Source: Candidatus Roseilinea mizusawaensis
GTDB lineage: Bacteria > Chloroflexota > Anaerolineae > J036 > Brachytrichaceae
DNA: 64,000 bases
Assembly (NCBI GenBank): GCA_016841965.1
Contig: JAEANN010000030.1
Coordinates: 1-64,000 of the forward strand
Direction of reading: 5' to 3'
The notes beneath the pieces are model-generated. The model worked only from the letters and a program-made list of their open reading frames with translations. It was not told where the DNA came from and ran no database searches. Made by a program: the position numbers and the translations under genes. Positions 1 to 64,000 of the stretch are shown here, piece after piece (the stretch's first letter is position 1; the number at the start of each line of letters is the position of its first letter).

Positions 1-507
1 CGCACCATTGCGAATGGCGCAGGTGTGATAATAGGCGGCCGCGACGGCCGTCACGCCGGCGCTCATGCCGGTGACGCTGACCGGCGTGCTGCGATTGATC
101 GTCGTCCCGTCGCCGAGCTGGCCGTAGTCGTTATCCCCCCAGCACAGCAGCGCGCCGGCGCGAATGGCGCAGGTGTGCGCACCGCCGGCCGAGAAGGTGA
201 CGGCGCCGCCGGCCTGGTCGTGGGCGGGCGCTGCCGGAGCCAGCGGCGCTGTCGGAGCCAGCGGCGCTGCCGGGGCCATGGGGGCGGCCCGCTGTGGCGC
301 GCTGCGGGGCGGGCCGGCCACTGCCGGGGCGGCCACTGCCGGGGCGGCCGGCGCTGCGCGCCGTGGCGCACGCTGCAGAGAGACTGCCTGTGCGGTTGAT
401 GGCATGGCCGCGCCACCAAACAGACTCATCACCAACACCGCCTGTGCGGATAACTGCAACAGCCGGCCCCGCTGCCTCGCGTAGTGTGAAGTCGCTTTGG
501 ATGTCAT
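1..507 (-). CDS. Exported RCC1-repeat protein, 5' part only
   Basis: The gene runs off the left edge; 169 codons are visible. ATG at 507 is preceded by an AGGAG site six bases upstream. Residues 1-41 form a signal peptide (basic start, hydrophobic core, AQA cleavage motif near 39-41). Residues about 45-90 are an Ala/Pro-rich linker built from short DNA repeats: an 18-bp unit twice (235-270) and a 15-bp unit twice (316-345). After it come two starts of RCC1-type beta-propeller repeats, recognisable as HTCAIR, then LLCWGDNDYGQLGDGT, then HTCAIR again. RCC1-like repeats in bacteria form seven-bladed propellers in secreted proteins; the binding partner is unknown. The family call is firm, the role is not. 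Confidence 0.85.
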   Translation of the reverse strand, partial: MTSKATSHYARQRGRLLQLSAQAVLVMSLFGGAAMPSTAQAVSLQRAPRRAAPAAPAVAAPAVAGPPRSAPQRAAPMAPAAPLAPTAPLAPAAPAHDQAGGAVTFSAGGAHTCAIRAGALLCWGDNDYGQLGDGTTINRSTPVSVTGMSAGVTAVAAAYYHTCAIRNGA

Positions 508-601
508 TTGATTGCTCCTGGAATGTGTGTATGTAAAAATTGCTAATAGTTGTATGAAAAGTTTGACGACTGGGGGTGTCGGCGTTTAAGCGTCTTACTT
601 G

Positions 602-629
602 ATTATAGGGTGATATTCTGCGTTGTCAA
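602..629 (-). promoter_or_regulatory. Near-consensus sigma70/SigA promoter for the RCC1 gene
   Basis: On the minus strand TTGACA (624-629) and TATAAT (602-607) are both perfect and separated by 16 bp. Transcription would begin near 595, giving a leader of about 88 nt that carries the AGGAG site of the RCC1-repeat gene. This is the strongest promoter match in the window. Confidence 0.8.
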
Positions 630-638
630 CTAGTACGT

Positions 639-653
639 AACCGGTAACCGGTT
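639..653. promoter_or_regulatory. Possible operator: repeated ACCGGT palindrome
   Basis: AACCGGTAACCGGTT holds two copies of the palindrome ACCGGT seven bases apart, about 10 bp upstream of the -35 box at 624-629. The position and symmetry suit an activator or repressor site for the RCC1-repeat gene. No regulator is identified, so this is inference. Confidence 0.3.
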
Positions 654-700
654 GTCGGGGCAATCGCGCGTTGATTATTTAAGTGGGCGAGGCTGGCAAC

Positions 701-1266
701 TGGACCACCCCCGATTTTGTGGATAAGGAGACAAGTTACCATGTCACATAATGGGAGAGAGCAGACGAGGCTTTACGCGAGAATTCAGAGCAGATGCCGT
801 GCGGTTGAGCGCACGCGACGACAAGCCGATTTGCCAACTGGCGGCCGATCTCGGCATCCATCCGAAGATGCTGTATCGGTGGGGACGCGAGATGCGAGAG
901 AGCCGCACAGCCAGGACGCGCTTTGCGCCGGGTAACGATCGCGCGCGCGATGAAGCGTTGGCACAACTCAAGCGCGAGTTGGCGCAAGTCAAATTGGAGC
1001 GCGACATCGAGGTGCATGCCGGCAGCAATCAACGGTTTGGCGCATACAAGGTGTATCGCAAGCTCACGCAGTTGGGTTGGTGGTGTGGCCGGCATCGTGT
1101 GGCACGCTTGATGCGCCAATACGGGCTGCAATCCTGGCGTGTGGCGCGCTTCAACGTGACGACACGTTCGCAGCACAATCGGCCAGTCGCACCAAATGTG
1201 TTGAACTGTGAGTTCAGCGCGCAGCAGCCGAACAGGAAGTGGGTGAGCGACATCACCGACAGGTGA
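701..1266 (+). mobile_element. Decayed IS3-family insertion sequence remnant
   Basis: The left end looks like an IS3-family terminal repeat (TGGACCACCC at 701, then CCGATTTTGTGGA), followed by an AAGGAG site (725-730) and the transposase reading frame. No matching right inverted repeat could be found after 1266, where the catalytic core is lost. The next gene starts within 50 bp, so the right part of the element was deleted. Confidence 0.6.
751..1266 (+). pseudogene. IS3 transposase remnant (OrfA-OrfB internal-deletion fusion)
   Basis: The 171-residue frame joins two incomplete proteins. Residues 1-70 match the helix-turn-helix OrfA of IS3 elements (FTREFRADAVRL, LGIHPKMLYRW). From about residue 92 it continues as the middle of OrfB (FGAYKVYRKL, RHRVARLMRQYGLQ), up to NRKWVSDIT, which contains the first catalytic Asp of the DDE integrase core; then a stop follows. 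The OrfA C-terminus, OrfB N-terminus and most of the catalytic domain are missing, so it cannot transpose. The good Shine-Dalgarno at 725-730 suits the ATG at 741, which is in another frame, suggesting a frameshift as well. Confidence 0.75.
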
Positions 1267-1314
1267 CTTGCGCCGCCGGCAGGAAGCACAGGAAGATAGG
1301 ATTGCGCAGCGCGC

Positions 1315-2559
1315 CTACCACAGCGATAACTGGCGCGCCGGCGGCCTGCCGTTTAGCAGGATGTAAGGTGCGGCGCGCCGGACGATCACGCCCAGCGCCT
1401 TCAGGTCGCGCAGATCGCGCAAGGTGTGGCGCCGGCGTGCTGCGAGCACCGCTTCGGCGCCTTGCGGCCCAATGCCGGGCACGCGCAGCAGTGTCTGCCG
1501 GTCGGCGCGGTTGATCTCTACCGGCGCTTCGCTCAAATGGGCTTGCGCCCAGGCGACCTTGGGGTCAACATCCAGTGGGAGATTGCCGGCCTGGGTAAAC
1601 GGCAATTCCTCCAGCCCGAAGCCATAGTCGCGCAGCAGGAACGAGGATTGATAGAGGCGAAACTCGCGCCAGGGGGTCTCGGCCGGCCGGCTCTCCAAAG
1701 GGGTGTCGGGCACCGGGTGAAAGGCGGAGAAGTACGCCCGCGCCAGGCGCACCTGCTTGTGCAGCGCCTCGGTGGTGCTGAGCAGCTCCAGGTCAGTCTC
1801 GCCGGCCCCGCCTACAACAAACTGCGTGGTGGTCGAAGGCCATCTGCCATTCCAGCCCAGGCGGGCCGGCTGCGTGCGGCGAATCTCCTCGACCCAGCGC
1901 AAGGGTTGCACCAGCTCCTCGGTGAACTCCTTGAGCGGGGCAAGCGCCGCCAGCCGCTGTGTGTTTGGGGCTTCGAGATTGATCGACACGCGATCGGCCA
2001 GTTGCATGGCGCGCTCGACCTGCGCGCGCTCGGCGCCGGGCATGATCTTCAAATGGATGTAGCCTTTGAATCCCAGCTTGAAGCGCAGCACTTCGGCGAC
2101 GGCAATCAGCCTGTCCTGGATGCGTGCGCCGCCGTTGATGATGCCCGAGCTAAGGAAAAGCCCTTCGGCGACTTTTGCGCGTTGCAGGCTCAGGAACGCC
2201 TGCGCCATTTCATCCGGCTTGAACGTCACGCGCCGGAAATCGCGGCCGGCGCGAAATGGGCAGTAGAAGCAATTGCGTTCGCAGGCCGAGGTGAGCAGCG
2301 TCTTGAGCAGGGCGATGCGCTTGCCGCCCGGCATAGCGGCATAGCTCACGCCCAGCGCGCGCTTTTTGTCGTCGGAGAGAGCGGGCGCGACGGCGGGTGC
2401 GGCGTAGCGCGCAGACTCATCAGCCGGCCGGCGTAGCTCGTGTGCCGAGTGGCCGCACGGTGTGCCGCTGTGCGTGTTGCCGATGGGTGGCCGGTAGTCT
2501 TCCGCCGGCTCCAGGCCCATGTGCTCGGACACTGTTCTCAACTTGTCCACTGTGTCCAT
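1315..2559 (-). CDS. Radical SAM protein, putative DNA modification/repair family, with C-terminal helix-hairpin-helix
   Basis: The 414-residue protein has a radical-SAM cluster motif CERNCFYC (Cys93, Cys97, Cys100) that would bind a 4Fe-4S cluster and S-adenosylmethionine. The C-terminal part (about 350-400: VEINRADRQTLLRVPGIGP) is a helix-hairpin-helix DNA-binding fold. This architecture is that of the family annotated as putative DNA modification/repair radical SAM protein, whose reaction is not established. The usual companion gene (a small SAM-linked DNA metabolism protein) is not adjacent. ATG at 2559 is preferred over the upstream ATG at 2589, because a TATAAT box lies between them. 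A LexA-type palindrome overlaps that promoter, fitting a DNA-damage role. Confidence 0.8.
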   Translation of the reverse strand: MDTVDKLRTVSEHMGLEPAEDYRPPIGNTHSGTPCGHSAHELRRPADESARYAAPAVAPALSDDKKRALGVSYAAMPGGKRIALLKTLLTSACERNCFYCPFRAGRDFRRVTFKPDEMAQAFLSLQRAKVAEGLFLSSGIINGGARIQDRLIAVAEVLRFKLGFKGYIHLKIMPGAERAQVERAMQLADRVSINLEAPNTQRLAALAPLKEFTEELVQPLRWVEEIRRTQPARLGWNGRWPSTTTQFVVGGAGETDLELLSTTEALHKQVRLARAYFSAFHPVPDTPLESRPAETPWREFRLYQSSFLLRDYGFGLEELPFTQAGNLPLDVDPKVAWAQAHLSEAPVEINRADRQTLLRVPGIGPQGAEAVLAARRRHTLRDLRDLKALGVIVRRAAPYILLNGRPPARQLSLW

Positions 2560-2565
2560 GCCCCG

Positions 2566-2571
2566 ATTATA
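2566..2571 (-). promoter_or_regulatory. -10 box of the radical SAM gene; likely leaderless transcript
   Basis: Minus-strand TATAAT ends six bases before the ATG at 2559, so transcription would begin at or within a base or two of the start codon. No convincing -35 hexamer is seen. Position alone supports the call. Confidence 0.5.
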
Positions 2572-2584
2572 GAACAAAAGTTCT
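2571..2584. promoter_or_regulatory. Putative LexA (SOS) box
   Basis: AGAACAAAAGTTCT is a perfect inverted repeat with the form GAAC-N4-GTTC, the core of LexA/DinR boxes in Gram-positive bacteria and several other phyla. It directly abuts the -10 box of the radical-SAM gene, where a bound repressor would block RNA polymerase. The match is visible; regulation by LexA is inferred. Confidence 0.55.
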
Positions 2585-2682
2585 GGCATCCTTCACCCGA
2601 TCATCTCCCTGCACCTCCGCTCCCTGGCGCTTGCCTGTATCGATCCTGGTGCTATAGTCATTCACGCATCAGGAGGCGCACT

Positions 2683-3816
2683 ATGGTGGAAGTTCTTCGC
2701 CGCATCATTGCCCTGGCGTGTCTGTTGAGCGCGATTGCCTCTGCGCTTGCCCCACAGCCTGTTTTGCTCCGCTTTGGCTCCATCGATTTTGCCGAACGGC
2801 AAAAAAAATCGTGGTTTGAAGATGAGCGGACCATGCCGCTCGAAGACTTCATTGCCCGCGAGACGAAAGACCGGCTGATTGCGCTTCAGGGCGCGCCGTG
2901 GATCGACTTCTTCAACCGTTTTGAGTCGGCGGTCTCTGGTGAGACAGCAGCCTGGCAAAGCCGGCTGAATGTCGGCTGGTCTGCTGGCACGCTGGTGTAC
3001 TTCCGGCCTGATGAACCCTGGGCTCGCGACATTGTGCCGGCCTTGAACGATGATCACCCCTTCAACTACCTTGCACTGGCCGATCCTTCAGGCATGCGCT
3101 ATCTCACGGTCACCTGGTTGCGGCCCAGAGACATGCTGGACGATGCGCCGCCCGGCCTGCTCTATCCCTGGCGCTCCTACAGCCTGTGGCTAGCCTTGAT
3201 CGGGCTGGCAGCGTACATCCTGTTGCCGCGCCGCAAACGCGATCCGCAGGCGCTGGTCTACTCGACTGCGCGCGCGGTCGTGCTGCCGGACATTCTGGGT
3301 CTGTTTCTGGCCGGCTTCTTCTTCGCGCTGCCGTTCTGGATTGTGCCGGCCAATGAGGCCAACCCCGATGTGCTAAACCCCGAGGGCGGGTGGGTGATTC
3401 TCACTCTGGTGCTGTGGGCGTTTGCGGCAGCCGGCGTTGTCATTCTCGCTATTGCCGCGCGCGATGCGGCCTTCTCCATCCTGCCCGGCCCCGATGCCGT
3501 CACTGTGACAACCTGGCGCGGGACAACGCGCTATCCCTATGCTGACATGCAGATCGCGCGGCTCTATGTGCGCCGCGCTTCAAAAGGGTGGATCGGCCTG
3601 GGGCTACTCGCCACCCTGTTGAACTGGCGGGCTGCCAGCCCAACACTGCTGCTGGCTACAAATGAATCGCGCGGCATCGAGATTGCCATGCGCAATGGTC
3701 GCGTGTGGCGGGTGGCCATCGATGCGCTTGAGGGGCTTGACCGTTTGCTCGATCGGCTGCGCGATCAAGGCGTGCAGATCGATCCGGCACTCCAACAACA
3801 TCTACAGCAACGCTAA
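2683..3816 (+). CDS. Multi-pass membrane protein of unknown function
   Basis: The 377-residue protein starts at ATG 2683 behind an AGGAGG site; the longer open frame upstream has no such site. It begins with a signal-anchor-like stretch (RRIIALACLLSAIASALA). A soluble outer segment of about 130 residues follows, then hydrophobic helices near 170 (YSLWLALIGLAAYILLP), 210 (ILGLFLAGFFFALPFWIV) and 245 (VILTLVLWAFAAAGVVILAIA). The C-terminal 120 residues look like a small beta-rich domain that could resemble a PH fold (VTVTTWRGTTRYPYADMQI). No family is recognised. It lies 12 bp before the first zinc-ribbon gene and is probably co-transcribed with it. Confidence 0.7.
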   Translation: MVEVLRRIIALACLLSAIASALAPQPVLLRFGSIDFAERQKKSWFEDERTMPLEDFIARETKDRLIALQGAPWIDFFNRFESAVSGETAAWQSRLNVGWSAGTLVYFRPDEPWARDIVPALNDDHPFNYLALADPSGMRYLTVTWLRPRDMLDDAPPGLLYPWRSYSLWLALIGLAAYILLPRRKRDPQALVYSTARAVVLPDILGLFLAGFFFALPFWIVPANEANPDVLNPEGGWVILTLVLWAFAAAGVVILAIAARDAAFSILPGPDAVTVTTWRGTTRYPYADMQIARLYVRRASKGWIGLGLLATLLNWRAASPTLLLATNESRGIEIAMRNGRVWRVAIDALEGLDRLLDRLRDQGVQIDPALQQHLQQR

Positions 3817-3828
3817 GGAGATACTGCC

Positions 3829-4458
3829 ATGAGCACATCTGCCAGTTTTTGCAGCCAATGTGGCGCGCCGCTGACACCGGCCGCGCGCTTTTGCGGCCAA
3901 TGTGGTCAACCCGTCGGCGCAGCAACTGCGCCGGCCTCTGTTGCCCCTCCCATGACAAATCCGGCTCCGGCGCCGGCTGCCTCGGCCGAGCCGGTGCTGG
4001 GCTTCGTGCCCACCGTGCAGCGCCGCAGCGGTTTCATGGGCTTGAAAGCAGAGGCGTTCACGGTCATGGTCACGCCGGCGCGCTTGGTGTTCATTCCAAT
4101 CGGCAGCGATGAAATGAAACAGGCCGTGGCCGAAGCGCGTGATCGGGCGAAGCAGGCCGGCAAGGGGTTCTTCGGCCAATGGGGCGCGCAACTGGCCTGG
4201 CTGGGCATTTTGCACGAACGGTTGGTCGCCACGCCCATCGAGACGCTGCTGACCTCGCGCCCCGGCAGTTTCTTCATTGCCCTCTCCATCATCAAGCGGG
4301 TCAAGATCGACGTAGACTTGGGGGATGAGGACAGCCCCTCTACGACGCGCCTGGTCATCGAAACGCACGCCGGCAAGCACTCGTATGAGTTGACCTCCGG
4401 TGGTTCCAGAGAAGTCAAGGCCCTGCTGAAGCAGGCGCTCGGTGACATTGTGAAGTGA
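3829..4458 (+). CDS. Double zinc-ribbon protein with C-terminal domain of unknown function
   Basis: The 209-residue protein opens with two CxxC pairs (FCSQCGAPL and FCGQCGQPV, residues 8-25), a typical zinc-ribbon/DZR module. A Pro/Ala linker of about 25 residues follows. Residues 60-209 form a domain with no membrane segment that alternates beta-like and helical stretches (GFMGLKAEAFTVMVTPARLVFIPI; RPGSFFIALSIIKRVKIDVDLG), which may be PH-like. An AAGGAG site lies in front of ATG 3829. The next gene carries an almost identical zinc ribbon, so the pair arose by duplication of that module. Function unknown. Confidence 0.75.
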   Translation: MSTSASFCSQCGAPLTPAARFCGQCGQPVGAATAPASVAPPMTNPAPAPAASAEPVLGFVPTVQRRSGFMGLKAEAFTVMVTPARLVFIPIGSDEMKQAVAEARDRAKQAGKGFFGQWGAQLAWLGILHERLVATPIETLLTSRPGSFFIALSIIKRVKIDVDLGDEDSPSTTRLVIETHAGKHSYELTSGGSREVKALLKQALGDIVK

Positions 4459-4466
4459 GGATATCG

Positions 4467-5321
4467 ATGAGCACATCTCCCAAATTCTGCGCGCACTGCG
4501 GCGCACCCTTGACTCCCAACAGCCGCTTTTGTGAGCATTGCGGGCAGCCTGTTGCCCCGACGCAGTCTGCTTCCCCTCAAGCGCCGACGATGATGCCCGC
4601 TGCCGCGCCGCTGGTGATGATGCCCGCTCAGGCGCCGCCCCAGGCGCCGCCCCAGGCGCCGCCGCGCAAGAGCCGCGCCGGTTGCGTGATCGGCATTCTG
4701 CTGGCGTTGTTGGTTTTGTGTTGCATTGCGCCGGTGGCAGGCGGCTTGATCTTCTTCAGGTTCAGCGACGCCGGGCGCGCCATTGTGCCGACCCTGGAGG
4801 CGATGGCGACTGAGATGGCAGGGCTGTCGGCGCCTGACTCGCCGCCGGCAGCGAGGACAACGTCTCTTGCCGATGCGCTATCGGGCAACGATCAGGCGAC
4901 TGACACGCCGCGCCCGGTTGCCGATGGAGAATCGAGTCTGCCGATCGGCTCGGGCAACCGCGCGGTGGCCGATGCTGTCGCTCAGGACTTCGTTGGCGAC
5001 TGGGAAGTCGTCACTGCGCAGGAGGGAGACGGCACGCAACGCGACGATCTGATCGGCGAACAGATTCGTCTGATGTTGTCCGATGACGGCGAAACCATCC
5101 TGGGTGTGGAACTGCCTTACGAGGGGCCAACCGAGCCGGGCCTCTGGTTGAAAGCTGTCGGCGAGCGTTCGGCTGCCGGCGAGCTGATCGACACGGATCC
5201 AACGGTCACCGTCACTGCCACGCTTTCCGAAGACGGCCAGCAACTGGAGATGACGATGGGCACATCCACTCCGGAAGTGTCGCTCACATTTCAGCGCATC
5301 GGCGCAGGGGATGGGCAGTGA
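4467..5321 (+). CDS. Zinc-ribbon, single-pass membrane protein with extracytoplasmic beta domain
   Basis: The 284-residue protein starts MSTSPKFCAHCGAPL, closely matching the N-terminus of the preceding protein, and has two CxxC pairs (residues 8-25). A proline-rich linker contains three copies of a 12-bp DNA repeat (4629-4664) coding QAPP. One membrane helix follows (residues about 75-100, CVIGILLALLVLCCIAPVAG). The remaining 180 residues should lie outside the membrane and end in a lipocalin-like beta domain (FVGDWEVVT near 180, EDGQQLEMTMG near 260). ATG 4467 is chosen over GTG 4455 because GTGAGG serves as its ribosome site. It overlaps the next gene by 4 bp. Confidence 0.75.
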   Translation: MSTSPKFCAHCGAPLTPNSRFCEHCGQPVAPTQSASPQAPTMMPAAAPLVMMPAQAPPQAPPQAPPRKSRAGCVIGILLALLVLCCIAPVAGGLIFFRFSDAGRAIVPTLEAMATEMAGLSAPDSPPAARTTSLADALSGNDQATDTPRPVADGESSLPIGSGNRAVADAVAQDFVGDWEVVTAQEGDGTQRDDLIGEQIRLMLSDDGETILGVELPYEGPTEPGLWLKAVGERSAAGELIDTDPTVTVTATLSEDGQQLEMTMGTSTPEVSLTFQRIGAGDGQ

Positions 5322-5830
5322 CCGTCATGCGCGTCGAGTTGCTGCCCATGACGCGCCGCGATGACGCCCTGTTGCGCAACCTGTTTCAGCTCTATCTGTA
5401 TGACTTCAGCGAGTTCATGGGTTGGGATGTGGATGCGCGCGGGCGCTTTGATGAATCTGATCTGAACGGGTGTTGGGATGACCCGCGCCGGCATCAGTAT
5501 CTGATTCGCGCCGATGGGCAGCCGGCCGGCTTCGTGATGATCGACGAAGTCGCTCAGTCCATCCTGACCGGCCAGCACAATGTCATTTTGATGCGCGAAT
5601 TCTTTGTGTTGCGCGCGTATCGCCGGCAGGGGGTGGGGCGCATCGCCGCCTGCCGCGCATTCGAGTTGTTCCCCGGCCAATGGGAAGTATTCCAGTTGCA
5701 GCAGAATGTCATCGCCCAGGCGTTCTGGCGCAGGGTGATTGGCCAGTACACCGCCGGGCGCTTTGTCGAGATGACGTGCGGCGAGCCGGGCTGGCGGGGT
5801 GTGATGCAGACGTTCGATAACCGGTGGTGA
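5318..5830 (+). CDS. GNAT-family N-acetyltransferase
   Basis: The 170-residue protein has the GNAT acetyl-CoA binding motif (FFVLRAYRRQGVGR, residues about 90-103, matching R/Q-x-x-G-x-G/A) and the following helix (AACRAFELFPG). Homologues transfer acetyl groups to amines of small molecules or proteins; the substrate is not predictable here. GTG at 5318 overlaps the upstream stop codon (GTGA), indicating translational coupling; an in-frame ATG at 5327 is the alternative start. Confidence 0.8.
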   Translation: MTVMRVELLPMTRRDDALLRNLFQLYLYDFSEFMGWDVDARGRFDESDLNGCWDDPRRHQYLIRADGQPAGFVMIDEVAQSILTGQHNVILMREFFVLRAYRRQGVGRIAACRAFELFPGQWEVFQLQQNVIAQAFWRRVIGQYTAGRFVEMTCGEPGWRGVMQTFDNRW

Positions 5831-5902
5831 CCGTCGGGACGCATGATTTCATCGAGATCGATTGTGCCCGTAAGATGATCCACGTTTGATTCTTTCTCTG
5901 AT

Positions 5903-6502
5903 ATGGGGTTGCTCTTCCTGCAAGGCGCGGCGCTCGGATTCTCTGCGGCCGCATCCCCCGGCCCGTTCCAGGCGTATCTGATGTCGCAGGCGTTGCAGCT
6001 TGGCTGGCGACGCGCCTGGCCGGCTGCCTTTGCCCCCCTGCTCAGCGACGGGCCGATCATCGCGCTGGTCGCGCTCGTGTTGATGCAGGCTCCGGCCGGC
6101 CTGCTGCGCGCGCTACAACTGGCCGGCGGCGCGTTCCTGTTGTATCTGGCCTATGGCGCAGTCAAACGCCTGCGCGCTGTGGCGCCAACGCCGGCCTCGG
6201 CGCAACAAGGCGTATTGAAAGCGGCCCTGGCGAATGTGCTCAGCCCCGGCCCCTGGATTTTCTGGAGCACCGTGGGCGGCCCCATTCTGGCGCGCGCCTG
6301 GGCCATCTCGCCGGGGCATAGCGCGCTTTTTCTGCTCGGCTTCTATGCCGTGATGGTGGGTGTGTTGCTGGGGATAATCGGCTTGTTTGCGGCCTCGACG
6401 CGCATGGGGCCGGCTTTCACGCGCGCCCTGGGCGCGCTCTCGGCGCTGGCGCTGGCCGGCTTTGGCCTGTATCAGATTGTCGCCGGCCTGTCTGGCCTGT
6501 AG
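5903..6502 (+). CDS. LysE/RhtB-family amino acid exporter
   Basis: The 199-residue inner-membrane protein has about six hydrophobic helices and the family's N-terminal signature, where an ASPGPFQAYL segment follows the first helix (compare SPGP in LysE/RhtB proteins). The family exports lysine, threonine, homoserine lactone and related compounds driven by proton motive force; the substrate is unknown. No clear Shine-Dalgarno precedes ATG 5903. A strong hairpin follows directly after the stop, so this gene ends the transcription unit begun at 2683. Confidence 0.85.
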   Translation: MGLLFLQGAALGFSAAASPGPFQAYLMSQALQLGWRRAWPAAFAPLLSDGPIIALVALVLMQAPAGLLRALQLAGGAFLLYLAYGAVKRLRAVAPTPASAQQGVLKAALANVLSPGPWIFWSTVGGPILARAWAISPGHSALFLLGFYAVMVGVLLGIIGLFAASTRMGPAFTRALGALSALALAGFGLYQIVAGLSGL

Positions 6503-6525
6503 GGGCAAGCTGCTGGGCTTGCCCC
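6502..6525 (+). terminator. Hairpin terminator after the LysE gene
   Basis: GGGGCAAGC (6502-6510), a six-base loop and GCTTGCCCC (6517-6525) form a perfect 9-bp stem that begins within the stop codon of the LysE gene. There is no long T tract, only TTG, so termination may be partial. Confidence 0.5.
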
Positions 6526-6592
6526 TTGCCGATGGTCCCGCCTCTTTGATATACACTCGCCCTACAAATCGCGATCTCTGGAGAATCAGAAC

Positions 6593-7564
6593 ATGCCGCT
6601 CTTTGATCTACCCCTCGAACAACTCAAGACCTATCGCCCCGATCGCGTCGAGCAGCCCGATTTCGACGCCTTCTGGCAAACTACTCTGGCCGAGGCGCGC
6701 CAACATCCGCTCGATGCGATCTTCGAGCAGGTCAATTACGGGTTGCAGGCGCAGGAAACATTCGATGTGACCTTCAACGGCTTCGGCGGGCAGCCGGTCA
6801 AAGCGTGGCTGTTGTTGCCGCGCCGGCGCTCTGGCCCGTTGCCATGCGTGGTCGAGTACATCGGCTACGGCGGCGGGCGCGGCTTCCCGACCGACTGGCT
6901 GTTGTGGAGCAGCGTGGGGTTCGCGCACCTGGTCATGGATACGCGCGGGCAGGGCAGCAGTTGGTTGTTTGGCGCGACGCCCGATCTGTATGGCCAGGGC
7001 GGCAATCCCTCTATTCCCGGCTTCATGACGCAGGGCATCCTCGATCCGCAGCACTACTACTACCGGCGTGTCTTCACCGATGCCGTGCGCGCCATCGAAG
7101 CGGCCCGCAGTCATCCGGCTGTCGACCCCGACCGCATCGCCGTGGCCGGCGGCAGTCAGGGCGGCGGTATCACCATCGCGGCGGCCGGCCTCGAGCCGGC
7201 GGTGCAAGCGGCCCTGCCGGATGTTCCGTTCCTGTGTCACTACCGCCGCGCCACCGAACTGGTGGACACCGCGCCCTACAACGAGATCACGCGCTTCTGC
7301 CTGACGCACCGCGACAAGATCGAAACGGTCTTCCGCACCTTGTCCTACTTCGATGGGGTGAACCTGGCCGCGCGCGCGACGGCCACGGCTTTGTTCTCGG
7401 TCGGCCTGATGGATCAGGTCTGCCCGCCGTCCACCATCTATGCCGCCTACAATCACTGGGCCGGGCCGAAGGATATTCGCGTCTATCCTTACAACCAACA
7501 TGAGGGCGGGGGCGACTTCCACGTGATCGAGAAAGTGCGCTTTCTGACATCGCTGTGGCGGTAG
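6593..7564 (+). CDS. Acetylxylan esterase / cephalosporin-C deacetylase family (CE7)
   Basis: The 323-residue alpha/beta hydrolase matches carbohydrate esterase family 7. It has the nucleophile elbow GGSQGGG (Ser188), a probable catalytic Asp274 in LMDQVCPP and His303 in HEGGG, plus the family's RGQG element near 118-121. CE7 enzymes remove acetyl groups from xylo-oligosaccharides and other small esters, usually in the cytoplasm; there is no signal peptide here. A TGGAGAA site precedes the ATG. It stands next to a GH28 gene, so it probably acts on imported, acetylated plant oligosaccharides. Confidence 0.9.
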
Positions 7565-7571
7565 CACCCAT

Positions 7572-7599
7572 CGTCAAGCGTCAATCGACACAAGTGACA
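7572..7599. repeat. Heptanucleotide repeat tract (4 degenerate units)
   Basis: CGTCAAG, CGTCAAT, CGACACA and AGTGACA follow each other with a 7-bp period just before the start of the GH28 gene. The unit CGTCAAT is the same as in the tract inside ccmA at 26512-26588. It is the weakest member of the set described here. Confidence 0.45.
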
Positions 7600-7601
7600 A
7601 G

Positions 7602-8930
7602 ATGGCAACTTATAACATTTTGGACTTTGGTGCAACGGGCGATGGTCGGACGAACGATGCGGCGGCTATCCAGAGCGCCATCGACACATGCGCGTCGGCC
7701 GGCGGCGGGCAGGTCTTGATTCCGGCCGGCCGGCGCTTCCTATCCGGCACGATCATGCTCAAGTCCAACGTCGATCTTCATCTTGAGCGTGGAACCACAC
7801 TGGCTGCCAGTGCTCATCCTGATGACTACACCTTCCGGCTGCGCGTGGGCGCGCTCTCCGGCGGCACGGTCAATCCCGATGATCCCGGCTTCGGCATGCT
7901 GATCGCGGCCGATCGCGCGTCGAACATCTCCATCACCGGCGGTGGCGTGATCGACGGCGGCGGGCAGTTGTACATCGAAGAAGTCGGCGACTACATTCAC
8001 CGCATGAAGCACTGGCGGCCCTTCACCGTCTTTCTGCTCGGTTGCGCCAACGTGACGTTGCGCGACGTGACCCTGCGCGACGGCGCGTTGTGGACGGTGC
8101 GTCTGTCCGGCTGCAACGATGTCTTGATCGACGGCATCCACATCGACAACGATCTCAAGCTGCCCAACAACGACGGCATTGATCTCGACCGCTGCCAGAA
8201 TGTGCGCATTGCCGGGTGCCACATTGTGTCGGGCGACGACTGCATCTCGCTGAAGGTCTGCGATGAGACGGCAGCCTGGGGCGAGGGGTGCGAGAACGTC
8301 GTGGTGACCGGCTGCACGCTCGAGTCCACCTCGGCGGCGCTCATCGTCGGCGCGGAGTGTCGCAAGCCGATGCGCAATATCATCTTCGACTCGTGCGTCA
8401 TCCGCTCCAGTCATCGCGGCCTGGCGATTCACCTGAGCGAGCAGAGCGATGTCGAGAATGTGCTGTTCTCGAACATGATCGTCGAGACGCGTATCTTCCA
8501 TGACAAGTGGTGGGGGCGCGGCGAACCGATCTACATCACGGCTATCCCGTGGACAGAGCAACACAAGATCGGCCGCGTGCGGCATGTGCGTTTCTCGAAT
8601 GTGTTGGCGCGCAGCGAGAACGGCGCATTCATCTATGGTTGGGAACCGGGGCTGATCGAGGATATTACCCTCGACCACGTGCGACTGGAGATCGACAAGT
8701 GGTCGAAGTGGCCGGGGGGCCGGCAGGACATTCGTCCCTGCCCCGGCGAGGGGTTGATCAAGCAGGACACGCACGGCATCTTTGTGCGCAATGCGCGCAA
8801 CGTCACGCTGCGCAACTGCGAAGTGGTGTGGGGCGCCAACCGGCCGGCGTACTTCCGCCACGCCCTCGAGACCAACAATGTCGATAACCTGATGGTGGAA
8901 AACTTCCGGGGCGGCTCAGCCCATCCATAA
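7602..8930 (+). CDS. Glycoside hydrolase family 28 (polygalacturonase-like)
   Basis: The 442-residue protein is a right-handed beta helix of GH28 type. The N-terminal FGATGDGRTNDAAAIQSAID is the pectate-lyase-superfamily signature. The catalytic region shows NNDGID (189-194) and SGDDC (210-214), the paired Asp residues expected in GH28, and SHRG (260-263) in place of the usual HG motif. GH28 enzymes hydrolyse galacturonan or rhamnogalacturonan. No signal peptide is present, so it should act on short oligomers inside the cell, together with the esterase just upstream. Confidence 0.9.
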   Translation: MATYNILDFGATGDGRTNDAAAIQSAIDTCASAGGGQVLIPAGRRFLSGTIMLKSNVDLHLERGTTLAASAHPDDYTFRLRVGALSGGTVNPDDPGFGMLIAADRASNISITGGGVIDGGGQLYIEEVGDYIHRMKHWRPFTVFLLGCANVTLRDVTLRDGALWTVRLSGCNDVLIDGIHIDNDLKLPNNDGIDLDRCQNVRIAGCHIVSGDDCISLKVCDETAAWGEGCENVVVTGCTLESTSAALIVGAECRKPMRNIIFDSCVIRSSHRGLAIHLSEQSDVENVLFSNMIVETRIFHDKWWGRGEPIYITAIPWTEQHKIGRVRHVRFSNVLARSENGAFIYGWEPGLIEDITLDHVRLEIDKWSKWPGGRQDIRPCPGEGLIKQDTHGIFVRNARNVTLRNCEVVWGANRPAYFRHALETNNVDNLMVENFRGGSAHP

Positions 8931-8960
8931 CCCGTCGCGCCCGGCAACTGAAACAAAGCT

Positions 8961-9113
8961 ATGAGCGTATTGTTTATCGGTGGAACGGGCTTGATCAGCA
9001 CGGCCTTTTCCGAGTGGGGGCTTCAGCGCGGCATCGAGTTGATCGATGCCGGCGCCAATGCGTTGTGGGATCGCATCATTCAGTTCTATCAGCGCGCCTG
9101 GCCCGCCATGTGA
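8961..9113 (+). pseudogene. Stub of an NAD-dependent epimerase/dehydratase (large internal deletion)
   Basis: A 50-codon frame begins MSVLFIGGTGLIST, the Rossmann-fold start (GGTGxI) of NAD-dependent epimerases. After about 24 residues it jumps to a helical tail (ANALWDRIIQFYQRAW) that resembles the C-terminal end of such proteins. The middle of roughly 250 residues is missing, including the substrate site. It reads as an in-frame deletion remnant and could not fold as an enzyme. A short functional peptide cannot be excluded, though no clear ribosome site is seen. Confidence 0.55.
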
Positions 9114-9155
9114 GCGGCGCCGGCGCGCAACACTCTATTTGCACCGAGGAATTTC

Positions 9156-10262
9156 ATGCAGCAGAAAACCAAAATCGGCATCGTGGGATGCGGCAACATC
9201 AGTGGCACATACCTGAAAGTTGCCAGGACGTTTGACATTCTGGAAGTGGCGGCGTGCGCCGACGTGATCCCAGAGCTGGCGCAGGCCAAGGCCGCCGAAC
9301 ATGGCGTGCCCAAAGCGTGCTCGCCAGATGAGTTGCTGGCCGACCCGCAGATCGAGATTGTGGTGAATCTCACGCCGCCGGCGGCGCACGCCGGCATTGC
9401 CATGCAGGCGCTGCAAGCCGGCAAGTCGATCTACAACGAGAAGCCGCTCGCCATCGAGCGCGAAGACGCCCGGCGCATGCTTCGGCTTGCCGACGATAAA
9501 GGCCTGCGCGTCGGCTGTGCGCCCGACACGTTCATGGGCGCCGGCCTGCAAACCTGCCGCAAGCTGATCGACGAAGGCGCAATCGGCCGGCCCATCGCCG
9601 CCACCGCCTTCATGCTGGGGCGCGGGCCAGAGCCATGGCATCCGAACCCAGAGTTCTTCTACCAGCGCGGCGGCGGGCCGATGTTCGATATGGGGCCGTA
9701 TTATCTGACTGCGCTGGTGACCCTGCTGGGGCCGGTCAAGCGCGTCACCGGTGCGACCCAGATGTCATTCCCAGAGCGCGTGATTGGCAGCGGCCCCAAG
9801 AAGGGCAACAAGATCGCCGTCGAGATCCCAACCCACATCGTAGGCGTGCTCGAATTTGCTGTCGGCGCAGTGGGCACACTTGTCACCAGCTTCGATGTGT
9901 GGGCGCATCAGTTGCCGCGCATCGAAATCTACGGCACAGACGGCACGCTGAGCGTGCCCGATCCGAACACCTTCGGCGGGCCGGTGAAGCTGTGGCGGCC
10001 GGAGAACAAAGAATGGCAGGAGATGCCGCTCTTGCCGTTGCGCGCCGAAAACAGCCGCAGTCTGGGTGTGGCCGATATGGCCTACGCGCTGCGGTCGGGC
10101 CGGCCGCATCGCGCCAGCGGCGCGTTGGCCTACCATGTGCTCGACCTGATGCACGCCATTCACGATGCGGCGCGTGAAGGCGTGCATATCAGCATGGCCA
10201 GCGCCTGCGAACGTCCTGCCCCGATGCCGCTTGGCCTCCCACCCGGCCAACTGGACGAATGA
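9156..10262 (+). CDS. Gfo/Idh/MocA-family oxidoreductase
   Basis: The 368-residue protein has the N-terminal Rossmann motif [12 protein letters not shown] (residues 8-19), the family hallmark EKPLA near residue 95, and a C-terminal beta-sheet domain with [12 protein letters not shown] (about 172-183) at the substrate site. Members oxidise or reduce sugars and inositols with NAD(P). It follows the GH28 gene and an epimerase stub, which suggests uronate or related sugar metabolism, but the substrate is unproven. A GAGGAA site precedes ATG 9156. Confidence 0.88.
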
Positions 10263-10362
10263 CGATGCACCATTGCGCCGGCACTCCGCTCTCGCGCCGC
10301 GATGCGGCGCGGCCAGTAAGCGCCACACAGGCAATCAGTTTATTGTTTTCAAATCCGTCGGG

Positions 10363-10397
10363 TAGCTAGACTACTGACCACTGACCACTGACTACTC
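10363..10397. repeat. Heptanucleotide repeat tract (5 units)
   Basis: TAGCTAG, ACTACTG, ACCACTG, ACCACTG and ACTACTC have an exact 7-bp period. The tract ends eight bases before the hisD start codon. Confidence 0.7.
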
Positions 10398-10405
10398 TGC
10401 TCGCC

Positions 10406-11743
10406 ATGCTGAAAATCTACGAAGTGGATCAGGCGCTGGCCTCGATCCTGAAGCGCAAACCAATTGACGAATTCCCCGTGTCGCCGGCCATGCGTCGGCG
10501 CACACAGGAAACCTTTGGCGAAGACATCTCGCCCGATGAAGCGGTGCGGCGCATTCTGAGCGATGTGCGCGCGCGGGGCGACGATGCGCTGATTGAATGG
10601 ACCCGCAAGCTGGACGGCGTCGCATTGACTGTTGAGACCCTGGAAGTGCCGGATGAAGACATCGCCGCTGCCTATGACATCGTGGACAGCGAAGTGGTGG
10701 CGGCGCTGGAGCGCGCCGCCGAGCGCATTCGCGCTTTTCATGCCCGCCATCCCTTTCAATCCTGGATGGAAAACGACCTGGGCGGTTTGCTGGGCCAGAT
10801 CATCCGGCCGCTCGACCGCGTTGGCGTCTACAGCCCCGGCGGCACGGCGCCGCTTGCTTCCACCTTGCTCATGACGGCCATCCCTGCGCGCGCCGTTGGC
10901 GTGAACGAGGTGGTGGTGTGCTCGCCGGCCGACCGCCGCACCGGCAAGGTCGCCCCGATTACCCTGGTCGCCGCCGACATCGCCGAGGTGGACGCGGTGT
11001 ATGCCGTGGGCGGGGCGCAGGCTATAGGCGCGCTGGCCTATGGCACTGAAACAATTGTCCGTGTGGACAAGATCGCCGGACCCGGCAACACATTTGTTGT
11101 GCTGGCCAAGAAGCAGGTGTTTGGCGTTGTGGGCATAGATGCCTTGCCCGGCCCCACCGAAACCGTCGTCGTGGCAGACGACAGCGCCAACCCGGCCTGG
11201 GTAGCCGCCGATATGCTGGCGCAGTCCGAACATACCGGCGGCACGGCTATCCTCATCACGCCCTCGCTTGCGTTGGCCCATGCGGTCGATCGTCACTTGC
11301 AGGCGCAGGTCTCACAGCTCGCCACCGCCGCCGAAATCTATGAGTCGTTCCAGTCGCGCAGCGGCGCGGTGATTGCCGAAGACCTGACCGAGGCGGTGGC
11401 GCTGGCCGATGAGTTTGCGCCCGAACATCTGTGCCTGTCGCTGCGCGACCCCTGGGCCTGGGTGGGCAAGATTCACAACGCCGGCGGCATCTTTGTCGGC
11501 GAGCAGTCCTATGAGGTGCTGGGCGACTATGTGGCCGGCCCCAGCCACACCATGCCTACCGGCGGCACGGCGCGCTTCACCTCGCCGTGCAATGTGCTGG
11601 ACTTCGTGCGCGTGACCAACGTCATCGCCCTCGACGAGGCTACCGCGCGGCAGATTGCGCCTGCCGCCATCAAACTGGCCGAAGCAGAAGGATTGCCGGC
11701 CCACGCAGCAGCGGCGCGCATTCGTCTGGCAGACCAGGTGTGA
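10406..11743 (+). CDS. hisD: Histidinol dehydrogenase
   Basis: The 445-residue enzyme carries out the last two steps of histidine synthesis, oxidising L-histidinol to L-histidine with NAD and a zinc ion. It shows YSPGG and PLASTLLM near 130-140, KIAGPGN (about 225), AQSEHTGG with the zinc ligands Gln/His (about 273-280), EFAPEHL with the catalytic Glu/His (about 340), and GDYVAGPSHTMPTGG (about 373). Length is as usual. It is not next to other his genes in the window. The upstream gap of 143 bp holds a heptad repeat and no obvious ribosome site. Confidence 0.96.
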   Translation: MLKIYEVDQALASILKRKPIDEFPVSPAMRRRTQETFGEDISPDEAVRRILSDVRARGDDALIEWTRKLDGVALTVETLEVPDEDIAAAYDIVDSEVVAALERAAERIRAFHARHPFQSWMENDLGGLLGQIIRPLDRVGVYSPGGTAPLASTLLMTAIPARAVGVNEVVVCSPADRRTGKVAPITLVAADIAEVDAVYAVGGAQAIGALAYGTETIVRVDKIAGPGNTFVVLAKKQVFGVVGIDALPGPTETVVVADDSANPAWVAADMLAQSEHTGGTAILITPSLALAHAVDRHLQAQVSQLATAAEIYESFQSRSGAVIAEDLTEAVALADEFAPEHLCLSLRDPWAWVGKIHNAGGIFVGEQSYEVLGDYVAGPSHTMPTGGTARFTSPCNVLDFVRVTNVIALDEATARQIAPAAIKLAEAEGLPAHAAAARIRLADQV

Positions 11744-11790
11744 TGGAGCCGGCCATTGTATGAACTCATCGACCGACGGAGGAGGATGTC

Positions 11791-12786
11791 ATGTCTGATG
11801 TAACTCACAAGCCGAGAGCCGGGCTGGCAGTTGTCGCAGTGGGCGGCAATTCGCTCATCACCGATGACAGGCATCGCACCGTACCCGATCAATACAACGC
11901 CGCGGTTGAAACCAGCCGGCACATCGTGGACATGATCGAAATGGGGTGGCAGGTGGTGCTGACGCATGGCAACGGCCCGCAGGTGGGCTTTATCCTGCGG
12001 CGCAGCGAGCTGGCCCGCCATGAGCTGCACGAAGTGCCGTTGGATGTGTGCGGCGCAGACACACAGGGCGCTATCGGCTACATGTTTCAAAAGGCGCTGC
12101 GCAACGAGATCAGCCGGCGCGTGCGCAGCGGCGCCTGGCCGCACCCGGCCATTGCGCCGGTGACCGTAGTGACACAGACGCTGGTCGATGCCAACGATCC
12201 GGCTTTCGCCCATCCGAGCAAGCCGATCGGCTCGTTCATGGATGAGCCAACCGCGCGGCTGCGCGCCGAGCAGGAAGGCTGGCAGGTGGTCGAGGATGCC
12301 GGCCGGGGCTGGCGGCGGGTAGTGCCATCACCCCGGCCGATTACCATCGTCGAGTTAGATGCCATCAAGGCGCTGGTGCGTGAGGATTTCCTGGTCATCT
12401 GTTCTGGCGGCGGCGGGGTGCCTGTCAAACAAGAACCGGATGGTGCGCTGATCGGTCTGGAGGCCGTGATTGATAAAGACCTGGCCGGCGCGCTGCTGGC
12501 AGTTTCATTGCAGGCTGATTTGTTTCTGATCTCGACGGCGGTTGAGAAGGTGGCCATTCACTTTCGCAAACCCGAGCAACGTTGGCTTGACCGGCTGACT
12601 GTTGCCGAGGCCGAGCGCTATCTCGACGAAGGGCACTTTCACGCCGGCAGCATGGGGCCGAAGATCCAGGCCGTGTTGAACTTCCTGCGCGCCCGGCCCG
12701 ACGCGCGCGCACTCATCACCGATCCGCCCAACATCACGCGCGCCCTGCGCGGCGAGACCGGCACCTGGATTGCCGCGGCCCCGTGA
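11791..12786 (+). CDS. arcC: Carbamate kinase
   Basis: The 331-residue protein belongs to the amino-acid kinase family and matches carbamate kinase (VAVGGNSLI near 15-23, LTHGNGPQVG near 57-66, SGGGGVPV near 209). It makes ATP and carbamate from carbamoyl phosphate and ADP, normally in arginine, agmatine or purine fermentation. A GGAGGAGG site precedes the ATG. No arginine deiminase or ornithine carbamoyltransferase lies beside it, so the source of carbamoyl phosphate is not evident here. Confidence 0.93.
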   Translation: MSDVTHKPRAGLAVVAVGGNSLITDDRHRTVPDQYNAAVETSRHIVDMIEMGWQVVLTHGNGPQVGFILRRSELARHELHEVPLDVCGADTQGAIGYMFQKALRNEISRRVRSGAWPHPAIAPVTVVTQTLVDANDPAFAHPSKPIGSFMDEPTARLRAEQEGWQVVEDAGRGWRRVVPSPRPITIVELDAIKALVREDFLVICSGGGGVPVKQEPDGALIGLEAVIDKDLAGALLAVSLQADLFLISTAVEKVAIHFRKPEQRWLDRLTVAEAERYLDEGHFHAGSMGPKIQAVLNFLRARPDARALITDPPNITRALRGETGTWIAAAP

Positions 12787-12842
12787 TCCGACAAACGCCT
12801 GCGCGCATTCCATGCGATGATTGCTGTCTGAGGTAAGACGCG

Positions 12843-13199
12843 ATGATTCAGACCGCGAGTCTGTTCGCCCACTCAGCCACCACAACGCCCGGCCATGATG
12901 CGGCGGTGCGTTGGGTGGTGATCGCCGTGGTGGGCTGGGCCGAGGCCGAGGTGATCCGCAGCAAGCTCGATGCGGCCGGCATCCCGTGCATCCTGCAACG
13001 CGAGGCAGCCGGCGTTGCGTTCGGGATCACGATTGGCGCGTTGGGCGAGGTGCGTGTGCTGGTGCCAGAACCACTGGCCGAGCAGGCCATTGCGTTGCTG
13101 AACGACACTGCCGATCCGCAAGGGCCGGACGATGAAGACATTGGGGAATGGGACGATTACGATGTCGAAGGCGGGCGCAAAGCGACGCCCGGCAACTGA
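12843..13199 (+). CDS. DUF2007-type small protein
   Basis: The 118-residue protein contains the compact DUF2007 fold at residues 22-85 (VGWAEAEVIRSKLDAAGIPC and VRVLVPEPLAEQAIALL). In other proteins this module has been called putative signal-transducing; no biochemical role is established. The C-terminus is acidic (DDEDIGEWDDYD). It overlaps the next gene by 38 bp in another frame, so the two are likely co-expressed. Confidence 0.7.
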   Translation: MIQTASLFAHSATTTPGHDAAVRWVVIAVVGWAEAEVIRSKLDAAGIPCILQREAAGVAFGITIGALGEVRVLVPEPLAEQAIALLNDTADPQGPDDEDIGEWDDYDVEGGRKATPGN

Positions 13200-14064
13200 A
13201 CCGCGCTTGAGCTTCGAGTGCGTGTTGCGCTATCGGCGCGACACGTTTCGCCTCGCACCTGGCCGGCGCGTGACCTCGCTCGACCAGGCCGTGCAGTTCG
13301 TGAATGAGCGCGGCTTTGTCTACTTCTGGCCGATCAAGGAAGTCGTTTTGCCCAGCTTGTGGGTCGCGGTGGCCGGCGATCGGCCCGTAGCCGACGCGCA
13401 CGACGACCCCGGACACGTGACCTGGGGCTGGAAGGATGCTATGTTGGGCCGGCGCGTGTGGTATTACGCCAAAGTGCTGCGCCGCAAATCAACCCTCATC
13501 TCGCTTCAGGCTGCGCCGTATTTCTATGCCCTGTCCGAAAACTACGGTTCTCCGCGCGAGGACTATTTGCTGAACTATGAGCAGGGATTGCTCAGTCCCG
13601 AAGCTAAAGCAATCTACGAGGTGTTGTTGCGCGAAGGCCCGACCGACACCGTGGGTCTGCGCCGCGCCACCGGCATGACCAGCGAGAAGAGCGCCTACCG
13701 CTTCGAGCGCGCGCTGCTGCAACTGGAAGCCGATTTTAAGGTTCTGCCGGTCGGTGTGACGCAATCGGGCGCCTGGCGTTACGCCTTTCTATATGATCTG
13801 GTCGCCGATCATTTCCCGGATTTGCCGCAGCAGGCGCAGTCCATCCGCGCTTCGGACGCGCGGCGGCGCCTGCTGGCGCTGTATGTGCGCTCTGTTGGCG
13901 CAGTCCCAGAGGCCGACGTGAGTCGGCTGTTTGGGTGGTCGCGCCGACATATCGAGATGGCTGCTGCGCAACTTGCGGAGGAAGGAGTGATCCGACGCGG
14001 CGCGCTCGTTGTGGGCAAGCCCGGCGACTGGCTGGTCTTGAGCGAGTTGCTTACTCGATCTTGA
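13162..14064 (+). CDS. Winged-helix protein of the AlkZ-related type
   Basis: The 300-residue protein is rich in Tyr/Trp and resembles proteins annotated as AlkZ-related or winged-helix DNA-binding (WPIKEVVLPSLWVAVAG, HVTWGWKD, RRVWYYAKVLRRK, YALSENYG). Residues about 150-175 and 235-275 look like winged-helix units (VGLRRATGMTS; VSRLFGWSRRHIEMAAAQLAEEG). AlkZ/YcaQ glycosylases unhook DNA crosslinks, but the QxQ catalytic motif is not evident, so activity is doubtful. The start at 13162 avoids a longer overlap with the DUF2007 gene; ATG 13132 is possible. Its 3' end overlaps greA by 14 bp, tail to tail. Confidence 0.6.
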   Translation: MSKAGAKRRPATEPRLSFECVLRYRRDTFRLAPGRRVTSLDQAVQFVNERGFVYFWPIKEVVLPSLWVAVAGDRPVADAHDDPGHVTWGWKDAMLGRRVWYYAKVLRRKSTLISLQAAPYFYALSENYGSPREDYLLNYEQGLLSPEAKAIYEVLLREGPTDTVGLRRATGMTSEKSAYRFERALLQLEADFKVLPVGVTQSGAWRYAFLYDLVADHFPDLPQQAQSIRASDARRRLLALYVRSVGAVPEADVSRLFGWSRRHIEMAAAQLAEEGVIRRGALVVGKPGDWLVLSELLTRS

Positions 14065-14536
14065 CGATCTTGAAAACTGTTTCGCCGCCGGGCGCTGCGA
14101 CGCGCACAACCTCGCCAACTCTTTTGCCGATCAGCGCCCTGCCCAGGGGCGACTCATTGGAAATCTTGCCCTGTGCTGGGTTGGCTTCGGCCCGGCCTAC
14201 AAGTTGGAACACCTCGTGATCGTCAAACCCCTGTTCAACAACGGTCACTTTGACGCCCATTTGAACTCGGCTGACATTCTGGCTCGATTCATCGAGAATC
14301 ACGCTGTCCCGCAACAGGCGCTCCAGCTCCAGGATGCGGCCTTCCAAAAAACCCTGTTCCTCTTTGGCCGCGTGGTAATCGGCGTTCTCGGAAAGATCGC
14401 CTTGTTGGATGGCATGTCTCAGCCGCGCGGCCAGATCAGGTCGTTTGACGTTCTTCAGATACTCCAGTTCCTCGCGCAACTCGCGCGCGCCTTCAGCGGT
14501 GAGATAGTGTGTGTTTGGTCCAACTTGCGAATCCAT
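14051..14536 (-). CDS. greA: Transcription elongation factor GreA
   Basis: The 161-residue protein has the N-terminal coiled coil with the family signature GDLSENADYHAAKEEQGFLE, whose acidic tip enters the RNA polymerase secondary channel, and the C-terminal FKBP-like domain (ISNESPLGRALIGKRVGE). It rescues backtracked polymerase by stimulating transcript cleavage. ATG 14536 (MDSQVGPNTHYLT) matches the usual start better than ATG 14566. It is convergent with the winged-helix gene and diverges from the SDR gene. Confidence 0.95.
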   Translation of the reverse strand: MDSQVGPNTHYLTAEGARELREELEYLKNVKRPDLAARLRHAIQQGDLSENADYHAAKEEQGFLEGRILELERLLRDSVILDESSQNVSRVQMGVKVTVVEQGFDDHEVFQLVGRAEANPAQGKISNESPLGRALIGKRVGEVVRVAAPGGETVFKIVKIE

Positions 14537-14654
14537 GCCGGCGATTCTAACCCAAAGGCTAGGCAATTCTTGGCCGGGGCGTATTTCAAAAAGCAGGCCC
14601 CAGGCGTTGATGCGTTTCTACAGGCTACAATCATCGCGGAGGTTATCGCATTCG

Positions 14655-15386
14655 ATGGAAGTCAACAACGCAGTTGTTCTCATCACCGGCGCGGCGCAGC
14701 GGGTCGGTCGCGCTGTGGCGCTGGAATTGGCGCGGCGCGGCGCGCAGATCGCCTTCAGCTACTACGCTGAAGACGAGCCTTGGCAGGAAGCGCTGGGCAG
14801 CCTGGAGTCGCTGGGTGTGCGCGCGCTGGCCTGCCGTGCAGACGTCACCCGTCTAGCCGAAGCGCGCGCGCTGGTCGATGCGGCCATGCGCACATTTGGC
14901 CGCATCGACGTGCTGATCAACAACGCTTCGATCTGGCTGAAGCAGCCGGCGCTGGAGATCAGTGAGGCCGAGTGGGACGCCGAGATGAACGTGAACGCCA
15001 AAGGCCCATTTCTGATGGCGCAGGCTGTCGCGCCGCACATGCTGGCGCAGGGCAACGGCCTAATCGTCAATATCACCGATCTGTCGGCCTTTCAGACCTG
15101 GCCCGGCTACGCCCATCATTCGGCGGCCAAGGCTGCACTGGTGGCGCTCACAAAGGTGCTGGCGCTGGAGTGGGCGCCGGCCGTGCGCGTGAACGCCATT
15201 GCACCGGGCACCGTGCTGTTGCCCGATGACGCCACCGAGCAGAAGCGGCAGTGGGCAGTGGATAAGTCTGCCCTCAAACGCATCGGCGCTCCTCTCGACG
15301 TGGCGCGCACCGTGATCTACCTGATCGAAGAAGACTTCGCCACCGGCAGCGTTTACTTCGTCGATGGCGGACGCTCCCTCGTGTAA
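14655..15386 (+). CDS. Short-chain dehydrogenase/reductase, pteridine-reductase-like
   Basis: The 243-residue protein has the SDR nucleotide motif TGAAQRVG (11-18), NNAS (89-92) and a C-terminal VDGG. Its GAAQRVG motif and NITDLSAF segment resemble PTR1/FolM-type pteridine reductases. At the catalytic YxxxK site the Lys is present (Lys159) but the residue four positions before it is His155, not Tyr; the nearest Tyr is 152. Activity is therefore uncertain. A GGAGG site lies 15 bp before ATG 14655, with a TACAAT box further upstream. Confidence 0.8.
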   Translation: MEVNNAVVLITGAAQRVGRAVALELARRGAQIAFSYYAEDEPWQEALGSLESLGVRALACRADVTRLAEARALVDAAMRTFGRIDVLINNASIWLKQPALEISEAEWDAEMNVNAKGPFLMAQAVAPHMLAQGNGLIVNITDLSAFQTWPGYAHHSAAKAALVALTKVLALEWAPAVRVNAIAPGTVLLPDDATEQKRQWAVDKSALKRIGAPLDVARTVIYLIEEDFATGSVYFVDGGRSLV

Positions 15387-15416
15387 TGCGGACTACAATG
15401 CGTCCACGGGATATAA

Positions 15417-16763
<1,347 letters not shown>

Positions 16764-16786
16764 CCTGTGCCGTATTCTGTGCTGCC

Positions 16787-17719
16787 ATGAAGATTTTCTG
16801 GCTCGGTTGGGAGGATCACTACACCCCGGCTCGTGTGCGCGCTGCCGCTCAACAGCTTGGCCTCGAGGTCGCCATCGCGCAAGTCGCCGACCTGCGCTTT
16901 GTCGCCGATGAGGCAACGGGGCGCGCCGGCGTCATGCTGGGTGAACTAGATGTCGTGTATAGCTTCGACGCGCTGGTTGCGCGCACGTTTTATCCGCACA
17001 TCTCGGAGGCGCTCACCGTTGTCAGTCTCTTTCATCAGGCCGGCAAGTTGGTCATCGACGCAAGCTTGACCGACGAAGGCGTGACGCTGAGCAAGATGCA
17101 CGACTACCTTATGCTGGCCCAGGCCGGCTTGGCCGTGCCGCGCACCTGGCAGACGGCCGACCTTTCGGCTGTCGAGACATTGGCCGGCGAGCTGGGTTAT
17201 CCGCTTGTGCTCAAGGGGGTGCACGGTTCGTTTGGGGCGCATGTGTATCGCATCGATAGCATCGACCAGTTGCGCAATGTATGGGCGCGCTATCAACCCG
17301 GCGAATTGATGGCGCAGGAATATCTGCCGGCTGCGGGCGACTTTCGCGTGATCTGCGTCGGTTATCGTGCCTTGCCGGCCCTGGTGGAGCGCGCGCCAAA
17401 GCCGGGCGATTTTCGCACCAATGCCCGCCAGGGTGGGCAGGCGTTTGCGCGCCCCCTTGCGGCCTATCCTGACCTTGCGCGGCTGGCAGAACAGGCCGCC
17501 CGCGTGTTGCGCCGCGAGTTTGCCGCTGTTGACCTGCGCTATCGCGGCGCCCAGCCGGTGGTGTTGGAAGTGAACCGCCGGCCTATCTTCGAGAACTTTG
17601 AGCGCGTCACAGGGTTGGATGTCGCCGCCGCGTATCTGGACTATGTGCGTCAGCGTTGTGAACAGTTCAGGCCTGTCGTGCATAGCGCGCTTCAGACTGC
17701 GCCCCAGCCGGCAGCCTGA
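16787..17719 (+). CDS. ATP-grasp ligase, RimK/LysX-like
   Basis: The 310-residue protein has an N-terminal pre-ATP-grasp domain and an ATP-grasp fold: SKMHDYLMLAQAGLAVPRTW (about 104-123), PLVLKGVHGSFGAHV (about 140-154, the glycine-rich lid after the ATP-binding Lys), AQEYLPAAGDFRVICVG (about 178-194) and LEVNRRPIFENFE near 262. RimK-type enzymes add amino acids such as glutamate to proteins or peptides. The glycine loop and metal-binding Glu/Asn are present. It lies 33 bp before an enolase-superfamily gene, which might epimerise or process the product; this is inference. Confidence 0.8.
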   Translation: MKIFWLGWEDHYTPARVRAAAQQLGLEVAIAQVADLRFVADEATGRAGVMLGELDVVYSFDALVARTFYPHISEALTVVSLFHQAGKLVIDASLTDEGVTLSKMHDYLMLAQAGLAVPRTWQTADLSAVETLAGELGYPLVLKGVHGSFGAHVYRIDSIDQLRNVWARYQPGELMAQEYLPAAGDFRVICVGYRALPALVERAPKPGDFRTNARQGGQAFARPLAAYPDLARLAEQAARVLRREFAAVDLRYRGAQPVVLEVNRRPIFENFERVTGLDVAAAYLDYVRQRCEQFRPVVHSALQTAPQPAA

Positions 17720-17752
17720 ATCGACCCTGGATTGCGCCACTTGCTTGCTTAT

Positions 17753-18862
17753 ATGAACATCGAACAGATTGAACTGCGCCACATTCGCATCTCGCTGGTC
17801 TCACCGTTCGAGACCAGCTTTGGCGTGACCACCGACCGCGAGAGCATCATTGCCCGTGTCATAGCCGATGGCGTGACAGGCTGGGGCGAGTGTGTGGCCG
17901 ATGCTGCCCCTGGCTACTCCTACGAGACCGTCACAACAGCCTGGCACGTGTTGTGTGACTATCTCATCCCGGCGCTGTTGGGCGCGCCGCTCAATCATCC
18001 GCGCGACACGCCGGCCCGCTTTGGTTTTGTGCGCGGTCACAACATGGCCAAAGCCACGCTCGAAGCCGCGCTGTGGGATATCGCTGCGCAGCAGGCCGGC
18101 CAAAGTCTGGCGCGCTACATCGGCGGCGTCCGCGAGCGTGTGCCGGTTGGCGTCAGCATCGGCATTCAACCGTCCAGCGACAGGTTGGCCGAGGTAGTTA
18201 GCCAGTATCGCCAGGCCGGCTACGGCCGCATCAAGATCAAGATCAAGCCGGGGCGCGATCTGGCCGACGCGCGCGCGGCACGTCGTGCTGTCGGCGACAC
18301 ACCGCTGATGGTCGACGCGAACTCGGCCTACACGCTGGCCGATGCGCCCTTGTTTCAAGAAATGGACGAACTGGGTCTGTTGATGATCGAGCAACCGCTG
18401 GGCTACGACGATATCTATCAGCATCACAAACTACAACGCCAATTGCGCACGCCGATTTGTCTGGATGAAAGCATTCATTCCGCCGATGACGCGCGCTTTG
18501 CGCTGGAGATCGGGGCGTGCCGCATCATCAACATCAAGCAAGGCCGTGTGGGCGGCCTGACGAACGCCATTGCCGTGCATGACCTGTGCCGGCAGGCCGG
18601 CGCCCCAGTGTGGTGCGGCGGCATGTTAGAGACCGGCATTGGCCGGGCCTTGAATGTGGCGCTGGCCTCATTGCCCGGCTTCACGTTGCCGGGCGACCTG
18701 AGCGCCAGCAATCGCTACTATCAGCGCGACCTGATCGATCCGCCCTTCGCGCTAAACCCGGACAGCACGCTCAGCGTGCCGGACGGGCCGGGGCTGGGGG
18801 TCACGGTGCTGCAAGACCGGCTGGATGCTGTGACCTTGCGGCGCGAAACGTTCAGGCGCTGA
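17753..18862 (+). CDS. o-Succinylbenzoate synthase / N-acylamino acid racemase-like enolase
   Basis: The 369-residue protein is an enolase-superfamily enzyme of the OSBS/NAAAR branch. It has the KIKIKPG catalytic Lys motif (about 155-161), metal ligands in VDANSAYT (about 188), IEQPL (about 215) and LDESI (about 240), and the second catalytic Lys in NIKQGRVGG (about 262). OSBS makes o-succinylbenzoate for menaquinone; relatives racemise N-acylamino acids or epimerise dipeptides. No other men genes lie nearby, and the upstream gene is an ATP-grasp ligase, so the amino-acid role is equally possible. ATG 17753 fits family starts better than the upstream in-frame codon at 17732. Confidence 0.85.
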   Translation: MNIEQIELRHIRISLVSPFETSFGVTTDRESIIARVIADGVTGWGECVADAAPGYSYETVTTAWHVLCDYLIPALLGAPLNHPRDTPARFGFVRGHNMAKATLEAALWDIAAQQAGQSLARYIGGVRERVPVGVSIGIQPSSDRLAEVVSQYRQAGYGRIKIKIKPGRDLADARAARRAVGDTPLMVDANSAYTLADAPLFQEMDELGLLMIEQPLGYDDIYQHHKLQRQLRTPICLDESIHSADDARFALEIGACRIINIKQGRVGGLTNAIAVHDLCRQAGAPVWCGGMLETGIGRALNVALASLPGFTLPGDLSASNRYYQRDLIDPPFALNPDSTLSVPDGPGLGVTVLQDRLDAVTLRRETFRR

Positions 18863-18910
18863 CCGGCTAAAGCAGCAGCCTGGCAAAAGCTCACCTGATC
18901 AGGAGATACC

Positions 18911-20110
18911 ATGAGTCTGAAAATAACGAATGTCAAAGCGATACTGACTGCGCCGGCCGGCATCGGACTGATCGTTGTCAAGGTCGAGACTTCGGACCCC
19001 GGCCTGTATGGGTTAGGGTGCGCCACGTATACCCAGCGCCTCACGCCGGTCAAAGCTGCCGTAGAAGACTACCTCAAGCCACTCCTAATCGGGCGCGACC
19101 CCAGCCGGATCGAGGATATCTGGCATCTGTGTTACCTCAACTCGTACTGGCGCAACAGCGGCGTACTGAACAATGCTATCTCTGGCGTGGATATGGCGCT
19201 GTGGGACATCATGGGCAAGCGCGCCAATATGCCAGTCTATCAGTTGCTGGGCGGCAAAGCGCGCGAAGCGGCGGCTGTGTACCGCCACGCTGACGGGCGC
19301 GACTCCGAAGAAGTGCTGGACAATGTGCTGCGCCTCAAAGAGGAGGGTTACCACTACATCCGCTGCCAGATCGGAGGGTATGGCGGCATCGGTCGTGAGC
19401 CGAAGAAGCCAGAAGGCGCGTTGCCGGGCGCTTACTACGACCCCGATGTGTACACGCTCACGGTGCAAAAGATGTTCGAGTATGTGCGCAGCAAAGTGGG
19501 CCTCGAGCTGAACCTACTGCATGATGTGCACGAGCGACTACATCCCATCGAGGCAGTGCGTTTCGCCAAGTCGCTGGAGCCGTATCGCCTGTTCTTCCTC
19601 GAAGACCCGCTGGCGCCCGATCAGATCGAATGGTTCCGCCAGATTCGCGCCCACGCCGCTGTGCCAATCGCCATGGGCGAGTTGTACAACAACCCGGTCG
19701 AATGGAAACAGCTCATCACCGAGCAGCTCATTGACTTCATCCGCGTTCATATCAGTCAGATTGGCGGATTGACGCCGGCCCGCAAGCTAGCCGCATTGTG
19801 CGAGGCGTTCAGCGTGCGCACAGCCTGGCATGGGCCGGGTGATGTCTCGCCAGTGGGCCACGCGGCCAATCTGCACCTCGACCTCGTGTGTCACAACTTC
19901 GGCATCCAGGAGTTCTCCGGCTTCAACGATGCGTTGCGCGAGGTGTTCCCCGGCTGCCCCGAAATCCGCAATGGCTATCTGTACGCCAACGACCGGCCGG
20001 GCTTCGGCATCGACATCGACGAAGCGTTGGCGGCGCGTTACCCATGCCAGCCGGCTGTCATTCAGTGGACACAAGCGCGGTTGCCCGATGGCACGTTGTA
20101 TCCACCTTAA
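18911..20110 (+). CDS. Enolase-superfamily sugar acid dehydratase (RspA / D-mannonate dehydratase-like)
   Basis: The 399-residue protein matches the mannonate-dehydratase/RspA branch of the mandelate racemase group. Visible motifs are the N-terminal capping domain with YWRNSGVLNNAISGVDMALWD, LLHDVHERL (about 206, metal-binding Asp and catalytic-type His), FFLEDPLAPDQ (about 232), AMGELYNN (about 258) and TAWHGPGDVSP (about 307). Members dehydrate D-mannonate or D-gluconate to 2-keto-3-deoxy acids, though many are poor catalysts. With GH28 and the oxidoreductases nearby this suggests use of uronic acids from pectin. A CAGGAG site precedes ATG 18911. Confidence 0.88.
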   Translation: MSLKITNVKAILTAPAGIGLIVVKVETSDPGLYGLGCATYTQRLTPVKAAVEDYLKPLLIGRDPSRIEDIWHLCYLNSYWRNSGVLNNAISGVDMALWDIMGKRANMPVYQLLGGKAREAAAVYRHADGRDSEEVLDNVLRLKEEGYHYIRCQIGGYGGIGREPKKPEGALPGAYYDPDVYTLTVQKMFEYVRSKVGLELNLLHDVHERLHPIEAVRFAKSLEPYRLFFLEDPLAPDQIEWFRQIRAHAAVPIAMGELYNNPVEWKQLITEQLIDFIRVHISQIGGLTPARKLAALCEAFSVRTAWHGPGDVSPVGHAANLHLDLVCHNFGIQEFSGFNDALREVFPGCPEIRNGYLYANDRPGFGIDIDEALAARYPCQPAVIQWTQARLPDGTLYPP

Positions 20111-20184
20111 ACGATTTTAAATTTGAGACTGACTGCTGGTATACAATCTGCTTGCGGTTTGTATGCCGTGAAAGAGGTTGAAAG

Positions 20185-20634
20185 ATGAAACCACGTTTTG
20201 TGATTGGATTTGGGGTGATCCTGTTTGCCATCGCTGCCATGATGGTGTTCACAATCGCAGCCAACAGCAATCTAGAAGTGAGGGTGAACGATCTGCTCGC
20301 CGAGCGGGCTAAAGGCGCTGATCTCAGCGAGCGCGTCTTCAAGTTGACCGGCCTGGTGGTGGGCGAGAGCATCGTCTACGATCCGGCCACCTTCCACTTG
20401 CAGTTTGATGTGGTGAACTCGCGCGATGAGCTGGCCAACAATTTGGCGACAGCGCCGCGCATCACGGTGGTGTATCAGGGGGTAAAGCCCGACACGTTGG
20501 TGCATGAGGCGCAGGCCATCGTGACCGGCAAGCTGGGGGCAGACGGCAAATTCCACGCCGGCAATTCCCCCGACGCGCTGATGTTGCAGTGCCCCACCAA
20601 GTACGAGAAGGCAGAAGCTGCAGCCGGCCAATAG
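20185..20634 (+). CDS. ccmE: Cytochrome c maturation haem chaperone CcmE, Cys-type
   Basis: The 149-residue protein has one N-terminal membrane anchor (residues 5-25) and the CcmE OB-fold. The covalent haem-binding site reads CPTKY (Cys136-Tyr140), i.e. the CxxxY variant described for Desulfovibrio and archaeal CcmE, in place of the HxxxY of proteobacteria. It accepts haem exported by the CcmABC complex outside the membrane and passes it to CcmF. A GAGG site precedes ATG 20185. It opens the cytochrome c maturation cluster; a TATACAAT -10 box lies at 20139-20146. Confidence 0.9.
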   Translation: MKPRFVIGFGVILFAIAAMMVFTIAANSNLEVRVNDLLAERAKGADLSERVFKLTGLVVGESIVYDPATFHLQFDVVNSRDELANNLATAPRITVVYQGVKPDTLVHEAQAIVTGKLGADGKFHAGNSPDALMLQCPTKYEKAEAAAGQ

Positions 20635-20665
20635 CGCCGGCGCACCGCTTTCAGACACACTTTCT

Positions 20666-22675
20666 ATGATTACCGATGTCGGCTATCTGGCTGTCATCCT
20701 TGCGCTGGCAGTCAGTCTGTACGCTGCGGGCGCCTCGTTGTGGGGCGCGACGCGCAACGACGACCGTTTCGTCCAAAGCGGCCGCATGGCCGCCACACTG
20801 ACTTTCCCGCTGATCATGGCCGGCGCGCTGGGGCTGTGGTTTGCGCTGATCACCGGCGATTTCGGCGTCAAGTATGTGGCGCAGGTGTCCAGCCTGGACA
20901 CGCCGCTGTTCTTCAGGCTCACGGCGCTGTGGGGATCGCAGAATGGATCGATCCTGTTCTGGAATCTGGTTATGGCCGGCTTTATCTTCTTCGCCATGCT
21001 GAGGCCCTGGCGTGAAGACAAGCCCTTGTTGCCGTATGTCACGGCGACCATGATGCTGATTCTGGCCTTCTTCCTGTTCATCAATCTCTTCGTTGCCAAT
21101 CCATTCGAGCGATTTTTGTTTCCGCCGTCCGACGGCGCCGGCCTGAATCCGCTGCTCAGGCATCCGGGCATGATCATTCACCCGCCCATGCTGTATGCCG
21201 GCTTCACCGGGTTCATCGTGCCGTTCGCTTTCTGCATCGCCTCTCTGGCCACTCGTCGCCGCGATAATCTCTGGCTGCTGGCTTCGCGTCGATGGATGCT
21301 GGTAGGGTGGGCATTTCTCACCGCCGGCCTTTTCCTCGGCGGGCGCTGGGCGCACGATGTGCTGGGGTGGGGCGGTTACTGGGGCTGGGATCCGGTCGAG
21401 AACAAATCGCTCGTCCCCTGGTTGATCGGCACTGCCTTCTTGCACTCGGCCATGATCCAGGAAAAGCGCGGCATGTTCAAGAACTGGAATGTCTTCCTGA
21501 TGCTGCTGACGTTTGCCTCGGTGATCTGGGGCACGGCGGTGGTGCGCAGCGGGGTGCTTACCTCAGTGCATGCGTTTGCCCAGTCTGATCTGGGGCCGTT
21601 GTTCCTGGCTTTCATTGTGGTGATGCTAATCTGGTCGGCCGTGTTGTGGATCAGCCGGCTCGACACCTTGAAGAGCGAAAATGCCCTCGACAGCGGCTTC
21701 TCGCGCGAGGGCATCTTCCTGTTGCAAAATGTGCTGTTCGTCAGCACAGCACTGACAGTATTCATTGGCACCATCTTCCCGATCATCACCGAAGCAGTGA
21801 ACGGCACGAAAGTGACGGTTGGCCCGCCCTTCTACAATCAAGTGGCCGTGCCGCAAATGGCCGCGCTGGTGGTGTTGATGGGCATCGCGCCGTTGATGGC
21901 ATGGGGCAAAGCCAGCGCCCGCGCGCTGGGACGCATGTCGATCATCCCGCTGGGGTTAACGGCGCTGTCGCTGCTTGTGTTGGCGGTAGTGGGCGTGCGC
22001 CAACTGATCCCGCTGGCCCTGTTTGCCCTGGCTCTATTCACGCTGTATCAAACCCTGATCGAATATGGCCGGGGCGCGGCGGCCCGCGTGCGCAGTATGG
22101 GCGAGTCGTGGCCGGTGGCGCTAGGCCGGCTGATTCTGCGCAACCAGCGCCGCTACGGCGGCTATCTCATTCACATCGGCGTCGTTTTGTTCGCCATCGG
22201 CGCGACAGGCAAGGGCTTCTATGGCGTGGATGTGTTGCGCAGCATGGCCCTTAACGATACGATCACCGTCGGCAACTACGCCTTCACCTATCGCGGCCTG
22301 CGCGCCGTGCCGTGCGAATTCAACGACTGCCGCACCATGCAGGCGTCGATGCTCGTCACCGATGCGCAGACCGGCGCGATTGTTGGCGCGGTGTTCCCAC
22401 ACCGCGATAGTTACCCGATTCAACAGCACACTGCCACGATTGCTGATGTCACCGGCTCGTGGTTTGAAGAGGTGTACGTCATTCTGGCCGCTTGGCAGGA
22501 CAACGGCGCCACGGCCTCATTCCAGATCTACATCAACCCGCTCATTAATCTGATCTGGCTGGGCGGGGCGGTAATGATCCTCGGCTTCCTGGTGGCTTTC
22601 TGGAAAGCGCCGGACCCAATTCGAGCGCCCCGCCTTGCGGTGGGCCTAGCTTCGGGCGCGGCCCTATCTCGATAG
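20666..22675 (+). CDS. ccmF: Haem lyase subunit CcmF
   Basis: The 669-residue polytopic membrane protein has the tryptophan-rich WWD haem-handling motif WGGYWGWD (235-242), flanked by periplasmic His residues (HPPM near 172; HSAM and VHAF further on), and about 14 hydrophobic helices. It takes haem from CcmE and attaches it to CxxCH motifs of apocytochromes, with CcmH. Length is typical. It is followed by ccmH after 4 bp. Confidence 0.95.
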   Translation: MITDVGYLAVILALAVSLYAAGASLWGATRNDDRFVQSGRMAATLTFPLIMAGALGLWFALITGDFGVKYVAQVSSLDTPLFFRLTALWGSQNGSILFWNLVMAGFIFFAMLRPWREDKPLLPYVTATMMLILAFFLFINLFVANPFERFLFPPSDGAGLNPLLRHPGMIIHPPMLYAGFTGFIVPFAFCIASLATRRRDNLWLLASRRWMLVGWAFLTAGLFLGGRWAHDVLGWGGYWGWDPVENKSLVPWLIGTAFLHSAMIQEKRGMFKNWNVFLMLLTFASVIWGTAVVRSGVLTSVHAFAQSDLGPLFLAFIVVMLIWSAVLWISRLDTLKSENALDSGFSREGIFLLQNVLFVSTALTVFIGTIFPIITEAVNGTKVTVGPPFYNQVAVPQMAALVVLMGIAPLMAWGKASARALGRMSIIPLGLTALSLLVLAVVGVRQLIPLALFALALFTLYQTLIEYGRGAAARVRSMGESWPVALGRLILRNQRRYGGYLIHIGVVLFAIGATGKGFYGVDVLRSMALNDTITVGNYAFTYRGLRAVPCEFNDCRTMQASMLVTDAQTGAIVGAVFPHRDSYPIQQHTATIADVTGSWFEEVYVILAAWQDNGATASFQIYINPLINLIWLGGAVMILGFLVAFWKAPDPIRAPRLAVGLASGAALSR

Positions 22676-22679
22676 TGAC

Positions 22680-23198
22680 ATGATAAGCGTGTCTAATAGC
22701 AGGTCTGGACGCGCGCGCTGTCTCGTCCTGACCCTATTTGCCCTGGTGATCGGTCTGTATCTGGTTGGCATGATCTGGCCGGCTGTCACCGTCGCGCAGG
22801 CGCCTGACCCAACCTTGGATGATCGTGTGCACGACTTGGCCAAACTCATGAATTGCCCCACCTGCGCCGGGCGCAATCTGGCCGACTGCCCGACCGACAC
22901 CTGCAAGCAATGGAAAGACGAGATTCGCTCGCAGCTCGAAGCCGGCAAGTCCGACGCCCAAGTCTTGGACTATTTCAAGACGCGCTTTGGGCCAACCGTA
23001 ATGCAGGAGCCGCCGCGCGAAGGCGCGTTGCTGGTGGTCTGGGTGGCGCCGATTGTGGCGGCTGCCGCGCTCATCACTGCCGGTGTGTGGGTTGCTCGTC
23101 GTGCGGCAATCCGCAACGCGCCGGCTGCATCCAGGCCGGCTCCCGTCAGTGACGATCCCTACGTGGCTGCGCTCGAAGAGCAGGTGCGGCAGTCATGA
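22680..23198 (+). CDS. ccmH: Cytochrome c maturation thiol protein CcmH
   Basis: The 172-residue protein has a signal anchor (residues 12-38), the redox site LMNCPTCAG (Cys59, Cys62), which corresponds to the LRCxxC site of CcmH/CcmL, and a second membrane helix near 120-140. Two further Cys residues (Cys70 and Cys75 region, LADCPTDTCKQW) are unusual for the family. CcmH keeps the apocytochrome CxxCH cysteines reduced and presents them to CcmF. It overlaps ccmG by 4 bp (ATGA). Confidence 0.9.
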   Translation: MISVSNSRSGRARCLVLTLFALVIGLYLVGMIWPAVTVAQAPDPTLDDRVHDLAKLMNCPTCAGRNLADCPTDTCKQWKDEIRSQLEAGKSDAQVLDYFKTRFGPTVMQEPPREGALLVVWVAPIVAAAALITAGVWVARRAAIRNAPAASRPAPVSDDPYVAALEEQVRQS

Positions 23199-23791
23199 CA
23201 ACCCAGAACAATCTAACGCCGGCACTCCCGTCGGCACAGTCTGCAAGTCACAAGCGCCGTTGGTTGATTGCACTGGCCGTGCTGGCCGTCATTGGGATTG
23301 CAGGGCTGTTCACAGCCGGCATGGTGTTGTCGGCGCAACCCGGCAAGCGTCCCACCGTCGGATCACCCGCGCCCGACTTTAGTATGCCCTTGTATGAGGG
23401 CTATCGGGCCGGCTTGCCCGAAACCATTCGCCTGTCTGATCTGCGCGGCAAAGTTGTCGTGCTCAACTTCTGGGCGTCGTGGTGTGTCGAATGCGTCAAG
23501 GAGACCGACGCGCTTGAAGCTGTTTGGCGCGTGTACAAGGATCGTGGTGTGGTGGTGCTGGGGGTCGATCACCTTGACACCGAGCCGGCTGCTCGCAAGT
23601 ACCTGGAAAGCTTCGATGTCACATTCCCCAACGGCATCGACATTCAGCAACAAGTGTCGCGCGCCTATCGCATCACCGGCGTGCCGGAGACATTCTTCAT
23701 TGACCGGCAGGGCATGGTGCGCAAGACGGTGATCCAGGCGCTCAGCCAGACCGAGCTGGTCGCCGAAATCGAGGCGCTGCTGGCGGAGTAA
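23195..23791 (+). CDS. Membrane-anchored thioredoxin CcmG/ResA/TlpA
   Basis: The 198-residue protein has a membrane anchor (residues 22-45) and an extracytoplasmic thioredoxin fold with NFWASWCVEC (active site Cys97-x-x-Cys100) and a cis-proline loop in ITGVPETFFID. It reduces the disulfide of apocytochromes or of CcmH during cytochrome c assembly. The position between ccmH and a ccmI-like gene supports this role. Start ATG lies in the last codons of ccmH. Confidence 0.92.
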   Translation: MTTQNNLTPALPSAQSASHKRRWLIALAVLAVIGIAGLFTAGMVLSAQPGKRPTVGSPAPDFSMPLYEGYRAGLPETIRLSDLRGKVVVLNFWASWCVECVKETDALEAVWRVYKDRGVVVLGVDHLDTEPAARKYLESFDVTFPNGIDIQQQVSRAYRITGVPETFFIDRQGMVRKTVIQALSQTELVAEIEALLAE

Positions 23792-23794
23792 GGC

Positions 23795-24277
23795 ATGACA
23801 CTGGGGATTGGAACGCTGTTGATTGGCTTGGCCCTGCTCGTCATAGTGGTGGTGTTGGTGCTGCTACCGCTGCTGGAGCCGAAAAGCCCGCTGGCCCAGC
23901 CGGCGTCGCAGCGCGACGCGCTGGAGGCCGAGCGCGCTGCCATTGTGCGCTCGATCCGCGATCTGGACTTTGACTATCGCACGCACAAGTTGAACGAGCC
24001 GGATTACCGGGTCTTGCGTCAAGGTTTGGTGCAGCGCGGCGCAGACGTTTTGCGTGAACTGGAGGCGTTGAATCAGACGCAGCCGGCCCCGGACACCGTG
24101 GACGATGATGCGGCAGTGGACGCTCAAATCGAAGCTGCTGTGTTGGCGTTGCGGCGCGGCGAACACCCGGCGGCTCGTGTGTCCGGCGTTGCGCACTGTC
24201 CGGCCTGCGGCCACCCCGTGCTTCCCGATGATCGCTTTTGCGCGAAGTGCGGCCACGCGCTGCGTGTGCACCTTTGA
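23795..24277 (+). CDS. CcmI-like membrane protein with C-terminal zinc ribbon
   Basis: The 160-residue protein has one membrane helix (residues 3-27) followed by a helical segment typical of CcmI (ALEAERAAIVRSIRDLDFDYRTHKLNEPDY, quoted in part: RDLDFDYRTHKL). The C-terminus carries two CxxC pairs (HCPACGHPV and FCAKCGHAL, about 134-155), a zinc ribbon. CcmI chaperones apocytochromes in proteobacteria; a zinc-ribbon version is not the standard form. It follows ccmG after 3 bp, supporting a part in cytochrome maturation. Confidence 0.7.
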   Translation: MTLGIGTLLIGLALLVIVVVLVLLPLLEPKSPLAQPASQRDALEAERAAIVRSIRDLDFDYRTHKLNEPDYRVLRQGLVQRGADVLRELEALNQTQPAPDTVDDDAAVDAQIEAAVLALRRGEHPAARVSGVAHCPACGHPVLPDDRFCAKCGHALRVHL

Positions 24278-24310
24278 ACGCTCGCATCCCAGCCCAGGAA
24301 GTCCCATCGC

Positions 24311-26140
24311 ATGAATATCTCACTCCGTAATCTGGCTGTCTGGCCGGCTGTCGGCTTGTTGGTTTTGATGTTGGCCGGCTGCTCGATGGCCGGCGCGCGA
24401 CAGGTTCCCTCGATCGAAATGTTGCTGACGCCCGCTGTCGTGCCAACCCGTCCACCCGAAGAGCTGGCGCCCCCTGCGCCGCCCGATGTGGCGCGCGGGG
24501 CGGCCATCTATGCGAATAAGTGCGCGGCCTGTCATGGCGATGCCGGCATGGCCGATGGGCCGCGCGCGGCCCAGGTGCGGGCGCAGGGCAGTCTTGTGCC
24601 GCGCCTGTCCAATATCGATACCCAGCGCGCCGCCGAACCGCGTGTCTGGTTCGACCTGATCGGCCAGGGACGCATCGAGCGACTGATGCCGGGCTTTGCC
24701 GGCTCCTTGAGCGCACAGGAACGTTGGGATGTGCTGGCCTATGTGTGGGCGCTGGGCACACCGCCCGAAGCCATCCGCCAGGGGCAGATCATCTATGAGC
24801 AGCAGTGCGCCGCCTGTCATGGCCTGCAGGGCCGGGGCGACGGGCCACAGGCGGCCGGGCGCAGCATGACCAGCTTCTCCGACCCGCGTTGGCTGGCCGA
24901 CACCTCGCTCAACGAGATGATGCGGGGCATGAGCGCCGGCAACGGCACTCCTGCTGACCCGCACGCCGCGCTCAATCTCGATGATGCGGCGCGCCTTGCA
25001 GTCTCGCATTACATCCGAACGTTTGGTTACACCTATGCCAACCCCGACGACGTGCGTGTGCAGGCCAACGTAGGCGATGGTCTCCTGACGTTTGTGACAG
25101 CCAATCGCACGCCTGGCGGTCAGACACCGACCGGCCTGCCTGTCACCCTGCGCGTGTACGGCCCGGATAATGAAGTCCTGTCGCGCACGGCATCCCTCAA
25201 CAGCGCCGGTGTAGTGGTGTTCTCCGATCTGCCCGTGCAGCCCGATTATTTCTATCAGCCCGAAGTGATCTACGAAGGGGCCAAATTCTTCGCGGCGCCG
25301 GCCCAGTTTACCGAGACGCGCGCCATCACCGGCGTGCTGCCTGTCTATGAGGTGACTACCGATCCGTCGGTCATTCGCATCAGCGAGCTGCACTTCTTTG
25401 TGCAAAGCGTGCGCGATGGCTTCATCACCATGGTGGAGTTTTATCTGTTCGACAACATTAGCGAACGGGCCTATATCTCGCAGGCCGGCGATGCGCAGCA
25501 AACGCGCTCGGTGCGGGTGAGTCTGCCGGCCGAGGCGACCAATCTGCGCTTCGACGGCCCCGGTCTGGGCGAGCGTTTTGTGCGCGTGGGCGACGATATC
25601 TATGACACAGATGCCGTTGGGCCGGGGGTGCGCTCATCTTCCATTACCCTGATCTACGATCTGCCATATCGCGGTGGGCGCGTCTTGGAGCGCCCGGTGT
25701 ACTACGACGTGGCGCGCTGGGACGTGCTGATGCCGGAGAGTGAGCTGCGCGTGGAAGGCTTGGTGGATCGCGGGACGCAACAAATGTCGAGCGGGGCCAT
25801 TCGCCTGTTCGAGCCGGCGGCGCTGAATGTGGCCGCCGGCGGTGTCGTGCGATTCGAGCTGGCCGGCCAGCCGCGTGGCGCGCCGACGCCGGGCGAGGAT
25901 GGCCGGGCGGTGGGCGCAGGGTTGATTGCGCTGGCGGCTGCCCTGGCGCTGGGTTACCTGTTGATGTGGCGCGCCAGGCGTGCGACCCGCGATGAACTGG
26001 CGCTGGCCGGCCAGCGTCAGCGCTTGCTTGAGGCCATCGCACAGTTGGATCAGCGACACGAGGCCGGTCAGATCAAAGAGTCAGCCTATCGCAAGCGGCG
26101 CGCTGAACTAAAAGCGCGTTTAAGCGAGATCTGGGAATGA
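24311..26140 (+). CDS. Dihaem cytochrome c lipoprotein with beta domain and CcmI-like tail
   Basis: The 609-residue protein begins with a lipoprotein signal (lipobox LAGC, Cys24). Two cytochrome c domains follow, each with CAACH (71-75 and 166-170) and candidate Met ligands (LMPGF near 126; MRGMSAGN near 208). Residues 240-520 form a beta-rich extracytoplasmic region. One membrane helix lies at about 535-555. The final 50 residues are a cytoplasmic coil (LLEAIAQLDQRHEAGQIKES) much like the helical segment of CcmI proteins. It probably transfers electrons at the outer face of the membrane. The combination is unusual; the gene sits in the ccm cluster that would haem-load it. Confidence 0.8.
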   Translation: MNISLRNLAVWPAVGLLVLMLAGCSMAGARQVPSIEMLLTPAVVPTRPPEELAPPAPPDVARGAAIYANKCAACHGDAGMADGPRAAQVRAQGSLVPRLSNIDTQRAAEPRVWFDLIGQGRIERLMPGFAGSLSAQERWDVLAYVWALGTPPEAIRQGQIIYEQQCAACHGLQGRGDGPQAAGRSMTSFSDPRWLADTSLNEMMRGMSAGNGTPADPHAALNLDDAARLAVSHYIRTFGYTYANPDDVRVQANVGDGLLTFVTANRTPGGQTPTGLPVTLRVYGPDNEVLSRTASLNSAGVVVFSDLPVQPDYFYQPEVIYEGAKFFAAPAQFTETRAITGVLPVYEVTTDPSVIRISELHFFVQSVRDGFITMVEFYLFDNISERAYISQAGDAQQTRSVRVSLPAEATNLRFDGPGLGERFVRVGDDIYDTDAVGPGVRSSSITLIYDLPYRGGRVLERPVYYDVARWDVLMPESELRVEGLVDRGTQQMSSGAIRLFEPAALNVAAGGVVRFELAGQPRGAPTPGEDGRAVGAGLIALAAALALGYLLMWRARRATRDELALAGQRQRLLEAIAQLDQRHEAGQIKESAYRKRRAELKARLSEIWE

Positions 26141-26178
26141 GTGTCGGTCGAGCGACTGATGATCGAACGGTGTGAGCC

Positions 26179-26937
26179 ATGCTTGATGCGGCCGAGTTGA
26201 CCAAATCCTATGGCGTGCGGCCGGTGTTGCGCGGCGTGTCGCTCAGCGCCCGGCCGGGCGAGGTGGTGGCTGTGCTCGGCGCAAACGGAGCTGGCAAGAC
26301 TACGCTGCTGCGCGTGTTGTCTACGCTCAGCAAGCCGGATGGGGGCCGGCTCAGTGTGGCCGGCATCGACGCCCTGGAACATCCCAACCGCGCCCGCCGC
26401 CTGATCGGCCTGGTGTCCCATCAGCCGCTGCTGTATCCCGATCTCACCGGCTACGAGAACCTCTTGTTCTACGCGCGCATGTACGGCGTTGACGGACGCC
26501 GCATCCAGGATGACGAATCGTTTCGCGTCAATCGTCAATCGTCAATCGTCGATCCCAACCCCAAATCCCCGAACTCCGAATCGGGAATCGAGGCGCTGTT
26601 GCGCCAGGTGAACCTGCACATGCGCGCGCACGATCTGGCGCGCACGTATTCGCGCGGCATGTTGCAGCGCTTGGCCATTGCGCGCGCCATGATTCACGAC
26701 CCGGCCCTCATTTTGTTGGATGAGCCGTTCACCGGTCTCGACCAATCCTCGGCGCGCAACCTGAGCGCCATGCTGCGCGAGCTGGCTGCAGCCGGCAAAA
26801 CGCTGGTGATGACGACACACGAGTTTGGGCGAGGGTTGGAGAGTGTGACCCGCGCGGTGCTTCTGCGGGGTGGGCGCATCGCAGCCGAGCTTGATGCCGG
26901 CATCACACCTGATCGCGTGGCCGCCTTGTTTGAGTAA
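26179..26937 (+). CDS. ccmA: Haem exporter ABC ATPase CcmA, with repeat-derived insertion
   Basis: The 252-residue ATPase has Walker A GANGAGKT (34-41), a Q-loop region (VSHQPLLYPDLTGYENL), a signature segment YSRGMLQRLAIARA (157-170, a relaxed LSGGQ) and Walker B ILLDEP (178-183). With CcmB it powers haem release to CcmE. Residues about 111-136 (DESFRVNR through PNSESG) are an insertion not expected in the family; the DNA beneath is a heptanucleotide repeat (26512-26588). The insert lies in the helical subdomain, where extra loops may be tolerated, so the gene may still work. Confidence 0.85.
   Translation: MLDAAELTKSYGVRPVLRGVSLSARPGEVVAVLGANGAGKTTLLRVLSTLSKPDGGRLSVAGIDALEHPNRARRLIGLVSHQPLLYPDLTGYENLLFYARMYGVDGRRIQDDESFRVNRQSSIVDPNPKSPNSESGIEALLRQVNLHMRAHDLARTYSRGMLQRLAIARAMIHDPALILLDEPFTGLDQSSARNLSAMLRELAAAGKTLVMTTHEFGRGLESVTRAVLLRGGRIAAELDAGITPDRVAALFE
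26512..26588. repeat. Heptanucleotide repeat tract inside ccmA (11 units)
   Basis: Eleven contiguous 7-bp units: GACGAAT, CGTTTCG, CGTCAAT three times, CGTCGAT, CCCAACC, CCAAATC, CCCGAAC, TCCGAAT and CGGGAAT. The first half is nearly perfect and the second half is degenerate. It keeps the ccmA frame open and adds about 26 residues. Confidence 0.85.
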
Positions 26938-28960
26938 ACTGGAATGGTGGCGGATCGCCGCAGGCGCATCTGACCCGCACGATGCCGTGAAACACCTGAA
27001 TCATCCTGTAGTCGCCACGCTTGTTCTGGTGGCTGTTGCTTTTGCCGTGCGCACCCTGTCGCTGACACAACAGTCGCTGTGGTTCGACGAGGTGTACTCG
27101 ATCTGGTTTGTGAACCGTCCCTTCGATGAAGCGTGGCGCGTGGGCATCTTTCCCGAGCAGAACCCCCATGCCCCGCTGTATTACCTCGCTTTGTGGGGCT
27201 GGCTGCAAGCCGCCGGGGCAAGCGACTTCACTGTGCGCTATCTTTCCGTGCTGTTCGGCGTGGCAAGTGTCGCGGTGGTGTGGCGCGCGGCGCGCGCGTG
27301 GATGGGCGTTCGCACCGGACTGATCGCGGCGCTGCTGATCACGTGTTCGCCATTTGCCATCTATTTTGCCCAGGAAGGGCGTATGTACGCGCTCTACCTG
27401 TTGCTGGCTGCGGTGTCGTTTCTGTGCATGGTGCGCGCGCTGAAGCCGGACCCCCGGCGAGGGCGCGGCCCATTGCGGTACTGGCTGGGAATGGCTGCGA
27501 CATCGGTGGCGCTGGCCTATAGTCACTTCTTTGGCGTGTTTTGGATTGCTGCGCAGTATGTCGTGGCGCTGGGGGTGGCCTGGCCGGGGACAGCCGGCCT
27601 GTCGCCCCGGCTGCTGGCCCGGCGATATGCGCCAATCGTGGCAACCGGCGCGCTGGCGGCGCTGGCGTGTATGCCCATCCCGATCAGCTTAATGGGCAGC
27701 GGGCGTACCTATAGCCTGCAGGATGTGACCGCGCCGGCCATGCCGGTGGATATTGTGTTGCGCGATCTGATTGCCGAGTATGCCACGCGCACGCGCTGGG
27801 CTGATCTGCCCGAAGGCTGGGCCGCAGTGTTGACGATTCCGCCGGCAGTCTTGTTGCTGGCCGGCGTCGCGCTGGCATGGCGCAAAAGCTGGCGAACCGG
27901 TCTGACGGTGACGGGGTTGCTCACGCTGCCGGTGCTCATCTATGCCCCGTTCTGGCAGACCGCCGGCGTGTTTCAGCCGCGCTATGTCATACCGCTGTTT
28001 TTTGCGGCGATATTGGGGTGGGCCATCGTGCTGGCCAGCGCAGCGCGGCGGCAGCGGTGGGCCGGGCTGGCGCTGGCGGCGGCGGTGATCGCGTACTTTG
28101 GCGTGGCACACTTGCGCGACCTGACCCGCCCGGAGTTCCAACGCGAAGACTGGCGCTTTGCGGGCGACTATCTCAATCGCATGACGACCGCAAGCGATCG
28201 CATCGTTGTGTTTGTGGACTACATCGAGCCGGTGCTGCGGTGGTACTACGACGGGCCGGCGCCCATCGTTCCCTATGCCGCCGGCTTGGACGTGTATCGG
28301 CCACAGCCGTTCTTCGAACAGATTCAAGCTCAGGCTGATGTGCGCACTCTCTGGCTGGTGCTGAGTCACGACCTGGCCATGGCCCCAAACCACCGACTGC
28401 TTGATACGGCCTATGCGCGCTACCCCTGGGCGCGCGCGCAATACCCAACCCGTGGCGCTATTCGCATTCTGGCGTTCACACCGCGCTGGCGGTTGGATGC
28501 CTTGCCGCCCACAGCAGCCCCGATGCAGCGGCGCTTCGCCGGCGGCCTGGAGCTGGTCGGCTATCACGTGGATATGACGCGCCTGTCGCCGCGCGAGCGC
28601 GTGAGCCACCCGCCCAGCAACTGGATTCACGTGATCACCTATTGGCGGCGCTGGGGAACGGTGGATTCTGTCAGCGCGGGCAAGCTGAGCATTCGCCCTC
28701 AGCTTCGCCTAGTGGATGAAGCGTATGGCGAATGGGGTGGAGACCTGCCGAGATTGCCGGATGTGTTCGATTTTGATCCGCCGGCCGGTTGGCCCGAGGG
28801 CGCAATCATCGAGGTGCACGCCGATATCAACCTGAACCCGATCACGCCGGCCGGCATGTATCGGCTGATCCTCGCCCTGACGCGGGATGGCCAACGCCTG
28901 CCGTTGCAGGATGGCAGCGCCGATTTTGTCTTGCTCTCGCCGGTGGAGATCACACCGTGA
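26930..28960 (+). CDS. Membrane glycosyltransferase, PMT/GT39-like, with C-terminal beta domain
   Basis: The protein has a dolichyl-phosphate-mannose-type glycosyltransferase fold: first helix then LTQQSLWFDEVYSIWFV with the catalytic-type Asp-Glu, HAPLYYLALWGWL and about ten further hydrophobic helices to residue 390. The last 150 residues form a soluble beta-rich domain also present in the paralogue at 58690-60546. Such enzymes transfer sugars from polyprenyl phosphate outside the membrane. The start is uncertain: TTG 26930 overlapping the ccmA stop is given; GTG 26987 and upstream ATG 26894 are alternatives. Its place between ccmA and ccmB is odd. Confidence 0.75.
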   Translation: MSKLEWWRIAAGASDPHDAVKHLNHPVVATLVLVAVAFAVRTLSLTQQSLWFDEVYSIWFVNRPFDEAWRVGIFPEQNPHAPLYYLALWGWLQAAGASDFTVRYLSVLFGVASVAVVWRAARAWMGVRTGLIAALLITCSPFAIYFAQEGRMYALYLLLAAVSFLCMVRALKPDPRRGRGPLRYWLGMAATSVALAYSHFFGVFWIAAQYVVALGVAWPGTAGLSPRLLARRYAPIVATGALAALACMPIPISLMGSGRTYSLQDVTAPAMPVDIVLRDLIAEYATRTRWADLPEGWAAVLTIPPAVLLLAGVALAWRKSWRTGLTVTGLLTLPVLIYAPFWQTAGVFQPRYVIPLFFAAILGWAIVLASAARRQRWAGLALAAAVIAYFGVAHLRDLTRPEFQREDWRFAGDYLNRMTTASDRIVVFVDYIEPVLRWYYDGPAPIVPYAAGLDVYRPQPFFEQIQAQADVRTLWLVLSHDLAMAPNHRLLDTAYARYPWARAQYPTRGAIRILAFTPRWRLDALPPTAAPMQRRFAGGLELVGYHVDMTRLSPRERVSHPPSNWIHVITYWRRWGTVDSVSAGKLSIRPQLRLVDEAYGEWGGDLPRLPDVFDFDPPAGWPEGAIIEVHADINLNPITPAGMYRLILALTRDGQRLPLQDGSADFVLLSPVEITP

Positions 28961-29029
28961 GTGTTGCAAAGCGCACCCAGGAGCTGATGCGCCGCGCTCG
29001 GCATGCTCGATTAACTGACGGGGCTTGAC

Positions 29030-29701
29030 ATGCTGTACTTCAGACAAGTGTTGGCCATCCTGCGCAAGGATGCGCAGATCGAGTTTCGCACACGCGAGGC
29101 GACGACAGCCATGATCGTGTTTGCAGTAATGGCGATCGTGATGTTCAATTTCGCCCTGCGGCTGCGGGTGGATTCGCTGCGTCCCTTGGTGCCGGGGGTG
29201 TTGTGGGTCATCCTGGTGTTTGCCGGTACGCTGGGCCTGGGGCGCTCAATGGCCTCGGAACAAACCAACCAGTGCATCGATGGTTTGCTGCTCGCCCCCT
29301 GTGACCGCAGCGCCATTTTCGTGGGCAAAGCGGTGGCCAATGCCCTGTTCACGTTGGCGATTGCTTTGATCGTAGCGCCGCTCATGGCGATTCTATTTGA
29401 CGAGTCGATGTTGCACACAGGGGTGCTGCTGACTGTGGTGCTGGGTGTGGTCGGCTATTCAGGCGCCGGCACATTGATTGCTACGATGGCGGCCAGCACC
29501 CGCGCGCGCGAGGTGTTCCTGCCGATCTTGCTCTTTCCGCTTGCGCTGCCGCTGGTTGTGGCGGCTGTGGTCGTCACCTCCGGCTTTCTTGACCGACTCC
29601 CGTTCGAGCAATTTGGGTCTTGGCTGGGTGTTGTGGTGGCATTTCTGGTTATCTTCTGGACGGCCGGCACACTGTTGTACGAATTCATCGTCGAAGCATG
29701 A
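29030..29701 (+). CDS. ccmB: Haem exporter permease CcmB
   Basis: The 223-residue protein has six hydrophobic helices and the CcmB pattern (ILRKDAQIEFRTRE at the N-terminus; GLGRSMASEQTNQCIDGLLLAP near 75-96; PLALPLVVAAV near 175). It forms the membrane part of the CcmAB ABC complex. It is separated from ccmA by the glycosyltransferase gene. ccmC and ccmD, which normally follow, are absent: the next gene is hrcA. Confidence 0.93.
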   Translation: MLYFRQVLAILRKDAQIEFRTREATTAMIVFAVMAIVMFNFALRLRVDSLRPLVPGVLWVILVFAGTLGLGRSMASEQTNQCIDGLLLAPCDRSAIFVGKAVANALFTLAIALIVAPLMAILFDESMLHTGVLLTVVLGVVGYSGAGTLIATMAASTRAREVFLPILLFPLALPLVVAAVVVTSGFLDRLPFEQFGSWLGVVVAFLVIFWTAGTLLYEFIVEA

Positions 29702-29757
29702 CGGCTGCGGGCTGCCTGACCTGCATCCTCAAGCGCCAGCAGCAGCTTATCTGCCTC

Positions 29758-29787
29758 TCAGCCTATCAGCCCTCAGCTCTCAGCTAG
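29758..29787. repeat. Short degenerate heptanucleotide repeat
   Basis: TCAGC occurs at 29758, 29766, 29773 and 29780, i.e. one 8-bp step and then two exact 7-bp steps, ending just before the hrcA promoter. It is a weak member of the heptad-repeat set. Confidence 0.45.
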
Positions 29788-29792
29788 GTGTC

Positions 29793-29822
29793 TTGACGCT
29801 TTTTGGCTGCGCATGGTATCAT
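29793..29822 (+). promoter_or_regulatory. SigA-type promoter of the hrcA operon
   Basis: TTGACG (29793-29798) and TATCAT (29817-29822) are 18 bp apart. Transcription would begin near 29829, just upstream of the CIRCE element, so HrcA bound there would block initiation or early elongation. Confidence 0.65.
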
Positions 29823-29835
29823 CGTTGCTCGGTTG

Positions 29836-29862
29836 TTGGCACTCGTGTTGTGTGACTGCTAA
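29836..29862. promoter_or_regulatory. CIRCE element (HrcA operator)
   Basis: TTGGCACTC, nine bases, GACTGCTAA. Each half differs by one base from the consensus TTAGCACTC-N9-GAGTGCTAA, and the spacing is exact. It lies between the promoter and hrcA, the classic place for heat-shock repression by HrcA of hrcA-grpE-dnaK-dnaJ. Confidence 0.93.
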
Positions 29863-29877
29863 TAACTGGTCATAACT

Positions 29878-30906
29878 ATGACAGATCAAGAACTGGAGCT
29901 TACACCCCGCCAACAGACGATTCTGCGCCTGGTGGTGCACAGCTATGTGGCAACTGCCCAGCCGGTCAGCTCGAAATCACTCATCGGCACCGGGATGTTG
30001 AATGTATCTAGCGCCACGGTGCGCAACGAAATGGCCGTGCTGGAGGAAATGGGCTACTTGACCCATCCGCACACTTCAGCCGGCCGGGTGCCGACGGATA
30101 AGGGCTACCGCTATTTCGTCGAGCACTTGCTGGGTGATGTAGAGCTGCCCAGCGACGAGCGCAACACGATTCGTCACCAATTCCACCAGGCCAAGTTGGA
30201 AATGTCGCAGTGGATGCAACTGGCGTCTGCTGTGCTGGCGCGCGCCACCCGCTCGGCGGCGTTGGTGACTGCGCCGCGCATCGAGACCCCGCGCGTCCGG
30301 CAACTCACCTTGATCTCGACCCAGGCCCATCTGGTGCTGCTGGTGCTGGTGTTTCAGGGCGGCACGGTGCGCCAGCGCATGTTGATGTTGCGTGAGCCGA
30401 TGGATCAGACGGCGCTGAACCAGGCTGCCAACCGGCTGAACACGCTGTATGCCGGCGCAGACGCCCACACCATCCAGACCCACCCCGTCGAACTCACCGA
30501 ATTTGAGTCAGAAGTGGTGGATTTGATGCTTGAGCTGATGCGCGACGATGCGCCAGCGCAAAGTGAGGTCTACCGCGATGGCTTGACCGAGGTCTTGCAG
30601 GAGCCGGAGTTTGTCACCCAGGAAGGCGCCCGCGCGCTGGTCAATGCGCTGGAGCAGCCGGAATTCCTGAACAGCGCGTTGGGCGCGCGGGTCGGCACGG
30701 TGCAGGTGGTTATCGGCGGCGAGGGCCGCTGGCGTGAGTTGAGCGCATGCAGCGCTGTGTTGGCCCGTTACGGCGTTGAGGGATTTGCGTCTGGCACGCT
30801 CGGTGTGCTTGGCCCCACGCGTATGCCCTATGGCCGGGCGATCAGCGCCGTGCGCTACGTGGCCGACTTGATGAGCGATCTGGTCAGCGATCTATACAGC
30901 CGCTGA
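29878..30906 (+). CDS. hrcA: Heat-inducible transcription repressor HrcA
   Basis: The 342-residue protein has an N-terminal winged-helix (LTPRQQTILRLVVHSYVATA, then SSATVRNEMAVLEEMGYL and HTSAGRVPTDKGYRYFV, all hallmarks) and a C-terminal GAF-like domain. It binds the CIRCE site directly upstream and represses the operon at normal temperature. ATG 29878 lies 15 bp after CIRCE. No Shine-Dalgarno is obvious. Confidence 0.96.
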   Translation: MTDQELELTPRQQTILRLVVHSYVATAQPVSSKSLIGTGMLNVSSATVRNEMAVLEEMGYLTHPHTSAGRVPTDKGYRYFVEHLLGDVELPSDERNTIRHQFHQAKLEMSQWMQLASAVLARATRSAALVTAPRIETPRVRQLTLISTQAHLVLLVLVFQGGTVRQRMLMLREPMDQTALNQAANRLNTLYAGADAHTIQTHPVELTEFESEVVDLMLELMRDDAPAQSEVYRDGLTEVLQEPEFVTQEGARALVNALEQPEFLNSALGARVGTVQVVIGGEGRWRELSACSAVLARYGVEGFASGTLGVLGPTRMPYGRAISAVRYVADLMSDLVSDLYSR

Positions 30907-30967
30907 GCCGGCGTAGCGCTGCATGACCTTGCTTTTTATTCACTACAAAAACGGAGGTTGTGAATCC

Positions 30968-31564
30968 ATGCAATCTGATTTGACCGATCAAGCCGGCCCG
31001 ACAGCCGGCGTTGCCGCACAAGCCCAGGCCGGCGATGCCGTTGCCGGCGCAGATGGGTCGCTGAACGAGCTTCCGCCCGCCGACCAGAAAGACGCTGAAA
31101 TCGAGGCGTTGAAGAAACAACTGGCCGACGCCGAGGCCAAGGTCAAAGAATATCTGGACGGCTGGCAGCGCGCTCGGGCCGAATTTGCAAATTACAAGAA
31201 GCGCCAGGAAGCGGACAATGCCACCCTCAGGCAATTTGCGATCGGCGCTTTCGTCGGCAAGATTCTGCCGGTGCTCGACGATTTCGAGCGCGCGGCCCGC
31301 ACCTTGCCGCAAAACTTACAGGGCCTGACCTGGATCGATGGCGTTCTGCTGATCCACCGCAAATTGCAGCTTGTGCTCGAGTCGGAGGGCGTCAAGCCGA
31401 TTGAGGTGACGCCGAATGCCGCGTTCGATCCGACGCTGCATGAGGCCATCAGCCACGATGAGGCCGAGGGAATCGACAGCGGGCGCGTCATCGAAGAGAT
31501 CCAGAAAGGCTACAAACTGGGCGACAGGGTCATCCGCCCCGCGCTGGTGCGCGTCGCCAAATAG
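30968..31564 (+). CDS. grpE: Nucleotide exchange factor GrpE
   Basis: The 198-residue protein has the long N-terminal coiled coil ([20 protein letters not shown] then [13 protein letters not shown]) and the C-terminal beta wing ([37 protein letters not shown]) of GrpE. It releases ADP from DnaK. ATG 30968 follows a GGAGG site at 11 bp and gives a standard length; the frame is open from 30923. Confidence 0.96.
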
Positions 31565-31602
31565 CTCAACAGCCAAATACCTATACAAGTGAGAACAAGT
31601 CT

Positions 31603-33522
31603 ATGGCATCTAAGATTATCGGCATCGATCTTGGCACGACAAACAGTGTTGTCGCAGTCATGGAGGGCGGCGAGCCAACAGTTATTCCCAGCGTGGAAGG
31701 CTCGCGCTTGATTCCCTCAGTGGTAGCAGTGAACCCCAAGACCGGCGAGCGCATGGTCGGGCAGGTCGCCAAGCGCCAGGCTATTGTCAATCCGGAAAAC
31801 ACTATCTTCTCCATCAAGCGTTTCATGGGACGCAAGTTCAATGACCCCGAAGTGCAGCGCGCCATGAAGGTGGTGCCCTATAAAGTTGTGGCTGCCCCCA
31901 ACGGCGATTGCCGGGTGCTCATGGGCGGCAAGGAATACTCGCCGCAAGAGATCAGCGCCATGATCTTGCAGAAGATCAAGTCGGACGCCGAGGCATACCT
32001 GGGTACATCCATCACCCAGGCCGTTATCACGGTGCCCGCTTACTTCAACGACAGCCAGCGCCAGGCCACCAAAGACGCCGGCAAGATTGCCGGCTTGGAA
32101 GTGCTGCGCATCATCAACGAGCCGACCGCGTCGTCCTTGGCCTATGGCTTGGATCGCAAAAAGGACGAGACGATTGTTGTGTACGACCTGGGCGGCGGCA
32201 CGTTCGACGTCAGTATCCTGGACGTCGGCGACGGCGTTTTCGAGGTCAAGGCCACCAACGGCGATACTTTCCTGGGCGGTGATGACTTCGACATGCGGGT
32301 GATGAATTACCTCATCGAGACCTTCCGCGCCGAGACTGGCATCGACATCAGGAATGACCGCCAGGCCCTCCAGCGGTTGCGCGAGGCGGCAGAGAAAGCA
32401 AAGGTCGAGTTATCCACCCTGATGGAGACCGAAATCAACCTGCCGTACCTAACCGCCGACGCTACCGGCCCCAAGCACCTGGTGACCAAGCTCACCCGCT
32501 CCAAGCTTGAGCAACTGACCGAGGATTTGATTGAGCGCACCATGGCTCCTTGCAAACAAGCCATGGCCGATGCCGGCGTCGACCCCAGCAAGGTGCATGA
32601 AGTGGTGCTGGTGGGCGGCATGACGCGCATGCCGGCCATCCAGGCTGCTGTCAAGCGCATGTTCAACAAGGAGCCAAACCGCACCGTCAACCCGGATGAA
32701 GTAGTCGCGGTGGGCGCCGCCATTCAGGCCGGCGTGTTGGGCGGCGAGGTGCGCGACGTGCTGCTGCTTGACGTCACGCCTCTGACCTTGAGCATCGAGA
32801 CGCTGGGCGGTGTGGCCACCCCCTTGATCGAGCGCAACACCACCATTCCGACCAAGAAGAGCCAGGTGTTCAGCACGGCCAGCGACATGCAAACCAGCGT
32901 AGAAATCCACGTGGTGCAGGGTGAACGGCCCATGGCTGCCGACAACAAGTCGCTGGGCCGGTTTATCCTGGATGGCATCCCGCCGGCCCCACGTGGCGTG
33001 CCACAAATCGAAGTTACGTTCGACATCGATGCCAACGGCATCTTAAATGTTTCGGCCAGCGATAAAGCCACCGGCAAGTCGGCGCATATCACCATCCAGC
33101 CTTCATCTGGCCTGTCCAAAGACGAGATCGAGCGCATGGTGCGCGAAGGCCAGGCACATGCTGAAGAGGACAAGGCCCGGCGCGAGAAAGTGGAGGCGCG
33201 CAACGAAGCAGACAACGCTGCCTATCAAGCCGAGAAGTTCATCCGCGAAAACGGCGACAAGATACCGGCCGACAAAAAATCCGAGCTGGAGTCTCGCATT
33301 GCTGCACTGCGCAACGCACTGACCGGCGATGATGTGCCGGCTATTCGTCGGGCGTCCGATGAGCTGAAAAGCACTTTCTCGCAGATCGGCGCCAGCATGT
33401 ATCAGCAAGCAGCGCCGGGCGCCGGTGGACCGGCTGCCGACGGCCCGACACCTTCCGGCGGCGGCGCCGACAAGGGGCCCGATGACAATGTTGTTGAGGG
33501 CGAATACCGCGAGACAAAGTAG
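31603..33522 (+). CDS. dnaK: Molecular chaperone DnaK (Hsp70)
   Basis: The 639-residue protein is full length. It begins [16 protein letters not shown] (phosphate loop 1), has [15 protein letters not shown] near 193 (phosphate 2), [14 protein letters not shown] near 333 (adenosine site), the linker LLLDVTPL near 385, the substrate-binding beta domain and the helical lid, and a Gly/Pro-rich tail ending [10 protein letters not shown]. It binds exposed hydrophobic peptides in an ATP cycle with GrpE and DnaJ, whose genes flank it. Confidence 0.98.
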
Positions 33523-33567
33523 GCGAGTGTAATTTTGCACATGGCGCCTGTGGCGGCATAAACGAAG

Positions 33568-34692
33568 ATGTCTACTCAGAAGCGTGATTACTACGAAGTC
33601 CTTGGGGTTGGACGCGACGCAAGCCCAGAGGAAATCAAAAAAGCGTTCCGCAAGTTGGCGCGCCAGTACCATCCCGATGTCAACAAGGACAAAGGCGCCG
33701 AGGCCACCTTCAAAGAGATCAACGAAGCCTACGAAGTCTTGAGCGACGAGCAAAAGCGCGCCGCTTATGACCGCTACGGCCATGCCGGCCGTGGCGGTTT
33801 TGGCCCCGGCGACTTCGGCGGCTTTGGCGATATCAACGACATCTTCAGCGAGTTCTTTGGCGGCTTCACGCGCCAAAGCAGCGCCCAGCGGCGCAGCCCC
33901 CGTCGAGGCGCTGATCTGCGCTATGACCTGCGCCTGGAATTTCTAGAAGCCGTCTTTGGCGTTGAAAAAGAGATCGAGGTCGTTCGCAACGAGACCTGCC
34001 CGCGCTGCAACGGCGCCGGCGCAGAGCCGGGTACCAGCCCGTCACGCTGCCGCACCTGTAATGGCACCGGGGAAGTCCGTCGCATGCAACAGAGCATCCT
34101 CGGCTCGTTTGTCAGCGTCACCACCTGTCCTACGTGCAACGGCAGCGGCGAGGTGATCGCCGTGCCGTGCAAGCAGTGCGGCGGGCGTAAGCAGGTGCGC
34201 GTCACGCGCACGCTGGCCGTCAATGTGCCGGCCGGCGTGGACAACGACACCCAAATTCGCTTGAACGGCGAGGGCGAGCCGGGCGTGAATGGCGGCCCAC
34301 CCGGCAACCTCTATGTCGTCATCTCTGTCGCCCCCCATCCTTACTTCCGTCGCAAAGATCAGGATATTCTGGTCGAGGTTGGCATCAACGTCGCTCAGGC
34401 CGCGCTGGGCGATGAGCTGGAAGTGCCAACTATCGACGGGCAAGAAAAGCTCGTCATCCCACCCGGTACCCAAAGCGGCAGTGTGTTCCGCATCAAGGGC
34501 AAGGGGGTGCCTCACTTGCGGCGCAACACGCGCGGCGATCAGATCGTCGTTGTGTCGGTCAACATTCCACAGTCGTTGACAGCCGAACAACGCCGGCTGT
34601 TCACCGAGCTGTCGAAGACAATGGGCAAAGATGTCACACCGCAACAGGAGAAAGGCTTCTTCGACAAGCTGAAAGATGTGTTCGGTGTGTAG
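33568..34692 (+). CDS. dnaJ: Co-chaperone DnaJ (Hsp40)
   Basis: The 374-residue protein has the J domain (residues 5-70) with the HPD motif, a Gly/Phe-rich stretch, a zinc domain of four CxxCxGxx repeats ([24 protein letters not shown] and a degenerate CKQCGGRK) and the C-terminal substrate domains. It delivers clients to DnaK and stimulates its ATPase. It closes the heat-shock operon; a heptad repeat tract starts 8 bp after the stop. Confidence 0.97.
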
Positions 34693-34700
34693 CCAGCGCG

Positions 34701-34763
34701 CAGATCGCAGATTGCAGACAGCAGACGACAGAATACAGACGACAGACAGCAGACGACAGATGT
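34701..34763. repeat. Heptanucleotide repeat tract (9 units of CAGA period 7)
   Basis: CAGA occurs at 34701, 34708, 34715, 34722, 34729, 34736, 34743, 34750 and 34757, always exactly 7 bp apart, with three variable bases between. It fills the gap between dnaJ and the next gene and runs into that gene's start codon. Confidence 0.9.
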
Positions 34764-36100
34764 CGCGCTCCGCGAGCCCGGCCTTGGCAACCCAAAATCT
34801 GAAATCGAAAATCCCAAATCAAGTAGCCGGTTTGTTTGGGCTAATCGGCCTGCTCATTCTCATGGCCGGCTGTGAGGCGATGCCGCAAAGCACGCCGGCC
34901 GAAAGCGTTTTTCCGTCCCCCGTTGCTTTTGTAACGGCGGTCCCCTTGCCTCAGGCAACGTCTACCCCAACCCCTCAGCCGATAGTTGAGCCGACATTGC
35001 CACCCCCGACCATCGCTCCAAAGCGTATGCCGATTGACAGCACTGCTGCCATCGGCCTGTGGAGCAGCCGTATCACCTCCACGCAGACTTTTACCGGCGT
35101 GGTCGATCTGGTTCAGGGGCCGGTTGGGTTTGATCTGCGCAATACCAACGCGGCTTTGATCAACGTGACTGGCCGGCAGGTCTACTATGGCTATGCCGAG
35201 ACCGCCTCGCAAGTGGCTCAGGAACATCCAGATTGGCTGCTGTATGACAGGAACAAGAAATTGGCCCTGGCGCCCAACGGAGCGCCGTTGTTGAACATTC
35301 GCAACGAAGCGGTGCGCCAACAACTGGCCGATGATGTGCGCCGGCTGGTCTATGACCAGGGCTACGATGGCATTGTGCTGGATGGAGTCGGCGACGGCCT
35401 GATACGATCCACCACACCGCCGGTGTACACCGGCACCACTCCGTTCACCGTCCAGCAACGCCGCGACGCAGTGGAAGGGTTGTTGCGCGCGATTCGTGCT
35501 GCGTTGCCGGACAAGCTCGTCATCGTCGGCGGATACGCCTGGCAAGATGGCGCTGCCTTCAATGCCGGCGTATCCGAAGCTCAGGAACTTGCAAGTCTTG
35601 CCGATGGCGTCCACATCACCCAGTTCCTCCGCGCGCCCTATAGCAAGACCCTGGAGTTTAAGTCTGAAACTAACTGGAAGCGTGATGTGGATTATCTGGC
35701 ATCCATCTCGCGCGATGGCAAGATTGTGTTGATCACGACTGCCCTGGACGCTGCCGACATTCCTGCCGATACGCTGAAGCAATGGCTGAACTACAGTGTG
35801 GCTTCGTATCTGATGGGCAAGAACGGCCCGCGCACGTATTTCCAGTTTGATCCAGCCGGCAGCCTCGATTTTGCAACTGATCCGGTCTTGTCCGCCCCCA
35901 TCGGCGCCCCGCTGGAAGCGTATGCCAAGTTGGACAGTGACATCTATCGCCGTGTGTTCGCCAACGGCATTGTACTGGTCAACCCGACCAGCAAAACACA
36001 GGAAGCCGATCTGGGCAGCGAATATCGCGCCCTGTCGGGCGATTTGGTGCAGAAAGTCACCATGTCGGCCAACACCGGCCTGATCCTGTTGAAGCCGTAG
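34760..36100 (+). CDS. Lipoprotein with glycoside-hydrolase-like TIM barrel
   Basis: The 446-residue protein has a lipoprotein signal with lipobox LMAGC (Cys38), then a Pro/Thr-rich linker. The core domain resembles hypothetical glycosyl hydrolase families (GHL15-like): YYGYAETASQVAQEHPDWL, then YDGIVLDGVGD (about 213-223) with an Asp at a catalytic-type strand end, and DGVHITQF. The substrate is unknown. ATG 34760 lies at the edge of the heptad repeat, and residues 10-22 are themselves coded by a second heptad tract (34795-34820), so the N-terminus may have been extended by repeat DNA. Confidence 0.65.
   Translation: MSRSASPALATQNLKSKIPNQVAGLFGLIGLLILMAGCEAMPQSTPAESVFPSPVAFVTAVPLPQATSTPTPQPIVEPTLPPPTIAPKRMPIDSTAAIGLWSSRITSTQTFTGVVDLVQGPVGFDLRNTNAALINVTGRQVYYGYAETASQVAQEHPDWLLYDRNKKLALAPNGAPLLNIRNEAVRQQLADDVRRLVYDQGYDGIVLDGVGDGLIRSTTPPVYTGTTPFTVQQRRDAVEGLLRAIRAALPDKLVIVGGYAWQDGAAFNAGVSEAQELASLADGVHITQFLRAPYSKTLEFKSETNWKRDVDYLASISRDGKIVLITTALDAADIPADTLKQWLNYSVASYLMGKNGPRTYFQFDPAGSLDFATDPVLSAPIGAPLEAYAKLDSDIYRRVFANGIVLVNPTSKTQEADLGSEYRALSGDLVQKVTMSANTGLILLKP
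34795..34820. repeat. Second heptanucleotide tract (4 units of AAATC period 7)
   Basis: AAATC occurs at 34795, 34802, 34809 and 34816, exactly 7 bp apart, within the first codons of the lipoprotein gene and 30 bp after the CAGA-type tract. The unit sequence differs from its neighbour, yet the period is the same. Confidence 0.75.
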
Positions 36101-36218
36101 ATTGTGCCCTTCATAACCGCCCTGAGCCGCGCGCGCTTTGGGTGTGCCCGACTATCTGGATGACGCCACGCCACGTCGGTTACACTTGGGCCAACGAATC
36201 AGGAGGCGGAAATAACCG

Positions 36219-36782
36219 ATGATGCGCGTTGCCTTTCATCAGTATGCTCAGCACGACCAGAGCCAATCGTGGGAATGGATCGATGGGGCGCTTGATTTAT
36301 TGCCGGCCCTGTCGCCGGCGCAGCGCCGTGTGCAATCCTTCCTCATGCAGCATATGAGCGAGTATGCTGAGCTGAATCAGATCGGCATCGTCATTCCCGG
36401 CCCTTTTGCCGTGCGCATGCCAGAGGAGATGCAGCGCGGCCGCGAGCCAGACCTGCTGTTTGTCCCCAACACCTTTGTCGACACCATTCAGGAGAACTAC
36501 GTCAACAGTCACGGCGTCACGATTGCAGTCGAGATCGCCGATGCCCGCACCCGCTACCGCGATCGCGTCGATAAGTTCAACGATTATCAATCAGCCGGCA
36601 TTCCAGAATACTGGATCATCGACGTGGACGCGCAAGAGGCCCTTTTCTTCCGGCTACAGCATGACAACCAATATCACGAAGCTGATGTGTCGGAAGACGG
36701 CGTCTATCATTCAGCCGTGCTGAAAGGCTATGCGCTCGATCCGCGCCGGCTCTGGCAGGATTACCCTGACGAGCCGGCCTGA
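36219..36782 (+). CDS. Uma2-family (DUF820) PD-(D/E)XK nuclease-like protein
   Basis: The 187-residue protein fits the Uma2/DUF820 family: GREPDLLFVPN (about 74-84, the catalytic Asp), VAVEI-type strand TIAVEIADA (about 101-109, the E of ExK), YRDRVDKFNDYQSAGIPEYWIID (about 113-135, quoted by its key parts DKFNDY and AGIPEYWIID). Members are abundant in Chloroflexota and cyanobacteria and are thought to be restriction-like nucleases of unknown role. An AGGAGG site precedes the ATG. Confidence 0.88.
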   Translation: MMRVAFHQYAQHDQSQSWEWIDGALDLLPALSPAQRRVQSFLMQHMSEYAELNQIGIVIPGPFAVRMPEEMQRGREPDLLFVPNTFVDTIQENYVNSHGVTIAVEIADARTRYRDRVDKFNDYQSAGIPEYWIIDVDAQEALFFRLQHDNQYHEADVSEDGVYHSAVLKGYALDPRRLWQDYPDEPA

Positions 36783-36783
36783 C

Positions 36784-36818
36784 ACGCAATTCCGAATACG
36801 CACTACGCAATACGCACC
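36784..36818. repeat. Heptanucleotide repeat tract (5 units)
   Basis: ACGCAAT, TCCGAAT, ACGCACT, ACGCAAT and ACGCACC form an exact 7-bp series starting at the Uma2 stop codon and ending seven bases before the hisS ATG. The unit TCCGAAT also occurs in the ccmA tract. Confidence 0.85.
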
Positions 36819-36825
36819 ACATCCC

Positions 36826-38130
36826 ATGCCAAAATTCAAAAGTGTCAAAGGAATGCAAGATATCCTCCCAGAGGAGGAACCCGTCTGGTCACATGTCACC
36901 GGCGCGGCCGTTTCTATTGCCCGCCGATTTGGCTTTGCAAAGATCGATACTCCCGTCCTCGAGTCGACCGCTTTATTTGCCCGCGGTGTGGGCGAAGACA
37001 CAGATATTGTGTCAAAAGAGATGTACTCATTCATCGATCGCGGCCGCGAAGGTGAGCAGGGCGAGTCGCTTACCTTGCGCCCTGAATTCACTGCCGGCGT
37101 GATGCGGGCCTATATTGAGAATGGGCTGTCCTCGCGCCCTCAGCCGCAGAAGTTGTACTCGCTTGGCGCCATCTTCCGCCGCGAGCGCCCCCAGAAGCTG
37201 CGCTATCGTCAGTTCAACCAGTTCAACGCCGAAATCATCGGTAGCGCCGATCCGGTCGCCGACCTGGAGATTTTGCTGTTGGCGTACACGCTGCACAAAG
37301 AGCTGGGTTTTAAGAATCTTAATTTTCAGATCAACAGCACCGGCGATCCGGAGTGCAAGCCGCGCTATATCGAGGCGCTGAAAGCTTACCTGGCGCCATA
37401 CGCCGAAAAGCTTGCCCCGACCGACCGTGATCGGCTGCAACGCAATCCGTTGCGTGTGCTCGACAGCAAAGAGCGCGAGACGCAGCCTTATCTGGCCGAC
37501 GCCCCGCACATCCTGGACTATCTGAACGATGAATGTCGTGCGCACTTCAATGAGTTGCTGGGCTATCTTGAGGCGCTCGGCATTCCCTATACCCTAAATC
37601 ACCGCCTGGTGCGCGGCCTGGACTATTACACCAAAACCGTGTTCGAGTTGTGGGGCGAAGGGTTGGGTGCGCAGGCGGCGTTGTGTGGTGGTGGTCGCTA
37701 TGACGGCCTGATTGAATTGTTGGGCGGCCCCCCGACGCCTGGCGTGGGGTTCGCCGCTGGTATCGAGCGCATTGTGCACGTGATGCGCGAGCAGGGCGTT
37801 ACTGTGCCGGCCCTGCCGCAGCCGCGCTTGTTTGTCGCCTATCAGGGCGACGCCGCCAAACAAGCGGCCGTCGCGCTGGCTTCTGACTTGCGCCTGCGCG
37901 GTATCGGCGCGCGTATTGCCTTCGATGGCCGCAGCTTGAAGGCTCAGTTCCGCGACGCAGATCGCTATGGCTGCGCCTACGTTGCAGTCATCGGCCCGGA
38001 TGAACTGGCTGCCGGCTCGGTCACGCTGCGCGATCTGGCTCGCAGTGCGCAACAGACGATGACTCGTGAGTCCTTTGGCGCTTGGGCGCTTCAGGCGCTG
38101 GCTGCGCGCAGCGCTCTAACGGTGTCCTGA
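36826..38130 (+). CDS. hisS: Histidyl-tRNA synthetase
   Basis: The 434-residue class II synthetase begins KFKSVKGMQDILPEEEPVW, a typical HisRS start, and has motif 2 (YSLGAIFRRERPQKLRYRQF, about 117-136), the HisRS-specific LVRGLDYYTKTVFE (about 262-275) and AGIERI-type motif 3 near 312. The C-terminal anticodon-binding domain follows. It charges tRNA-His. The upstream in-frame extension is excluded since it reads through the heptad repeat. Confidence 0.96.
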   Translation: MPKFKSVKGMQDILPEEEPVWSHVTGAAVSIARRFGFAKIDTPVLESTALFARGVGEDTDIVSKEMYSFIDRGREGEQGESLTLRPEFTAGVMRAYIENGLSSRPQPQKLYSLGAIFRRERPQKLRYRQFNQFNAEIIGSADPVADLEILLLAYTLHKELGFKNLNFQINSTGDPECKPRYIEALKAYLAPYAEKLAPTDRDRLQRNPLRVLDSKERETQPYLADAPHILDYLNDECRAHFNELLGYLEALGIPYTLNHRLVRGLDYYTKTVFELWGEGLGAQAALCGGGRYDGLIELLGGPPTPGVGFAAGIERIVHVMREQGVTVPALPQPRLFVAYQGDAAKQAAVALASDLRLRGIGARIAFDGRSLKAQFRDADRYGCAYVAVIGPDELAAGSVTLRDLARSAQQTMTRESFGAWALQALAARSALTVS

Positions 38131-38134
38131 TTCC

Positions 38135-39016
38135 ATGCAAAGCCAAATAGATCCGCCGGCCATTCACTCGGTCGCAGTTCTGGATCATCCCAAAATCGCC
38201 CGCACCGGCCAAGTCGCCGATGATATTGAGGCGGCGCTGCATAGTTGGGGTGTGACTGTCTATCGCGCCAGCACCTGGGATACGCCGGCAGTGCAGGCCA
38301 TTGCCGGCCATGTCGCGCTGCTGGTGGCGCTGGGCGGAGATGGCAGCACCCTGCGCGCCGCGCGTGTGGCTGCCCCGCATGGCGCGATGGTGGCTTCCGT
38401 TAACATGGGCCGGCTTGGCTTTTTGTCCGAAATGCGCCCTGACAATTGGCGTCAAGTCTTGCTGCGCATGGTGCGCGGCGACTACTGGGTCGAGGCGCGC
38501 ATGATGCTGACGGCGCGCGTCAGCCGCAATGCACAGGCCGGCGAGCCAGACACCCCTGATCTGCGCGACGCGTTGAACGACATCGTTATCAGCCGGGGCA
38601 CGCTGGCGCGCATGGTGCGCGTGCGCACACACGTGGACAGCGGCCTCTTGACCACCTATGCCTGCGATGGGTTGATCGTGGCTACGGCGACCGGCAGCAC
38701 TGCCTATGCGCTGGCTGCCGGCGGGCCGATTCTTCCTCCTCAACTGAGAAATATTGTGCTGGTGCCGATTGCCCCGCACCTTAGCCTTGATCGGGCTGTG
38801 GTGCTCTCGCAAGGCTCGGTCGTCGAGATGGTTGTGCATACCGATCACCAGGCGATTCTGACTGCCGATGGTCAGAGTGAAATCGTGCTTAATGACGGCG
38901 ACACAGTCACGGTTCGCGCCAGCGAGCATCTGGCGCGTTTTGCGCGCGTGCAGCCGGCCACGTACTTCTATCGCACCCTCATGGCGCGGTTGAAGCAAGA
39001 ACCGTGTGAATCATGA
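38135..39016 (+). CDS. nadK: NAD kinase
   Basis: The 293-residue protein phosphorylates NAD to NADP. It has the catalytic LGGDGSTLRAAR (Asp69), the NMGRLGFL loop near 91, DALNDIVI (about 147; the family usually reads NE, here ND), and the TATGSTAYALAAGGPI substrate motif near 187. It starts 4 bp after hisS. Its stop codon lies inside the next heptad repeat. Confidence 0.95.
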   Translation: MQSQIDPPAIHSVAVLDHPKIARTGQVADDIEAALHSWGVTVYRASTWDTPAVQAIAGHVALLVALGGDGSTLRAARVAAPHGAMVASVNMGRLGFLSEMRPDNWRQVLLRMVRGDYWVEARMMLTARVSRNAQAGEPDTPDLRDALNDIVISRGTLARMVRVRTHVDSGLLTTYACDGLIVATATGSTAYALAAGGPILPPQLRNIVLVPIAPHLSLDRAVVLSQGSVVEMVVHTDHQAILTADGQSEIVLNDGDTVTVRASEHLARFARVQPATYFYRTLMARLKQEPCES

Positions 39017-39068
39017 GTGGTGAGTGGTGAGTGATGAGTGATGAGTGATGAGTGGTGAGTGGTGATCT
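39013..39068. repeat. Heptanucleotide repeat tract (8 units, GAGTG period 7)
   Basis: GAGTG occurs at 39015, 39022, 39029, 39036, 39043, 39050 and 39057, all 7 bp apart; units alternate between ATGAGTG and GTGAGTG. The tract holds the stop codon of nadK and ends at the ATG of the M20 peptidase. Its many ATG and GTG triplets give false start codons for the next gene. Confidence 0.9.
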
Positions 39069-39069
39069 C

Positions 39070-40200
39070 ATGCAAGACTTGATGGCATATCTTCAGACGC
39101 AATTGCCGGGCATGACGGCGTTGCTGTCCGACCTGGTGAACATCGAGTCACACACCGACGACAAGGCCGGCGTTGATGCGGTGGGGCGCGTGATCGCCGC
39201 TATCTTGCGCGATCTAGGCGCGCACGTCCATATCGATCGGCAGGCCGAAGCCGGCGACCACCTGGTGGGCGTCTTCAACGCTGGGAGCGGATCGCCGATC
39301 AGCCTGTATCTGCACATGGACACGGTCTATCCGGCCGGCACGCTGGCCCAGCGCCCGGTGCGTGTCGTCGATGGCCGATTGTATGGGCCGGGCGCCAACG
39401 ATATGAAAGCCAGTCACGTGGTGGCGCTGTATGCGCTGCGCGCGTTGCGCGCAACCGGTTTGTGGCCGACACGCGAGATGCGCCTGGTCTTCACCTCAGA
39501 CGAGGAGACCGGCAGTCACACCTCGCGCAAGCTGATTGAGGATACCGCGCGCGACGCAGCGCTGGCGATGGTGATGGAGCCGGCCTTGCCCGATGGCGGG
39601 TTAAAGTCATCGCGCAAGGGCACCGGCCTGTTCAAGGTGGTGGCGCGTGGCAAGGCGTCGCATGCCGGCGCGGCCCATGCACTGGGCGTCAACGCTATTC
39701 AGGAGATTGCGCATCAGGTGTTGAAGGTGCAGGCGCTGACAGACTACCAACGCGGCGTGACCTTCAGCGTCGGCGCAATCCGAGGCGGGGGTGTGACGAA
39801 TGTCGTGCCCGATTATGCGGAGCTGGAAGTGGATACGCGGGTCAGTCGTGCGGAAGACGCAGAGTGGGTGCGCAGCGTGATGATGGGATTGACACCGGTG
39901 TTGGCCGGCTCATCCCTCGAAGTGACCGGCGAGTTGAACCGTCCCCCGATGGAATGCGACGCCGAACGCATTGCCACTTTTGACCGTGTGCGAGAGATTG
40001 GCCGTGCGATTGGTCTGGAACTGACGCACGGTCCGAGCGGCGGCGGCAGCGATGCCTCGTTCACTGCTGCGCTGGGTGTGCCGACGCTCGACGGGTTTGG
40101 CGCCGTGGGGGATGGCGCACACGCGCTGCACGAGCATGTCGTCTTGAGCAGCCTGCCGGAGCGGGCGGCCCTGTGCGCCGCGGTGCTTTCGGCGTGGTGA
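39070..40200 (+). CDS. M20-family metallopeptidase, carboxypeptidase G2-like
   Basis: The 376-residue protein has the two-zinc site of M20 hydrolases: LHMDTVYP (His82, Asp84), GPGANDMKAS (bridging Asp about 114), SDEETGSH (catalytic Glu and ligand Glu about 148-149), a dimerisation domain, and the final His in LHEHVV. Members cleave C-terminal glutamate from folates or peptides, or deacylate amino acids. ATG 39070 is preferred to 39052, which lies within the heptad repeat. Confidence 0.9.
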   Translation: MQDLMAYLQTQLPGMTALLSDLVNIESHTDDKAGVDAVGRVIAAILRDLGAHVHIDRQAEAGDHLVGVFNAGSGSPISLYLHMDTVYPAGTLAQRPVRVVDGRLYGPGANDMKASHVVALYALRALRATGLWPTREMRLVFTSDEETGSHTSRKLIEDTARDAALAMVMEPALPDGGLKSSRKGTGLFKVVARGKASHAGAAHALGVNAIQEIAHQVLKVQALTDYQRGVTFSVGAIRGGGVTNVVPDYAELEVDTRVSRAEDAEWVRSVMMGLTPVLAGSSLEVTGELNRPPMECDAERIATFDRVREIGRAIGLELTHGPSGGGSDASFTAALGVPTLDGFGAVGDGAHALHEHVVLSSLPERAALCAAVLSAW

Positions 40201-40228
40201 TTGGTGCGGCGGGTACAATCAGGCGCGC

Positions 40229-41851
40229 ATGGCCTATGCCCCTGTGACTTCAAGTCCTCAGCCGGCAAAGCCGGGCCGGCCCGGTTGCGCGCGCTGGCTG
40301 CTGATTGCGCCGTTGTCATTGAGCGCCCTGCTGGTTGCGGCCCTGGCGGTGGTGTGGGTGGTGTTCGAACAGCAGTACGGAAACCGCATTTATCCCGGCA
40401 TCGTCATCGGCAATGTGCCGGTGGGCAACCTCACGCCGGCCGAAGCAGCCAACCGTGTGCGGCGCCGCTACGAGTCACAAAATCTGGTCACGTTCCAGTT
40501 CGGCGAGCAGAAGTGGTTTGCACCCTGGCGCGAGATTGGTATCCGGGTGAAAGCCGAAGATGCAACCCGGCAGGCTTTTGAGATTGGTCGGTTGGGCCGG
40601 CCCGATCAACGCTGGTCCGACTGGCAAAGCCGCCAGTCTGTGGTAGTCGCGTTCACGTTTGACCCGCAAGCCGCGCGCGGCTTTTTGCAGAGCTACAAGG
40701 CCCAGGTCTATCTTGCCCCGCGCGATGCGCGTGTGGAGATTGACGCAGCGCAAGGGATGGCCCATGCCGCCCCGGCTGCGCCGGGCCGCGAGTTGGATGT
40801 GGATGCCACCCTGCGCAATGTGTTTGCGCTGGCGATGACGCAACAGCCGGTGTCGGTCATCACCCGCGAGGTTGCGCCGGCCATCTCTGATGTGTCGGGC
40901 GCCGTCAATCAGTTGAATGACTGGCTGCGACGCCCGTTCGATCTCCATGTGTGGTGGGCAGGGGGATGGATCACACGTACGGTCACCCCGCAGGAGCGGG
41001 TGGGCTGGGTGCGCGCAGAGCTTGACTCTGGCCGATGGGTGGCGCGCTGGGACCCGGCGGGGGTGCGCAGTTTTTTGGCCGGCTTGCCGGCCGAGTTGCC
41101 CGATGGCGCAGAAGCGCGCGCCGAATTGCGCCTGGACGAGGCAGCAGAGATGGTTCGTGTTGCATTCCAGCGCCGCGAGCCGGGGCTGTGGCTGATCGCG
41201 CTGCACGGCGAGCATCGCCACATCATCGAGCCGGGCGACACCTTTGAATCGCTGGGGGATCGTTTTGGTGTTCCGGTGGCGCGCTTGTTGTCGGCCAATC
41301 CCGACATCTGGCAGGCCGGCTTCTCGGTTGGCCAGTCGATCACGATTCCCCATCAGGGCATCATGATGCCGCTGCCGATCACCCCCACCAACTTGAAGCG
41401 CATCGAAGTCGATTTGACGACGCAGACGTTGTGGGCCTACGACGGCGCAACGCTGGCGCTGTCGGCCACGATCTCATCGGGCATTCCAAAGTGGCGCACG
41501 CTGACGGGCGTCTTTCAGGTGCTGGAGCACGTGGACCAGGCGTACAACAAGCTGGCCCGCATCAAAATGCCGAACTGGTTGAGCATCTATGATATCGGCG
41601 AGCCGGGCGAAAGTCTGACGAATGGCATTCACGCGCTGCCGGTGCTGGGCAGCGGCAGGCGGTTGTGGGCCGGCTATCTGGGCACGCCGGTGTCGTTTGG
41701 CTGTGTGGTGCTGGGCATCGAAGACAGCGACTTCATCTATCGCTGGGCCGAGCTGGGCACGCCGGTGTTGATCTATGGCAAGACGCCGCCCAGCCCATTC
41801 ACCTACGACGATCTGATCGAGGCGCAGCAGAAAGCCGGCGGGGGGCAATAG
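40229..41851 (+). CDS. L,D-transpeptidase (YkuD) with peptidoglycan-binding and LysM-like domains
   Basis: The 540-residue exported protein has a membrane anchor (residues 22-46), a peptidoglycan-binding domain seen next to VanW-type proteins (about 50-230, NVPVGNLTPAEAANRV), a LysM-like module (about 328-372, IIEPGDTFESLGDRFGVP) and a YkuD domain (about 380-515). The catalytic Cys492 lies in SFGC where most relatives have SHGC; His466-region GIHALP supplies the other catalytic histidine. It cross-links peptidoglycan or tethers proteins to it. A TACAAT box lies nine bases before the ATG, so the mRNA may be nearly leaderless. Confidence 0.85.
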   Translation: MAYAPVTSSPQPAKPGRPGCARWLLIAPLSLSALLVAALAVVWVVFEQQYGNRIYPGIVIGNVPVGNLTPAEAANRVRRRYESQNLVTFQFGEQKWFAPWREIGIRVKAEDATRQAFEIGRLGRPDQRWSDWQSRQSVVVAFTFDPQAARGFLQSYKAQVYLAPRDARVEIDAAQGMAHAAPAAPGRELDVDATLRNVFALAMTQQPVSVITREVAPAISDVSGAVNQLNDWLRRPFDLHVWWAGGWITRTVTPQERVGWVRAELDSGRWVARWDPAGVRSFLAGLPAELPDGAEARAELRLDEAAEMVRVAFQRREPGLWLIALHGEHRHIIEPGDTFESLGDRFGVPVARLLSANPDIWQAGFSVGQSITIPHQGIMMPLPITPTNLKRIEVDLTTQTLWAYDGATLALSATISSGIPKWRTLTGVFQVLEHVDQAYNKLARIKMPNWLSIYDIGEPGESLTNGIHALPVLGSGRRLWAGYLGTPVSFGCVVLGIEDSDFIYRWAELGTPVLIYGKTPPSPFTYDDLIEAQQKAGGGQ

Positions 41852-41852
41852 C

Positions 41853-43061
41853 CTACCCAGGCTTGCGACCACTTACCGCAAATTCGAGCAGTTCTTTCTT
41901 GGAGTTGCGCTTGCGCAGGGGAGTGATGGCAACGTTGACAAACCCTAGGCGCTCCAGAATCTCTGCGTAAAGCGTCTCCACCGGCACAAGTGTGTCGTAG
42001 AACTTTGAGTTGCCCACCACGTAGAAAACGCTTGCGCCCGGGGCCAGCGCGTCCCGCGCGCTGGCAAGGTGCTGCGAGATGTCCACAAAGTACTTGTGAA
42101 CGTAGTTTGCCAGCAGCGCGCTGTGGCGCGTGATGCACTGGATCATGTCGTTGAACCCATCGACATGAATGGCTTCTCCGTTGGGCGTCCATGTCTGAAG
42201 CCGGCTGGTTGCGGCTCCCCATGTGCCCCCGATCGCCTGCCAGTCAAGCTCGGCTGCCTCGCGCGCCTCGCTGAGAAATCCCATCCAGTACATATAGGGG
42301 CGCAGTTCGCGGATATAGCTCATTCGGTTGGGGTAGGGTGGCGAAGTGATGATAGCGTCGTATGGCGCGTCGCCGGCCGGCGTATGTCTCGCATCCCCGC
42401 GCTCAATCCGGGCGTGGCCAGGAATAGGTTCCTCCGCTGAACTGATGATCTCATCAGCAATCTGCGTGTAGCGGCGTGCCAACACGCTTGATTCCTGTGA
42501 ATCGAACAGACCGGCCTGCTCCTGCTTGAACGACATGCTCTGATGATTGAAGGTGGCGTTTGAGCACTCGATGAGCAGCCGGCAAAATGCCACCATCAAC
42601 AAATCATAGGTTTTGGATTCGGTTGGACAACGGTCCAGAATCGACTGGCGCAGTCGGGCCAGGAAAAGCAGTCTGTCCTCTCGCCACCATCGCTCGATGT
42701 TCGCTATTGGCGGTGTCCACACACGGGTCTGTGTCATTGCTCCGGCGCAGCGCGCCGCGTCACTTGCGATGCTGCGAGTTGTCTTCAGTTCGGCGATTGG
42801 GTAGTTTGTTGTCTTTGCGCGGGCCAGCCAGACCAGAAATGGGTTAATCTCAAGCGCGTCGCAGGCGATGCCTCTTTGAGCGCAAACAAGCGCAGTTGTG
42901 CCGGTGCCGCAAAACGGCTCCAGAACCCGTCTGACTTCCGGGTGCTGATCGAGGAAGTCGTTGACCAGCTTGACAGAGTAGGCTGGCGTGAGACGCAACC
43001 AGCCATGCCGCCCCAGGCGAAGATTCGGTTTGAAAGTCAGTTCTGCATTCCGCTTATTCAT
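41853..43061 (-). CDS. Site-specific DNA methyltransferase (amino-MTase, SPPY type)
   Basis: The 402-residue protein has the SAM-binding motif LEPFCGTGTT (47-56) and the catalytic motif SPPYPNR (240-246), with about 180 residues between them that would hold the target-recognition region, i.e. alpha-type order. SPPY is typical of N4-cytosine methyltransferases, though N6-adenine cannot be excluded. It overlaps the upstream gene by 8 bp and is probably the modification enzyme of a type II system. It converges with the transpeptidase gene, with only one base between them. Confidence 0.85.
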   Translation of the reverse strand: MNKRNAELTFKPNLRLGRHGWLRLTPAYSVKLVNDFLDQHPEVRRVLEPFCGTGTTALVCAQRGIACDALEINPFLVWLARAKTTNYPIAELKTTRSIASDAARCAGAMTQTRVWTPPIANIERWWREDRLLFLARLRQSILDRCPTESKTYDLLMVAFCRLLIECSNATFNHQSMSFKQEQAGLFDSQESSVLARRYTQIADEIISSAEEPIPGHARIERGDARHTPAGDAPYDAIITSPPYPNRMSYIRELRPYMYWMGFLSEAREAAELDWQAIGGTWGAATSRLQTWTPNGEAIHVDGFNDMIQCITRHSALLANYVHKYFVDISQHLASARDALAPGASVFYVVGNSKFYDTLVPVETLYAEILERLGFVNVAITPLRKRNSKKELLEFAVSGRKPG

Positions 43062-43869
43062 CGGCTGTCAACAGCACCTTAAGTGCACCCTCAACACTTG
43101 CCTTGATTATCGGCGAGTGAGCCTGGAAGAACCAGGCCAGATCGTAGCCCAGAATATCACGGCAGAAAGTATAGGTTGACTGCCAGGGCGCGCCGCGCAA
43201 CATGCCCCGAAGGATGAGCCACTTCTCGTGTTGGTAGCGAATGGCTATGTCATTGTCGATCTGGCTGGACAACAGCACGACTACAGGCAAGTATCCGTCT
43301 GCGTAGGCTGTTGCGGCATTGGCAATGTCCGCGTTCTGGCGTTTGGAATCTTTGCTCTTGTAGCCCTGACGCACCTCGAACACCGCACCCTTGAGAACGC
43401 CGGCAATCTCTTTTGCCACGCCTACCACTGAGCAACCTTCACGCAGCCAGCGTTGCATTTCTATGCGCTTGCGCTGATTTGCTATGTCGGCCAGCGCAAT
43501 TTTGCCGTCCAATGCCAGTTTCCGTGTTTTGCTCTGATACACTGTTGTGTAGCTCCATCTGGCTTGATCCGGCCCAAGCCCGAGATGGTCTTGAATGATC
43601 TGGCGGAATACCTCTTCACAACCGATTCCAATCTGGCGATACACGGAGGTAATGCCGCCGGCAGCCTTATGCGCAGCATACATGAGAGGATTGTCGAGAC
43701 CGAACCACTCATAGAAGGCGTCTGACCGATACAGTTGCTGGAATTGCTCAAGCGATAACCCGGTTGCATATCCCTGACCAAATTTGGGTCGATAGTGCCG
43801 GCATGTCTGAATTCGCCCCAGAAGGATTTGCAGGTATCGTTGGTCGTGATCTGTTGCTGTATTTGCCAT
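43054..43869 (-). CDS. Probable type II restriction endonuclease partner
   Basis: The 271-residue protein has no family I can name with confidence. A segment at 164-182 (FEVRQGYKSKDSKRQNADI) resembles the core of restriction enzymes, with E-x-R in the place of the PD-(D/E)XK lysine. It is followed by a hydrophobic strand (YLPVVVLLSSQ). It is translationally coupled to the methyltransferase gene (8-bp overlap, same strand). The codon usage is more AT-rich than the neighbours, a hint of transfer. The nuclease role rests mainly on context. Confidence 0.6.
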   Translation of the reverse strand: MANTATDHDQRYLQILLGRIQTCRHYRPKFGQGYATGLSLEQFQQLYRSDAFYEWFGLDNPLMYAAHKAAGGITSVYRQIGIGCEEVFRQIIQDHLGLGPDQARWSYTTVYQSKTRKLALDGKIALADIANQRKRIEMQRWLREGCSVVGVAKEIAGVLKGAVFEVRQGYKSKDSKRQNADIANAATAYADGYLPVVVLLSSQIDNDIAIRYQHEKWLILRGMLRGAPWQSTYTFCRDILGYDLAWFFQAHSPIIKASVEGALKVLLTADE

Positions 43870-43907
43870 ACGCCTCTTTTCTCATGGCATGGACTGTTGA
43901 AATCCTG

Positions 43908-45863
43908 TCATCCGCACTCGTACAACGGCGAGCCGGGCGTGTCTGGCGCGCCGGCCTGCTTCAATGCTTCTGCCGGCACAATTTCGCACGCTGTGTCCAA
44001 CCACTCGGCAATGTCGGGTTTGAGGAGCCGCAGCCGCTCGCCGGCGTCCCAAACATAGCGCAGTCGGCCTGCGTGCACCATCTCTTGCAGATCATTCACG
44101 GTGACGATGGGATCAGTGCCGAGAAAGCCGCCGATGTATAGCACCGGCCGGCGGGTGGCCAGCACAAAGTTTGCCCCGGCATTCGCGTCTGGCACGGCCA
44201 GCACATAGTCCACATCGAAGGTGCGCGGCTCAAGATACAGCAGCAGCAGCACCGGGTTGGCGTAGCCGACCGGCCCGCGCGCCAGCGCGCGCCGGGTTTC
44301 GCCAAAGCGGGTGTCGCCGGCGTAGGCTGAAGGCAAATGTCGATCTGGTTCGGCTTCGGCAGCAGTCAGCGCAGCCCAGGCCGTCGGCATGAGCAACACC
44401 GACAGTGCCACGCCGGCCAGCGCCCGACGCTGCCACTTTTCAGGTGTGTGGTTGGGCCGCCACAAGCCGAGCGCCAGCAGGCCGATGCTGACCATGAACA
44501 CAAGCAACGCCACCAGCCAGGCCAGCGGCGCTGACGATATCTGAACGAGAATGCTCCACTGCGCGGCCAACGTGAGTGCAGCGGCGATCTCCACGATCAA
44601 CCAGCCGATCCAGCCATGCTGACGATATACGCGCCACAGTTCAATCATGCCGGCGCCGGCCAGGATCGCCAGCGGCGGCGCGAGCAAGGCAACATAGTAG
44701 GCGTGTATGAAGCCGGCCAGACTGAAGAAAACCCATCCCACCACCAGCCAACCGCCCCACAGCACGACTGCCTGATGGCCCGTGGAGAGCGGCAACACGC
44801 CGCGATTGGCGCGCCGGCCTCGCCATGCGAGCAGTCCCAACGACACCACTGCCAGCGGCAACAGCCAGGTGATTTCTTTCACCAGAGGCAACTCGAAGAA
44901 GCGCAACAGGCCAGGTTGGCCGGCGTCCAGTTCCGGCGGCAGCCCGCCGGGAAGCGGCGTAGGGGGTGTATTCGCGCTTGATGGTATGGCAGTGTCTGAC
45001 CCGGCCATCGGCCCGAATAAACGCGCCAAGCCATTGTGGCCGGTGATCAATGCCATCGCCGAGTTGGTCGCGGTGCTGCCAACATAGGGCCGGCGATCCG
45101 GCGGCGTAGCATCGACCAGCGTAGTCCACGCAAGTGATACAGCGCCGGCAATCACGGTGACCGCTGTCAACGCGATCAGCTTGCGCGGCCAGCGCGCCGG
45201 GTGGCCCAGGAAATACACGGCGAAGAAGGCCGGCACAGGCAGCAACGCCTGCAACATCTTGATGTTGAACGCCGCGCCGATGCACAGCGCGCCGACAAGC
45301 AGCCACAGCCAGTCTCTTTGCCTGCGCGCCGTAGCCGTGAGGAAACTCCATGCTGCCAGCAGCAGTGTCAGGATGAGCAGGCTGTCGATGGTGTTGTTGC
45401 GATCGACGGCCACGCTCAGCGGCATGACCGCCAGCGCTGCGCCGGCCATCACCCCCGCACCCTCCCCGCCGTGTTTGCGCGCCAGTCGGATGGCAATTGC
45501 TACGCTCAAGAGGCCGGCCATGATCTGCGGCCAGATGACTGCGAAGCCGCTGCGGCCCAGCACGGTCACCGAGAGAGCTTGAACCCAGAATCCCAGCGGC
45601 GGCTTATCGACACTCACCGAGCCGCCCGGCTCGGCGGCGGCGTAGAGCAAATTGCCGGGCGAGAGCAACATGCTCTGCACGGTGGCGCTGTAATAGGGGT
45701 TCCCGTCGCCGGCTGCGCGAATGTTGGCGATGCGCAGGCCGAATGCGAGCAGCATGACGGCTATGCTGATCCATAGGGTGATAGGTGGGCGCTGGGCCGG
45801 AAGGGGCGTGCGCGACAGTCTGCGGCGATGCGAGCGCCGGTGGCTAGTGGCTGATGTGCTCAT
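43908..45863 (-). CDS. Membrane glycosyltransferase, ArnT/PMT (GT39-like), YkcB type
   Basis: The 651-residue protein has a basic N-terminus, then a PMT-type core: GDGNPYYSATVQSM with first-loop acidic residue, SVDKPPLGFWVQ (the DKPP motif of this branch), about twelve membrane helices and a soluble C-terminus with LATRRPVLYIGGFLGTDP. It probably transfers a sugar from a polyprenyl-phosphate donor to a cell-surface acceptor. The frame is open to 46238, but ATG 45863 removes overlap with the divergent oxidoreductase gene and leaves 132 bp between the two starts. Confidence 0.82.
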   Translation of the reverse strand: MSTSATSHRRSHRRRLSRTPLPAQRPPITLWISIAVMLLAFGLRIANIRAAGDGNPYYSATVQSMLLSPGNLLYAAAEPGGSVSVDKPPLGFWVQALSVTVLGRSGFAVIWPQIMAGLLSVAIAIRLARKHGGEGAGVMAGAALAVMPLSVAVDRNNTIDSLLILTLLLAAWSFLTATARRQRDWLWLLVGALCIGAAFNIKMLQALLPVPAFFAVYFLGHPARWPRKLIALTAVTVIAGAVSLAWTTLVDATPPDRRPYVGSTATNSAMALITGHNGLARLFGPMAGSDTAIPSSANTPPTPLPGGLPPELDAGQPGLLRFFELPLVKEITWLLPLAVVSLGLLAWRGRRANRGVLPLSTGHQAVVLWGGWLVVGWVFFSLAGFIHAYYVALLAPPLAILAGAGMIELWRVYRQHGWIGWLIVEIAAALTLAAQWSILVQISSAPLAWLVALLVFMVSIGLLALGLWRPNHTPEKWQRRALAGVALSVLLMPTAWAALTAAEAEPDRHLPSAYAGDTRFGETRRALARGPVGYANPVLLLLYLEPRTFDVDYVLAVPDANAGANFVLATRRPVLYIGGFLGTDPIVTVNDLQEMVHAGRLRYVWDAGERLRLLKPDIAEWLDTACEIVPAEALKQAGAPDTPGSPLYECG

Positions 45864-45995
45864 GAGCGCGTAGACGCAAGTGTAACGCACTGCTTGAATC
45901 ATTGCGCAGGGCTGCATCTGGTAGACGTTTTGCTGGCATGTAGCTTGGTCGCGCCAGGGTATGCGATACAATGCGCCGCACTGCCGAGGATACGC

Positions 45996-47081
45996 ATGGG
46001 AAAAGCGCGAATCGCTCTCATTGGCGCCGGGTGGTGGGGCACCTATGCGCATATCCCTGCCGTCAAACAGCATCCCCAGGCTGAACTGGTTGCCGTGCAG
46101 TCGCGGTCGCCCGACAAAGCCGAAAAGATCGCTGCCGATTTCGGTATTCCCCGCGCTTGCGTCACCGTCGAGGAAACGCTCGCTATTGAGGGACTGGATG
46201 CGGTCATCATCAGCACCACACCAAATGTGCATTATCAACAGGCGCGGGCGGCGCTTGAGCGTGGTTTACACGTGCTGGTTGAAAAGCCGATGACCCTCAC
46301 GGCAGCCGAGGCCGGCGAGCTGGTGGCGCTGGCGCAGCAGAAAGGCGTGCAGTGCCTGATCGGTTGCCCGTGGCACTACAACGCGCATGTCATCGCGGCC
46401 CGCCAGCTTATTCGTGCGGGCACGCTGGGCGACGTCAAAATGGTGACGATGTTGTTCACCAACACGACAGCCGGCCTGTATCGCGGGCTGCCGTTGGACA
46501 AGGCGTTTGGCATCGACGCACACAAGCACCCAGAGCGGCTGCCGTATCGCATGCCGGGATTGTCGTCTTATAGCGACCCGGCCGTTGCGGGCGGCGGACA
46601 TATCTATACCCAGATCTCGCATCTGGCCGCGCTGCTCGGTTTCCTGGTGGAATCCGACCCTGCAGAGGTGTTCGCGCGCTTCGACAACGCCGGCAGCGCG
46701 CTGGACGTGTACGACGCCATCAACGTGCAACTGGCCAACGGGGCGCTGGCGTCGTTGATGAGCCACGGCGCGCCGATGCCAGGGCATGCGCAATGCGAAA
46801 TTCACATTCACGGCACGCAGGGCGCCATTCACCTGGACATACACGCCGGCCATTTCTCCTTCCATGGCTTGGAGGGGCAGAGCGTGACCTATCCTGAAGT
46901 GCCGGCCGGCGAACGCTATCGGGTGTATGCCCCGGCCCAGAACCTGGTCGATTGCGCGCTGGGTGTGGCCGAGAATCAGTCGCCCGGCGAACTGGGCTGG
47001 TATGCCATGCGCATCATCGAAGCGTCGAGCCGCTCTGCGCGCTTGCGCGCCAACGTCGTGTTGCCGGCTGTGGGGCGATGA
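45996..47081 (+). CDS. Gfo/Idh/MocA-family oxidoreductase
   Basis: The 361-residue protein starts KARIALIGAGWWGTYAHIP with the Rossmann GxGxxG motif and has the hallmark VEKPMTL near residue 94 and the substrate-domain AGGGHIYTQISHL near 198-210. Substrate unknown. ATG 45996 follows a GAGGA site. Possible promoter TTGGTC-16-TACAAT ends at 45972. It overlaps the aminotransferase gene by 4 bp (ATGA), suggesting the two act in one pathway, such as formation of an amino sugar or amino acid. Confidence 0.88.
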   Translation: MGKARIALIGAGWWGTYAHIPAVKQHPQAELVAVQSRSPDKAEKIAADFGIPRACVTVEETLAIEGLDAVIISTTPNVHYQQARAALERGLHVLVEKPMTLTAAEAGELVALAQQKGVQCLIGCPWHYNAHVIAARQLIRAGTLGDVKMVTMLFTNTTAGLYRGLPLDKAFGIDAHKHPERLPYRMPGLSSYSDPAVAGGGHIYTQISHLAALLGFLVESDPAEVFARFDNAGSALDVYDAINVQLANGALASLMSHGAPMPGHAQCEIHIHGTQGAIHLDIHAGHFSFHGLEGQSVTYPEVPAGERYRVYAPAQNLVDCALGVAENQSPGELGWYAMRIIEASSRSARLRANVVLPAVGR

Positions 47082-48238
47082 GTGGCTTTTTGGCCGGTAC
47101 GGATCTGTCTGCCAACCGCATCGAGCTGGCGCGCCGACAGGCGGCCCAACGCGGCTACATCGATCTGACCAGCAGCAATCCCACGCACCAGGGTTTGTTG
47201 TTCCCGGCAGACATCCTGCGCGACGCAGCGGAGCACTACTGGGTAAGCCGGCGCTACGATCCCGACCCGCGGGGTCTTTTTGCGACGCGTGAAGCAATTG
47301 CGCGCTACTATGCAGGCCGGCGGGCGCCCGGCCTAACCCATGATCCCGATCGCGTGTTTGTCACGGCCAGCACCAGCGAGGCGTACAGCCTGTTGTTCGC
47401 GCTGTTATGCGAGCCGGGCGATAACGTGTTAGCTCCCGATGTGAGCTACCCGCTGTTCGAGTACCTTGCGGCGATGTACCGGGTTGAGTTGCGCCCTTAT
47501 CATCTGGACGAAACGCAGAGCTGGCAAATTGACGCGGATAGCCTGCGCGATCAGGTCAATGAACGCACACGCGCGGTGTTGGTCATTTCTCCGCACAATC
47601 CCACCGGCATGGTGATTCAAGAACGCCAGCCTGTCTTCGACGTGCTCGATCTGCCCATCATTTGCGATGAAGTATTCGCCGAGTTTCCCTATCGCGCGCC
47701 AACTGTGCCGTTTCTGGGTGCTTTGCACCCGCACTTGGCGGTGTTCACCTTGAACGGCATTTCCAAGATGTTTGCGTTGCCCGATCTGAAGCTGGGCTGG
47801 ATTGTGTTGAGCGAACGCGCCGGCGCACTGTACGCCGAGCGGCTGGAGATGCTCAACGACACTTTCTTGGGCGCAAACACGCTCACTCAGACCATGCTGC
47901 CGGTGTTGTTCGAGCGCGGCATGCCATTTGTCGATGAGATGCGGCAGCGCATTCGCGCCAATCTTGACCTTGCTGTGGGGGCATTGTCTGCCTGCGCCCG
48001 GCTTGAGGTCAATCGCCCGGATGGCGGATACTACCTTTTCCCGAAAGTCCTTGATTGCCAGGACGAAGAGCAATTGGTGATTGACCTGCTCGACGCCGGC
48101 GTGCTGGTGCATCCGGGCTATTTCTACGGGGTGGCTGCGCAAGATGCCGGCCATCTAATGATCTCATGTCTGACGCGCCCTGATGCATTGGCCGGCGGAG
48201 TGACTGCGCTGTGCCGGGCGCTGGCTGTCATGTTGTAA
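47078..48238 (+). CDS. Class I/II PLP-dependent aminotransferase
   Basis: The 386-residue fold-type I enzyme shows SSNPTHQ near 34, VTASTSEAYSLLFALL near 90 (cofactor phosphate site), ISPHNPTGMV near 167 (PLP ring and carboxylate binding), CDEVFAEF near 196, and NGISKMFALPDLKLGW near 226 with the Schiff-base Lys. It moves amino groups between amino acids and keto acids; the substrate is unknown. It is translationally coupled to the oxidoreductase upstream. Confidence 0.9.
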   Translation: MSGFLAGTDLSANRIELARRQAAQRGYIDLTSSNPTHQGLLFPADILRDAAEHYWVSRRYDPDPRGLFATREAIARYYAGRRAPGLTHDPDRVFVTASTSEAYSLLFALLCEPGDNVLAPDVSYPLFEYLAAMYRVELRPYHLDETQSWQIDADSLRDQVNERTRAVLVISPHNPTGMVIQERQPVFDVLDLPIICDEVFAEFPYRAPTVPFLGALHPHLAVFTLNGISKMFALPDLKLGWIVLSERAGALYAERLEMLNDTFLGANTLTQTMLPVLFERGMPFVDEMRQRIRANLDLAVGALSACARLEVNRPDGGYYLFPKVLDCQDEEQLVIDLLDAGVLVHPGYFYGVAAQDAGHLMISCLTRPDALAGGVTALCRALAVML

Positions 48239-48266
48239 TTGCGTCGGCGCAGAAATATGCTAAAAT
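48239..48266 (+). promoter_or_regulatory. Promoter of the candidate small RNA
   Basis: TTGCGT (48239-48244) and TAAAAT (48261-48266) are 16 bp apart, with a TGC just before the -10 box (extended -10). The predicted start, near 48273-48274, is exactly where the 9-bp closing stem of the RNA begins. Confidence 0.6.
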
Positions 48267-48273
48267 GCGGCAT

Positions 48274-48364
48274 GGGAGTTGGGTTTGGTTCACTGCTCCC
48301 CGTAGGAGTGTCCCTCCCCCCAGCACTCTTACACAGTGACCGTGTGTCCAACTCCCTCTTTTTT
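48274..48364 (+). ncRNA. Candidate structured small RNA with C-rich loop, family unknown
   Basis: GGGAGTTGG (48274-48282) is the perfect complement of CCAACTCCC (48348-48356), which is followed by TCTTTTTT. Inside it, GGTTCACTG (48287-48295) pairs with CAGTGACC (48334-48341) with one bulge, and TAGGAGTG (48303-48310) pairs with CACTCTTA (48324-48331, one G-U). The result is a rod-shaped RNA of about 91 nt whose apical loop is UCCCUCCCCCCAG. It has its own promoter and ends at a T tract. It does not show the conserved loops of 4.5S, 6S or any riboswitch I know. The C-rich loop could pair with Shine-Dalgarno sequences. Confidence 0.6.
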
Positions 48365-48453
48365 GGGTTTTGTCCTCTTGATGCAATCCGCATAGCACCT
48401 ATTCCCAGTCTGCGCTCCAAATTCTGCTTTGGATTGACTCGGCAAACTCCGAG
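48365..48453. other. Gap with possible operator
   Basis: No gene is seen here. ACTCGG (48437-48442) and CCGAGT (48449-48454) form an inverted repeat six bases apart that touches the -35 box of the following promoter, so it may be an operator. The rest shows nothing recognisable. Confidence 0.35.
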
Positions 48454-48482
48454 TTGATATTGCCTCACCCTCTTCCTAGAAT
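48454..48482 (+). promoter_or_regulatory. Promoter of the secreted-protein gene
   Basis: TTGATA (48454-48459), a 17-bp spacer and TAGAAT (48477-48482) give a good SigA match. Transcription from about 48489 yields a 5' leader of some 230 nt before the ATG at 48719. Confidence 0.65.
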
Positions 48483-48600
48483 ATCTGCGGCCATTCCTCT
48501 CAATCGCGTGGATGTGCTGTGTCCAAAAGCTGGAAGAGTGCAAATTCCGGCTGCAAGCTTTGTATGAATCGTGCGGTGTGGCTACAGGATCGCTAACACA

Positions 48601-48656
48601 GCGGGCACTGACAGACCATAACGAATCGATCGATGTGTTGTCAGTGCGACGCCCGC
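48601..48656 (+). promoter_or_regulatory. Structured 5' leader element
   Basis: GCGGGC (48601-48606) pairs with GCCCGC (48651-48656), and just inside ACTGACA (48607-48613) pairs with TGTCAGT (48639-48645), with CGAC bulged. The loop contains the palindrome ATCGATCGAT. The element lies in the long leader of the secreted-protein gene, 60 bp before its ribosome site, and could be a cis-regulatory RNA or protein site. No known riboswitch is recognised. Confidence 0.45.
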
Positions 48657-48718
48657 TTTGGCAGGTTCAATGTCTGATACGCGGGCAATTCAACTTATTC
48701 AACTTAATGGAGAACGAT

Positions 48719-50611
48719 ATGGGATCAACTATGCGTAGAGTCACCGCGGGTATGTGTGTTGTGGGTCTGGTAGCTGTTGTAGCCATCAGCCTGCCTGCGC
48801 CGGCTGCCGCACAAATGCCGGCCCCTTCAGAAGGGACAACCATCATGGCAGACGCCACAGCCCGTGGCCGGTGGAAGCAAAACTTCAAATGGACGATCAA
48901 CAAGACCGTGACGCCGGCCTCCTGGCAACTGTTGCGCGGGGACAGTGGCACGTCCATGTTCACTGTTGCTGTGACCAAGCAGGCAAGCACCGAGCTTTCC
49001 TGGATCGATGGCAAGGTGTGCGTCACCAATACCGGCGCCGAGGCCACTCAGGGCCTGAGCATTGTGGCGACGCTGCTCGGCGGTTCGGGCTTCTCGCAGG
49101 TGATCGGGGCACAGCATGTGCCGCTTGGTGCGAACGATAACATTGAAGCAGGGGATACGGGCTGCTACGAATACAAGGTGGATCTGCCGGCCTGGGCGCG
49201 CGTTGCCGGCGGCTCCTATCAGATCTCGGCTACGGTGACGATCTCGAATCTGGTGGGGTCGGTGGGTATGCCGGCAGGGCCAACCGCCACCGCTGTGACC
49301 ACCCTCTCGAACACGCCGACGTTGCTGAATGACTCGGTGAACGTGGATGATAGCAACGGCATGACGTGGGTGTTCAACGCCAGCGGCTCGCAGACATATC
49401 CGAAGACGTTCACCTGCGATCAGGGCAACGTGACCTACAAGAACCGCGCGACCATTCGGCAAACCGGCCAATATGCGGAAGCGTCGGTGACGGTGTCCTG
49501 TTTCAGCCTGAAGGTGCGCAAGGACGTGTTTACGTCACTGCAGCGCAAGTACAAGTGGATGATCGATAAGTCCGCAGATCAATCTGAACTGACACTGGCG
49601 GTGGGCCAGCAGTATCAGGTGACATACACCGTCGCTGTCAGCGCTCGCGCTGTGGATAGCAGTTGGCTGGCGACCGGCACGATCCGGGTGACGAACATGG
49701 CGCCGTTCGCGGTGCGTCTGTTGAGTGTGGCTGACATCGTGTCGCCCGATATGATCGCCTCGGTGTCGAACTGTGTGGCCGGCGCTGTGCAGGTGACATT
49801 CCCGTACACGCTGGGGCCAAACTGGACTGTGAAATGTCACTATGCCGTGGCGCTGCCGAACGGCGACAGCCGCGTGAACACTGCGGTTGCCACTGCGCAG
49901 AACGTGAGCTATGACGCGCAGGGGCGTGGCACGCCGGCTGGGACGAGCGACTTCTCCGGCACAGCCGAGGTCAACTTCGCGCGGGCTGCCATCACCGAGA
50001 TCGACAAGTGTGTGTCGGTGAGTGATTCGTTTGCCGGCGACCTGGGCACGGTGTGCGCCCCGAACGTGCCGGCTCGCTTCACGTACACGCGCTGGATCGG
50101 CCCGTATGAGACGTGCGGCAACTACACCGTCGAGAACGTCGCCTCGTTTGTTGCCGGCACCACCGGCGTCAGCAATTCGGATCGTTGGGATATTGCGGTC
50201 AGTGTGCCGTGCAACGAAGGCTGCACGCGCACCCAGGGCTACTGGGGCAATCGCTCCAAGTACGGCCCCTCGCCGTATGATGCCACCTGGGCGTTGGTGA
50301 TGCCGGACGGTGAAGATTCCCCCTTCTTCTCCAGCGGCCAGACCTGGTATCAGGTGTTGCAGACCCCGGCTGCAGACGGCAATGCCTACTACATTCTGGC
50401 GTATCAGTACATTGCGGCGGTGCTGAACCAGTTGAGCGGCGCGGACACATCGGCGATCACCGCAGAATTGACGCTGGCTGCTCAATTGCTGGCCGACTAC
50501 ACGCCCGGCAGCAGCATCACCGGCGCGCTGCGCGACAGCTTCATCAACACCGCCAGCACGCTGGATGACTACAATAACGGCCGGATTGGCCCCGGCCATT
50601 GCAGCAAATAA
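48719..50611 (+). CDS. Large secreted protein of unknown function
   Basis: The 630-residue protein has a clear signal peptide (residues 1-31, RRVTAGMCVVGLVAVVAISL, cleavage after AAA). Residues 50-490 are Thr/Ser/Val-rich beta strands resembling repeated DUF11/Ig-like modules (FKWTINKTVTPASW near 59 and YKWMIDKSADQSELTLAVG near 280 are two copies of one motif). A Cys-flanked CTRTQGYWGNRSKYG (near 500) starts a helical C-terminal region of about 130 residues; TQGYW motifs occur in many bacterial surface proteins. ATG 48719 follows GGAGA; ATG 48707 is possible. A terminator hairpin follows. Confidence 0.75.
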   Translation: MGSTMRRVTAGMCVVGLVAVVAISLPAPAAAQMPAPSEGTTIMADATARGRWKQNFKWTINKTVTPASWQLLRGDSGTSMFTVAVTKQASTELSWIDGKVCVTNTGAEATQGLSIVATLLGGSGFSQVIGAQHVPLGANDNIEAGDTGCYEYKVDLPAWARVAGGSYQISATVTISNLVGSVGMPAGPTATAVTTLSNTPTLLNDSVNVDDSNGMTWVFNASGSQTYPKTFTCDQGNVTYKNRATIRQTGQYAEASVTVSCFSLKVRKDVFTSLQRKYKWMIDKSADQSELTLAVGQQYQVTYTVAVSARAVDSSWLATGTIRVTNMAPFAVRLLSVADIVSPDMIASVSNCVAGAVQVTFPYTLGPNWTVKCHYAVALPNGDSRVNTAVATAQNVSYDAQGRGTPAGTSDFSGTAEVNFARAAITEIDKCVSVSDSFAGDLGTVCAPNVPARFTYTRWIGPYETCGNYTVENVASFVAGTTGVSNSDRWDIAVSVPCNEGCTRTQGYWGNRSKYGPSPYDATWALVMPDGEDSPFFSSGQTWYQVLQTPAADGNAYYILAYQYIAAVLNQLSGADTSAITAELTLAAQLLADYTPGSSITGALRDSFINTASTLDDYNNGRIGPGHCSK

Positions 50612-50686
50612 GCGCGCCGAACGGCATCAGGAAGTGCAAATCTCGGGCAGCGCCAAGACGGTTGCTCATTACCTGCAACATGTGCG

Positions 50687-50719
50687 CCGAAGCCGCCGAA
50701 CAAGTTTCGGCGGCTTCGG
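50687..50719 (+). terminator. Strong hairpin, probable terminator
   Basis: CCGAAGCCGCCGAA (50687-50700), loop CAAGT, and TTCGGCGGCTTCGG (50706-50719) make a perfect 14-bp stem about 75 bp after the secreted-protein stop and 80 bp after the convergent ABC gene end. No T tract follows on either strand, so it may act from both sides with imperfect efficiency. Confidence 0.6.
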
Positions 50720-50797
50720 TGGTTAGGGCGGTTTAGATCATCCTTTGTGCGTCGTTTCTCTTGCGCGACTTCCCGCTTGTGTGAAAGGCGCGCAGTG

Positions 50798-51397
50798 TTA
50801 CTGCTTTAACTCGATCACTCGCCCGCACACACGTTCGAGCAAGGGCGCTTCGTGGCTGATAACCAGCACGCCTAGATTGCGCCGGCGCGCCTGCTCCAAG
50901 ATCACCTGCCAGATTTGCGCCTGAGTGATGGCATCGAGCATGGTAGTGATTTCGTCGGCAATCAGGTAGCGTGTGCCCGGCGCAAGGGCGCGCGCGACGG
51001 CGAAACGCTGCAACTCGCCGCCGCTCAACTCGTGCGGCCAGCGCTTCAACCAGCCGTTTTCAATGCCCAGGGCGCGCAGCAGGTCGAGGGGAGGCGAAAA
51101 GCTCTCCTCTAAAACCTGGCTCATGCGCCAGCGTGTGTTGATCGCCAGCTCTGGGTGTTGGAAGATCAACTGCACGGGGCAGTACCCACGTCGGGGCAAT
51201 GGCCGATCATCCAGGCTCAGCCGGCCTTTGGTGGGGGAGATATAGCCGGCCAGGACTTTGCCCAGTGTGGTTTTGCCGCACCCACTCGGCCCGCTCAATC
51301 CGACGATTTCGCCGGGGCGCAGTTCAAACGTGATGTTTTGGAACACCCACCCGCTGTTGGGCGTGTAGCGAAAGGAAAGCCCTTCAGCCTTCAACAT
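50798..51397 (-). CDS. Peptide/nickel-type ABC importer ATPase (DppF/NikE-like)
   Basis: The 199-residue ATPase has Walker A GPSGCGKT (about 35-42), signature LSGGELQRFAVARAL (about 119-133) and Walker B YLIADE (about 140-145, Asp-Glu). It is short for the family, lacking the usual C-terminal extension of about 60-100 residues with the CxxxxP oligopeptide motif; the partner ATPase keeps it. It overlaps the upstream ATPase gene by 14 bp and is the last gene of the five-gene importer operon. Confidence 0.88.
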   Translation of the reverse strand: MLKAEGLSFRYTPNSGWVFQNITFELRPGEIVGLSGPSGCGKTTLGKVLAGYISPTKGRLSLDDRPLPRRGYCPVQLIFQHPELAINTRWRMSQVLEESFSPPLDLLRALGIENGWLKRWPHELSGGELQRFAVARALAPGTRYLIADEITTMLDAITQAQIWQVILEQARRRNLGVLVISHEAPLLERVCGRVIELKQ

Positions 51398-52316
51398 GGA
51401 TGCACCTCACCCAACCGCCTCGGATCAGTCGCAGCTCTGGCCGGGCGGCCCGGCAGGCGGCGCTGACATGTGGGCAGCGTGGGGCGAACAGGCAGCCGGC
51501 CGGCAACTGATCAGGCGGAGGCTGCGACCCTGCAATCGGGACGAACTGGTTTTGGGGCAGCGCGCGCCACAATGCCTGTGTGTATGGGTGCCGCAGCGCC
51601 TGGCCGCCGGCTTGGAAATCGGCAGCCGGGGCCACTTCGACGGTTGTCCCGGCGTAGAACACGGCAATACGGTCGGCCACGGTTAGCGCGGCGCCAATGT
51701 CATGCGTGATCAACAGCACGGCCCGTCCTTCATCGGCCAGTTGGCGCAGGTGGCCCAGCGTCTCGGCAACAACCGCGGGGTGCAGGCCGGGGGTGGGTTC
51801 GTCGGCAATGATCAACGCAGCTTGACCGACCGCTGCGGTGGAGACCAGCACGCGCCGCGCCATGCCGCCGGAGACCTGAAAGGGATAGCGTTCAGCGTCT
51901 TCGTCGCGCAGCCCATAGCGTCGAAAGACCTGGCGTTGGGCTGCCTCGGCCGAGCCGTTCGCCCCGCTTAGATAGGCGGCGCGGCGCACCTGTTGACCGA
52001 CGCGCATCAACGGGTCCAGGAATCCCACGGATTGTGGGATGAGGGCGATTTCTTTGCCGCGCAGCCTTTTCTGCCGGTCAGGTGTGAGCAATGTCTCTTT
52101 GAAGTAGATTTCCCCGGCTGTGCGCGCGTTGGCCGGCAGAATGCCCAGAATGGCATGCGCCAACAAGCTCTTGCCCGATCCGCTCGCGCCGACTATGCCA
52201 ACCAATTCGCCGGCGCGCACTTCCAGATCAAGGCCGGTGATGGGCGTGATCTCGTGCTGGCGCAGCCCGGCGCTGTACATTCGGAAGCTGATGGAGAGGT
52301 TGCGAACCGCCAACAT
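51384..52316 (-). CDS. Peptide/nickel-type ABC importer ATPase (DppD/NikD-like)
   Basis: The 310-residue ATPase has Walker A GASGSGKS (about 41-48), signature VSGGMARRVLVSTA (about 144-157, a variant of LSGGQ), Walker B LIIADEP (about 163-169), and the C-terminal oligopeptide-binding motif with CLFAPRCPHVSAAC (about 275-288), typical of Opp/Dpp/Nik ATPases. ATG 52316 follows a CAGGAG site. It is five bases after the permease stop. Confidence 0.9.
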   Translation of the reverse strand: MLAVRNLSISFRMYSAGLRQHEITPITGLDLEVRAGELVGIVGASGSGKSLLAHAILGILPANARTAGEIYFKETLLTPDRQKRLRGKEIALIPQSVGFLDPLMRVGQQVRRAAYLSGANGSAEAAQRQVFRRYGLRDEDAERYPFQVSGGMARRVLVSTAAVGQAALIIADEPTPGLHPAVVAETLGHLRQLADEGRAVLLITHDIGAALTVADRIAVFYAGTTVEVAPAADFQAGGQALRHPYTQALWRALPQNQFVPIAGSQPPPDQLPAGCLFAPRCPHVSAACRAARPELRLIRGGWVRCIHVEG

Positions 52317-52321
52317 GGCTT

Positions 52322-53188
52322 TCACTCCTGGGACGTTTTCGGATCGAGCAAGGCGCGCAGGTTTTCGCCCAGCGCGTCGAAGCTCTTGACCATCACCAAC
52401 AGCGACAGCCCGGGCAGAGCCGCCAGCCACCAGTAGCCGGTTGACAGATGGCGCATAGACTCAGAGAGGATGATGCCAACCGCCGGTTGATGTGGCGATA
52501 GGCCGATGCCGATGAAAGTAATGCCTGCTTCGTGCAGAATGGCGTGCGGGAAAAGCAAGAGTAGCCCAACTACAAACTGCGGGATGAGATGCGGCAGCAG
52601 GTGATGACGAGCGATCCATATCCGTGAGCGTCCCAAGCGCTCTGAGAGCTGGACGTAGTTGGCAGTCTTGAGTTGTAGCACTTCGGCGCGAATCAGCCGG
52701 GCCAGCCCGGTCCAGTGAGTCAATGCCACCGAAGCGATCACGCCGGTTAGGCCGCCGCCAAACACAAAAGCGATCAGGATCAGCGCCACCAGGTGCGGCA
52801 AGCTTAGGAACATGTCAATCACCCAGGTGATGACTGTATCTACCCAGCCGCCGAGTGTGGCCGAGGCCAGACCGATCAACAAGCCGATGCAGGCGCTCAA
52901 CGCGCTGGCAATCACCCCCACCGCCAGGCTAATGGTCAAGCCGCGCAGGGTGCGTGTCAGCATGTCGCGGCCCAGCCAGTCGGTGCCAAAGGGGTGCTGC
53001 CAGGTAGGGGCTTGATTGCGGGCTTGCAGGTTGGTGTCTAGGCCGGCCGGGTCAAGCCTCTGTCCGAGGACAACGATCAGGGCCAGAAAACTGAGGCTTA
53101 GCCCGATAGCCCACAAGGTTTGCCGTCGCCGATTGCTGAAAGGAGTTGCCAGGCGATGGACAGGAGCCGGCAGGCTCATGTCGCTCAT
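52322..53188 (-). CDS. Peptide/nickel ABC importer permease (DppC/NikC-like)
   Basis: The 288-residue permease has the HPFGTDWLGRDMLTR motif of DppC-type subunits (about 66-80), six hydrophobic helices and the inner-membrane transport loop LSERLGRSRIWIARHHLLPHL (key residues EAA-type loop about 182-200). It forms the membrane channel with the next gene upstream, with which it overlaps by 4 bp. Confidence 0.92.
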   Translation of the reverse strand: MSDMSLPAPVHRLATPFSNRRRQTLWAIGLSLSFLALIVVLGQRLDPAGLDTNLQARNQAPTWQHPFGTDWLGRDMLTRTLRGLTISLAVGVIASALSACIGLLIGLASATLGGWVDTVITWVIDMFLSLPHLVALILIAFVFGGGLTGVIASVALTHWTGLARLIRAEVLQLKTANYVQLSERLGRSRIWIARHHLLPHLIPQFVVGLLLLFPHAILHEAGITFIGIGLSPHQPAVGIILSESMRHLSTGYWWLAALPGLSLLVMVKSFDALGENLRALLDPKTSQE

Positions 53189-54168
53189 GCGCCACCTCCC
53201 AGACGAATGCGCGGGTCGATCACGTGGTAGATCAGGTCTGCCAGGGCATTGCCGGTGAAGACGAATATCGCGCTGAACAACACGATGCCCATCAGCAGCG
53301 GCACATCGCCGCGCAGGCCGGCCTGCACGGTGGCCTGCCCCAGGCCAGGGTAGGTGAACACCTGTTCGGCCAGCACCGATCCGCCAAACAACTCGCTGAG
53401 CGACGCAAACTGCAGCGTGATAGCCGGCAGCGCAATGTTGCGCAGGCCGTGTTGCCAGATCAGTCCCCAGCGCTTCTCGCCCTGCGCGGTGGCGAAAAGG
53501 GCGTAATCGCTGTGCAATGCGGCGATGAGCTTTTGGCGCGTGTGCAAGGCGATGTTGGCAACGCCGATGATGCTGAGGGTTGCAGCCGGCAGCATCAGAT
53601 GATGGATGCGCTGGAGCAGGGTGGCTTCTTCGGGCAGCACACCCGGCGGCGCAGCGCAGCAGATCGGCGTCCAGCGCAATGTCACTGAGAAGACGATCAA
53701 CAGCAACAACGCTAACCAGAAAGTCGGCGTGGCAGCCAGTGTGTAGGCGAACCAGCGCACCACGCGATCGAGAGGCGACCCTTCATTGCCGCCCGCCAGC
53801 ACGCCAAGCGTGAAGCCCAGCACGCCCGATAACACCCAGGCAGCGCTCATCAGCGCCAACGAGGCTGTAAATCGCTGCCCTATGACGGTTATCACCGGTT
53901 GACGGTAGATGCTTGACGTGCCCAGGTCGCCCTGCAACGCTTGCCCCATCCAGCGCAAGTAGCGCTGGACGGGTGGGTCGTTCAGCCCCCAACGTTCGGC
54001 GATCTGCGCGCGCTGTTCTGGGCTGACGCGCAGCATATCCGCGCCGATATACGCATTGACAGGGTCGATCGGCGACAGGCTGACCAGAGCAAAGGCAGCC
54101 ATTGACAATGCAATGAGCAACACGGCCAGCCGCGCCAGCTTTTTGACCACGAACAAGAGGAGTTTCAT
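53185..54168 (-). CDS. Peptide/nickel ABC importer permease (DppB/NikB-like)
   Basis: The 327-residue permease has the DppB N-terminus (ALVSLSPIDPVNAYIG), GQALQGDLGTSSIYRQPV (about 77-94), six hydrophobic helices and the cytoplasmic coupling loop YALFATAQGEKRWGLIWQHGL near 225. ATG 54168 lies 13 bp after the substrate-binding protein's stop; the upstream frame to 54264 would overlap that gene. Confidence 0.92.
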   Translation of the reverse strand: MKLLLFVVKKLARLAVLLIALSMAAFALVSLSPIDPVNAYIGADMLRVSPEQRAQIAERWGLNDPPVQRYLRWMGQALQGDLGTSSIYRQPVITVIGQRFTASLALMSAAWVLSGVLGFTLGVLAGGNEGSPLDRVVRWFAYTLAATPTFWLALLLLIVFSVTLRWTPICCAAPPGVLPEEATLLQRIHHLMLPAATLSIIGVANIALHTRQKLIAALHSDYALFATAQGEKRWGLIWQHGLRNIALPAITLQFASLSELFGGSVLAEQVFTYPGLGQATVQAGLRGDVPLLMGIVLFSAIFVFTGNALADLIYHVIDPRIRLGGGA

Positions 54169-54181
54169 ACAGGTGGTCGGT

Positions 54182-55816
54182 CTATTGGCATATCCACTGC
54201 CACTCAACGATGTTGGCGGTGATCGGCCAACCATGGCCATGAGGCTGGATGCGCTGCCGGCCAACGTCCAGACAATCGCTCACAAAGTAGATGTGCTTGA
54301 GGTTGACCAGCCAGGCCCATGCGGCGTCGCCCTGCGCAGAGAAGCCGGTTGTGCCGTCCCACTGCGCTTTCTTCCAGTAGGGCAGGGCCGTCTGTTCTGA
54401 AATGGATGACATCGCCCGATCAAGATAGCCGTCCACGGCAGGGTTGCTGTAATAGCCGGTGTTGTACCAGCCCTGCCCGCCCATCGAACTATGGTAAAGG
54501 TTGTACATCTCAGTCTGGTCGTGGCTGCCCCAGCCAAACAGCACCGCGTTGCTGTGCATCAGCGTCTCGATCTCATCCCAACTTGCTCCCTTGGGATTGA
54601 TGGTGATGCCCAGCGGCCTAACCATATCCACGACTGCCAGGGCCAGGGACTGGCGGGTGCTGTCGCTGGCCGGATAGACCAGGGTGAACTCGGCTTTCAG
54701 GCCATCCTTTTCCAGCACGCCATCGTTGTTGCTGTCGGTCCAGCCTCCCTCCGCCAGGATCTGTTTGGCCTTGTCGAGGTCGTTATCCTGAAACTGGGTG
54801 GCCGGCTCCCACCATGGCAATCCATCCACCGGGCCATAGGCAGGCGAGCCGAATCCTTCTAGCACGCCGTCTACCAGCGCCTGGCGGTTGATGGCGTAGT
54901 TGATGGCCTGGCGGATGGCTTTGTCTGCGGTGACGTTGTTGCCGATGGGATAGCCGTTGGCGGTCTTCTGGCCCGTGTCTTGGGTCATTGGGAACATGAT
55001 GCCTCGGTTGTCCACGCTGTCTACAGCGATCACTTTCATGCCGGGGATGGGTTGTTTGCCCAGGGCGGGTGGCACGGCGACTACCTGCACTTGGCCGGCT
55101 TTGGCCGCTGCAAAGGCCGCGTCTTCACTCAGAAATAAGAAAATGATGCGCTGAAAGGCCGGCTTTGGGCCGTAATAATAGGGATTGGCCTCAACGATCA
55201 ACTGCTGGCCTTCATCCCACTGCACGAACCGATACGGCCCTGATCCGATGGGGCGCCGGGCGTACTCGGCGCTGTAGGCGTGTTCGGGCACGATGCCAAG
55301 GGTGATCAGTCGGTTGATGAAGGTGCTCTGCGGCTGCTTGAGGCGAAGCTCCACGGTAGTGTCATCCAGGGCGGTGGCTGCATCGAGCTGGGTCAAATCC
55401 ACCACGCTGCCGCTCTTGGCGGCGGTGTTGAAAGTGAAGGCCACGTCTCTGGCAGTCAGCGGCTGGCCGTCGGAGAATTTGACATCGGCGCGGATTTTGA
55501 CCGTCCACACCAGGCCGTCGGGGCTTACGGTGTAGCTCTCGGCGAGGTCGTTGACGATGTTGAGATCGTTATCGCGTTGGAGGAGAGTGCTCTGGAAGAG
55601 CGGCGACCCATAGCGCCCCCAGCCGGTGGTGGGGTCGTAGCCATCGGCGCTTTCGCCGGCGATGGCGAGGATCAGTTCACGGCCGGCGGCGGGGGCGCTG
55701 TTCTTTTCGGGCGCTGTTGTGGGTGTGGGGGCAGGCTGCGATCCAGCCGGGGCGCATCCCGCCACAAGCGCCGTGAATGCTGCGGCACACAGTGCGAGAC
55801 GAACAAACGTTTTCAT
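54182..55816 (-). CDS. Peptide/nickel-type ABC substrate-binding lipoprotein
   Basis: The 544-residue family-5 extracellular solute-binding protein has a lipoprotein signal (lipobox VAGC, Cys21), a Pro/Thr linker and the family pattern (LAESYTVSPDGLVWTVKIR; VKFSDGQPLTARDVAFTF; IGSGPYRFVQWD; KAIRQAINYAINRQALVDG). It captures peptides, nickel chelates or similar ligands for the following permeases. The gene order SBP-permease-permease-ATPase-ATPase is the classical Dpp/Nik operon. A CAGGAG site precedes the ATG. Confidence 0.93.
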   Translation of the reverse strand: MKTFVRLALCAAAFTALVAGCAPAGSQPAPTPTTAPEKNSAPAAGRELILAIAGESADGYDPTTGWGRYGSPLFQSTLLQRDNDLNIVNDLAESYTVSPDGLVWTVKIRADVKFSDGQPLTARDVAFTFNTAAKSGSVVDLTQLDAATALDDTTVELRLKQPQSTFINRLITLGIVPEHAYSAEYARRPIGSGPYRFVQWDEGQQLIVEANPYYYGPKPAFQRIIFLFLSEDAAFAAAKAGQVQVVAVPPALGKQPIPGMKVIAVDSVDNRGIMFPMTQDTGQKTANGYPIGNNVTADKAIRQAINYAINRQALVDGVLEGFGSPAYGPVDGLPWWEPATQFQDNDLDKAKQILAEGGWTDSNNDGVLEKDGLKAEFTLVYPASDSTRQSLALAVVDMVRPLGITINPKGASWDEIETLMHSNAVLFGWGSHDQTEMYNLYHSSMGGQGWYNTGYYSNPAVDGYLDRAMSSISEQTALPYWKKAQWDGTTGFSAQGDAAWAWLVNLKHIYFVSDCLDVGRQRIQPHGHGWPITANIVEWQWICQ

Positions 55817-55871
55817 GATAGGCTCCTGAGGTGTGTCAAACTTGGGCCGCTATTGGCCCGGCAACCCCCGG

Positions 55872-55899
55872 ATTCTAATGCAAAAATATGTAGATACAA
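55872..55899 (-). promoter_or_regulatory. Promoter of the ABC importer operon
   Basis: Minus-strand TTGTAT (55894-55899), 16 bp, TAGAAT (55872-55877). It lies in a short AT-rich island (55872-55914) that is unlike the surrounding sequence and could hold a metal- or nutrient-responsive operator, though no perfect dyad was found. Confidence 0.5.
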
Positions 55900-55958
55900 G
55901 TTTTTTCAAAATTAGGCCGGCTGAGCGCGCCTGCGATTTAAGGTTGCGCGCGCCGGCG

Positions 55959-56042
55959 ACACGCGCCGACAGTGCACCTCGGCGCGTGTTTCAAAAAGCA
56001 AATGCGGGGTCTGATTTGCGCGCCGCACGCCGCGCGGCGCGC
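55959..56042. other. Pair of GC-rich inverted repeats
   Basis: ACACGCGCCGA (55959-55969) with TCGGCGCGTGT (55979-55989) makes an 11-bp stem with a 9-base loop. GCGCGCCGC (56018-56026) with GCGGCGCGC (56034-56042) makes a 9-bp stem followed by GATTTTC on the plus strand. They lie between the pyrophosphatase gene end and the importer promoter and may terminate transcription or be remnants of a mobile repeat. Confidence 0.4.
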
Positions 56043-56105
56043 GATTTTCTTCGCAGGGGTGGGCCGTGTGCCCGGCCACGAGGAAAATGCGCGCCGGCGG
56101 AGCCT

Positions 56106-56228
56106 ATGGTGTTTCTCGATGACGCCATCGAGAACGTGGCCGGCGCGCAGCAGTGGGCACGCGCGCTACATTTCACGTCGCCCAGGCAGGCCATGGCGGA
56201 TTTATCTCGCCTGCTCATCGGCGACTGA
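56106..56228 (+). pseudogene. C-terminal remnant of a HAD-superfamily hydrolase
   Basis: The last 40 codons of an otherwise senseless frame read MVFLDDAIENVAGAQQ and then ALHFTSPRQAMADL, which closely follows the C-terminal motif of HAD phosphatases (FxDDxxxNVxGAxxxG, then a strand and helix). The Gly after GAQQ is missing and there is no recognisable N-terminal part, so this is a decayed fragment. The 435-bp gap 55817-56251 holds this remnant, two hairpins and the importer promoter. Confidence 0.5.
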
Positions 56229-56251
56229 CTATCCTTCAGCGCCGGGCAGGG

Positions 56252-58510
<2,259 letters not shown>

Positions 58511-58689
58511 GTGTTGTTCTTCTCCGTATGCAGATCTGTGTGTTTGGTGTGCCGCCACTCCAAGTCTTGCGTCCGATGCATCGGTCTCCAGTCCTGTGCT
58601 CGTGCGACTTTGTCCGCGTCGTCTGGGAACCTGGCGGGAGGGGGATTGTAGCGACGAAGATAAGGCTTCGATGAGAGAGGATGGCCGGC

Positions 58690-60546
58690 TCAAGGCGCAA
58701 TCGCTAGCCTGAGTGTGACCTGCGGTGACAACGGCTCGCTGTTCAGACCGGGCTGCGCGGTTACTGTGTACTGTCCCGGCTGCAGGTCAGGGTCGAGTGG
58801 AATGCGATACAGCGCGGTAAGCGGAAAGTCGCCCCAGCGCGCCGGCATGCCGTTGATCGGCGCGAGTAATTGCTCGTGGCGCACGCGCGCTGCGCCGGCC
58901 TCGTCGCGCAGGCTCAACGACACGCGCACGTCGAAGGGTAGGATGTTCTGCGGTGGCGGGGGCGTGAGTAGCCAGTGGCAGATCAGCTCCAGGTCGGCGT
59001 CGCCGCTGTGGGCTGCGCGCCATGTCTCGCACCCCAGCGCGCTGATGCCACGCTCAACACCATTCGTCTCGATCCGGTTGTGCTGCTTAAGACGCGCCGG
59101 CGCGAGGGTTTCGGGCAGCAGGCGATAAGCATCGAAGCTGTAGTGCAGCAGTCGCAGCCCGTGGAACTCGCGCGAGTCGAAGTCAGCCCCCCCGGCCTGA
59201 TGAATCAACAGCGTTTGAACCATGCCGGCAGGGTCGATGATGAGGTCTTGCCACAGCAACAACCAGGCGCCGCGTTTGCCGGCCAGCGCGCGGTTGAGCG
59301 CCGGCGCAACGTTGTCGTAGTGCAGTGTGTTGCGAATGTTGAGCACAGGGTCATCTGGCAGCGCGCTCCAGCCTGTGTCGCCATAGTAGTAGGCGAACAC
59401 CGGCGCAAAGTGACCCGACACCAGCAGGATTGTTTCATCCGAATGGGCATGTGCGCGCAAGAATCCAGCAACGCCGCGAAAGTCCTCATTCATGTTGGCC
59501 GGCGTAGCGTGCGCTGTCACCAGCCCGGCGCCGGCCAGCAGCATGGCTAGCGCGCCGGCCACGCGGCGCGACCGCAACGGCAAGCCGGCAAAGGCCAGGC
59601 CGGCGACGATCAACGGGGCCGCCACCTGTGGATAGCGTGGGGCAAACTTCCCGGTGACCGACGATAAGCCGGTGATGCCGGCGATGGCAATCATGCCGAT
59701 CACCATCACCGTCCGTGTGCGCCACGGATTGAGCGCTACTGCAATGGCGACAACCAGCATGGCCGCTGTTGCCGGCAGATCGACCTGATCATCGGGGGGA
59801 AGCTGCGGCGCGAAAATGGACAGCACGCTCTTTTGCAGCATGACCCAGTAGTTGAGACGGTCGGTATATGTTGTGCCGTACTGGCTGCCGAAGCCGATGA
59901 GCCACATGCCCCATACAGCGATAAGCGCGCTTGCCACGCCGGCGGCGATCAGCGGCTGCACAGCGCGGCGGGGGGACCGCCACCACCACAGCGCTACGAC
60001 GAGCGTCTGGCCGGCGGCGATGAACGCGCACAGGATATGCGCGCTGAACGCGGCAACCGTAGCGGCGGCCCAGGCCCACCACCAACGGCGGCGCGGTTGT
60101 TGCATCGCTCTGAATAGCAGCACAATGGACAACATGCTGAGACAAATGGCCAGGCTGTACATGCGTGTCTCGCGCGATAGCGCGACGCTGGCCGGCCACA
60201 AGGCGAGCGTCGTGGCGACGATGAAGCTCGCGCCGGCTTCGCGCGTCAGGCGCGCGGCAAGCGCCACGGTGACTACGCCGGCAAACACCGAGAGCAACCG
60301 CACGGAGAATTCGCTGCTCCCTGCGCCGGCCATCCACCCGTTTAGCGCCAGATAGTGCAGCGGCGTGTTCAATTCGAGCCGGGCTGATTGTGTGAGGATG
60401 ATAATAGGATCGTTTTGGGCGAACATGACCGTGTAGCCCTCGTCGTACCACAAACTCGGGTCGCCCAGACCGATCACGCGAACGAGGAAAGCCAGCCAGA
60501 TGGGAAGAAGCAGCGTGAGCCAGCGTGGCAGCGCGCGCGATCGCAT
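58690..60546 (-). CDS. Membrane glycosyltransferase, PMT/GT39-like, with C-terminal beta domain
   Basis: The 618-residue protein is a paralogue of the one at 26930-28960: IGLGDPSLWYDEGYTVMF with the Asp-Glu catalytic-type pair (about 26-43), NTPLHYLALNGWM, ten or more membrane helices, then an outer domain, ending in a beta-rich domain (LLAPINGMPARWGDFPLTAL). It probably moves sugars from a polyprenyl carrier to surface acceptors. A TAGAAT box ends six bases before the ATG, so the mRNA may be leaderless; the palindrome ACGACCGGTCGT (60558-60569) lies immediately upstream. Confidence 0.82.
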   Translation of the reverse strand: MRSRALPRWLTLLLPIWLAFLVRVIGLGDPSLWYDEGYTVMFAQNDPIIILTQSARLELNTPLHYLALNGWMAGAGSSEFSVRLLSVFAGVVTVALAARLTREAGASFIVATTLALWPASVALSRETRMYSLAICLSMLSIVLLFRAMQQPRRRWWWAWAAATVAAFSAHILCAFIAAGQTLVVALWWWRSPRRAVQPLIAAGVASALIAVWGMWLIGFGSQYGTTYTDRLNYWVMLQKSVLSIFAPQLPPDDQVDLPATAAMLVVAIAVALNPWRTRTVMVIGMIAIAGITGLSSVTGKFAPRYPQVAAPLIVAGLAFAGLPLRSRRVAGALAMLLAGAGLVTAHATPANMNEDFRGVAGFLRAHAHSDETILLVSGHFAPVFAYYYGDTGWSALPDDPVLNIRNTLHYDNVAPALNRALAGKRGAWLLLWQDLIIDPAGMVQTLLIHQAGGADFDSREFHGLRLLHYSFDAYRLLPETLAPARLKQHNRIETNGVERGISALGCETWRAAHSGDADLELICHWLLTPPPPQNILPFDVRVSLSLRDEAGAARVRHEQLLAPINGMPARWGDFPLTALYRIPLDPDLQPGQYTVTAQPGLNSEPLSPQVTLRLAIAP

Positions 60547-60552
60547 GGCGCT

Positions 60553-60569
60553 ATTCTACGACCGGTCGT
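60553..60569. promoter_or_regulatory. -10 box and palindromic operator candidate before the GT39 gene
   Basis: Minus-strand TAGAAT (60553-60558) ends six bases before the ATG at 60546, and touches the perfect 12-bp palindrome ACGACCGGTCGT (60558-60569). The arrangement suits repression by a dimeric regulator. No -35 box is obvious. Confidence 0.4.
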
Positions 60570-60592
60570 TGAGTGCGGATGTGTCCGCGATG

Positions 60593-61906
60593 TCAGCGAC
60601 CCTGTTGCCGGCGCGGACGGTAGCGTGGGCTTGGCGGGCGCGCCTCGTCAGGGGGATTGTTTGCGCGTTGCGCTGGCGTTCCCTGACCTTGTCCGGCGAA
60701 CGGCGTTTGTGCACGCGGAGCTTGCCGGCGTGGCGCCTGTGGGCGCAGGGGCCGGGCGAATTCCGTGTCACGGGCCGGCGCCGGCGCGTTGTAGTCAAAT
60801 CCATCGAGGATGCGCCGCTCGATGCGGGTTTTCAATTTGGCTTCCACGGCGCGCACCATCTCATCGTCTTCGCGGGTGATCAATGTGAAAGCGTCGCCCG
60901 TTTTGGCAGCCCGCCCGGTGCGACCAATTCGATGCGTGTAGGCATCCACGGTATCGGGGATATCGTAGTTGATGACGTGCGAGATTTGCTCGACGTCGAT
61001 GCCGCGCGCTGCGATATCGGTCGCAACCATGATCTGGTAAGACCCGTTGCGGAAGCCCTCCATAGCGGCCCGGCGCCGGTTTTGAGATAAGTTGCCTTGC
61101 AGGGATGTGGTCTCGTAGCCGGCTTTGGACAGTTGTTGCGCCACACGCCTGGCCCGATGCTTGGTGCGTGTGAACACCAACACCGACTCCATGTGGATAG
61201 ACTTGAGCAATTCCAGCAGCAGGGCGGTCTTCAAATGTTGTGGAACCGGGTATAGCGCGTGAGACACAGTCTGCACCGGCGCCATGTGGCCGATCTGCAC
61301 GGTCACAGGATCGCGCAACACCTCGCGGGTGAGCTGACGCACGTCGTCCGGCATGGTGGCCGAGAACAAGAGCGTCTGCCGCTTTGTAGGCAGTTGTTTC
61401 ACAATCCGGCGAATGTCGGGCAGAAAGCCCATGTCGAACATGCGGTCGGCTTCGTCGAGCACGGCTACTTCGACTCGCGACAGATCGATGGTGCCCTGGC
61501 CCAGGTGATCGAGCAGCCGGCCCGGACAGGCGACAACGATCTCAGCGCCGGCGCGCAGCTTCTGGATCTGCGGATTGATGTTGACGCCGCCGTAGATCGT
61601 CACGCTGCGCAGACCGGTTTGCCGGCCCATATCGCTGATGGCGTCGTTGATTTGTTCGGCCAGTTCGCGTGTGGGCGCCAAGATGAGCGCCCGAACGTGG
61701 CCGCGCGGGCCATCCATCAAACGATGCAGAATGGGCAACCCAAAGGCGGCCGTCTTGCCGGTGCCGGTCTGGGCCAGGCCCATCACATCCCGCCCTTGCA
61801 TGACAACAGGAATGGCTTGTTTCTGGATGGGTGTCGGGCTGACATACCCGACTTGTCTGATGCCGGCAGCAACGCGCGGGTGAAGGTTGAACGAGTCGAA
61901 GTTCAC
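60593..61906 (-). CDS. DEAD-box RNA helicase, RhlE-like
   Basis: The 437-residue helicase shows the Q motif and PTPIQKQAIP, Walker A AQTGTGKT, APTRELAEQ, VLDEADRMFDMGF (DEAD), SATMP, and the C-terminal helicase motifs ATDIAARGIDV and HRIGRTGRA. A basic, Pro/Gln-rich tail of about 75 residues probably binds RNA. It unwinds RNA duplexes in ribosome assembly or decay. GTG 61906 (VNFDSFNLHPRV) matches the usual RhlE start and follows an AGGA site; the frame also has TTG 61939. Confidence 0.93.
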   Translation of the reverse strand: MNFDSFNLHPRVAAGIRQVGYVSPTPIQKQAIPVVMQGRDVMGLAQTGTGKTAAFGLPILHRLMDGPRGHVRALILAPTRELAEQINDAISDMGRQTGLRSVTIYGGVNINPQIQKLRAGAEIVVACPGRLLDHLGQGTIDLSRVEVAVLDEADRMFDMGFLPDIRRIVKQLPTKRQTLLFSATMPDDVRQLTREVLRDPVTVQIGHMAPVQTVSHALYPVPQHLKTALLLELLKSIHMESVLVFTRTKHRARRVAQQLSKAGYETTSLQGNLSQNRRRAAMEGFRNGSYQIMVATDIAARGIDVEQISHVINYDIPDTVDAYTHRIGRTGRAAKTGDAFTLITREDDEMVRAVEAKLKTRIERRILDGFDYNAPAPARDTEFARPLRPQAPRRQAPRAQTPFAGQGQGTPAQRANNPPDEARPPSPRYRPRRQQGR

Positions 61907-62028
61907 AGAGAGGTTTTCCTTGGCTAGAACCGGAGCCAAGTCGCACTCTCAGCCCTGAAAGATCAGCCCAACAATAGATTGAACAGGGATGAATCATATC
62001 ACGGCGAGAAAGGCGAGGTTGCATTCAC

Positions 62029-62045
62029 AGCTCAAGGTTTGAGCT
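62029..62045 (-). terminator. Small hairpin after the GHL10-like gene
   Basis: AGCTCAA and TTGAGCT form a 7-bp stem with a 3-base loop six bases after the stop codon at 62051. No T tract follows on the minus strand, so it is a weak terminator at most. Confidence 0.3.
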
Positions 62046-62050
62046 TGGCG

Positions 62051-64000
62051 CTAGGGGGGCAGCGCCGGCCGGTAAAACGGGCCGGCGGCAAAATCATCCC
62101 AGTACTGGTTGGAGTCCATCGTCCCGGCCGACCAGATGGCAACTCCCTTTGCGCCGATGCTGCGCGCATAGGCGATGCGGGCATTGATTTCAGCAGATGA
62201 GGTGATAGCCGCGCCGATGCCCAGCCATACCTGCCGGCCATTCTGCACGTTCACGTGATCGTCGGCCAGAGTGCGCCACTTGTCGAAGTCGCTGTTGAAC
62301 GTGGTTCCATAGATCATGGGCGCTATAGCGTCCAACGCGCCCTCGTTCAACCAGCGGTGCGAGTCCTGATAGTAATCGGCGAACCCTTCTGTGGTAGGGA
62401 ATGTGATGGTCGGCGTTTTGCGGTAGGTGAACCAGACCGCTGCCGATACCCGAACCTGTGGCTTGATCGCTTTGACCTCGGTGTAGATGCGCATGACCCA
62501 GCGCGACAGGGTGTTGCGTTGCCAATCGGCGTAGGTCAGGGTCGGCGAGAGCGTCAGCGCGGCGCTGTATGCGGCCCGGCTTTCGGGGTCCGGTGAGTAT
62601 TGCCGGCCGGGGTAACGCACACGATCCATGTGAATCCCGTCCACGTCATAGCGCGTCACGATATCCTTGATGATGGCCAGATTGTGTTCGTTCACGCGCG
62701 CCACGCCGGGGCTGCTCCATAGATATTCGCTGCATGGCACCGGTGCCCCGCCGGTCAGCACAGACATGGGCTGCGGGCCGTTGACGGTGTCGCTGTACAC
62801 GCGCCAGGTGGCGCTGTACGTGTAGGGGGCCGGCGGCGGCTGATAGTAGCCCAGCGTCCAGAAGGGGTGCAGCGGCAGTGTGCCGGTCGGCGGGAACCAT
62901 TTGCCGCACTCCCAGGTCGAGTACATGTTGACGTAGGCATGCAATTGCAGGCCGCGTGCGTGGGCGGTTTCGATGGCGATGGCCAGCGGGTCCCAGCCGG
63001 GGTCTGTGCCGAGCGTCTGGGTGTTGTTGCTGGTCAGCCGGTAAGACCATGGTTCCAGGCCGGGCGTGTAGTAGGCGTCGCCGGTAGCGCGTGTCTGGAA
63101 CAGCACAATGTTGAAACGCGCGTCGGCAGCTTTGTGAATCAGATATTCGAGCCGGGCGCGGTCGCAGGGCGGCGTGCCGCACCAGTCGAAGCGTGAAATC
63201 CACAGCACGCGCGCCTCGCGCAGAGCCGGCTTCATCACGACCGGCAGAAACGCGCGCGGTGTCACCTGGGCAACGGACAGGCCGCCGGCCTGTAGCCAGC
63301 CTTCGCCCGGCCAGCGCAGCGCGTCCGCTTTGCGCCACACCCAGTTGGTAATTGCCTGCGTGTAGCTCAGCGTCCAACCCTCGACATTGAGCTGCATCGC
63401 AGCGGGGGATCCCCAATGCAGATGAAACCAGTTCGGGTCTTGCCAGGCGTATCCGCATTCAAAGGCAAATGTGCCCGTCTTAAGTGTTCCCAGCGCTTCG
63501 CCCTGCGCAATGACGCGCCCCACGTAGATGTCGGCGTGATCCACCAGATGGGTGTAGAAGAAGTCGTTGACTCTGAATGACACTTGCTGTCCATCGTCAC
63601 GGCAGACGTAATCGACGACGCCGGATGTTGCGGCATACACCTGATTGGGCGCATGGCCGGCCGCTGTGTCGCCGTCGGACAGGAAATCAACGGCCTGCCA
63701 TCCATTGATGACAGATGCAAAGCCGTTGGGATGCACGCCCAGTTCGCCGTACAGCATGCTTGTCCCGGCCTGCCAGGGAAAACGCGCTGCGACTGCCGGC
63801 GCTGCCAGTCTGGTTGCCGATTGTGACAGGCGTTCACGAAGCGAGGCGCTCAGTGCGTCGGGTGGAACTTGAGCCAGCAGATCGTCGAACGCTGCGCTAC
63901 CTTGGACGGCGGCGACCCACGCGCCGCGTGCAGTTTTGCGGGCCAGCGCCAGGCCGAACCATGCGCCGTGATCCTCAATATTCCACGCTGTTGCGCCGGT
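62051..64000 (-). CDS. Secreted M23-like plus GHL10-like protein, 3' part
   Basis: The gene enters from the right edge; 649 residues are visible and no start is in the window. Residues about 85-200 resemble an M23/LytM domain (YAATSGVVDYVC, YTHLVDHADIYVG, FHLHWG), but the first zinc-binding His of HxxxD is not evident (GWQAVDF), so peptidase activity is doubtful. A FLPVVMK linker, common in secreted Chloroflexota proteins, joins it to a TIM-barrel domain of the GHL10 (DUF187) type: VLWISRFDWCG, YDVDGIHMDRVRYPGR, ALDAIAPMIYGT, VAIWSAG. It may cleave or bind cell-wall or extracellular polysaccharide. Confidence 0.75.
   Translation of the reverse strand, partial: TGATAWNIEDHGAWFGLALARKTARGAWVAAVQGSAAFDDLLAQVPPDALSASLRERLSQSATRLAAPAVAARFPWQAGTSMLYGELGVHPNGFASVINGWQAVDFLSDGDTAAGHAPNQVYAATSGVVDYVCRDDGQQVSFRVNDFFYTHLVDHADIYVGRVIAQGEALGTLKTGTFAFECGYAWQDPNWFHLHWGSPAAMQLNVEGWTLSYTQAITNWVWRKADALRWPGEGWLQAGGLSVAQVTPRAFLPVVMKPALREARVLWISRFDWCGTPPCDRARLEYLIHKAADARFNIVLFQTRATGDAYYTPGLEPWSYRLTSNNTQTLGTDPGWDPLAIAIETAHARGLQLHAYVNMYSTWECGKWFPPTGTLPLHPFWTLGYYQPPPAPYTYSATWRVYSDTVNGPQPMSVLTGGAPVPCSEYLWSSPGVARVNEHNLAIIKDIVTRYDVDGIHMDRVRYPGRQYSPDPESRAAYSAALTLSPTLTYADWQRNTLSRWVMRIYTEVKAIKPQVRVSAAVWFTYRKTPTITFPTTEGFADYYQDSHRWLNEGALDAIAPMIYGTTFNSDFDKWRTLADDHVNVQNGRQVWLGIGAAITSSAEINARIAYARSIGAKGVAIWSAGTMDSNQYWDDFAAGPFYRPALPP

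Follow-up and report, generated by a model that had tools for sequence, protein, structure and literature searches.

Among the closest described systems to the locus considered here are small RNAs with C-rich sequences. The 6C (B11) RNA of Mycobacterium is reported to interact with the mRNAs of panD and dnaB, and there is no evidence that a chaperone takes part (PMC8628891; PMC4046766). IsrR of Staphylococcus lowers translation through the pairing of its exposed C-rich regions with Shine-Dalgarno regions (PMC9410917), the unpaired regions of rhizobial AbcR RNAs contain CU-rich anti-Shine-Dalgarno motifs (PMC7143759), and the cuckoo or CcsR RNAs of alphaproteobacteria are multi-copy (PMC10253847). 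For Chloroflexota, our literature search on regulation by small RNAs found almost nothing.

The window analyzed here is the whole 64,000-nucleotide stretch of Candidatus Roseilinea mizusawaensis DNA, and we refer to the genome from which it comes as G000. The initial annotation had claimed a new small RNA with a promoter, a rod-shaped fold, a C-rich loop and a terminator, and this claim is supported by the fold, by a homologue in a second genome of the same genus (G001, with the record set 'uncultured Anaerolineae bacterium isolate N1_Bin_METABAT__149_1') and by a paralogue, such that four copies can be compared between two species of one Anaerolineae genus. We refer to the inferred transcript in the window (~91 nt, 48274-48364, + strand) as RNA A and to the paralogue as RNA B or copy B, and we consider it very probable that the two are a real, selected small RNA family. 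As read from the sequences, the family is new but belongs to a functional kind already known, the C-rich-loop small RNAs, and it is restricted to one lineage. In common with trans-acting members of that kind, RNA A has a putative promoter and a predicted intrinsic terminator of its own, together with a conserved C-rich stretch, CCUCCCCCC, which is found in 4/4 copies, is predicted to be unpaired and is complementary to Shine-Dalgarno sequences.

There are clear differences from each of the described systems. RNA A resembles 6C (RF01066) in that the latter is also a short small RNA (~93-100 nt) whose hairpin loops contain runs of C, but 6C forms two stem-loops with C-rich loops in both, whereas RNA A is a single rod whose one C-rich loop is apical. 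IsrR, grouped here with FsrA of Bacillus and RNAs of the RoxS/RsaE type, is similar in its C-rich pairing regions, and the position of copy B beside ferrous-iron genes is an echo of the iron-sparing role of IsrR. However, IsrR has three stem-loops, a separate terminator, several C-rich regions and Fur control, and no sequence relation to RNA A or B was found. AbcR (alpha-r15) is an Hfq-binding RNA with three stem loops, while RNA A and B are single rods and no Hfq was found over the cut-off. CcsR is cut from the ccaF1 precursor, in contrast to the copies of RNA A and B, each of which has its own promoter. Finally, 6S RNA (RF00013) is also a long rod-like hairpin, but it is ~180 nt in length with a central bubble, whereas RNA A, at ~91 nt, has no bubble and its conserved part is the apical C-rich loop.

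Setting and fold of RNA A

Upstream of the RNA A unit is the stop codon of an aminotransferase gene of class I/II (Pfam PF00155), and downstream of the unit is a long gene for a secreted protein, itself large and without a Pfam match. The promoter (48239-48266, + strand) consists of the -35 sequence TTGCGT (48239-48244), which starts 1 base past the aminotransferase stop codon, a 16-nt spacer and the extended -10 element TGC-TAAAAT (TAAAAT, 48261-48266). The initial annotation had termed this a good promoter. That is justified for the -10 region, which is a proper extended element with the form TGn-TANANT in 4/4 copies, but not for the -35 sequence, which is poor with 3/6 consensus matches, and for this reason a simple promoter scan omits it.

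The minimum-energy fold of 48274-48364 (+) is a single rod of -38.3 kcal/mol (z -5.2), a value reached by none of 200 shuffled sequences (-22.8 +/- 3.0). It contains three nested helices as originally described, although their lengths are 10, 9 and 10 bp and not 9, 8 and 8. Specifically, the basal helix of 10 bp pairs GGGAGUUGGG (48274-48283) with UCCAACUCCC (48347-48356), the latter also forming the terminator stem; the middle helix of 9 bp pairs UGGU-CACUG (48286-48295), in which 48290 is a one-base bulge, with CAGUGACCG (48334-48342); and the apical helix of 10 bp pairs GUAGGAGUGU (48302-48311) with 48323-48332. The apical loop of 11 nt, CCCUCCCCCCA (48312-48322), is unpaired with a probability of at least 0.97, and the loop is exposed in 4/4 copies. 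Within it, further Cs extend the anti-Shine-Dalgarno core CCUCC, and this core is both invariant and unpaired, in keeping with the complementarity to Shine-Dalgarno sites that had been pointed out. The T tract noted after the basal stem is likewise present (TTTTTT, 48359-48364). It should be noted that the C-rich word of the loop (48312-48322) recurs as CUCCCU at the end of the 3' arm (48347-48356), so that the 5' GGGAG (48274-48283) could pair with either, although the ensemble strongly prefers the basal stem. When rod-plus-T-tract structures in the window were counted against shuffles there was no discrimination, and, judged by the comparisons that follow, it is conservation and not the single-sequence fold that puts RNA A above chance.

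Conservation of two copies in two species

In G001 the RNA A unit is found between the orthologous genes. The RNA together with its promoter is 85% identical over 126 bp, the RNA body 90.5% and the loop 100%, compared with 80% at the end of the upstream coding sequence; in the intergenic DNA downstream of the unit, identity is 68% at first and 52% beyond. The homologue has the promoter TTGCGT-16-TACAAT and the T tract TTTTTT. Nine differences separate the aligned RNAs, of which five are at counted paired positions, and all five retain a standard pair. The wobble changes in the basal helix leave all of its pairs intact. Three of the five changes lead to G-U pairs in the homologue, and because a G-U pair on the + strand would be an A-C mismatch on the opposite strand, the + strand is the one that specifies the functional RNA.

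A DNA search located the paralogue in G000 at C48:76474-76566 (minus strand), and it follows the same plan with a TTGACG-16-TACACT promoter, a GGGAG...CUCCC base, the CCUCCCCCC loop and a T tract of TTTTTTT. A covariance model built from three sequences (RNA A, its G001 homologue and G000 copy B) then matched a fourth copy outside its training set, at C97:8188-8282 in G001 (64.4 bits, E 4.8e-14), which has the same TTGACG-16-TACACT promoter and a weaker T tract, TTTCTT. Over the four copies, 94.6% of cells are paired versus 38-55% when the arms are slid, none of 500 shuffles reaches the observed covariation score, and the loop core CCUCCCCCC is invariant at 9/9 bases. Six pairs show double-sided changes, divided equally between the middle and apical helices. 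The initial annotation had staked its claim on covariation of the helices, and two of them prove to be compensatory while the third, the basal helix, shows consistent changes. With four sequences, many of the changes reflect the one split between A and B, so that the independent events are few; the pair-keeping changes in the homologue of RNA A are, on our reading of the alignment, a separate support beside the A/B covariation.

The surroundings of copy B differ between the species. In G001 it is flanked by an MFS transporter gene on one side and by feoA-feoB on the other, ~25 nt before feoA (profile matches FeoB_N, E 7e-50, and FeoA, E 6e-21). In G000 these neighbors are decayed: feoA has a frameshift, only the last 38 codons of feoB are left, and ~40 codons remain of the MFS gene. 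The feoAB and MFS genes are thus decayed in G000:C48 (L129:6600-7330, minus strand) and intact in G001:C97 (L130:6930-10471). Despite this, G000 copy B retains its promoter, fold, loop and terminator, and its persistence beside ruined genes argues for selection on the RNA itself.

As far as the searches extend, the family is, by sequence criteria, lineage-restricted. Among 396 genomes of the class, an improved covariance model matched only G000 and G001, with two loci each, although the many-genome model search used strict filters that divergent members could escape. The covariance search proposed at the outset yielded a paralogue locus in both genomes, but not a family widespread in Chloroflexota. 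In the third genome of the genus, an assembly that is 87% complete, a different gene comes after the aminotransferase orthologue and there is no RNA. An exact architecture pattern run against ~85,000 species (GTDB contigs) returned 62 stretches, among which the true members were the two G001 loci only, and a plasmid search gave no match. Several candidates were rejected. The loop pattern matched 31 of 199 class genomes, none beyond G000 having the stem and terminator among the loci fetched; weak matches in the class (G130, G062) fold differently; those in Pseudoflavonifractor (22.7 bits) and Gemmatimonadota (20.4 bits), both from a pattern-selected set, were without a matching apical hairpin or repeat-like; and of three pattern matches in viral contigs the covariance model recovered none. 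An interspersed palindromic repeat with CTCCCTCCCCCGAACACGAG...TCGGGGGAGGGA (L030, L031) occurs in ~9 and 21 copies in G163 and G180, respectively; it is REP-like, belongs to another genus of the class and is unrelated to RNA A or B.

The view that the RNA belongs to no known family stands for all four copies. Rfam 15 gave no match at gathering score for RNA A or the other three, and the best relaxed match for RNA A was mir-637 at 16.4 bits against a cut-off of 71. The 6C model (RF01066) matched neither the window nor the three remaining copies, and it found nothing in G000 and 39 relatives (40 genomes). The 6S model (RF00013) had no match at the RNA A locus (cmscan) or in G000, while control genomes matched; 6S RNA in G000 may be absent or too divergent for RF00013.

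Alternative roles for the two RNAs

We propose, with a probability of roughly 0.6, that RNA A and B represent a stand-alone small RNA gene present as two paralogues, whose C-rich loop would pair with Shine-Dalgarno sites. Since RNA A comes directly after a stop codon and ends in a T tract, it could be no more than an intrinsic terminator of elaborate form that serves the aminotransferase gene and does nothing as an RNA. However, neither the conservation of the promoter nor the invariance of the 9-nt loop would be required of a simple terminator, and copy B follows the same plan between the MFS gene and feoA in G001 and outlasts the decay of both neighbors in G000, which makes this reading improbable. 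It is less probable still that the elements are cis-acting, riboswitch-like leaders, B of feoAB and A of the secreted-protein gene. The short distance from RNA B to feoA in G001 would fit such a role; however, the loss of feoAB in G000 while RNA B persists indicates that RNA B is not their leader, and RNA A is not the leader of the secreted-protein gene because that gene has a separate promoter of its own, TTGATA-17-TAGAAT (48454-48482, + strand; 10/12 matches), which is kept in G001 with 25/29 bases identical versus 52% across the remaining intergenic region. Moreover, the terminator is inside the element, no competing structure was seen, and the A and B loci adjoin unrelated genes.

Two further readings have very little in their favor. 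A short peptide, (V/M)-(S/F)-L-P-P-(A/T), could start from the GTG or ATG in the apical stem, and on inspection the frame is open for a few codons in 4/4 copies, but the start would be buried in a stem of 10 bp and no ribosome-binding site would be free, the residues simply follow from the invariant loop DNA, and a longer frame of 72 aa has an in-frame TGA in G001, where the internal ATG is absent; we regard a coding function as highly improbable. Hardly credible at all is a mobile element with short terminal inverted repeats (MITE), as might be suggested by two copies per genome with inverted ends, given that the copies occupy two fixed orthologous loci in two species with no others found, that changes retain RNA pairs including G-U, and that promoter and terminator travel with the repeat. 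More weight, though still well short of favoring it, is due to a trans-acting RNA whose loop binds a protein or acts as a sponge for another RNA rather than recognizing Shine-Dalgarno sites. An exposed, invariant loop suits any single-strand ligand, and the target search described below gave two conserved pairs versus one for the control, but precedent points to G-rich initiation regions and no C-rich-binding bacterial protein is indicated. Pairing of the RNA A loop with Shine-Dalgarno sites is plausible and is, from the sequence features, the best mechanism.

Proposed Shine-Dalgarno pairing and its significance

In the mechanism that we propose, RNA polymerase would start near 48274 and the rod would shield the resulting RNA, while the 11-nt C-rich loop would pair with G-rich Shine-Dalgarno regions of target mRNAs, excluding the ribosome and so lowering translation. 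The RNA A hairpin may also terminate read-through from the upstream aminotransferase gene. Hfq (PF17209) had no match in G000 or G001 and none over the cut-off in 21 genomes, while controls matched, and hence the pairing is probably Hfq-free, as reported for mycobacterial 6C.

Candidate targets were sought as GGGGGAGG or GGGGAGG ahead of ATG in both genomes, and a G-rich site is shared by both species at two genes. The first, a Proton_antipo_M gene (PF00361; C8:60791 in G000), is for a proton-antiporter/complex-I-type subunit, and its site GGGGGAGGG, which overlaps the end of the gene before it, would form 9-10 bp with the loop. The other is an ABC permease gene (BPD_transp_2; C27:70670 in G000) with GGGGAGG (7 bp). 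The predicted duplexes between the RNA A loop and these targets are of -20.8 to -23.9 kcal/mol, versus -12 to -14 for the generic 16S 3' tail. The predicted Shine-Dalgarno pairing thus gains two conserved candidate sites, but the control pattern GGAGGGG also gives one conserved pair, and for that reason the candidate targets are leads and the mechanism is one that we infer. Within the window, an ABC transporter permease gene (52322-53188, minus strand) has GGGAGG before its ATG (window position 53200), which would give 6 bp with the loop, and is a possible local target.

More tentatively, and as a possibility that we would not yet favor, RNA A and B may be the first recognized duplicated, Hfq-independent family of small RNAs in Chloroflexota that mimic the anti-Shine-Dalgarno sequence, in which one terminator rod with a fixed CCUCCCCCC loop would tune energy and transport genes, and copy B, once tied to ferrous-iron uptake, would have outlived the loss of the transporter. 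The essence of our findings is that a two-copy family with one invariant loop offers concrete, testable riboregulators in a lineage without a recognizable Hfq, and it would add a further phylum in which C-rich loops were apparently adopted independently to read Shine-Dalgarno sites.
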